Shown one piece after another: positions 1 through 37,455 of a stretch of DNA of 37,455 bases. Under the pieces are notes generated by a model. The model did no database searches. It saw only the letters and a list, made by a program, of their open reading frames with translations, and was not told where the DNA came from. The DNA comes from Candidatus Izemoplasma sp. GTDB lineage: Bacteria; Bacillota_I; Bacilli_A; Izemoplasmatales; Izemoplasmataceae. Numbering within the stretch: the first letter of the stretch is position 1; the number at the start of each line of letters is the position of its first letter. Location of the stretch: positions 1 to 37,455 of the forward strand of contig SKGE01000022.1 in assembly GCA_007117625.1 (NCBI GenBank). Reading direction: 5' to 3'. A program made the position numbers and the translations under genes.

Positions 1-740
1 ACTTGTTCCATCTCACAATGCTTCACAAACCAATCGTATAGTGGACGATGATCTTCAAACTCTAAACTACATAATGAGTGCGTAATACCTTCAATCGCAT
101 CTTCTAAAGGATGTGCAAAGTCATACATCGGATAAATACACCATTTATCTAATGTATTATGATGATACGCTCTTTGAATACGATAAATAATCGGGTCTCG
201 CATATTCATATTTGGACTTGCCATATCAATTTTAGCTCGCAACACCCGTTCACCATCGGCAAACTCACCTTGTTTCATCGCTTCAAAAAGACGAATATTT
301 TCCTCGATACTACGATCGCGATAAGGACTATTTTTTCCAGGTGTTTTTAAGTCCCCCCGATATTCCTTGATTTGTTCCGGGGTTAAATCACAAACATAGG
401 CAAGGCCTTTTTTAACCAAAACCATAGCACGTTTATACATTTCATCAAAATAATCACTTGCAAATAACAAGTTTTTCCAATCACAGCCTAACCAAGCGAT
501 ATCCTCTTTCATACCCTCAACAAATAACATATCCTCTTTGACAGGGTTCGTATCATCAAAGCGTAGATTAAAATACCCACCATATTCAGTCGCCAAAGTA
601 TAGTTCATAATAATCGCTCTTGCGTGACCTAAATGCAAAAAGCCGTTTGGTTCTGGCGGAAACCGCGTAATCGGAACCTCATGCTTCCCAGTTTTCAGGT
701 CTTCTTCAATAATTGTTCGAATAAAATTTCTATTTTCCAT
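1..740 (-). CDS. glnS: Glutaminyl-tRNA synthetase, N-terminal part (3' end runs off the window)
   Basis: Reverse-strand translation from CAT at 738-740: [43 protein letters not shown]...[12 protein letters not shown]...[21 protein letters not shown]; class I HIGH-type motif (HLGH) and GlnRS-type residues. Absent from the ORF track because it has no stop within the window. Confidence 0.93.
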
Positions 741-807
741 ATATATCACCATTTCTTTCAAACATCATTATAAATGACTTTAACAAAAAATAAAAGTGAA
801 AAAGAAA

Positions 808-830
808 GAGCGTTTTTCAACGCTCAATCA
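808..830 (-). terminator. Intrinsic terminator after the YpmS-like gene
   Basis: Inverted repeat GAGCGTT ttt AACGCTC followed on the minus strand by a T-rich tract, next to the stop codon at 828. Confidence 0.7.
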
Positions 831-2663
831 GTTTTGAAAGTTTTGCTTAAAATCATCTAAAATACTTTCATCAACTAAGTCTTCAAAGACATCCATAAAG
901 GCCTCTTGCGCCTCAGGAGACATATCGTCAAAGTTCTCAAACAGCGCCTCAACATCTTCTTCAGAGATATCTTCATCACTATCTAACTTGCCTTGAATAT
1001 TTTGAACTGCCTCATACGTTGATTGTTCAGCTCCACCGTCAGAGGTATTGATAGCTCCTTCCAGATTTGATAGTAAATTCGGATTTGTAAAAGCATCCCC
1101 AATCGCATTACTAAATGCATCTAGCGCATCTTGTAAGGTCTGATCTCCAGCTGCAACGTGGACACGAATACCTTGATGAACAATCTCAACATCATGAATC
1201 GTAATCGCACCTTCAACTGTACCATCATCAAGCAAATCGGTTAAACCATTCGTATCAATCACAAGGTTCCCATCCTCATTGACATATCCAAACTCAAAAT
1301 CACCTATATCGCGCATCGCTGCTTTAAAAGCTTCTAAACGATCGATATCTAAATAATCTTTACCAGGTTCTTTCCCCATCGTTACCTCGGTAAACTCTAA
1401 AACATAGCGACCCGGTTCCGTATCATCAATATTATCGGCACGAATCACTAACATCGACTTGACGCCACCAAAATTAAACAATCCTTTAATATTGATATAA
1501 ACATCCTCATCGACGCGGAACTCAAACCAGAGCGCTTCTAAACCAACTAAAATCACACGTTCATTCCCGTTACTATCTGTATACTCAAACTCGGTTTGAG
1601 TATTCTCAAATCCATCCATTTCATAATATAATATCTTATTGAAGGTTCGTTCAGTAATCGTAAAATATGACTGACTCGTTAAGGCTTGATTGAAAACAAA
1701 TTGTTCGAACCTCGTCTTCAAATGTTGCTCATAATCAAACACCGTTTCATCTAATTCATCAGCATTTCTCATATCGTGTAGATAAACCGGTATATCAGTA
1801 CTTGGATCATTTCTTAATACAGACATACTAAACGTAAATCGAAAAATCTCTTCATCAAGTTTGAACTGAATCAACCCTTCTTCAAAAACAATGCCTAAAA
1901 CCTCAGAAGCTAGACGTACCATACCATCCTCTTCCTCAGTTGACTGAATGTATTCGACCAAAGAATCTTTATCGACAGTATATCGCAACTCTCGTGCATT
2001 AAAAGATCCAAACGGTAGGGTTTCTTCAATGGTCGATTCAATATCTCCAAACAGTCCAGCCAAGCGACCAAATAACCCTTTTGGTAATGGCAGTCTTCCA
2101 ACTCTCAAACTATCTAATTCTAATCGATAATACCCTTCATCGACATTATCTTCAAGTTCAAGCGCCATCTTAACCGTTGATCTAAACGTCATACCGTCAC
2201 CATATTGAGCTTCTAACGCAGCGTTCATCGTTAACATATCTTCTTCAAACTCAACCCAAACGCCAATTAAACGCATATAGACATCCGTACCACCTGCACT
2301 GACAACCTCTTCCATGATATATTTACACGAAGCATCTTCACATGCTTCATCTGGTAAATAACTCGAGTTAATACCTTCCGTTTCATCATCCCCACGGATC
2401 ATATTAAAAATCGCAATATTCACCATATCTTGGGTAATCTCATAGGTTAAATCAGCCTCTAAATCATTTTCAATTTCATCTAGACGTTGGCTTAACTCTT
2501 CATACATCATATCCGTTGCATTCGCGTCTTCACTGTAAAGATGGACAGGCATCGCATCTACCGAACTACCATCATACATTAAACCAACCACAATGGCTGG
2601 CAATCCAACAACGATAAAAAAGATAAAAAATAAAACAAACAATAGTTTTTTCAAACGAACCAC
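828..2663 (-). CDS. Membrane-anchored extracytoplasmic protein with tandem YpmS/DUF2140-like modules (tentative)
   Basis: 611 aa; N-terminal hydrophobic anchor (LKKLLFVLFFIFFIVVGLPAIVVGLMY); segments such as VWVEFEEDMLTMNAAL...YYRLELDSLRVGRLPLPKGLF resemble YpmS-type proteins; acidic C-terminal tail. Confidence 0.6.
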   Translation of the reverse strand: MVRLKKLLFVLFFIFFIVVGLPAIVVGLMYDGSSVDAMPVHLYSEDANATDMMYEELSQRLDEIENDLEADLTYEITQDMVNIAIFNMIRGDDETEGINSSYLPDEACEDASCKYIMEEVVSAGGTDVYMRLIGVWVEFEEDMLTMNAALEAQYGDGMTFRSTVKMALELEDNVDEGYYRLELDSLRVGRLPLPKGLFGRLAGLFGDIESTIEETLPFGSFNARELRYTVDKDSLVEYIQSTEEEDGMVRLASEVLGIVFEEGLIQFKLDEEIFRFTFSMSVLRNDPSTDIPVYLHDMRNADELDETVFDYEQHLKTRFEQFVFNQALTSQSYFTITERTFNKILYYEMDGFENTQTEFEYTDSNGNERVILVGLEALWFEFRVDEDVYINIKGLFNFGGVKSMLVIRADNIDDTEPGRYVLEFTEVTMGKEPGKDYLDIDRLEAFKAAMRDIGDFEFGYVNEDGNLVIDTNGLTDLLDDGTVEGAITIHDVEIVHQGIRVHVAAGDQTLQDALDAFSNAIGDAFTNPNLLSNLEGAINTSDGGAEQSTYEAVQNIQGKLDSDEDISEEDVEALFENFDDMSPEAQEAFMDVFEDLVDESILDDFKQNFQN

Positions 2664-2728
2664 TCCTACCCTAACTATCTATATACATAATTATACTAAA
2701 TAGTAATAAATAAAAGCATTAACATACG

Positions 2729-3727
2729 TTATTTTCTTTCAAGATGCATCCTTGGATACCCATTAAAATCATCATTTTCATCAATATTTCCAAACCTATA
2801 TTGATAATAGCCGGCAATACTAATCATTGCCGCATTATCTGTACAATACTTTAATGGCGGAACTAATACCTCGACATCTGAAAAAACATCGCTCACACGA
2901 TCTCTTAAATGAGCATTTGCCGCAACACCACCGGCAACGACAAACTGCTTTGCCCCAACCGCATCAAACGCCCGACGACTCTTAATCATGAGTTGCTCAA
3001 CCGCCGATGCTTGAAACGATGCACACATATCTTCAATCCGAACCGTTTCACCCTTCATTTTCAAAGTGTTTAAGGTGTTAATCACATGACTCTTAAGACC
3101 ACTATAACTAAAATCATAACCCTCCCCTAAATCAATCTTCGGCATCGGATAGGTTAACTTGCCTCGCCTCGCCAAAGCATCCACCTTAGGTCCACCAGGA
3201 TACCCTAAATCCAACACTCTTGCGACTTTATCGTATGCCTCACCAACTGCATCATCAAGCGTTTCCCCAAGCTTTTCAAACTGAAAATGTCGATTCATAA
3301 GCACGAGTTCTGTATGACCACCACTAACCACCAAACAAAGCAACGGAAACTGCATCTCACTTTCAATCTGATTGGCATAGATATGCCCAGCAATATGGTG
3401 TACGCCAACCACTGCTATATCATGCGCAAACGCAAAAGCCTTCGCCGCATTAATGCCCGTTAGCAAACTTCCAATCAGTCCTGGCCCTTGCGTAACCGCC
3501 ACCAAATCAATTTGATCAACGGAGACCCCCGCCAATTTTATCGCTTCTTCAAAAACAGCTGTAATCCCTTTAATATGCTCTCGAGAAGCAATTTCAGGTA
3601 CCACACCACCAAACATCGCATGAAGCTCCATCTGCGATAAAACCACATTACTTAAAATCACCTTGCCATCCTTACTCAAGGCAACACTCGTTTCATCACA
3701 ACTACTCTCGACACCTAAAACAATCAT
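2729..3727 (-). CDS. tsaD: tRNA N6-threonylcarbamoyladenosine transferase TsaD
   Basis: [17 protein letters not shown]..., [28 protein letters not shown]; classic Kae1/TsaD signatures. Confidence 0.97.
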
Positions 3728-4179
3728 TTCGAACCTCCTAACACTTTAACCATATAGAGCGCATCTTCACCATTTTTATAGTAGTTTACACGCTTACGAA
3801 CCACCTCAAACCCTAACGATGCATATAGTTTAATCGCTGCCTGATTACTCTCACGAACCTCTAAACTCACATGTAAGCAATCGTGCTTCAACCCAAAGTC
3901 AATCAAATGAAATAATAAGAACCGTCCAACCCCTTGCCTTCGAACGGTTTCATCCACCACAATATTCATAATATCAATATTTTCCCCTGTTAGCCAACAC
4001 CCAACATAGCCAAGGATTTTCCCATCGACTTCAGCCACAAATTGATGCGCCATCAGATTCTCAAAAACCTCATATCTAAGATGTTTCCCAGTAATTGGCT
4101 GATCAAAATAACGACGTTCCAAGGCAACCACATCATCGATGTCTGTGGCTTTAATCTCCCGAACCTTAATCGGTAACAT
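3724..4179 (-). CDS. rimI: Ribosomal protein alanine N-acetyltransferase RimI (GNAT)
   Basis: [15 protein letters not shown] (acetyl-CoA loop), [29 protein letters not shown]; start taken at MLPIKVREI rather than the longer ORF start at 4233; overlaps tsaD by 4 nt. Confidence 0.92.
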
Positions 4180-4909
4180 CTTGAAAAGCACCCGAGCTGC
4201 GATTCGATAGCTTATAAAGCACCATATGCGCAATGTAAATCAAAGAAACTAAAACACCTAGATAAAGAACATGGTTGCCGAAAATCCTTTCGACATGTTC
4301 AGGAATATGCGTAATAAACCAATAATTCACAACCGTATCACCACTCACCGTAGATAAAACAAGATTCAAGTTATAAATCACCGGAGCTACTAATAAAGCC
4401 ATAACAAAGGTTTTATACGTAGCTCTACGCGTCACACGAAACTTATAAGCTCGGTAATAGTAAAGCGGAATCATAATAATCGTCATATGGATTAAAATAA
4501 AATGATGGTATCGTATATTATAATAAGGGAACCCATAACTAAAAGGAACCATTAACGCCATAAATCCACCGAGAACCCCAAAAAAGAAAACATACTCAAA
4601 AATCCGTTGAGAATTTGTCTTTAACAGCGCCAAGTTCATAATCACCGCAAAACTACATATGTGAAGCGGTAAAGAAAACACACCGTTATACCAGTTGTGC
4701 ACATGATAAATAATCTCAAGAATCAACAGCCAGATAAAAGCAATATTGCGGATTTTCCGCTCATACTCAGAGTTATAAATATTCTTAGAAAACTGTAACG
4801 GCAAAAAGATTGCTAAAATAGCAAATCCAATCAACATATAGTGATGCCATGAAAACAAACGAACACTTCGTTCAAAATCAATCACATAGCCAAAAAAGTT
4901 TTCCCACAT
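4166..4909 (-). CDS. TIGR02206/YwaF-like integral membrane protein
   Basis: About 6 TM segments, N-terminal FSWHHYMLIGFAILAIFLPLQF and LPLHICSFAVIMNLALL pattern typical of TIGR02206. Confidence 0.72.
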   Translation of the reverse strand: MWENFFGYVIDFERSVRLFSWHHYMLIGFAILAIFLPLQFSKNIYNSEYERKIRNIAFIWLLILEIIYHVHNWYNGVFSLPLHICSFAVIMNLALLKTNSQRIFEYVFFFGVLGGFMALMVPFSYGFPYYNIRYHHFILIHMTIIMIPLYYYRAYKFRVTRRATYKTFVMALLVAPVIYNLNLVLSTVSGDTVVNYWFITHIPEHVERIFGNHVLYLGVLVSLIYIAHMVLYKLSNRSSGAFQDVTD

Positions 4910-4924
4910 AAAAACACCTACACT

Positions 4925-5536
4925 CTACTGATCTTTTAACGCTTGTTCTGCCTCAGTTTCCCGCAAATACACAGGTGAAAGCTCATGCACATTTTCAACC
5001 CGCTCAACAAGCTCTGATTTCAACACTTTTATAACCCTAGGTTTCGCCATAACTAACTCAAAATCATAATTATATTTTTCTCTTACTCTAGCCATTTCCC
5101 CGTATTTATCAGCATCGACAATCTGCACTGAATCCTCGGAAACTTCATAGCGTCCATAAAATCCATTGCCACGTCTCGCATCCATCCAAGCAAGCACATG
5201 ACCTGTCTGATCCGCCCCACTCGCCAAAAGTGCCAAACTACTAACTTTAAAAATCGGCACCTCTAAAGTCCACGCCAGCATCTTTGCGACGACCACACCC
5301 ACACGAACGCCTGTATAACTTCCAGGACCAATCCCAACCGTGATTTTAGCAATTTGACTTGGTTTCAAATCATGCTTAGAAAAACACTGTTTCAAACGTT
5401 TCATAAGTTTCACAGAGTGATCATTGTTTCCTTCTTCATAAACCTCTTCAATAAGCTTATTTTCAGAATCGAACAAAGCGATATATAAATACGCCGTCGC
5501 AGTATCAATGACTAAGTGCACGGATGACATACTCAT
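4925..5536 (-). CDS. tsaB: t6A biosynthesis protein TsaB
   Basis: VHLVIDTATAYLYIALF..., ITVGIGPGSYTGVRVGVVVAKMLAW; start within the ORF at MSMSSVHLV, overlapping the tsaE 3' end. Confidence 0.93.
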   Translation of the reverse strand: MSMSSVHLVIDTATAYLYIALFDSENKLIEEVYEEGNNDHSVKLMKRLKQCFSKHDLKPSQIAKITVGIGPGSYTGVRVGVVVAKMLAWTLEVPIFKVSSLALLASGADQTGHVLAWMDARRGNGFYGRYEVSEDSVQIVDADKYGEMARVREKYNYDFELVMAKPRVIKVLKSELVERVENVHELSPVYLRETEAEQALKDQ

Positions 5537-5954
5537 ACTTACCACTCCCTTCAACTTCAACGCGTCGTTTCGTCCCTTCAATAAAAACAATTTTAATGCT
5601 TAAAAATGCATCAGGCATACTATATTTAATATATGGCCACCATTCAACAACACTGATCCCATCTCCAAAAATATACGCTTCCAAACTTTCATCAGAATAA
5701 GAACCTTCAAGACGGTAAGCATCAATATGTGTCAAAAAGTATCGCCCTTCATAATGCTTCATAATCGTAAACGTCGGCGAATTTATACTATCACGAACCC
5801 CTAGCGCTTTTCCAAAAAACTGTGTAAATGTCGTTTTGCCAGCCCCAAGATCTCCCGCAAGCCCAATCACAAATCCAGGAAAAACAGACTCCGCAATCGT
5901 CGCCGCAAAAACTTCCATATGTTGTAAACTATCTATGTTAAACACTTTTTTCAT
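5505..5954 (-). CDS. tsaE: t6A biosynthesis ATPase TsaE
   Basis: Walker A GLAGDLGAGKTTFTQFFGKALG, SPTFTIMKHYEGRYFLTHIDAYRLEG, VVEWWPY. Confidence 0.95.
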   Translation of the reverse strand: MKKVFNIDSLQHMEVFAATIAESVFPGFVIGLAGDLGAGKTTFTQFFGKALGVRDSINSPTFTIMKHYEGRYFLTHIDAYRLEGSYSDESLEAYIFGDGISVVEWWPYIKYSMPDAFLSIKIVFIEGTKRRVEVEGSGKYEYVIRALSH

Positions 5955-6077
5955 TAAAAATCACCTTTCAACACGTACCCTTATCAACTGCAAATTATAC
6001 CATATTTCAACCATATATACATTAAAAAACATTCTTATGCTATAATAATCATACGATTCACAAAGCGAGGCAAAACG

Positions 6078-6923
6078 ATGACCATTATATTATATAACCC
6101 CTTATCAAAAAACAGAAAATCAAAACGCGCTACTAAGAAATTAGTAGATTATTATCGTAAACACAACCTCCCTTTTCGCGTAAAAAGCCTCCTAAAAATC
6201 CATGATTTACAAACCTACTTAAAAAACACTCCCCAAAACATAAACATCATCCTGCTTGGCGGAGACGGAACCATCAACACCTTTATCAACAACTCCATCA
6301 ATATGGAACTACCCCATCAAATCACAATCAAACCAACCGGCTCAGGAAACGATTTCTTAAGAAGTCTAAGAAAACAACGGCCAACTTACCAACACATCAT
6401 GAAACTCAAACACAACAATAAAATACGCTACTTTATCAACGGTGCTGGGATGGGGATTGATGGAGAAATTGCCCATCGCGTCAACCAATCTAAACGTAAA
6501 AACCGGTTCAACTATCTAAAAAACACCTTTAGAACCTTCTTTACCTATAAACCTAAATACTTAGAAGCAACTCTAGACGATAAACATTACACCTTTAAAA
6601 AAGCTTACCTCATAAACATCAACAATGGTGCTTACGTTGGAGGTGGCATGAAACTTACCCCAAAAGCTAAACTCGCAGAAAAAAAACTCGATGTCTTGAT
6701 CGTACACAACATCTCAAAAATCGCCTTAATATTTATCTTCTTAAGCGTTTATCTCGGCTTTCACACCATCTTTAAACGCTACGTCTTCATCACCAAAGCA
6801 AGCTACGTAAAAGCCACGATGCACAGCTCACAAATCGCTCAATGCGATGGAGAAACATTTGAAGACACACAAGAAATCGAAGTTTCTCTTACCCATAAAA
6901 AAACAGCTTTCAAGCCATTTTAA
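6078..6923 (+). CDS. Diacylglycerol kinase family lipid kinase (DgkB/YegS-like)
   Basis: LLGGDGTINTFINN, PTGSGNDFLRSL, GAGMGIDGEIAHRV, CDGE motif near the C-terminus. Confidence 0.92.
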   Translation: MTIILYNPLSKNRKSKRATKKLVDYYRKHNLPFRVKSLLKIHDLQTYLKNTPQNINIILLGGDGTINTFINNSINMELPHQITIKPTGSGNDFLRSLRKQRPTYQHIMKLKHNNKIRYFINGAGMGIDGEIAHRVNQSKRKNRFNYLKNTFRTFFTYKPKYLEATLDDKHYTFKKAYLININNGAYVGGGMKLTPKAKLAEKKLDVLIVHNISKIALIFIFLSVYLGFHTIFKRYVFITKASYVKATMHSSQIAQCDGETFEDTQEIEVSLTHKKTAFKPF

Positions 6924-6955
6924 AAGTGTTTCCCAAAGAAGGAAACACTTTTTGT
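6922..6955. terminator. Bidirectional intrinsic terminator between convergent dgk and pgi
   Basis: aaaaGTGTTTCC caaagaa GGAAACACttttt. Confidence 0.85.
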
Positions 6956-8278
6956 TTACTTACCTATTTTCTTATAAATCGCTTTTGTTTCAGCTTCAAA
7001 CCCTGGTTTTTCTAACAACGCAAACATGTTTTTCTTATACGCTTCAACCCCTGGTTGATCAAATGGGTTCACCCCTAAAACATAACCGCTAACCGCGCAT
7101 GCTACTTCATAAAAATACAACAACGACCCTAAATGGTACGCATCAAGCTTTTTCAGCTGAATTAAAATACTTGAAGTTCCACCTTCATAATGCGCAAGCA
7201 ACGTCGCAAGCATCGCTTTTTTATTCACCGTATCAATAGTCTTCCCTGCTAAATAGTTCAAGCCATCCAAATTCTCTTCATCGCGGCTGATAGAAACATC
7301 ACTTAAAGGCTCAACGATATCAATAACAGACTCAAACATGATCCGTTTGCCATCTTGCAAATACTGTCCTAACGAATGCAAATCCGTCGTAAACGCAGCA
7401 CTCGCAACAAAAATACCTCGATGCTTTTTCCCTTCACTCTCACCAAACAGCTGTTTCCACCATTCCGCTACATAATGAAGCTTCGGTTCATAGTTCACAA
7501 ACATCTCCACATATTTGCCATCTTCATACAGTAAATTACGCGCTGCGACGTAACGGTATAAGGCATCAGTATCTTTTGCTTCATGTAATTGATGATAAGT
7601 ATCAAATGAACCCTTAACTAACTCACGAATATCATGACCTGCACAATAAATCGGTAACAACCCAACCGGACTAAAGACACTATAGCGTCCCCCGATATCA
7701 TCTGCAATGACAAAACTGTCGTATCCTTCTTGATCCGCCAGTTTACGCAACGCACCTCTTTTTTCATCAGTTGTCGCAACAATCCGCTTCGCCGCCTCTG
7801 CTTTTCCATACTTAGCTTCTAAAAGGTGCTTAAACTTACGAAATGCAATTGCTGGTTCCGTTGTAGTCCCAGACTTACTAATCACATTAATTGCGAAATT
7901 TTTATTTTCCAAATACTCATAAAGTTCTTCCATATACGCCGCAGACATTTGATGACCGGCAAACACAATCGCCATACCAGAATGACCAAAATAGTTATTT
8001 AATCCCTCAATAGCAGCCTTTGCGCCAAGATATGAACCACCGATTCCAATCACCAGCAAAACATCTGCGCTTTTTTTTAATCGATTTCCCACTGCTTCAA
8101 TACGTGCGATTTCGCTTTCGATCGACTTCGGTAAATCCACCCATCCTAAAAAATCATTGCCTTTACCACTTCTATTCAATAAGGTTTGATGCGATGATTC
8201 AACGCGTTCAATCATCGCATCATATCCAGATAAAACTTTTTTATCAACATAATCTAACTTAACTTCAATTGCTTTCAT
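6956..8278 (-). CDS. pgi: Glucose-6-phosphate isomerase
   Basis: VIGIGGSYLGAKAAIEGL, VISKSGTTTEPAIAFR, DIGGRYSVFSPVGLLPI, NPFDQPGVEAYK; start at MKAIEVKLDYV. Confidence 0.97.
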   Translation of the reverse strand: MKAIEVKLDYVDKKVLSGYDAMIERVESSHQTLLNRSGKGNDFLGWVDLPKSIESEIARIEAVGNRLKKSADVLLVIGIGGSYLGAKAAIEGLNNYFGHSGMAIVFAGHQMSAAYMEELYEYLENKNFAINVISKSGTTTEPAIAFRKFKHLLEAKYGKAEAAKRIVATTDEKRGALRKLADQEGYDSFVIADDIGGRYSVFSPVGLLPIYCAGHDIRELVKGSFDTYHQLHEAKDTDALYRYVAARNLLYEDGKYVEMFVNYEPKLHYVAEWWKQLFGESEGKKHRGIFVASAAFTTDLHSLGQYLQDGKRIMFESVIDIVEPLSDVSISRDEENLDGLNYLAGKTIDTVNKKAMLATLLAHYEGGTSSILIQLKKLDAYHLGSLLYFYEVACAVSGYVLGVNPFDQPGVEAYKKNMFALLEKPGFEAETKAIYKKIGK

Positions 8279-8347
8279 ACTTTCACTCCATTCATAAAAC
8301 TGCACTTATATTATATCAAAACATCAAAATTATAACAAAACATCAAA

Positions 8348-8386
8348 AAAGATGTTAGTGTTTTTTCTAATCACCAACATCTTTTA
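8348..8386 (-). terminator. Intrinsic terminator downstream of ohr
   Basis: AAAAGATGTTagTG...CACCAACATCTTTT imperfect inverted repeat between ohr and pgi. Confidence 0.65.
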
Positions 8387-8387
8387 C

Positions 8388-8801
8388 TTATAAAATCTCA
8401 AAATGGACCCGCACATTCCCTTCAATCGCTTTAGAATAAGGACAAAATGCTTTTGCTTTATCGACAAAATCCTTAGCAACTTCATTATCGACACCTTCAA
8501 GCTCAACCGTCACTGACAACTCAAAGTTAAAGCTTTTCGATTGATCGGCGATCAAACTCGCATCGGCCTCGACTACAATTCCCTTAAAGTCAACGCCGCT
8601 TTGCGTTAAAAGAAACTCTAACGAACTTGCAAAACAAGCACTATATCCCATCGCAAATAGTTCTTCTGGATTCGTTTTCGTGTTTTTTTCTCCACCCATT
8701 TCTTCAGGCTTCGCCATATCTAACACCAAAGTATCATTCGGTGTTTTAACAACCCCATCACGACCACCTTGGGTCGTCGCTTTACGTGATAAAATCTTCA
8801 T
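8388..8801 (-). CDS. ohr: Organic hydroperoxide resistance protein (Ohr/OsmC family)
   Basis: NPEELFAMGYSACFASSLEFLL and AFCPYSKAIEGNVRV, the two conserved Cys motifs. Confidence 0.93.
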   Translation of the reverse strand: MKILSRKATTQGGRDGVVKTPNDTLVLDMAKPEEMGGEKNTKTNPEELFAMGYSACFASSLEFLLTQSGVDFKGIVVEADASLIADQSKSFNFELSVTVELEGVDNEVAKDFVDKAKAFCPYSKAIEGNVRVHFEIL

Positions 8802-8873
8802 CTTTTCACCTCTTTTTCATACAATAAATCATAAAACGAAATAGTTAATCACGCAAACTAAATGCACAAAAAA

Positions 8874-8897
8874 AACGACACATTATTCTGTGTCGTT
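8874..8897 (-). terminator. Intrinsic terminator overlapping the 3' end of the S1-domain gene
   Basis: ACGACAC attattct GTGTCGT with a T-tract on the minus strand; stop codon at 8883-8885 lies in the hairpin. Confidence 0.8.
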
Positions 8898-9215
8898 TTC
8901 TTCATAATACGCTTCAATCCATTGTGATAACTTCGCTTTTAAGGGCTCAAATCCCTGCTTTAACTGTATACGGTAACGTTTTTTTCGCTTGTGCAACCGT
9001 TTAAAACTTAGCGATACTTTATTCTCGTCTTGAACACTTAAAACTTTTAAATCAAGAACATCACCAACATGCACATAATCTTTAATGTCACGCACATAAC
9101 GATCGCTAAACTCAGAAATATGAATTAATCCTGTATGTTTATCATCAATTTTTACAAACGCACCGTATGGTTTAATCGCAGTAATTTCGCCCTTTACAAC
9201 AGCGCCTTCTTTCAT
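8883..9215 (-). CDS. S1 RNA-binding domain protein (YugI/CvfD-like)
   Basis: GAVVKGEITAIKPYGAFVKIDDKHTGLIHISEFSDRYVRDIKDYVHVGDVLDLKVLSV; a single S1 domain with a basic tail. Confidence 0.9.
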   Translation of the reverse strand: MKEGAVVKGEITAIKPYGAFVKIDDKHTGLIHISEFSDRYVRDIKDYVHVGDVLDLKVLSVQDENKVSLSFKRLHKRKKRYRIQLKQGFEPLKAKLSQWIEAYYEENDTE

Positions 9216-9356
9216 GATTAAACACCTCGGTCTTAGTTACATTAAGTATATCAAATTTATCATAAAAAACAACCAAGACATCCAAAAATATTACAAAACC
9301 AAACCTACCATACCCCTATTTAAATCCAATTAATAACTCTACAATAAAGCAAAATA

Positions 9357-9385
9357 AAAATGACACCTTTACGGTATCACTCTTA
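9357..9385 (-). terminator. Probable intrinsic terminator downstream of pgpA-like gene
   Basis: Minus strand GTGATACC gtaaa GGTGTCAT followed by ttttatttt; includes two G-U pairs. Confidence 0.55.
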
Positions 9386-9898
9386 CGCATAGCGATGCGC
9401 AATCGAACTTGCAGCCGCAGCCGCAATCGCACCCACTAAATCATCTAAAAACGTATTGCATTTATCTTTTGCTTTCCCAGCTTCATCAATCTTCTTGATA
9501 ATTCCGGGTTTCAGCTTATCTACATACCCAAAATTCGTAAATCCTATCGAACCATAAACATTAACAATCGCTAAAGCCAAAACTTCATCAATCCCATAAA
9601 GTCCCCAGTCGTCCATTAAAATCGAACGCAACGGCTCACTAATCAAGTTTTTCTCAGCCAAAATATCTAGCTCAAGTCCTGTTAAAATCGCATTTTGAAC
9701 CTCGCGCTTCATCACCACACGCTCAACATGCTCCAAGCATATCTCCTGTGTCAGATCCGAAACATACTCTTTTTGTAAATCAAACGTCAATTCAGCAATC
9801 TCAGAAAGCGTTACCCCACGTTCATGTAACATTTTCACCACGGTATCATACTTCTTCGTATCATCAAGCCGTGTTTCTTCTAAAATTGTTTCGTCCAT
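9383..9898 (-). CDS. Phosphatidylglycerophosphatase A family protein (YutG/PgpA-like)
   Basis: MLHERGVTLSEIAELTFDLQ..., DDWGLYGIDEVLALAIVNVYGSIGFTNFGYVDKLKPGII, NTFLDDLVGAIAAAAA. Confidence 0.85.
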   Translation of the reverse strand: MDETILEETRLDDTKKYDTVVKMLHERGVTLSEIAELTFDLQKEYVSDLTQEICLEHVERVVMKREVQNAILTGLELDILAEKNLISEPLRSILMDDWGLYGIDEVLALAIVNVYGSIGFTNFGYVDKLKPGIIKKIDEAGKAKDKCNTFLDDLVGAIAAAAASSIAHRYA

Positions 9899-9912
9899 AC
9901 TATCCCTCCAAA

Positions 9913-10155
9913 CTATAGTTGTTCAACACCTATAATGCCAGGAACCTCTTCTAACATAATCGCTTCAACACCATCTTTAAGTGTTGTATCTATCGCTGCA
10001 CAGCCAACACAAGCGCCAAGCATTTGAACGTAAACAATTCCATCCTCATACTTCACGAACTTAATATCCCCACCATCGCGGTTAATATATGGCCTCAGTT
10101 TATTAATAACTTCTTTGGCTTGCATTTCAATTTCTTTTTCATCCACAGATATCAC
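9913..10155 (-). CDS. NifU C-terminal domain Fe-S scaffold (Nfu/YutI-like)
   Basis: LRPYINRDGGDIKFVKYEDGIVYVQMLGACVGCAAIDTTLKDGVEAIMLEEVPGI; CxxC motif. Confidence 0.95.
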   Translation of the reverse strand: MISVDEKEIEMQAKEVINKLRPYINRDGGDIKFVKYEDGIVYVQMLGACVGCAAIDTTLKDGVEAIMLEEVPGIIGVEQL

Positions 10156-10261
10156 CTCTTTCGTGCATTTTTATTATACAATACCTATGGAAAAAAGCTT
10201 TATTATACGCTAATTATTTTAATTACTCCTTAAACTGTTTAAATAAACAAATGTAAACCCG

Positions 10262-10504
10262 TTATAACCGTTTTAAAACAAAGAACGGAGCATTTGGCGT
10301 TGCTGATTCCATCAAATAGTCAGAAATCATATGCTTATTCTCTTCAGAAAAACCTTTTAAACGTAACATTTCAGAACTCACATCGCCTACAATATACACA
10401 TAACGATCTAAATAATCCACATAGCGCTCATTAAAAGTCTTAATGTCCAACGCCTCACGATAGTCCTTAATCAACTCAAAATTCCCATGTTCTGTCTCAA
10501 TCAT
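10262..10504 (-). CDS. YutD-like (DUF1027) protein
   Basis: FNERYVDYLDRYVYIVGDVSSEMLRLKGFSEENK...FFVLKRL resembles YutD; also sits close to nfu/pgpA homologues as in the B. subtilis yut region. Confidence 0.72.
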   Translation of the reverse strand: MIETEHGNFELIKDYREALDIKTFNERYVDYLDRYVYIVGDVSSEMLRLKGFSEENKHMISDYLMESATPNAPFFVLKRL

Positions 10505-10983
10505 ATCTTCACCTTCTCGACTAACAGCACCGTCTCACAAACAATCGCCTGCGACGTCCCAACGATACCAATTTTCTCTCCTGTCGTAGCTTTAACACTA
10601 ACCAAATCAACCGAAATATTCAACAGCATTGCAATACTTTTTCGAATCGCCTCAATAAAACTGCGCAACTTCGGTTTTTCTAAAAACACCATCGAATCAA
10701 TGTTCACAACACGATAGCCATGATTCAAAACCAAATCATATGCATAACTCAAAATTTCTTTCGAATCCAACCCTTTGTTCGCAGCATCAGTATCTGGGAA
10801 GTGGCTCCCCAAATCCCCTAAAGCCAGCGATCCAAGGAATGCCTCAGCAATACTATGCAACAAACAATCGGCATCACTATGCCCAACACTCTTTAAATGC
10901 GACGGAATCAAAGTGCCCCCCAAAATCAATGCCTCGCCTGGTTCTAATCGATGAATATCAGTACTATGTCCAATCCGCATCAT
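10501..10983 (-). CDS. ispF: 2-C-methyl-D-erythritol 2,4-cyclodiphosphate synthase
   Basis: RIGHSTDIHRLEPGEALILGG, SVGHSDADCLLHSIAEAFLGSLALGDLGSHFPDTD. Confidence 0.96.
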   Translation of the reverse strand: MMRIGHSTDIHRLEPGEALILGGTLIPSHLKSVGHSDADCLLHSIAEAFLGSLALGDLGSHFPDTDAANKGLDSKEILSYAYDLVLNHGYRVVNIDSMVFLEKPKLRSFIEAIRKSIAMLLNISVDLVSVKATTGEKIGIVGTSQAIVCETVLLVEKVKI

Positions 10984-11624
10984 TGTAAAATCAATCCCAA
11001 CAAATCTGCATCATCTGGTGTTGTGAACTTAATATTCTTCCGACTTCCAAGCGCCATCTGAACAGAATAATGCAATACCGAACTGACCAAACTAGCATCG
11101 CAAGTAAACACTCTCCCTGCAACTTTGCTGTAAGCTTCTAACAACAATCTACGATCAAACGCTTGCGGTGTTTGCACCAACACCAAATCACGGCGATCGA
11201 CATCTTCAATAAACATGGCATCTTTCGTACGTTTAGCGGTTTCATAAACAGGAATCGCCAAACTTGCTGCCTTGTTTTGAACCACAGCCTCTTTTAATCC
11301 CTCTAAACCCGGAATAAAAGGTCTTGCCCCATCATGAATAAAAACATACTCAGAACTTGCAACCTCTAAACCTGCACAAACACTCTCTTGCCGAGTGACA
11401 CCACCAGGGACAATATGTTCAACACTATCCCCAAACCGTGCTTTCATTAAATCCAAGTCTCTTCGGTGTGTAACGAGAATAATCTCACGACAATCATCAT
11501 CACCTTCAAAAAACTCTAAAACATAATCAATTAGCGCTTTCCCATGAATTTCATACAAAACTTTATTGTGCGGTAATCCACTTCGAATCCCCACACCACC
11601 TGCAACAATAATCGCTGAATACAT
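10980..11624 (-). CDS. ispD: 2-C-methyl-D-erythritol 4-phosphate cytidylyltransferase
   Basis: MYSAIIVAGGVGIRSG, VFIHDGARPFI, RDLVLVQTPQAFD, KFTTPDDADLL; start at MYSAI rather than the longer ORF start. Confidence 0.95.
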   Translation of the reverse strand: MYSAIIVAGGVGIRSGLPHNKVLYEIHGKALIDYVLEFFEGDDDCREIILVTHRRDLDLMKARFGDSVEHIVPGGVTRQESVCAGLEVASSEYVFIHDGARPFIPGLEGLKEAVVQNKAASLAIPVYETAKRTKDAMFIEDVDRRDLVLVQTPQAFDRRLLLEAYSKVAGRVFTCDASLVSSVLHYSVQMALGSRKNIKFTTPDDADLLGLILQ

Positions 11625-11628
11625 GCCA

Positions 11629-12168
11629 TCACTCTCCATAAATCCGTTGATCGGTAACCACCAAATCAACTGCAATATCGTGTGTCTCAACAGGAATACT
11701 ATCAATCACAAACAAATCAAAACAAACACCGATCTTCAACCCCTCATACTTCGAGAGAAACGAATCATAATATCCTTTACCATAGCCAATTCTATAATGA
11801 TTTTTATCATATACAATCCCCGGTACCACAACAACCTCTAAATCCGACATTGACACAGCCTCATCATGATCTGGAACGGTCGTATTAAACGGCGCTTTTT
11901 GATAACTTCCCCGATCCTCATAAAAGACAATCTCATCCTCGACAATCTTCGGTAAATATAACGTATACATTTCACCCAAATCACGTAAATCTACCTCGTG
12001 ACGCATCGGATAAAAAACTGCAACATGCTCAACGTTTAACCGTGCTAAATAGTCTTTTAAACGTGCTACCAACATGGTGTTAAACAGCGTATACATTTTT
12101 TCATCTAGCATATCACGGCGCTTTAAAAACGCCTTTCTTAAGGTCTTTTTATCCAACCTATCACCCAA
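11629..12168 (-). CDS. 5-formyltetrahydrofolate cyclo-ligase
   Basis: KKTLRKAFLKRRD..., VAVFYPMRHEVDLR, VVVPGIVYDKNHYRIGYGKGYYDSFL, DLVVTDQRIY. Confidence 0.93.
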   Translation of the reverse strand: MGDRLDKKTLRKAFLKRRDMLDEKMYTLFNTMLVARLKDYLARLNVEHVAVFYPMRHEVDLRDLGEMYTLYLPKIVEDEIVFYEDRGSYQKAPFNTTVPDHDEAVSMSDLEVVVVPGIVYDKNHYRIGYGKGYYDSFLSKYEGLKIGVCFDLFVIDSIPVETHDIAVDLVVTDQRIYGE

Positions 12169-13306
12169 TTATAAAATAGTTTTCATGCGTATCCGTGCTA
12201 ATCGCAATATCAAGCGCTTTTTTATTGCGTCCAAGCACCTCATCCAAAGGTTCTTCAAACATCGTAATTTTCTGAATCCCAAAGTGTGGATAAACACTCT
12301 CATGTACTCCACCAAACTTCATCTCAAAATTCAGAAGATCACCACCATGTTTTAAAGCTCTTTCTAAAATATTGAACTTGCGCTCATCTTTAATTACCAT
12401 CGCAAAACGAATCCCAGTTAAACGAAACATACTATGCTCATCTTTAACAAAATTATACCGGAGCTTATTAATGAACTCCCCCATCATTAAATCACCAATA
12501 TCTCGTCCATACTTATCGTTCATCGCAGGAATATTAGATAGCTCAAACATCACCACATAATAAGGTACCTTGAGCCTATTTAAGCTTTGTAGATACTCCA
12601 TAAAAGCATGATCAATCTTCATTTTATTTAAATAATCAACCTCAGTCTCTGGATACACCAAAACATCAATACTTTTCGTCATCGAAATAATCATTGTATG
12701 GCCATCATAAAAAATAACCGTACCCTTCTCCTTCAACCAAACATATTGATTTCCTTTCTTAAAACGATAACTCATCTCATAAACCGGACTGCTTTTCTTC
12801 AATTTAGACAACGCAGCTTGATACCCAGTAATATCATCGGGGTGAATGTGTTTCATAAAGCGCTGTTGGGTAAACTCATTATCTTCAAACCCAATGATTC
12901 GAATAAATCTGTCGGTCCCAAACATATTCCCATCATCACTTCGAAACACCAATCCATCTCTTAATAAATCAATCGTAGCAATAAATCTTTTACGCAGCGA
13001 CTCATACCCAGAAAGAATATTTTTATTCTCTTTACGCAACTGTTTAAGCGCCGCACCTTGAGAATGACTTCTTAAAAGCAGTGATGGCTCGAAAAAAAAC
13101 AAGCTAAATAAGAAGCCCCCATAAACCATCCATGATAAAATAGCAATATCAATGTCATAAACTTCAATGATTTTAACAACAATATAAGCTACTGTAGCTG
13201 CTAAAAACAACAAACTTTCAAAAACAACTTTACGCGCTTTGACACGCTTAATCAGCAACAACAAAAACCACGCAGCTAACACAACAACAATTTCCATTAC
13301 AAGCAT
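12161..13306 (-). CDS. Membrane protein with N-terminal TM domain (CdaA-like by eye), PAS domain and degenerate GGDEF domain
   Basis: TM region (AAWFLLLLIKRVKARKVV...ILSWMVYGGFLFSLFFFEPSLLLR), PAS/PAC-like (RFMKHIHPDDITGYQAAL...YRFKKGNQYVWLKEKGTVIF), GGDEF fold with NDKYGRDIGD but TGIRF in place of GG[DE]EF. Confidence 0.85.
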   Translation of the reverse strand: MLVMEIVVVLAAWFLLLLIKRVKARKVVFESLLFLAATVAYIVVKIIEVYDIDIAILSWMVYGGFLFSLFFFEPSLLLRSHSQGAALKQLRKENKNILSGYESLRKRFIATIDLLRDGLVFRSDDGNMFGTDRFIRIIGFEDNEFTQQRFMKHIHPDDITGYQAALSKLKKSSPVYEMSYRFKKGNQYVWLKEKGTVIFYDGHTMIISMTKSIDVLVYPETEVDYLNKMKIDHAFMEYLQSLNRLKVPYYVVMFELSNIPAMNDKYGRDIGDLMMGEFINKLRYNFVKDEHSMFRLTGIRFAMVIKDERKFNILERALKHGGDLLNFEMKFGGVHESVYPHFGIQKITMFEEPLDEVLGRNKKALDIAISTDTHENYFIIG

Positions 13307-13324
13307 GCCATAGCCTCCTTAAAT

Positions 13325-14059
13325 CTAATTTTGAAGATACTTCTCTAAATATAAAACAAGTGACTCTTGACTAATATCTTGATCTAAATACCCATCAACC
13401 GCAACACTAATAAACCCCGTTTGCTCACTGATAATAATTGTTAAAGCATCCGTCACTTCACTAATCCCAATCGCTGCACGATGTCTTGAACCCATATGTT
13501 TTGGGATATCTGGGTTTTCACTTGGAGGGAAGTAAGTTCCCGCACACACAACCTCATTACCCTTAATAATCACAGCGCCATCATGAAGCGGTGTCTGAGG
13601 CACAAATATGGTCGATAACAACTCTGCCGTTAACGGCGCACGAATCTGAAACGCTGTACGAATAAAATCTTCTAACGTCACCGCACGTTCAAACGTAATC
13701 AACGCACCAATCTTTCTTTGTGATAAGTACGTAACACTTTTTATCAACTCTTCTTTAACCGATTCTTCAATCGTATTCGACAGTAATAATCCTGTTTTCA
13801 CACCAATTGACTTGAAGATTAAACGAATTTCAGTTTGCACCATAATAACAACAACAAAAATAAGTGGTATAATCTTAACAAGCAACACAACATCAAACGC
13901 ACTCGGATCGATCACAACTTCTCGAACAAGCAAAACAAAAAGCACAACCACAAACAGCTTTAATGTGCGATAAATATTCATGTTCGTCTTCTGCTTGACC
14001 AAGGTTGTGAAAATCGCTAAAAGATACATATTAACTATTAATACATCAAAAAAATCCAT
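13325..14059 (-). CDS. cdaA: Diadenylate cyclase CdaA (DAC domain)
   Basis: PLHDGAVIIKG (DGA), MGSRHRAAIGISE (RHR), SEQTGFISVAVDG; N-terminal TM helices; start at MDFFDVLIV with upstream GGAGGGG. Confidence 0.94.
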   Translation of the reverse strand: MDFFDVLIVNMYLLAIFTTLVKQKTNMNIYRTLKLFVVVLFVLLVREVVIDPSAFDVVLLVKIIPLIFVVVIMVQTEIRLIFKSIGVKTGLLLSNTIEESVKEELIKSVTYLSQRKIGALITFERAVTLEDFIRTAFQIRAPLTAELLSTIFVPQTPLHDGAVIIKGNEVVCAGTYFPPSENPDIPKHMGSRHRAAIGISEVTDALTIIISEQTGFISVAVDGYLDQDISQESLVLYLEKYLQN

Positions 14060-14294
14060 AAAACCCCTCCAGCAATACAAAGCTGACAAGCTATCTAAAT
14101 TATAACACACATAAAATGTTTTTTAACACACCCTAGATAATAAATAAACGCCTCAATTAAAACAACAAAAAATAATCCACCAATGAAACCGCATAACATA
14201 AATCTTTCATAGTCTCATTCAAATGTCAAGGCTACACATAAAACTTAACATACCATATAATGAACTTTAAAAGAAATTCTTTGGAGGTAATAGT

Positions 14295-16826
14295 ATGAAA
14301 TCTTATTCAAAAGCACTGATCGAAAGACTCAACGAGGATATCACATCCCACTTCAAACACCTATACCCGATCACTGAAAATATGACCCAAACGTTAGAAG
14401 GTGTTTCAAGACTTGTTATGCTTGATCGATATACCCAAAAAGATCTTACCTTGAAAACCCTTAAAGAAGGCGATTTAGTCATAACCATCGTAAAAGACGA
14501 CCCGAAGTTCCCAGCACGTGGTATCGGTAACGTCAAGGCAATTAACGGCGATACCATCACCATCCAAGTTGAGGCCGAATCGCTCGCAACCACTGAAGAC
14601 GCTGATAAAGACGGTTGTATCAAACGAAACATCCGTCAGATTGATAAACCGCTCGAACTCTATTACGAGCAAATTGCCAAACGCTTAGCCAATCACCTCG
14701 GCGAAGACGAGAGTGACGCGGTAAAAGAAGCCTTTTACCATGAAGTCGCAAGCCAAAACCTCGTCCCTGCTGGCCGCGTTTTATTCGGTGCTGGTTCAAA
14801 CACCAACGTAACCTATTTCAACTGTTTCGTCATGCCATTTATTCACGATTCACGTGGCGGAATCAGCGATCACCGGAAACAAGTCATGGAAATTATGAGT
14901 CGCGGTGGTGGTGTCGGAACCAACGGTTCAACATTACGTCCAAAGAATGCTTTAGCCAAAGGTGTTAATGGAAAATCCAGTGGAGCCGTCAGCTGGTTAC
15001 ACGATTTATCTGAACTGACCCATCTCGTCGAACAAGGTGGATCACGTCGTGGCGCACAAATGATCATGCTTGCAGATTGGCATCCTGACATTATTGATTT
15101 TATCATCTCAAAGATGCAAAACCCGAAAATATTACAATTCCTTATCGATACCTTAGAAGACCAATCGATTGTAAAAGCCGCAAAGAACAAACTCAAATTT
15201 ATTCCGCTTAGCGACGAAGAAGTGGAAATCAACGAATACATACTAGAACAATCAAAAAGCAACCCAGATCAATTCTCAAAACGTATCGTAGATGCAGCCT
15301 TTGAACGTTTAAACAAAGGTGGCCATTATGAAGTTAATAATTCAGAATTTTTAAGTGGAGCAAACATCTCAGTCGCAATCACCAAAGAGTTCATGCAAGC
15401 CGTTGAAAACAACGAAGACTACCCGTTAAGATTCCCTGATATCGACAACTACAACGACGAACAAAAAGCCATCTACGATGAACAATGGATGCATGTTGGT
15501 GACGTGCGTGAATGGGAAAGCATGGGGCTTCCAGTCAAAACCTATAGAACCATCCCTGCAAAAGAACTTTGGAATCTTATCAACATCTGTGCAACCTATT
15601 CCGCAGAACCAGGTATCTTCTTTATCGACAATGCCAATGAAATGACCAATGCTGTCGGATACGACAACAAAGTCGTCTGTACAAACCCGTGTGGTGAACA
15701 ACCACTCGCACCATACTCAGTTTGTAACCTTGCAGCACTCAACCTTGCAAACATGGTCGATCATACCACCAAAGATGTAGACTGGAAAAAACTCGAGAAA
15801 ACCATCAAAACGGCTGTACGCTTACAAGATAACGTCATCGATAAAACCCATTACTTCTTAGAAGAAAACAAAGCCCAAGCTCTCGGTGAACGTCGCGTTG
15901 GACTCGGCGTCATGGGACTCCATGACTTACTGATTTGGTGTAACCGCAAATACGGCGCAAAAGATGGTATCGAACTGATCAACAAACTCTTTGAATTCAT
16001 CGCCACAAAAACGTATGAAACAAGTATTGAAATCGCCAAGGAAAAAGGACCATTCCCATTCCTTAAAACCCATCAAAACAGAGAAAAATTACTCAATAGT
16101 GGATACATGAAAAAAATGCCCGCACATATTCGTGAAGGCGTTAAAAAACACGGTATCCGTAACTCACATCTCTTAACCATCGCTCCAACAGGGTCGACCG
16201 GAACCATGGTAGGTGTTTCAACAGGCTTAGAACCTTACTTCGCATTCAGCTATTTTAGAAGTGGTCGTTTAGGTAAATTTATCGAAGTAAACGCTCCAAT
16301 CGTCGATAAATACTTAGAAGCCTATCCAGGCTTCACCAAAGACACATTACCAGAAACCTTTGTCAGCGCCATGGAGCTCTCACCTGAAGCTCATGTTGAC
16401 GTGCAGTGTACTATACAAAACTGGGTAGACTCATCAATCTCTAAAACCGTTAACGCCCCAAAAGGCTACTCGGTTGAAGAAGTTGAACAGGTCTATCAAC
16501 GTCTCTATCGAGGCGGAGCCAAAGGTGGTACCGTTTACGTCGATGGATCTCGTGATGCACAAGTATTAAGCCTCACAAGAGAAGATGATGAAAAACCGAG
16601 AAAACCAAAACAAGTTGGCATCCAAGACCTTGGCGTTGAACTTGAAGAAGAGAAAAAAGAGCCAAAAGAATCAAAAACCAAAGGACTCCGTAGTGACCGA
16701 CAAGACAGAAACATCGGTGTCGAAGCCGGAGATATCTGCCCAATCTGCCTTGAAGGCACCGTTGAAAACCTTGGCGGGTGCCATACCTGCACGAATTGTA
16801 ACGCACAATTAAAATGTGGTTTATAG
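14295..16826 (+). CDS. nrdJ: Adenosylcobalamin-dependent (class II) ribonucleotide reductase
   Basis: VPAGRVLFGAGSNTNVTYFNCFVMP, SRGGGVGTNGSTLRP, NPCGEQPLAPYSVCNLAALNLA, C-terminal Zn-ribbon CPICLEG...CHTCTNC. Confidence 0.94.
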   Translation: MKSYSKALIERLNEDITSHFKHLYPITENMTQTLEGVSRLVMLDRYTQKDLTLKTLKEGDLVITIVKDDPKFPARGIGNVKAINGDTITIQVEAESLATTEDADKDGCIKRNIRQIDKPLELYYEQIAKRLANHLGEDESDAVKEAFYHEVASQNLVPAGRVLFGAGSNTNVTYFNCFVMPFIHDSRGGISDHRKQVMEIMSRGGGVGTNGSTLRPKNALAKGVNGKSSGAVSWLHDLSELTHLVEQGGSRRGAQMIMLADWHPDIIDFIISKMQNPKILQFLIDTLEDQSIVKAAKNKLKFIPLSDEEVEINEYILEQSKSNPDQFSKRIVDAAFERLNKGGHYEVNNSEFLSGANISVAITKEFMQAVENNEDYPLRFPDIDNYNDEQKAIYDEQWMHVGDVREWESMGLPVKTYRTIPAKELWNLINICATYSAEPGIFFIDNANEMTNAVGYDNKVVCTNPCGEQPLAPYSVCNLAALNLANMVDHTTKDVDWKKLEKTIKTAVRLQDNVIDKTHYFLEENKAQALGERRVGLGVMGLHDLLIWCNRKYGAKDGIELINKLFEFIATKTYETSIEIAKEKGPFPFLKTHQNREKLLNSGYMKKMPAHIREGVKKHGIRNSHLLTIAPTGSTGTMVGVSTGLEPYFAFSYFRSGRLGKFIEVNAPIVDKYLEAYPGFTKDTLPETFVSAMELSPEAHVDVQCTIQNWVDSSISKTVNAPKGYSVEEVEQVYQRLYRGGAKGGTVYVDGSRDAQVLSLTREDDEKPRKPKQVGIQDLGVELEEEKKEPKESKTKGLRSDRQDRNIGVEAGDICPICLEGTVENLGGCHTCTNCNAQLKCGL

Positions 16827-16857
16827 AAGCGTATTAACACTACGCTTCTTTTTTTAT
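16825..16857 (+). terminator. Intrinsic terminator after nrdJ
   Basis: AGAAGCGTA ttaacac TACGCTTCT ttttttt. Confidence 0.88.
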
Positions 16858-16896
16858 CCCCGCAATCCATGCTATAATATACGATGAGGTGATGAC

Positions 16897-18138
16897 ATGA
16901 AAAAAGCAATACTCGTAGGGCTAGACCACTACAAAGGCAACAAACTCAAGATTTACATGGATGAACTCGTCGCACTAGCAGAAACACTAGATATTTCAAC
17001 ACATGACCGCTACACACAAGATGCCTCACTCGCCACCGCTCCCTTTCGTATCGGGCGCGGAAAAGTTGATGAAATCAAAATGGCTATCGAAGCTTCAGAC
17101 GTAGATCTTGTGATATTTAACGACGAACTCACCAGTAGTCAAATTCGGAACCTAGAAGAAATTTTCAACGTCCCTGTTGTCGATAGAACACTACTCATCC
17201 TAGATATTTTTTCAAAACGAGCCAAAACCAAAGAGGCCATGCTCCAAGTCGAAGTCGCACAACTAAAATACCTACTTCCAAGACTTAAATCGATGACCGC
17301 ATCCTTCGAAAGACAACAAGGTGGCATCGGTTCTCGTGGTCCTGGTGAGAAAAAAATCGAACTTAGTCGCCGAAAAATCGAAGCCGACATCATAAACAAA
17401 GAAAAACAGCTCAAACAAATCGTAACGGTAAGACAAACCAACCGAAAATACCGACAAAAGTCATTGATTAAAACCGTTGCAATCGTGGGTTACACCAACG
17501 CTGGTAAAAGCACATTGATGAACACCTTATTAAAACAATCATCGACAAAAGACTCCCAAGATGTGCTTGTCAAAGATCAATTATTCGCAACCTTAGAAAC
17601 AACGACAAGACGCATCGAACTACACAACAGCAAACCGTTTGTTTTAACAGACACCATCGGTTTTGTTTCAAATCTCCCCCATGATTTAGTAGACTCTTTT
17701 AAATCTACGCTCGAAGAAATTAAAGAAGCCGACCTATTATTACACGTCATCGACTTCTCAAATCCTTATTATCTAGAACAAATAACTACGACACAAAAAG
17801 TCTTAGAACAGCTCGATGCGGATCATATCGATTCACTTTATGTCTTTAACAAAATAGATTTAACCGATGACACCTTACCACACGGTTTTACCCCAGCTGT
17901 AAAAGTATCGTTAAAAGACGATAAAAATATTGATTCATTGATTCAAACCATCACAACAATCCTATCAAAAGACGACAAAACCGTCACCTACAAAATACCT
18001 TACGATGATGGAGAACTCATCAACATACTCAATGAGTATAGTCAAATTTTAGACACTAAACATGAAAACGAAGGCACGATTATTAAAGCAAGAGTCTCAA
18101 GCGCACTCAGACACAACTACAAGAAATATGAGGTATAA
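16897..18138 (+). CDS. hflX: GTPase HflX
   Basis: GRGKVDEI, RQQGGIGSRGPGEKKIELSRRKIEADI, G1 VGYTNAGKSTLMN, LTDTIGFVSNLPHDLVDSFKSTLEEI, NKID. Confidence 0.96.
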   Translation: MKKAILVGLDHYKGNKLKIYMDELVALAETLDISTHDRYTQDASLATAPFRIGRGKVDEIKMAIEASDVDLVIFNDELTSSQIRNLEEIFNVPVVDRTLLILDIFSKRAKTKEAMLQVEVAQLKYLLPRLKSMTASFERQQGGIGSRGPGEKKIELSRRKIEADIINKEKQLKQIVTVRQTNRKYRQKSLIKTVAIVGYTNAGKSTLMNTLLKQSSTKDSQDVLVKDQLFATLETTTRRIELHNSKPFVLTDTIGFVSNLPHDLVDSFKSTLEEIKEADLLLHVIDFSNPYYLEQITTTQKVLEQLDADHIDSLYVFNKIDLTDDTLPHGFTPAVKVSLKDDKNIDSLIQTITTILSKDDKTVTYKIPYDDGELINILNEYSQILDTKHENEGTIIKARVSSALRHNYKKYEV

Positions 18139-18145
18139 AAATACA

Positions 18146-18172
18146 AAAAGGCTGAAAAAACAAGCCTTTTTT
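18146..18172. terminator. Bidirectional terminator between convergent hflX and dus
   Basis: AAAAGGCTgaaaaaacAAGCCTTTTTTT. Confidence 0.75.
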
Positions 18173-18192
18173 TATATGGATATATACTTTTT

Positions 18193-19161
18193 CTAATCTA
18201 ACCTACTAAAATATTCATCGAGCAAATCAAACAAAGCCATTTTCGTCGTAATTTTAGTCATCGCTTGTTTTACCACGATAGCATGAGGCAATCCTTTTAA
18301 ATACCACGGCACATGCGATCGCATCTCTAGAAGCGCTACTTTCTCCCCCTTAAGAGCAATCAACTTATTCGTATGCAGTTTAATCATATCCAGCTTCTCT
18401 TCGTAAGCAATGTCTTTATCATATGTTCCAGTATTTAAATAATCAACCGTTTGTTTAATTAACCACGGATTCCCCAAAACCCCTCTGCCAATCATAACCC
18501 CAGCACATCCCGTATACTCCATCATCGCCTTGGCATCTTCTGGTGTTTTAATATCTCCGTTTCCGATAACCGGAATATCTACTGCTTCAACGACCGCTTT
18601 AATATGATCTAAATTCACCTTACCTGAATACATTGCTTTACGCGTTCTACCATGAATCGCAATCGCTTTAGCCCCAGCCGCTTCAACCCGTTTAGCAATC
18701 GAAACCGCATTCAAACTATTCTGGTCCCAGCCGCTTCGAATCTTTACCGTAATCGGTTTATCGGTAGCCTTCACCATCTCAGTAACAATAGATTCAAGCA
18801 ACACTTCTTCACGCATCAACATAGCTCCACCATTACTTTTCACCACTTTAGGTACCGGACACCCTGCATTCAAATCAATCAGCACCGCACGACTTTCTTG
18901 ATCGACAATCTTCACCGCTTCTGCAAGTTGATTAGGGTCTGCCCCAAAGAGTTGTAGGGAAACCGCTCCTTCATCATCTTCAACTTCAATCATTTTACGA
19001 GTACGCTTATTCTTATGCAGTAATCCTTTATCACTTACCATTTCTGTATAGATTAATCCAGCCCCAAAAGAAGCTGCAATCGAACGAAAAGCGCCGTTAG
19101 AAATCCCTGCTAAAGGCGCAACAAATACATTATTCTTAAGTGTTACCTTCCCAATCTTCAT
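18193..19161 (-). CDS. dusB: tRNA-dihydrouridine synthase (DusB-like)
   Basis: VFVAPLAGISNGAFRSIAASFGAGLIYTEMVSDKGL, DLNAGCPVPKVVKSNGGAMLM, IHGRTRKAMYSG, IGNGDI, GVMIGRGVLGNPWL. Confidence 0.93.
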   Translation of the reverse strand: MKIGKVTLKNNVFVAPLAGISNGAFRSIAASFGAGLIYTEMVSDKGLLHKNKRTRKMIEVEDDEGAVSLQLFGADPNQLAEAVKIVDQESRAVLIDLNAGCPVPKVVKSNGGAMLMREEVLLESIVTEMVKATDKPITVKIRSGWDQNSLNAVSIAKRVEAAGAKAIAIHGRTRKAMYSGKVNLDHIKAVVEAVDIPVIGNGDIKTPEDAKAMMEYTGCAGVMIGRGVLGNPWLIKQTVDYLNTGTYDKDIAYEEKLDMIKLHTNKLIALKGEKVALLEMRSHVPWYLKGLPHAIVVKQAMTKITTKMALFDLLDEYFSRLD

Positions 19162-19261
19162 TAAATCACATCCTAAACGTCAATATTGTACGCCAAAAAA
19201 GAACCTTTTTCAAATGTTTTGTATAAGTCAAAAACTATGCTATAATGCTCGCGGTGATAAT

Positions 19262-20131
19262 ATGAAGGATTATTTAGTAAAGGCATACGCCTTTGATGGC
19301 ACAGTTAGAATCTATGCCGCAAGAACCAAAAACCTAGCAGAACAAGCAAGAAAAATACACGACCTATGGCCAACAAGCGCAGCCGCAATGGGAAGACTCT
19401 TAACCGCCAGCGTCATCATGGGAGCGATGTATAAAGATGACCAAGAAATAACCATACGAATTGAAAGCGATGGCCCTATCGAAGGTATGGTCACCACCGC
19501 TAATGCCCATGGAGAAGTTCGGGGATACCTCGGAAATCCCCATGTCTTTATGCAGTACAACACGGGAAAACTAGATGTTGGTAGCGCGGTAGGAAATGGG
19601 TTTATCCACGTCACAAAAGATGTTAAAATACGTGACATTTTTACGAGTACTGCAAAAATACAGACCGGTGAAATCGGCGAAGACTTCGCCTACTATTTCA
19701 CCGCCAGCGAACAAATCCCTTCAGCGGTAGGATTAGGTGTAAAAATCGACGAAGACAATACTGTCATCCATTCCGGAGGCTTCATCTTACAACGGATGCC
19801 AGGATGTTCAGAAGAAACCGTAGAACTCATCGAAAAACGTTTAAACGATTTACCACCAATCACAGACCTGTTAGCATCAAACACCACCCCTGAGAAAATC
19901 ATCGAACTGATTGCAAAGGATGACCATAAACTACTACACACCCTAGACTTAAACTACCACTGCCCTTGCAATAAAGAAAAATTCGAGCGTGGTTTAATCT
20001 CATTAGGTAAACAAGAACTCACAACATTACTAAAAGAAGACAAACAAATTAACACCGTATGTCATTTCTGTAAAACCGAATATCATTTTGATGAAGCTGC
20101 CATAAAAGCCTTGATTAAAGAATCAAAATAA
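19262..20131 (+). CDS. hslO: Redox-regulated chaperone Hsp33
   Basis: MKDYLVKAYAFDGTVRIYA..., redox Zn site CPC...CHFC near the C-terminus, SGGFILQRMPG; start chosen at ATG 19262. Confidence 0.95.
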   Translation: MKDYLVKAYAFDGTVRIYAARTKNLAEQARKIHDLWPTSAAAMGRLLTASVIMGAMYKDDQEITIRIESDGPIEGMVTTANAHGEVRGYLGNPHVFMQYNTGKLDVGSAVGNGFIHVTKDVKIRDIFTSTAKIQTGEIGEDFAYYFTASEQIPSAVGLGVKIDEDNTVIHSGGFILQRMPGCSEETVELIEKRLNDLPPITDLLASNTTPEKIIELIAKDDHKLLHTLDLNYHCPCNKEKFERGLISLGKQELTTLLKEDKQINTVCHFCKTEYHFDEAAIKALIKESK

Positions 20132-20146
20132 TCCCCATACAAACGT

Positions 20147-20177
20147 AAAAAGGAAACGTCAAATGACGTTTCCTTTT
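20147..20177. terminator. Bidirectional intrinsic terminator between hslO and glnA
   Basis: Perfect hairpin AAAAAGGAAACGTCA aa TGACGTTTCCTTTTT. Confidence 0.9.
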
Positions 20178-20180
20178 TGC

Positions 20181-21509
20181 TTATAAAGCTTTTAAGTATG
20201 TATCTAACTCCCATTGAGTAATACTCATACGGAAGCGATCCCACTCTTTTTCTTTCTCGACAAAAAACTTTTCTAAAACATGATTTCCTAAAGCCTCTTT
20301 AATAACTTCATCTTTCTTTAAAGCCTTCATCGCATCTTTAAGATTCTCAGGTAAGTTTAAAATTCCCATTTCCTCACGACTTTCACGGTTTAACTCATAC
20401 AAGTTAATATAAACAGGGTCAACTGGATCTAGCTTTCTTGCAATCCCATCAAGTCCTGAAGCCAATATAACACTCATCGCAAGATACGGGTTTGCTGAAG
20501 GGTCAACACTACGAATCTCCGTACGGGTTTGCCTTCCACGTGAAGCTGGAATACGAATCATTGTTGAACGATTAATATCGCTCCAAGAAACATAACACGG
20601 TGCCTCATACCCAGGGACAAGACGCTTGTAAGAGTTTACCGTTGGATTGGTAATCGCAGTAAATGCGCGTGCATGCTCCATAATACCAGCAATCCAGTGG
20701 CGGCAAACATCGCTTAATCCAAGCGAACTCTCTTTGTCATAAAATGCATTTTCCCCATCTTTCGTTGATAAAGAACAGTTTGTATGCATCCCTGAACCAT
20801 TCACGTTCGCAAGCGGTTTCGGCATAAAAGAAGCATGATACCCATGACGCTTCGCAACATTCTTAACCACCAGCTTGAATGTTTGTAGCTTATCACAAGC
20901 CTCTAAAGCATCTTCAAACTCAAAATTAATTTCATGTTGCCCTGGCGCAACTTCATGGTGAGAAGCTTCCATATTAAACCCTAATCGTTCAAGCTCTAAA
21001 ACAATATCACGGCGACAATCTTCCGCTCCATCAATCGGAGAAAGATCAAAGTATCCTCCAGTATCATTGACTTCCATCGTAATACTTCCATTATTTTTCT
21101 TAAACAAGAAAAACTCAGGTTCAACCCCAATATTGAACTTCTCAAATCCCATCGCTTTCATTTTCTTTAAGTTTTGTTTTAAAACATAGCGAGGATCGCC
21201 TATAAACGGTTTACCATCAGGTGTATAGACATCACATACAAGCGAAGCAACATTCCCATAGACACTATTTTCCCAGGTGTGAATCAACCACGTTTTCACA
21301 TCTGGATACAAGTACATATCAGACTCTTGTAAACGGGTAAACCCTTCAATACTAGAGCCATCAATCATAATTTCATTGTTTAATGCATCCTCTAACTTCC
21401 TTACAGGAATCTCAACATTTTTAATCAATCCATGAATATCAGTAAAACATAAACGAATATACTTTACATTTGCTTCCTTAGCACTTTCTAAAACCTGTTT
21501 ACGGTCCAT
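20181..21509 (-). CDS. glnA: Glutamine synthetase type I
   Basis: [72 protein letters not shown]. Confidence 0.97.
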
Positions 21510-21530
21510 TTTACCCTCCTAAAATTGAAA

Positions 21531-21558
21531 GCATGTTAAAGCCTGAGCTTTAACATGC
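21531..21558 (-). promoter_or_regulatory. Leader hairpin upstream of glnA
   Basis: Perfect 12-bp inverted repeat GCATGTTAAAGC ctga GCTTTAACATGC between glyA and glnA, just upstream of the glnA RBS. Confidence 0.6.
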
Positions 21559-21649
21559 AGTAGTCGTTTCTAGTTGACTCATAGTTACTTTAAACCATAT
21601 TTCACTAGCGTTTGCAACATGTAAACGTTTTAACTTCTCAAAAGGAATT

Positions 21650-22891
21650 CTATCTATACAAAGGATATCGCTTTGTCAATTCCGCAACACGATCTTTAAC
21701 ACTGTCTAAAACAAAGGCATTTTCAGGATTCATCAAAGTATCATAAATAAGTTTTGCAATCACTTCCATATCTGCTTCTTTGAATCCACGGGTTGTTAAA
21801 GCTGGCGTTCCTAAACGGATACCGCTTGTAATAAATGGTTTTTCCGGATCATTCGGTACCGTATTTTTATTACAGGTAATATGAACTTTTTCAAGCAGCG
21901 CCTCCGCATCTTTCCCTGTCAGTCTTGTCAAAGACTTAACTTCAACCAACACTAAATGATTGTCCGTTCCTTTACTCACGACATGGAATCCTAAGTTCAT
22001 TAAAGCGCTCGCCAATGCCTTAGCATTTTTCACCACTTGATGTTGATAAGCTTTAAACTCAACACCTAAAGCTTCCTCAAACGCAGCCGCTTTAGCAGCG
22101 ATTACATGCATCAAAGGTCCTCCTTGAATCCCTGGAAAAACAACGCGATTCATCTTTTTATAAATCTCAAAATCATTGGTTAAAATAATCCCCCCACGTG
22201 GACCACGTAAGGTTTTATGTGTGGTCGATGTGACAATATCAGCAACCTCACATGGATTGTTGTGAATCTCTGCCGCAACAAGCCCAGCAATGTGTGCCAT
22301 ATCAACCATAAGCTTCGCCCCAACCGCATCAGCGATCTCGCGAAACTTTTTAAAATCAATCTCTCTTGAGTAAGCACTCGCACCCGCAACAATCAATGCC
22401 GGTTTAATTTCTTTCGCCAACGCCAAAACAGCATCATAATCAATCATTTCAGATATTTTATCCACACCATAACTAAAAAATTGATAGTCTTCACCACTAA
22501 AATTCAAAGGGTGACCATGTGTTAAATGTCCCCCGTGGTCTAAACTCATTCCTAAAATTTTATCTCCTGGATTGACAATGCTTCGGTAAGCTCCCATATT
22601 CGCTGTTGAGCCAGAATGTGCTTGAACATTTGCATATTTTACATTAAACAACTTTTTCACGCGATCACGCGCCAAATTCTCAACTACATCAACAAACTCA
22701 CAACCGCCATAATAACGTTTTTTAGGATACCCTTCCGCATACTTATTCGTCAAAATACTTCCTTGTGCTTCTAACACACTCTCGCTGACAAAATTCTCAC
22801 TCGCGATCAACTCTAAATGTGCTTCTTGACGTGTTTTTTCATGGTGCATTGCTTCATAAAGTACCGTATCTTTTTCCTTAATCGTTTTCAT
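21650..22891 (-). CDS. glyA: Serine hydroxymethyltransferase
   Basis: [50 protein letters not shown] (PLP lysine); start at [15 protein letters not shown]. Confidence 0.97.
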
Positions 22892-23393
22892 TACTTTCCT
22901 CCTGGTGTTGGCTAATAAAAACGCCTTGTTCATTTACCACAATGCTCTCATTAAAACGCGTTGGAACATTTTTTCCAACATAGTCCGCACGAATTGGCAA
23001 CTCTCTATGGCCGCGGTCAATTAACACTGCAAACTGAATTTTAGAAGGCCTTCCAAGGGCTATAATCGCATCCATCGCAGCACGAACCGTCCTTCCTGTA
23101 TAAAGCACATCATCGACCACCACTACGTGCTGATCTTGTGTACTAACCGCTAACTTTTTATGACTATCACTTGGTTGATCATCTCGATACGGAGAAATAT
23201 CCAAAGCATAAACAGGCACATCGATACCTTCAAAACGCTTCAAATTTTCCCCAATCATCTGTGCCAACCGAACACCCTTTTTCTCGACACCAAAGAGCAT
23301 CAAATTATCAAACTTTCCAACCCGTTCAATAATCTCATGCGTAATTCTTTTTAACGTTCTTTCTACAGTTAAATCATCCCATAATAACCTCAT
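22878..23393 (-). CDS. pyrR: PyrR-type pyrimidine operon regulator / uracil phosphoribosyltransferase
   Basis: [59 protein letters not shown]. Confidence 0.95.
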
Positions 23394-23481
23394 AAAATCA
23401 CCTCAAGTCTACATCTATTGTATATTATCTCAAAGTGATTGTAAACCCAAAGATAAAAGCGCTATCATAAATAAACCCGAT

Positions 23482-23509
23482 AAAAAAAGGCTGTGAAATC
23501 ACAGCCTTT
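23482..23509 (-). terminator. Intrinsic terminator downstream of NCS2 permease
   Basis: AAAGGCTGTG aaat CACAGCCTTT with T-run on the minus strand. Confidence 0.88.
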
Positions 23510-23516
23510 AAACCCT

Positions 23517-24923
23517 TTATAATATAATCGTATTAAGTGCAAAGAAGACAATAAACACAACCATTAAAATATACATAATTGGATTCACTTCTTTACCACG
23601 TTTTGTTGAAAGCATAATGATTGGATAGAAGATAAACCCTACCGCAATACCTTCCGCAATCGAGAAAGTGAAAATCATAAATACAATCGTTAAGAACGCT
23701 GGAATAAGAATCGCTTTATCATCCCACTGAATATTCTTAAGTTGCGTCACCATCAGAGCACCAACCATAATCAATGCCATTGCAGTCACCGGTGAATACG
23801 TTGCAACTAAAACTTCTTCACCATCAATCATTGCAAACTCATTAATACCCGTAACAACACTTAACAATGGATAAATGAACAATGAAATTAAGAATAATCC
23901 AGCAACCGTAACCGCCGTTAAGCCAGTACGTCCACCTTGTTCAATTCCTGTTGAAGACTCAATATAACTTGTAACAGTACTCGTTCCAACAACAGAACCA
24001 GTAACCGTACCGATCGCATCTGCAAGTAACGCACGGTCTCCACCTACTAATTCACTCTCTTCGTTAATTAAACCAGCTTGGTTTCCAACTGCCATAAGTG
24101 TACCTGCTGTATCAAAGAAATCCACAAATAAGAAGATGAAAATAACAAACCATGCCGATGGATGTGAGAACAGCTCTCTAAACCCACCACGGAAAGGCGC
24201 AAATATAGTCTCTCCAACTTCACCCATAAATCCTACAGAGAAATCCGTTGAATAAGAAGGCATCAAATCAACCCCAATTGCCCCAAAAATCAATCCAACA
24301 ATCGCAGTTGCAACAATGGAAATAATTAATGCAAACTTATTTCCCATCGAATAAAGCACGACAACCAATACCAAACCAAAAATAGCTAGTAAGACAGGTG
24401 GATTACTAATATCTCCTAACTCAACCAATGTCGCTTGAGATCCAACCACAATCCCTGCATTTTTTAGTCCGATAAAGGTAATAAAGAAACCAATCCCCGC
24501 ACCAACCGCATACTTTAACCCTTGCGGTACTGCATTGATTACTTTACGGCGAATCCCTGTTACAGAAATAATTAAGAACAAAATCCCTGAAAGAAGTACC
24601 GCAGCTAAAGCACCACGCCATTCAATACCTTCAAAACCAAACAACACAACATTATAAGTAAAGAAAGCATTAATCCCCATACCTGGCGCTAGCGCAACCG
24701 GATAGTTTGCCACTAATCCCATAATCAAACACGCAATCATCGAAGCAATGACCGTCGCAAAGAACACCCCACCAAAAGGAACCCCTGCTTCATTTAACAT
24801 ATTCGAGTTTACTGGCAAAATATACGCCATCGCTAAGAAAGTAGTAACCCCTGCCAAAATCTCTGTACGCATTGTCGTATTGCGTTCTTCCAACTTGAAA
24901 AACTTAGTAATCCTCTCAACCAT
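23517..24923 (-). CDS. NCS2 family purine (guanine/hypoxanthine) permease
   Basis: MVERITKFFKLEERNTTMRTEILAGVTTFLAMAYILPVN, FFDTAGTLMAVGNQAGL, VGTSTVTSYIESSTGIEQGGRTGLTAV; preceded by a guanine riboswitch. Confidence 0.94.
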   Translation of the reverse strand: MVERITKFFKLEERNTTMRTEILAGVTTFLAMAYILPVNSNMLNEAGVPFGGVFFATVIASMIACLIMGLVANYPVALAPGMGINAFFTYNVVLFGFEGIEWRGALAAVLLSGILFLIISVTGIRRKVINAVPQGLKYAVGAGIGFFITFIGLKNAGIVVGSQATLVELGDISNPPVLLAIFGLVLVVVLYSMGNKFALIISIVATAIVGLIFGAIGVDLMPSYSTDFSVGFMGEVGETIFAPFRGGFRELFSHPSAWFVIFIFLFVDFFDTAGTLMAVGNQAGLINEESELVGGDRALLADAIGTVTGSVVGTSTVTSYIESSTGIEQGGRTGLTAVTVAGLFLISLFIYPLLSVVTGINEFAMIDGEEVLVATYSPVTAMALIMVGALMVTQLKNIQWDDKAILIPAFLTIVFMIFTFSIAEGIAVGFIFYPIIMLSTKRGKEVNPIMYILMVVFIVFFALNTIIL

Positions 24924-24970
24924 TTAAAAAATCCTCCTCTTTTTATTGTGGTTGTGTACGTAACACCAAA

Positions 24971-24997
24971 AAAAGGGAGAATTCACTCTCAATCCTA
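24971..24997 (-). terminator. Putative riboswitch expression-platform terminator
   Basis: Minus strand GGATTGAGAGTGAATTCTCCC followed by TTTTTTT; stem contains a bulge. Confidence 0.55.
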
Positions 24998-25004
24998 TAT
25001 AAAG

Positions 25005-25073
25005 CATCATAGTCCCGAAATTTACGGTGCCGGGGTAGAGACGATCAGACCCTATTTCTGATCTTATACGATA
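25005..25073 (-). promoter_or_regulatory. Purine riboswitch aptamer, guanine type
   Basis: Minus strand AUCGUAUAAGAUCAGAAAUAGGGUCUGAUCGUCUCUACCCCGGCACCGUAAAUUUCGGGACUAUGAU: P1 AUCGUA/UAUGAU, P2 GAUCAGA/UCUGAUC with 7-nt loop, conserved UCUACC and CCGUAAA loop, C at the position discriminating guanine from adenine aptamers (GACUAUG). Confidence 0.95.
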
Positions 25074-25130
25074 CCAACCGATTTCATTCTACTATAAAAT
25101 CATTTCCTAAAGCAACAAAAAAATCGACTT

Positions 25131-25781
25131 TTATGTATTCTTTCTAATTTGTGGTTTCATAAACTTTTCATTTAAAACAATCGCTAAGCCTATCATCATT
25201 GCCGTTCCAACTAAAATAATAATCCCGCTCACCATCCAAAAATTACTTGGCAACAGCATAATCAAAACATCATCACTTCGCAAAATCCAATCGTCATTAT
25301 CAAAAAGCAATAAATGAAACCACGTAAAAATCCGACCAAAATCAATCAAAAACCAAGTTCCAACAAACACTAAAAAACCTAAAGGTAACCAAAAAATATT
25401 TCGATACGTATCATAAAACGCTCGCTTATTAACTTTAAACAAAATAATCGAAACCGACACCACAAATAGCAAACTCACCAAAGCGATTCCTCGCAACAAC
25501 GTATACACATCGCGAACATCCACCATATGCCTAATCTCAATATCCCGCATTAAAACTGAATCATCTTCTGCGTTCGCGCCAAACTCCAAATCATCATGGC
25601 GATAATTTAAATAATCAATCAACTGTCTCGCCACATAATCATGATCATACTCAATCAAATCATGCGAAGCATAGAGCCCCTTAGACATACGCATATAAGG
25701 ATTGCTCGTCAACAAAGACGCAAAAAGCATTAACGCAACCATCGTAAAGGCAGCCGAAAAAACAACTCTCAGAACAACCAT
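25131..25781 (-). CDS. TIGR01906/DUF1461 family integral membrane protein
   Basis: EIRHMVDVRDVYTLLRGIALVSLL flanked by several TM segments; typical of TIGR01906. Confidence 0.75.
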   Translation of the reverse strand: MVVLRVVFSAAFTMVALMLFASLLTSNPYMRMSKGLYASHDLIEYDHDYVARQLIDYLNYRHDDLEFGANAEDDSVLMRDIEIRHMVDVRDVYTLLRGIALVSLLFVVSVSIILFKVNKRAFYDTYRNIFWLPLGFLVFVGTWFLIDFGRIFTWFHLLLFDNDDWILRSDDVLIMLLPSNFWMVSGIIILVGTAMMIGLAIVLNEKFMKPQIRKNT

Positions 25782-27082
25782 TACACCTCAACTCCAAACA
25801 CACGCTCTAAAATAGTATCCACCTCACGCAGATAATAAGTAAGGTCAAAACATTCCTTAAGCATTTCTTCATTTAACACTTCTCGAACCGACTGCGTTTC
25901 CAATAATAAATCCAAAAACTGTTGTTTGGTTTCATAAGCTTTCATCGCAAGCGGTTGTACCAAATCATAGGCTGCCTCACGACTCATCCCACAATCGATT
26001 AAAGCATGCATCACACGCTGCGAAAAAATCACGCCATAAGTAATTTTTATATTATCAACAACCTGCTCTTCATTAACGATAAGTGTTCGTAACACCCGCT
26101 CATAACGCGTTAACATATAATCAAGTAGCATAAACGCATCTGGAAACGCTACGCGCTCAACCGATGAATGTGATATATCACGCTCATGCCACAAAGTAAC
26201 ATTTTCTAAAACACTGCTTAAATATCCACGCATTAAACGCGCACAACCACACATATTTTCAGAAGCAATAGGATTTTTCTTATGCGGCATCGCAGAAGAT
26301 CCTTTTTGATTTTTATCAAAATATTCACTTACCTCACGTACCTCAGTACGCTGTAAATGACGAACTTCTAAGGCAATTTTTTCAACTTCAGTCGACAGCA
26401 TGACCAATGCTTGCATCAACGCCACATGACGGTCACGCTGCAATGTTTGCGTCGAAATATTTACACTGCCAAGTCCTAGCGATGCACAAACATGATCTTG
26501 AATAAACGGCGAGGTATTCGCGAAATTCCCAACCGCACCACTAATCTTACCTACAAGCGCTTCTTCACAAGCCGCATCAAAGCGTTTTAAATGTCTAGAA
26601 AAGGCATCATACCACAAAGCAAACTTAAGTCCAAACGCCGTAACTTCAGCGTGTATACCATGCGTCCGTCCCATACAAGGTAAGGCTTTGTACTGAAATG
26701 CTTTTTCTTTTAACATATCCATAAAAGCGATAATTTTAGGGCGAATAATCTCTACTGCTTTTTTATACTGCACGCTGTTTGCCGTATCGACAACATCAGT
26801 GCTCGTCAATCCATAATGAAACCATTGTTTTTCTTTCCCAAGCTGTTCAGAAATACTTCGGGTAAAAGCGATGACATCGTGTTTCGTGTTTTCTTCAATC
26901 GCTTGAATGCGTGCCACATCAATGCGAGCTTTTTGAGCAATCTTATCAATCGCTTCTTTAGGCACAACCCCAAGCTCAGAAAAAGCTCTGAGCGATGCAA
27001 TCTCAACATCTAAATACGCTTGAAACTTCGCTTCCTCTGAAAACAAAGCACGCATTTCTTTTAAACCATATCTTTCAATCAT
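25781..27082 (-). CDS. purB: Adenylosuccinate lyase
   Basis: YGLTSTDVVDTANSVQ, MGRTHGIHAEVTAFG, KGSSAMPHKKNPIASENM signature, HERDISHSSVER. Confidence 0.96.
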   Translation of the reverse strand: MIERYGLKEMRALFSEEAKFQAYLDVEIASLRAFSELGVVPKEAIDKIAQKARIDVARIQAIEENTKHDVIAFTRSISEQLGKEKQWFHYGLTSTDVVDTANSVQYKKAVEIIRPKIIAFMDMLKEKAFQYKALPCMGRTHGIHAEVTAFGLKFALWYDAFSRHLKRFDAACEEALVGKISGAVGNFANTSPFIQDHVCASLGLGSVNISTQTLQRDRHVALMQALVMLSTEVEKIALEVRHLQRTEVREVSEYFDKNQKGSSAMPHKKNPIASENMCGCARLMRGYLSSVLENVTLWHERDISHSSVERVAFPDAFMLLDYMLTRYERVLRTLIVNEEQVVDNIKITYGVIFSQRVMHALIDCGMSREAAYDLVQPLAMKAYETKQQFLDLLLETQSVREVLNEEMLKECFDLTYYLREVDTILERVFGVEV

Positions 27083-27102
27083 CGCGTTTCACCCTTTATA
27101 AA

Positions 27103-27960
27103 TTATTTATCCTCAATCATCAAGAAACACTCTACCGTATTTTGCAGCAAAGAGGCAATCGTCATTGGTCCGACACCACCAGGAACAGGTGTAATAAACG
27201 ATGCTTTTTCCTTAACGGCATCGAAATCAACATCGCCGACCAACTTACCATCAACTCGGTTTACCCCAACATCAATGATAATGGCACCTTCTTTAACCAT
27301 ATCTGCCGTCACCATATTCGCACGACCCACCGCCGCAACAATAATGTCAGCTTTCAAAGCTAATTCTTTCATATTCGTGGTACGTGAATGCGCAATCGTA
27401 ACCGTTGCATGCTCTTTTAATAATAACATAGCTGCTGGCTTTCCAACAATATTACTTCTCCCAATCACGAGCGCTTGCTTTCCTTTAATCTCCGTATTAG
27501 TACTCTTAAGCATCGTCATAATCCCTTTAGGCGTTGCCGGTAAAATACCTTCTTGACCTAAATGAACCGCCGCAACATTCAATGGATGAAACCCATCCAC
27601 ATCTTTTTCTTTTTTAATCGCATTTATAACTTTGTTGTCATCAATATGTTTAGGAACAGGTAGTTGCACCAAAATACCGTGTACATCTGGGTCTTCGTTG
27701 AGCTCATGAATCAAAGCTAAAAGCGCTTCTTCTGTAATGCTATCATCTTTACGAATCAAGGTGCTTTTCATTCCTGCACGTAAACAGGCGCGCTCTTTTG
27801 CAGTCACATAAGATAAACTTGCAGGATCATCCCCGACTAAAATAACAACCAAATGCGGAACCTTATTAAACTTTTCTTTCAATCCTTCCACTTGAACTTT
27901 AACTTCTTCACGAATTTCTTTCGATAAAACTTTCCCACTAATAATATTACTCATAAACAT
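27103..27960 (-). CDS. folD: Methylenetetrahydrofolate dehydrogenase / methenyl-THF cyclohydrolase
   Basis: VILVGDDPASLSYVTAKERAC, GILVQLPVPKHID, KDVDGFHPLN, VIGRSNIVGKPAAMLL, TPVPGGVGPMTIASLLQNT. Confidence 0.97.
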   Translation of the reverse strand: MFMSNIISGKVLSKEIREEVKVQVEGLKEKFNKVPHLVVILVGDDPASLSYVTAKERACLRAGMKSTLIRKDDSITEEALLALIHELNEDPDVHGILVQLPVPKHIDDNKVINAIKKEKDVDGFHPLNVAAVHLGQEGILPATPKGIMTMLKSTNTEIKGKQALVIGRSNIVGKPAAMLLLKEHATVTIAHSRTTNMKELALKADIIVAAVGRANMVTADMVKEGAIIIDVGVNRVDGKLVGDVDFDAVKEKASFITPVPGGVGPMTIASLLQNTVECFLMIEDK

Positions 27961-28525
27961 CTCCTTTATTTTTATAGAAATTTTCTCTTAATATAGCGTA
28001 ATAATCTAAATCCCAATACCCTCCATCCTTCGCTCTTAAGCGTTGATACAAGGTTCCTTCTTTGACCATCCCCGCTTTTTGCATTACACGACCCGATGCA
28101 GGGTTAATCGTTGCATGGCGCGCCTCAATACGGTTCACCTCAACTGCTTCAAACAAAAACTTAACCACCATTTGAACCGCTTCACTAACAATTCCTTTTC
28201 CCCAATAAGGTCTCGCAAGACAATAGCCAAGCTCAGCATAGGCATGTTTTTCAGAAAACATCACACAATCTATAGTTCCAATCAACTTCCCTGATAGAGG
28301 ATCAACCATGCCCCACCGATAGGTCCAAGGCTTTTGATAATCTTCTATCCAACCTTTAAGAATCGCCTTCGTCACATCAATACTTTCGTGTGGTTCCCAT
28401 AAAACAAACTCTGTGACCGCTTCATCTTGACACCAGTTTTCAAACATTTCACGCGCATCGTACATCGTCAACTTTCTCAATATAACGCGCTTTCCCTTTA
28501 AATATTCGGTTCCTACGTCGTTCAT
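27947..28525 (-). CDS. GNAT family N-acetyltransferase (RimJ/RimL-like)
   Basis: LKGKRVILRKLTMYDAREMFENWCQDEAVTEFVLW, LGYCLARPYWGKGIVSEAVQMVVKFLFE, RVMQKAGMVKEGTL. Confidence 0.9.
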   Translation of the reverse strand: MNDVGTEYLKGKRVILRKLTMYDAREMFENWCQDEAVTEFVLWEPHESIDVTKAILKGWIEDYQKPWTYRWGMVDPLSGKLIGTIDCVMFSEKHAYAELGYCLARPYWGKGIVSEAVQMVVKFLFEAVEVNRIEARHATINPASGRVMQKAGMVKEGTLYQRLRAKDGGYWDLDYYAILRENFYKNKGDVYE

Positions 28526-29032
28526 TTATTCCTCCGACATATACGCATCAACAATCTCACCAAAAAACATAATATGAGTATCGTGGTTTGGGTAATAACG
28601 CTCCGTAATCGTTTGATCAATCAGTGCAGGTTCCATCGTTTGTTGGTAAACCTTCGCACATTCATAATTCAGCTTACACTCCTTAATAATCGGACTTTCA
28701 ACTTTGCGACCACTTACTAATGTCAAACCCGCCTTCTTAAATTTATCAATGTCTCTTCCAGATTCTGTCCCAGCGATTTTCAAAGCTTCTCTTAAATCTT
28801 GTTCTACCGGTACGTTAATCGTGTAGTCTTTTGCTTGCAACAAGACATCGTAGGTAAACCGAGAATAACGAACATAAGCGATAAACATAGGTTTTCCCCA
28901 TATAACACCAATATGTCCCCAAGCAATCGTCATCGTGTTCACCGTGTCTTTTCCTTTAACGGTAATAAAGACACCTTTTGGCAGCTGCCTCAATAACGCT
29001 TCACCATACTTATGGTATTGATCAATCATCAT
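28526..29032 (-). CDS. Flavin reductase family protein (FMN-binding split barrel)
   Basis: LPKGVFITVKGKDTVNTMTIAWGHIGVIWGKPMFIAYVRYSRFTYDVLLQAKDYTINVP, GTESGRDIDKFKKAGL. Confidence 0.82.
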   Translation of the reverse strand: MMIDQYHKYGEALLRQLPKGVFITVKGKDTVNTMTIAWGHIGVIWGKPMFIAYVRYSRFTYDVLLQAKDYTINVPVEQDLREALKIAGTESGRDIDKFKKAGLTLVSGRKVESPIIKECKLNYECAKVYQQTMEPALIDQTITERYYPNHDTHIMFFGEIVDAYMSEE

Positions 29033-29041
29033 CTTCCACTC

Positions 29042-30529
29042 CTAGTATAACTTAGAATATTTTTCTTTTAAATACTGAATATAATAGCTAGGGTTAAACG
29101 CCTCACCTGTAACCATCTCAAGAATTTCTAACGGCTTTTTCGTCGAGCCAAAACAATGAATCTTTTCCTTTAACCACTGGTTAATTTCCTCAATATTATT
29201 CTCGCGAACCAAACGTTCAAAATCAATCTCTTTGATTAACGTATAGTAGATTTGAGCTGCATAAGCACTTCCTAATGCATAGGTTGGAAAATACCCAAAC
29301 ATCCCTGCACTCCAATGCACATCTTGAAGTAATCCATCACTGTCTTTTGTTGGTTCAATGTTCAAATATTGCTTCATTTTTGCATTCCAAATACTTGGAA
29401 GTTCTTCTAAATCAACACCTTCATCGAAAATCATACGTTCAATTTCATAGCGGATTAAGATGTGCAATGGATACGTTAGCTCATCCGCCTCAACACGAAT
29501 AAACGTTTCATCTACCTTGTTTATGCCGCGATAGAAATCATCAAGGGACACATCTCTAAGCTGCGTCTTAAACATCGCTTGTAGTTTCGGGTAATGCGCC
29601 TCCCAAAAAGCCTTACTACGTCCTATCATGTTTTCATAAAACCGTGATTGTGACTCATGAACTCCCATTGATGCGCCACCGTTTAAATTCGTCATATCTA
29701 ATGCAGGATCAATGTTTTGTTCATAAAGGGCATGCCCAAGTTCATGAATCGCTGCAAAAATACTTGAAAAAACAAAGTTTTCCAAATACCGAACTGTAAA
29801 ACGAACATCTTGTGAATGCGTGTTCCATGTAAACGGATGAACACTTTCTTTCAATAACCCACGATCATAGTCGTAATCGAAAACTTCCATCAAATATTCA
29901 ACAAAATCTTTTTGGGTCGCTTTATCATATGTATCAGTAATAAAACCATCATCTGTATCTTTTCGCTTTTCAAGCACCGTCTTCACAAATGGGACCAACT
30001 CTTCTTTAATCGCACCAAAGAACTGATCATAAAGTTCCATTGACATGCCTTCTTCAAAATCATCGAGCAAAACATTATACTTATCGTTTTGATCAGTTCG
30101 ATAAGCGATATGTTGCTTCTTCGCTTCAATAATTCTCTTAAGATATGGCTTAAAAATATCATAATCATCTTGTTCCTTCGCATCTTCCCAAATCCGTTGA
30201 CTAATGTTAATCAATTTAGAGTACTCAACATACTCTTCTTTAGGAATCTTGACTATTTTATCCAGAGCCTTTTTCGCGGTAATTATCTCTTTTTTCTTTA
30301 ACGTGTCAAACTCATCAATACGCTCTATCAAAGCATTTACCACTTCTTGATAGTCTTTTGATGTCATTAAACTAAAGTGTTCTCCACTAATTATACTTAG
30401 CATCTCAGCGCGATGCGGAAAACATTTCTTTGGAGCTTCTGTATTCGAGTCCCAACTCGCAATACTCAAAACCATCCCATAAGCTTTTTGTTGCTTTTGA
30501 AACACTTTAAACTGTTTAAATAATTCCAT
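29042..30529 (-). CDS. M32 family metallocarboxypeptidase
   Basis: HELGHALYEQNI (HEXXH), GVHESQSRFYENMIGRSKAFWE, AGMFGYFPTYALGSAYAAQ. Confidence 0.95.
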   Translation of the reverse strand: MELFKQFKVFQKQQKAYGMVLSIASWDSNTEAPKKCFPHRAEMLSIISGEHFSLMTSKDYQEVVNALIERIDEFDTLKKKEIITAKKALDKIVKIPKEEYVEYSKLINISQRIWEDAKEQDDYDIFKPYLKRIIEAKKQHIAYRTDQNDKYNVLLDDFEEGMSMELYDQFFGAIKEELVPFVKTVLEKRKDTDDGFITDTYDKATQKDFVEYLMEVFDYDYDRGLLKESVHPFTWNTHSQDVRFTVRYLENFVFSSIFAAIHELGHALYEQNIDPALDMTNLNGGASMGVHESQSRFYENMIGRSKAFWEAHYPKLQAMFKTQLRDVSLDDFYRGINKVDETFIRVEADELTYPLHILIRYEIERMIFDEGVDLEELPSIWNAKMKQYLNIEPTKDSDGLLQDVHWSAGMFGYFPTYALGSAYAAQIYYTLIKEIDFERLVRENNIEEINQWLKEKIHCFGSTKKPLEILEMVTGEAFNPSYYIQYLKEKYSKLY

Positions 30530-30560
30530 CTCAAATCCTCCTTAAATCATATAAAAAAGC

Positions 30561-30593
30561 TAAAAATGGTGCGCATCAAGTGATACGCACCAT
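30561..30593 (-). terminator. Intrinsic terminator after fhs
   Basis: ATGGTGCGcATCA ag TGATaCGCACCAT then T-rich on the minus strand. Confidence 0.8.
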
Positions 30594-30598
30594 CGATA

Positions 30599-32272
30599 TT
30601 AAAATAGTCCTTTAGCGTTTCCTTCGTCATCGATATCCATCTGCATTGCCGCAGGTACTTTAGGTAATCCTGGCATCGTCATCATTTCTCCTGTTAATGC
30701 CACAATGAACCCCGCACCAATAGATGGTCTTAACTCGCGGACCGTAATGGTGAAATCTCTTGGTCTTCCATAAACTTTAGGGTCGTCTGATAATGACATT
30801 TGTGTTTTCGCCATACAAACTTGTAGTTTATCCCAACCCTCGCGTTTATATTTCTTAAGCTGTGTTCGCGCCTGTTTACTAAAATTAACACCTTTTGCAC
30901 CATAAACAGTTTTAGCAATTTTTTCAATTTTGACTTCAAGAGAATCTTCCATGTCATACATACGTGTAAACTTTTTCGTATTATTATCGATCGCATCAAT
31001 AACTTTATGTGCTAAATCAACAGCACCATCGCCACCCTTTTCCCACACTTGAGAGACTGAATATGGATGGTTGTTTTGAGATAACCAAGCTTCTAGCGCC
31101 TCAACCTCAGCATCTGTATCATTCACAAAGTGATTAATCGCAACGACATACGGTAAATTAAATGCTTGAATCGTTTCTATATGTTTTTCTAAATTTTCAA
31201 TACCCGCTTTAAGCGCATCAACGTTTTCTTCACCTAAATCGTTTTTCTTCACACCGCCATGCATTTTTAAAGCACGAATCGTGGCGACAATAACAACCGC
31301 ACTCGGGTCAAATCCAGCTTGTGCCGTTTTAATATCTAAAAACTTTTCAGCGCCTAAATCCGCACCGAATCCAGCTTCAGTAATAACATAATCTGCAAGC
31401 TTGCGTCCCATATTTGTCGCAATAATACTATTACATCCATGGGCAATATTCGCAAATGGTCCACCATGAACTAGCGCCGGTGTGTTTTCAAGCGTTTGCA
31501 CCAAATTCGGCTTAATAGCATCCTTTAAAATTAGCGTAACAGCTCCTTCGGCCCCTAAGTCACCAACAGTCACAACTTTTCTATCATAGGTATATCCTAA
31601 AACAATACGCTTCACTCTAGCCTTTAAATCATGTAAGTCTTTTGCAAGACACAAGACTGCCATAATCTCACTCGCAACTGTAATATTAAATCCATCTTCA
31701 CGTGGCAACGAGTTCCCAATACCACCAAGACCAACAACCACCTGACGCAACGCGCGGTCATTCATATCTAACGCACGTTTCCAAGTAATGCGGCGTGGAT
31801 CAATATTTAAATCATTTCCTTGATGAATATGATTATCGATCATCGCGCTGATCGCATTGGTCGCCGTCGTAATCGCATGAATGTCTCCTGTGAAATGTAA
31901 ATTCAGATCTTCCATCGGAACCACTTGCGCATGTCCGCCACCAGCGGCACCACCTTTCACACCCATAACCGGACCAAAAGAAGGCTCACGTAAAGCAATA
32001 ATAGCATTCTTTCCAACTTTGCTGAAAGCTTGTCCAAGCCCAACGGTTGTCGTTGATTTTCCCTCACCTGCCGGCGTTGGGTTAATCGCAGTAACCAAAA
32101 TAACTTTGCCGTCGTTTTCTTTTTCAAGACGCTTTTGAACATCTAAACTAATCTTCGCTTTATAATTACCATAAAGTTCAATATCATCTAATCCAAGGCC
32201 AAGCTTCTTTGCAATATCAACAATCTTTTCCATTTTTGCTTGTTGCGCTATCTTCAAATCAATATTTTCCAT
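30599..32272 (-). CDS. fhs: Formate-tetrahydrofolate ligase
   Basis: [60 protein letters not shown]; start at [11 protein letters not shown]. Confidence 0.97.
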
Positions 32273-32426
32273 AAAACCCTCCAATATTATAGTGACTATC
32301 AATTACATATTATGACACATTTCACCCCCACTTTCAACCAAAAACTAAAACGCTTTCAAAACTAAACATGTAGAAAAAAACCTATGTATTGTATAATAAA
32401 AATAACCTTAACCTAGGAGCGGTACC

Positions 32427-33692
32427 ATGCGATACGATGTCGAAATCAAACCAAGTACACTACGCGGTTCCCTACAAGCACCCCCTTCAAAAAGCATGTT
32501 ACATCGTGCGATCTTTTGTGCAGCACTTTCTAAAGGCAAATCCGTCATCCGGAATTTCGCCACTAGCAAAGACATCGAAGCAACACTGAACATCGCCAAA
32601 GCCCTAGGCGCCAACATAAAAATTAAAGGTTCACAACTCACCATAGAAGGATCCCAAGGCTTAACATCACCAAGCTACCCAATCGACATACACGAGTCTG
32701 CAACAACACTCAGACTAGCAATCCCACTCTTTTTCTTACTCGGAAAAACAACCCGCTTTACCGCTTCAGATTCTTTAATAAAACGCCCTTTAACGACCTA
32801 TGAAACGCTCTTCGCAAACACCATTACCTTCGAACAAAACACCATTACCATAAAACATAGCCTGCAACCTCAAAAATATAAACTTAAAAACCCATCAAGC
32901 TCACAATTTATCAGTGGTCTACTTTTAGCTTTACCACTGCTAGAAAACGACAGTACCATCATTGTAAAAAATCCACCTTCAAAAAACTATATATCGCTTA
33001 CTATCGATATCTTAAAACAATTTAACATCGACATAACATTGATTAAAAACGGCTATCACATCCCAGGTAGACAAACCTATAAATCAACCGATATAACCAT
33101 AGATGGTGATTACTCACAAGCAGCATTCTTTTTAACCGCAGGACTGCTTCACACTTCAGTCACCCTAACAGGACTTCCTGACAACCACCTCCATGCAGAC
33201 CAAAAGTTTATCGATATCGTCCTCGCCTCCAAAGGAAACATAAAAAAACAAGGAAATCGCATAACAGCGAGAAAAAGCGTTCTTTCAAAACAAGTTATAT
33301 CAATCGATGAAAGCCCTGATTTAGGACCGATTCTAGCATTGCTTTTAAGTTACGCAAAAGGGCGTAGCAAACTCATCGAAGCAAAACGACTAAAATTCAA
33401 AGAATCCAATCGATTAGAAACTACAAAAGCCGCTCTAAACGCAATTGGCGCAGACATCACCGTAAAAAACAATACCCTCATCATCCATCCGATTTCAAAA
33501 CTTCTAGGGGATAAACACATCTCTTCAATGAACGATCATCGCATCGCGATGACCCTAGCCATTGCTGCGACAACAGCGTTAAGACCGATTCGCATCATCG
33601 ATGCTCACGTCGTAGAAAAGTCTTATCCAAGCTTTTTTGAAGACCTCAAAACACTCGGAGCAGACTTGAAAATCATCAAAAGGAGCGAATAA
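32427..33692 (+). CDS. aroA: 3-phosphoshikimate 1-carboxyvinyltransferase (EPSP synthase)
   Basis: APPSKSMLHRAIFCAALSKGKS, ESATTLRLAIPL, DGDYSQAAFFLTAG, RLKFKESNRLETTKAAL, NDHRIAMTLAIAA. Confidence 0.95.
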   Translation: MRYDVEIKPSTLRGSLQAPPSKSMLHRAIFCAALSKGKSVIRNFATSKDIEATLNIAKALGANIKIKGSQLTIEGSQGLTSPSYPIDIHESATTLRLAIPLFFLLGKTTRFTASDSLIKRPLTTYETLFANTITFEQNTITIKHSLQPQKYKLKNPSSSQFISGLLLALPLLENDSTIIVKNPPSKNYISLTIDILKQFNIDITLIKNGYHIPGRQTYKSTDITIDGDYSQAAFFLTAGLLHTSVTLTGLPDNHLHADQKFIDIVLASKGNIKKQGNRITARKSVLSKQVISIDESPDLGPILALLLSYAKGRSKLIEAKRLKFKESNRLETTKAALNAIGADITVKNNTLIIHPISKLLGDKHISSMNDHRIAMTLAIAATTALRPIRIIDAHVVEKSYPSFFEDLKTLGADLKIIKRSE

Positions 33693-33693
33693 A

Positions 33694-34677
33694 ATGACCT
33701 CCATAACACTAAACATTGATTCTAATAGTTATCCAATTCACATCACAAACCACATTTTCGAACACTTAACAACCTCTACCAAAGAAGATTACCTACTGCT
33801 AATAGACGACTATTTCTCTTCATCAGAAGTCAAAAAGTACACTGCGAACCTTCCTATCAAGCATGTCATCCGCTTGAAAGCCGGAGAAACATTGAAAAGC
33901 TTAGAAAACTATCAAAACGTGCTCCAAGAAATGCTAGAAAAACAGTTTACAAAAAACACCACCATCATCGCAGTAGGCGGTGGAACCATCGGAGACTTTG
34001 CAGGATTCATCGCAGCAACGTATCAACGAGGCATCTCATACATCCAAGTCCCAACGACTTTACTTGCGATGGTCGATGCAAGCATCGGTGGTAAAACCGC
34101 ATTAAACCTTCACGCTATTAAAAACGTTCTCGGAGCATTTCACCAACCAACAGCCGTCTATATCAACACCGATTACCTTAATACACTCCCACAAATCCAG
34201 CTATCAAACGGCTATGCAGAAATCATTAAAATGGCGATGATTAAAGATAAAACACTCCTTGAAGACTTAAAAACAAACACCCACATATCGACAATCATCA
34301 AAAAAGCCTTGTTCATCAAAAAAGCCATCGTTGAAAAAGACCCTTACGATTCAGCTGAACGAAAACTGCTTAACTACGGCCACACTATAGGCCACGCTTT
34401 AGAAAGCTATCACAGCTATAAAATATTACACGGATTTTGTGTTGCAAAAGGTATTAAACAAATGATCAAAGGCAAAGCGTTTGAAGAAGAAATCGTTTCT
34501 CTGTTTAAAAGATATCATCTAAACGAAGAGATTTCCTACGATAAAGATAAACTCTATAACTTTATTCTACACGATAAAAAACGTCAACAATCAACCATTA
34601 CTTTAGCCATCGTTGAAACACTCGGAGAAGGCAAACTCGTTTCGATTCCAATCGAAGCTATTAAAACTTATTTATAA
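33694..34677 (+). CDS. aroB: 3-dehydroquinate synthase
   Basis: AVGGGTIGDFAGFIAATYQRGISYIQVPTTLLAMVDASIGGKTALN, EIIKMAMI, LNYGHTIGHALES. Confidence 0.96.
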   Translation: MTSITLNIDSNSYPIHITNHIFEHLTTSTKEDYLLLIDDYFSSSEVKKYTANLPIKHVIRLKAGETLKSLENYQNVLQEMLEKQFTKNTTIIAVGGGTIGDFAGFIAATYQRGISYIQVPTTLLAMVDASIGGKTALNLHAIKNVLGAFHQPTAVYINTDYLNTLPQIQLSNGYAEIIKMAMIKDKTLLEDLKTNTHISTIIKKALFIKKAIVEKDPYDSAERKLLNYGHTIGHALESYHSYKILHGFCVAKGIKQMIKGKAFEEEIVSLFKRYHLNEEISYDKDKLYNFILHDKKRQQSTITLAIVETLGEGKLVSIPIEAIKTYL

Positions 34678-34687
34678 GGAGGCTTTT

Positions 34688-35764
34688 ATGAGCACATTCG
34701 GAAGCGCCATCCCAATCAGCTTGTTTGGAGAAAGCCACCAAGCGTTGATCGGTATTACCATTCACAACCTACCAGCAGGGGTTGAGCTAGATTTAGACGA
34801 AGTTCAAAACGCTTTAAATCGACGAAAACCACACGCTGATTACCACAGTGCAAGAAAAGAACCCGACACTTTTACAATTGTATCTGGTTTTTTTAATCAT
34901 AAAACTACAGGAGCACCCCTTACCATCCTTATTGAGAATAAAGACGTTAAAAGCGACACCTACGAACAAAACATCATACGGCCAGGAACCTCAGACTATC
35001 CAGCAAAAATAAAATATCAAAATTATAACGATTACCGTGGTTCAGGACATTTCTCAGGACGGTTAACTGCACCCCTAGTAGCTTTAGGTGAAATATCAAA
35101 CCAACTCCTCGCACAAAAAAACATTTATGTAGGATCATCGATCAAACAGTTGTACCAGACAAAATTCGATAGTTTAGAGCCGACAGAAAAAAATATAAAA
35201 AGCCTATATTATAGCGGTTTCCCTGCTCTTGAACCGAATAAAACAAAGTGTATTAATACGATTTTATCAATCAAAAATACAAATGATTCAATCGGCGGTA
35301 TATTAGAAACCTACATTTTAAACCTTCCCATTGGATTAGGAGAGCCCTTCTTCAATGGCTTCGATAGCTTTTTATCGCATGTCATCCTTTCAATACCCTC
35401 GATCAAGGGAATCAGTTTTGGCGATGGGTTCAGTTTAGCTTCACAGCTTGGTTCTCAAGCAAACGATCCCTTAACGATAAACGCTAATAAAATAACCTTT
35501 GAGAAAAACGCTATGGGTGGTACACTAGGCGGACTAACCACAGGTCAACCCATCAAATTCCAAACAGTTATAAAACCCACACCTTCTATCGGCATTCCAC
35601 AACGCACGATAAACACCGATCAAAACAAAAATATCACCTACACCATTAACGGACGTCATGACCCATGCATTGTCCCTAGAGTGGCCCCTGTAATAAACGC
35701 TTTATCTTACTATGCAGTGTTAGAATTTATGATAAGAAATGAGGGTTATCAGTGGATAAAATAA
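34688..35764 (+). CDS. aroC: Chorismate synthase
   Basis: IPISLFGESHQALIGITIHNLPAGVELD, RRKPHADYHSARKEPD, YNDYRGSGHFSGRLTAPLVALG, GRHDPCIVPRVAPVI. Confidence 0.95.
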   Translation: MSTFGSAIPISLFGESHQALIGITIHNLPAGVELDLDEVQNALNRRKPHADYHSARKEPDTFTIVSGFFNHKTTGAPLTILIENKDVKSDTYEQNIIRPGTSDYPAKIKYQNYNDYRGSGHFSGRLTAPLVALGEISNQLLAQKNIYVGSSIKQLYQTKFDSLEPTEKNIKSLYYSGFPALEPNKTKCINTILSIKNTNDSIGGILETYILNLPIGLGEPFFNGFDSFLSHVILSIPSIKGISFGDGFSLASQLGSQANDPLTINANKITFEKNAMGGTLGGLTTGQPIKFQTVIKPTPSIGIPQRTINTDQNKNITYTINGRHDPCIVPRVAPVINALSYYAVLEFMIRNEGYQWIK

Positions 35765-36003
35765 CAACCATTAGAACTACCATAGACTCAATCGATAAAC
35801 AAATCATGACATTATTAGAAAAACGTTTTACGCTTGTCGAAGAAATCGGTGAACTTAAAAAAGCAACACAGCAATCAATCACCGACACTTCACGTGAAGC
35901 AACAATATACACACAATGTCAAACCTTCAGATATCCTAATGAGATCAAAGGCGTGTATAAAACCATCATCACAAACAGCAAGAACCTTCAGCGAAAGGAT
36001 TGA
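35752..36003 (+). CDS. Chorismate mutase (AroQ-fold, stand-alone)
   Basis: GTG start; IRTTIDSIDKQIMTLLEKRFTLVEEIGELKKAT...ITDTSREATIYTQC...IKGVYKTIITNSKNLQ, CM type II pattern. Confidence 0.85.
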   Translation: MDKITTIRTTIDSIDKQIMTLLEKRFTLVEEIGELKKATQQSITDTSREATIYTQCQTFRYPNEIKGVYKTIITNSKNLQRKD

Positions 36004-36008
36004 TCCCT

Positions 36009-37277
36009 ATGTATGGCTTACTCGGTAAAAATTTAAAACACAGTCTCTCTAAAGATATCCATGAGTTTCTAGGCACGGATGATTACCATCTCATTGAAAC
36101 CGAACATCCTGAAACTTTATTAAAATCACGGAAGTTTTTAGGCGTTAACATTACAATGCCTTTTAAACGTGACGTTGTTAAGTACTGTGATGTTTTAGAT
36201 GAAGGTGTGAAAATCACAAAGGTCGCGAACACCATTGTAAACCGCAATGGCACCCTTTATGCCTATAACACAGATTACGAAGCCCTAATTGAACTTCTAA
36301 AGAACCAGCTTTTAGACCCTAATGATCGTATTGCAATCCTTGGAAATGGCGCCACTGCAACCTCGATGAATGCAGCCTTCCAATCATTAGGCTATAAAAA
36401 TATAACCCACTATACGAGAACCCCAAAAGAAAATCAAAAACCCTTAAGCGATTTACCAAAAAACATCCATGTCCTAGCAAACACAACCCCTGTAGGTATG
36501 TATCCTAAAAACGATGGCTTTGAATCAATTGACTTTAGAGCATATCAAGATTTAAAGCTCGTCTTTGACGTTGTCTACAACCCTTTAAAAACCAACTTGA
36601 TCCTTGCTGCAGAAAAAGCTCAAATTAATACTTTAACAGGCCTGCCAATGCTTATTTTACAAGCCATTAAAAGCCATGTCTATTTCACTCAAAAAAACAC
36701 GGCCAACCTCTTGACAGAAGCGCTTTATAAATTTTTATTTTTAAAAACCGCAAACCTAGCCTTTATCGGTCTCCCGTACTCTGGCAAAACAACTTACGCA
36801 AAAATAATGGGAAACCGCTTAAATAAAACCTTTATAGATGTAGACCATGTTATCAAAAACGACACAAACTTATCGATTTCTGATCTATTTGAACAACAAG
36901 GAGAGGCTGCATTTAGAACCTTAGAAGCTAGTAAGACCATTCAAATTGCTGCTTCCTTAGGTCAATCGATTGGTACTGGTGGCGGGATTATTAAAAATGA
37001 AACCGCGATGCATGCTTTAAAACAAAATAGCATCATCATCTATTTAGACTTAGCAGATAGCTTATTAGAAGCCATACATTATCACGGAAGACCGCTTGCT
37101 AAAAATAAAGAATCCTTAATTGCACTTAAAAAAGAACGCGATGCTTTATATAGAAAACACGCAGACATCGTCATTTACAAAAGCACTTTACAGCACGATA
37201 CCATCATGCATCAAATCGAGGTGAAAATTCATGCATATATTGATTATCAATGGTCCCAACTTAAACTTGCTCGGTAA
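36009..37277 (+). CDS. Bifunctional shikimate dehydrogenase / shikimate kinase fusion (AroE-AroK)
   Basis: AroE part: MYGLLGKNLKHSLSKDIHEFLG, VNITMPFKRDVV, ANTTPVGMYP, GLPMLILQA. AroK part: FIGLPYSGKTTYAKIMG, FIDVDHVI, GEAAFRTLEA, IGTGGGII, GRPLA, ERDALYRKHAD. No stop between. Start at ATG 36009 with AAAGGA upstream (TTG at 36000 also possible). Confidence 0.93.
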   Translation: MYGLLGKNLKHSLSKDIHEFLGTDDYHLIETEHPETLLKSRKFLGVNITMPFKRDVVKYCDVLDEGVKITKVANTIVNRNGTLYAYNTDYEALIELLKNQLLDPNDRIAILGNGATATSMNAAFQSLGYKNITHYTRTPKENQKPLSDLPKNIHVLANTTPVGMYPKNDGFESIDFRAYQDLKLVFDVVYNPLKTNLILAAEKAQINTLTGLPMLILQAIKSHVYFTQKNTANLLTEALYKFLFLKTANLAFIGLPYSGKTTYAKIMGNRLNKTFIDVDHVIKNDTNLSISDLFEQQGEAAFRTLEASKTIQIAASLGQSIGTGGGIIKNETAMHALKQNSIIIYLDLADSLLEAIHYHGRPLAKNKESLIALKKERDALYRKHADIVIYKSTLQHDTIMHQIEVKIHAYIDYQWSQLKLAR

Positions 37278-37455
37278 ACGCGAACCTTCTATCTATGGTT
37301 CTAAAACGTATCCTGAATTAGAAAAAGCCCTTAACGAAGCTGCTTCGTCTTTAAACGTCACTGTAGAAATTCACCAAACCAACCTAGAAGGTATCATCAT
37401 TGACTTGCTCCACTATGCCGAACACAAAAATTTTCAAGGTGTTATCCTCAATGCA
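37231..37455 (+). CDS. aroQ: Type II 3-dehydroquinate dehydratase (3' end beyond window)
   Basis: My translation from ATG 37231: MHILIINGPNLNLLGKREPSIYGSKTYPELEKALNEAASSLNVTVEIHQTNLEGIIIDLLHYAEHKNFQGVILNA; NGPNLNLLGKREP...YG is the type II DHQase signature. Confidence 0.93.
   Translation, partial: MHILIINGPNLNLLGKREPSIYGSKTYPELEKALNEAASSLNVTVEIHQTNLEGIIIDLLHYAEHKNFQGVILNA

Follow-up and report, generated by a model that had tools for sequence, protein, structure and literature searches.

A membrane PAS-degenerate GGDEF protein encoded beside cdaA in Izemoplasmatales: a candidate alternative module for the control of c-di-AMP synthesis

In Bacillota, c-di-AMP is made mainly by the synthase CdaA. 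Control of its output is known mainly via CdaR, by membrane contact, and GlmM, by oligomer inhibition, both of which are tied to the envelope. In the YbbR (CdaR) genomes that we examined, cdaA is followed by cdaR, with glmM next in many of them. The locus described here carries a different gene behind cdaA, and literature searches (open-licence papers) brought up no account of a PAS-GGDEF protein as partner of CdaA.

The window, i.e. the whole stretch of DNA analysed, comprises 37,455 nt of a Candidatus Izemoplasma sp. genome (contig SKGE01000022.1). A cultured member of the order Izemoplasmatales has no distinct cell wall (PMC8397711). The analysed genome (1.42 Mb, 90% complete) contains one DAC gene in all, as judged by a genome-wide PF02457 search. 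The features of the locus are listed below, with the 381-aa protein referred to as the partner.

10501..10983, minus strand: ispF (our family assignment from sequence; conserved neighbour)
10980..11705, minus strand: ispD, the start may lie further downstream (our family assignment from sequence; conserved neighbour)
11629..12168, minus strand: 5-formyltetrahydrofolate cyclo-ligase (fthC), overlapping the partner by 8 bp (PF01812, E 2.5e-29; same place in many relatives)
12161..13306, minus strand: partner, 3TM-PAS-degenerate GGDEF, 381 aa (Pfam; orthologues in the order, homologues across the class)
12209..12628, minus strand: degenerate GGDEF domain of the partner, residues 227-366 (PF00990, E 2e-8; catalytic residues missing)
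12404..12418, minus strand: TGIRF in place of the GGDEF signature, residues 297-301 (alignment of order sequences)
12680..12922, minus strand: PAS domain of the partner (PAS_3), residues 129-209 (PF08447, E 5e-11)
13085..13306, minus strand: membrane region at the N-terminus of the partner, residues 1-74, with three hydrophobic segments within residues 1-72 (hydropathy)
13307..13324, minus strand: intergenic gap of 18 bp between cdaA and the partner, with the AAGGAGG Shine-Dalgarno sequence of the partner at 13320-13314 (sequence)
13325..14059, minus strand: cdaA, predicted membrane diadenylate cyclase, three TM segments and DAC, 244 aa (PF02457, E 7e-40; TIGR00159; Shine-Dalgarno GGAGG)
13388..13741, minus strand: DAC catalytic domain of CdaA (PF02457, E 1.5e-40)

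The first-pass annotation of this DNA had described an intact CdaA followed 18 bp further on, on the same strand, by a membrane PAS-GGDEF protein, which Pfam, TIGR00159 and the coordinates confirm. The best start of cdaA is the ATG at 14059 with GGAGG in front of it, where it had been placed before; the mechanical ORF list puts the start further out, at a GTG (14110). CdaA scores 187.9 bits (E 2e-55) against TIGR00159 and thereby falls just under the cut-off of 188.8. The DAC motifs previously recognised by eye (DGA, RHR and SEQTG type) are backed by the PF02457 match, and the D-G and R-H-R columns are invariant in the alignment of CdaA relatives. Neither YbbR nor glmM had been seen behind the pair, and downstream of the partner we indeed find the genes for 5-FTHF cyclo-ligase, IspD and IspF instead; the larger block thus reads cdaA-partner-fthC-ispD-ispF. 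A locus of Candidatus Izimaplasma CSBr16_79 shows 78% identity in the partner protein, which places the analysed organism in the Izemoplasmatales. A search with Rfam returned no RNA element within positions 11000-15000.

Two further genes of the window are recorded as side observations. A membrane protein of the TMEM164 family, which takes its name from a eukaryotic protein, is encoded at 4166-4909 on the minus strand (PF14808, E 1e-27). A protein of the Lit family (lipoprotein intramolecular transacylase) is encoded at 25131-25781 on the minus strand (PF07314, E 8.5e-25), in a wall-less order.

The Pfam scan of the partner gave nothing C-terminal to the GGDEF domain, hence no DHH/DHHA1, in agreement with the earlier reading of where the protein ends. 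YbbR repeats (PF07949) gave no match in the protein either. Its signature stands in the context R-L-TGIRF, and all 57 order sequences share G-I at the second and third positions of the signature. PF00990 is matched above its gathering score, which might point to an active diguanylate cyclase lying beside cdaA by chance. However, in an alignment of 76 sequences, longer homologues included, the family members lack the metal-binding Asp and 75/76 have Ile or Leu at position 3 of the signature, whereas 7/7 cyclases of the analysed genome retain this Asp as well as the acidic residue of the signature. In 71/76 sequences Arg (position 268) stands where cyclases have the His of the GH motif. Judged from these residues, the domain is predicted to be catalytically dead throughout the partner family; the non-enzymatic nature proposed in the first-pass annotation gains support accordingly from a whole family, and we regard an active cyclase as very improbable.

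The partner had also been likened to the sensory half of GdpP, and its domain order equals that of the GdpP N-terminal half (TM-PAS-GGDEF without DHH/DHHA1), as would be the case for a truncated or decayed GdpP. This likeness does not extend to the sequence models: PF21370 (PAS_GdpP) and PF24898 (GGDEF_GdpP) found no match in the partner at E 1, while a complete GdpP (PAS_GdpP, GGDEF_GdpP, DHH, DHHA1) on another contig of the same genome matches both together with DHH-DHHA1. Moreover, 58 of the 61 order genomes have a separate GdpP match above the family cut-off, the partner left aside, and the length of the partner is stable over the whole order. A decayed GdpP is hence hardly credible, and the comparison with a GdpP-like half had to be given up. 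As an aside, this GdpP of the analysed genome (L134:3355-5781, minus strand) continues in frame into ribosomal protein L9, its C-terminal end matching Ribosomal_L9_N and L9_C; across the order the GdpP ORFs measure about 810-840 aa, a size that suggests this fusion to be general among them.

In true GGDEF domains a conserved Asn contacts the purine base. This base-contact Asn (N263) is retained in 73/76 family sequences; the Arg before the signature is kept as well. Since the Asn is kept and the catalytic residues are lost, selection seems to act on the fold and on part of the nucleotide pocket, though not on catalysis, and the PAS domain and/or the dead GGDEF domain may bind a ligand. The partner could therefore be a degenerate receptor for c-di-GMP or another nucleotide that acts on some other membrane target or connects the c-di-GMP network with the synthesis of c-di-AMP; this second variant overlaps with a role as CdaA regulator. 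Degenerate GGDEF domains elsewhere serve as nucleotide sensors, and about 15 strong GGDEF domains in the analysed genome imply that c-di-GMP is probably made. On the other hand, the conserved Arg268 (His in cyclases) together with Ile/Leu at position 3 does not amount to a recognised c-di-GMP site. We consider such a receptor possible, though rather unlikely.

The AlphaFold2 model of the single partner sequence was poor (pLDDT 39). A motif in the membrane region of the window protein (FEPSLLLR) raised the idea that this region duplicates CdaA_N. The lack of conservation of the motif counts against the idea, and hhalign of the ortholog profiles gave a probability of 0.3%; the idea was rejected.

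Conservation was assessed in 61 Izemoplasmatales genomes (the analysed genome and 60 relatives). An orthologue of the partner is present in 59 of them, which makes a chance ORF far-fetched, and a DAC gene in 52. YbbR was found in none of the 61, the analysed genome included, by a search that was positive in the B. subtilis and L. lactis controls; a conventional cdaR elsewhere in the genome, which would have spoken against the first-pass annotation, is thus neither seen here nor in the 60 relatives. The commonest layout in the order is cdaA, a gene for a ~770-aa FAD-binding-like protein, the partner, (fthC), ispD and ispF. The ~770-aa protein (L075-L131, e.g. L086:5103-7415) matches FAD/NAD-binding models weakly and has membrane segments at its C-terminus, and no Pfam family fits it. 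Its gene is missing from the locus in the genus of the window and a few others, where cdaA abuts the partner, and searches of five genomes of this genus did not find it elsewhere either. Direct adjacency of cdaA and partner may for this reason be secondary within the order; the linkage itself is not.

Counting only loci with enough flanking sequence, cdaA lies upstream of the partner on the same strand in 28/29 loci of family f1, 13/13 of f3 and 0/6 of f2. The sole f1 exception has a DAC gene directly upstream according to a separate DAC search and had been missed by the ORF caller. Counted likewise, ispD lies downstream of the partner in 27/33 (f1), 12/13 (f3) and 7/7 loci (f2). As fthC, ispD and ispF share in the linkage, simple stasis of the operon may account for part of it. 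This leads to the main rival of a CdaA-related function: the partner would be carried along in an ancient, frozen cdaA-partner-fthC-ispD-ispF operon, or be related to ispDF, with a role of its own, e.g. as a receptor or as a regulator of ispD-ispF or folate genes. In favour of this explanation, ispD/ispF are found downstream in most flanked loci, somewhat less often than cdaA upstream. Family f2 speaks for it as well, by keeping partner-ispD-ispF without cdaA in 7/7 genomes (G037, G039, G041, G043, G045, G047, G049). No DAC gene was found in these seven genomes, two of which are at least 96% complete; either their cyclase has diverged and escaped the search, or c-di-AMP synthesis is lacking. 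Unless such a cyclase exists, the partner has a CdaA-independent use in f2. A GdpP is present in 5/7 of the f2 genomes.

The opposite case is seen as well. In group g5 (four genomes) cdaA, the FAD-like gene and the partner are kept together although the local ispD and ispF are gone, and several f12 genomes outside the order keep cdaA-partner with no nearby match to ispD or ispF. Both count against a mere bystander, as do the exclusion of CdaR and the altered CdaA membrane domain described below. Weighing both sides, we think a bystander role doubtful, yet worth keeping in mind.

At the level of the class, 395 genomes were searched with profiles for the partner family and YbbR. The partner family occurs in 105 genomes, about a quarter, of which 53 lie outside the order; both counts include two f10 genomes (G100 and G109). 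G100, the one that was read, turned out to encode a GGDEF-EAL protein instead of the same gene, and both f10 matches are probably other GGDEF proteins. Outside the order the form is mostly ~525 aa long with TM, two PAS domains and a GGDEF domain predicted to be dead. A fusion of DAC and partner was considered for the 530-aa homologues and dismissed, the extra N-terminus being TM and a second PAS domain. In 49 of the 53 family-bearing genomes outside the order the partner gene comes immediately after cdaA; among loci with enough flanking sequence cdaA is upstream in 15/16 and ispD downstream in 16/19. The survey of relatives called for by the first-pass annotation accordingly shows a linkage conserved across the class. 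That the partner occupies the CdaR position holds for the window and for these 49 genomes, but not for most of the order, where the FAD-like gene intervenes.

Additional small genes were noticed between cdaA and the partner. A single-TM protein of 55-65 aa is encoded in a ~200-bp gap at 33 loci (E 1e-13 to 1e-23; L170-L178, L181-L185, L189 and L199-L227 of f12, f16 and f22, some being overlapping copies of one genome); it was not found in the Izemoplasmatales loci. It is possibly a third member of the module. At three loci (L179, L180, L186; f5, f18) this place is taken by a gene of 119-127 aa that, judged by eye, resembles methylglyoxal synthase.

Of the 395 genomes 117 carry YbbR, and not a single genome has both YbbR and the partner family, where 31 would be expected under independence. 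One genome of f18 with YbbR (G334) was set aside as contamination: its CdaA groups with f13, its contamination is 6% and it has three DAC hits. The CdaA tree implies approximately two changes between the partner and the YbbR state, with one also possible. As so few events suffice for the swap, the 0/395 exclusion is not statistically independent; it is an old lineage difference and not 105 independent observations.

The CdaA enzymes differ between both states. CdaA_N (PF19293) is matched by 25/27 YbbR-type CdaAs and by 0/50 partner-type CdaAs, the window CdaA reaching 10.2 bits (cut-off 23.8), while DAC is matched by all 77 CdaAs scanned. The N-termini of both types are still homologous by profile comparison (97.7%); hence the membrane domain has diverged and was not replaced. 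The contact of CdaA and CdaR was reported to lie in the membrane region of CdaA (PMC8573169). That this region diverged precisely in the lineages with the partner agrees with a switch of partner, although general drift could be the cause instead.

Taken together our data suggest that the partner is a regulator of CdaA, a membrane PAS-dead GGDEF sensor which would be co-expressed with CdaA and replace CdaR. We assign this reading a probability of roughly 0.55, and by genome comparison the arrangement is probably a real alternative CdaA control module, for which the locus is a candidate. The central proposal of the first-pass annotation comes out stronger than one window alone could tell: a CdaA-linked role is favoured by the linkage, the YbbR exclusion and the differing CdaA membrane domain, while strict dependence on CdaA is contradicted by f2. 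Regarding the mechanism, we infer contact, ligand and direction of effect as follows. The PAS domain and/or the dead GGDEF domain, with the base-contact Asn kept and the metal site lost, would bind a small ligand. The ligand-induced change would be transmitted via the linker and the membrane segments to CdaA, whose oligomerisation and thus c-di-AMP output might be altered.

More tentatively, and at somewhat less than even odds, the family may represent a second, undescribed way of CdaA control, in which a membrane PAS/dead-GGDEF receptor stands in for CdaR, and for the connection to cell-wall synthesis through GlmM, in CdaR-less, partly wall-less lineages, with the small membrane genes as accessories in some families. 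c-di-AMP would then be tied to an intracellular ligand and not to the envelope. If true, a class-wide alternative partner with a sensor domain would show what replaces control where CdaR is missing. It would also offer a testable route from ligand to cyclase in a family of more than 100 genomes of our sample, with culturable members in other families.

Four described systems are closest to the locus. In CdaA-CdaR-GlmM of Bacillota, cdaA is likewise followed by the gene of a membrane-anchored protein without known enzymatic activity; here this protein has PAS and a putatively dead GGDEF instead of YbbR repeats, no glmM comes next and the CdaA membrane domain is diverged. PAS-GGDEF diguanylate cyclases share PAS_3 and the PF00990 GGDEF domain with the partner by sequence, but the partner family has lost the metal-binding Asp and the acidic residue at position 3. 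CdaM of Mycoplasma also synthesises c-di-AMP in a wall-less lineage without CdaR. It has a single TM segment and forms a separate class (PMC5508000), whereas the enzyme of the window is of the CdaA type (TIGR00159, 187.9 bits vs 129.1 for CdaM). GdpP, finally, has the same order of TM, PAS and non-catalytic GGDEF as the partner, which differs by the missing phosphodiesterase half and the missing matches to the GdpP models, with the true GdpP encoded separately.
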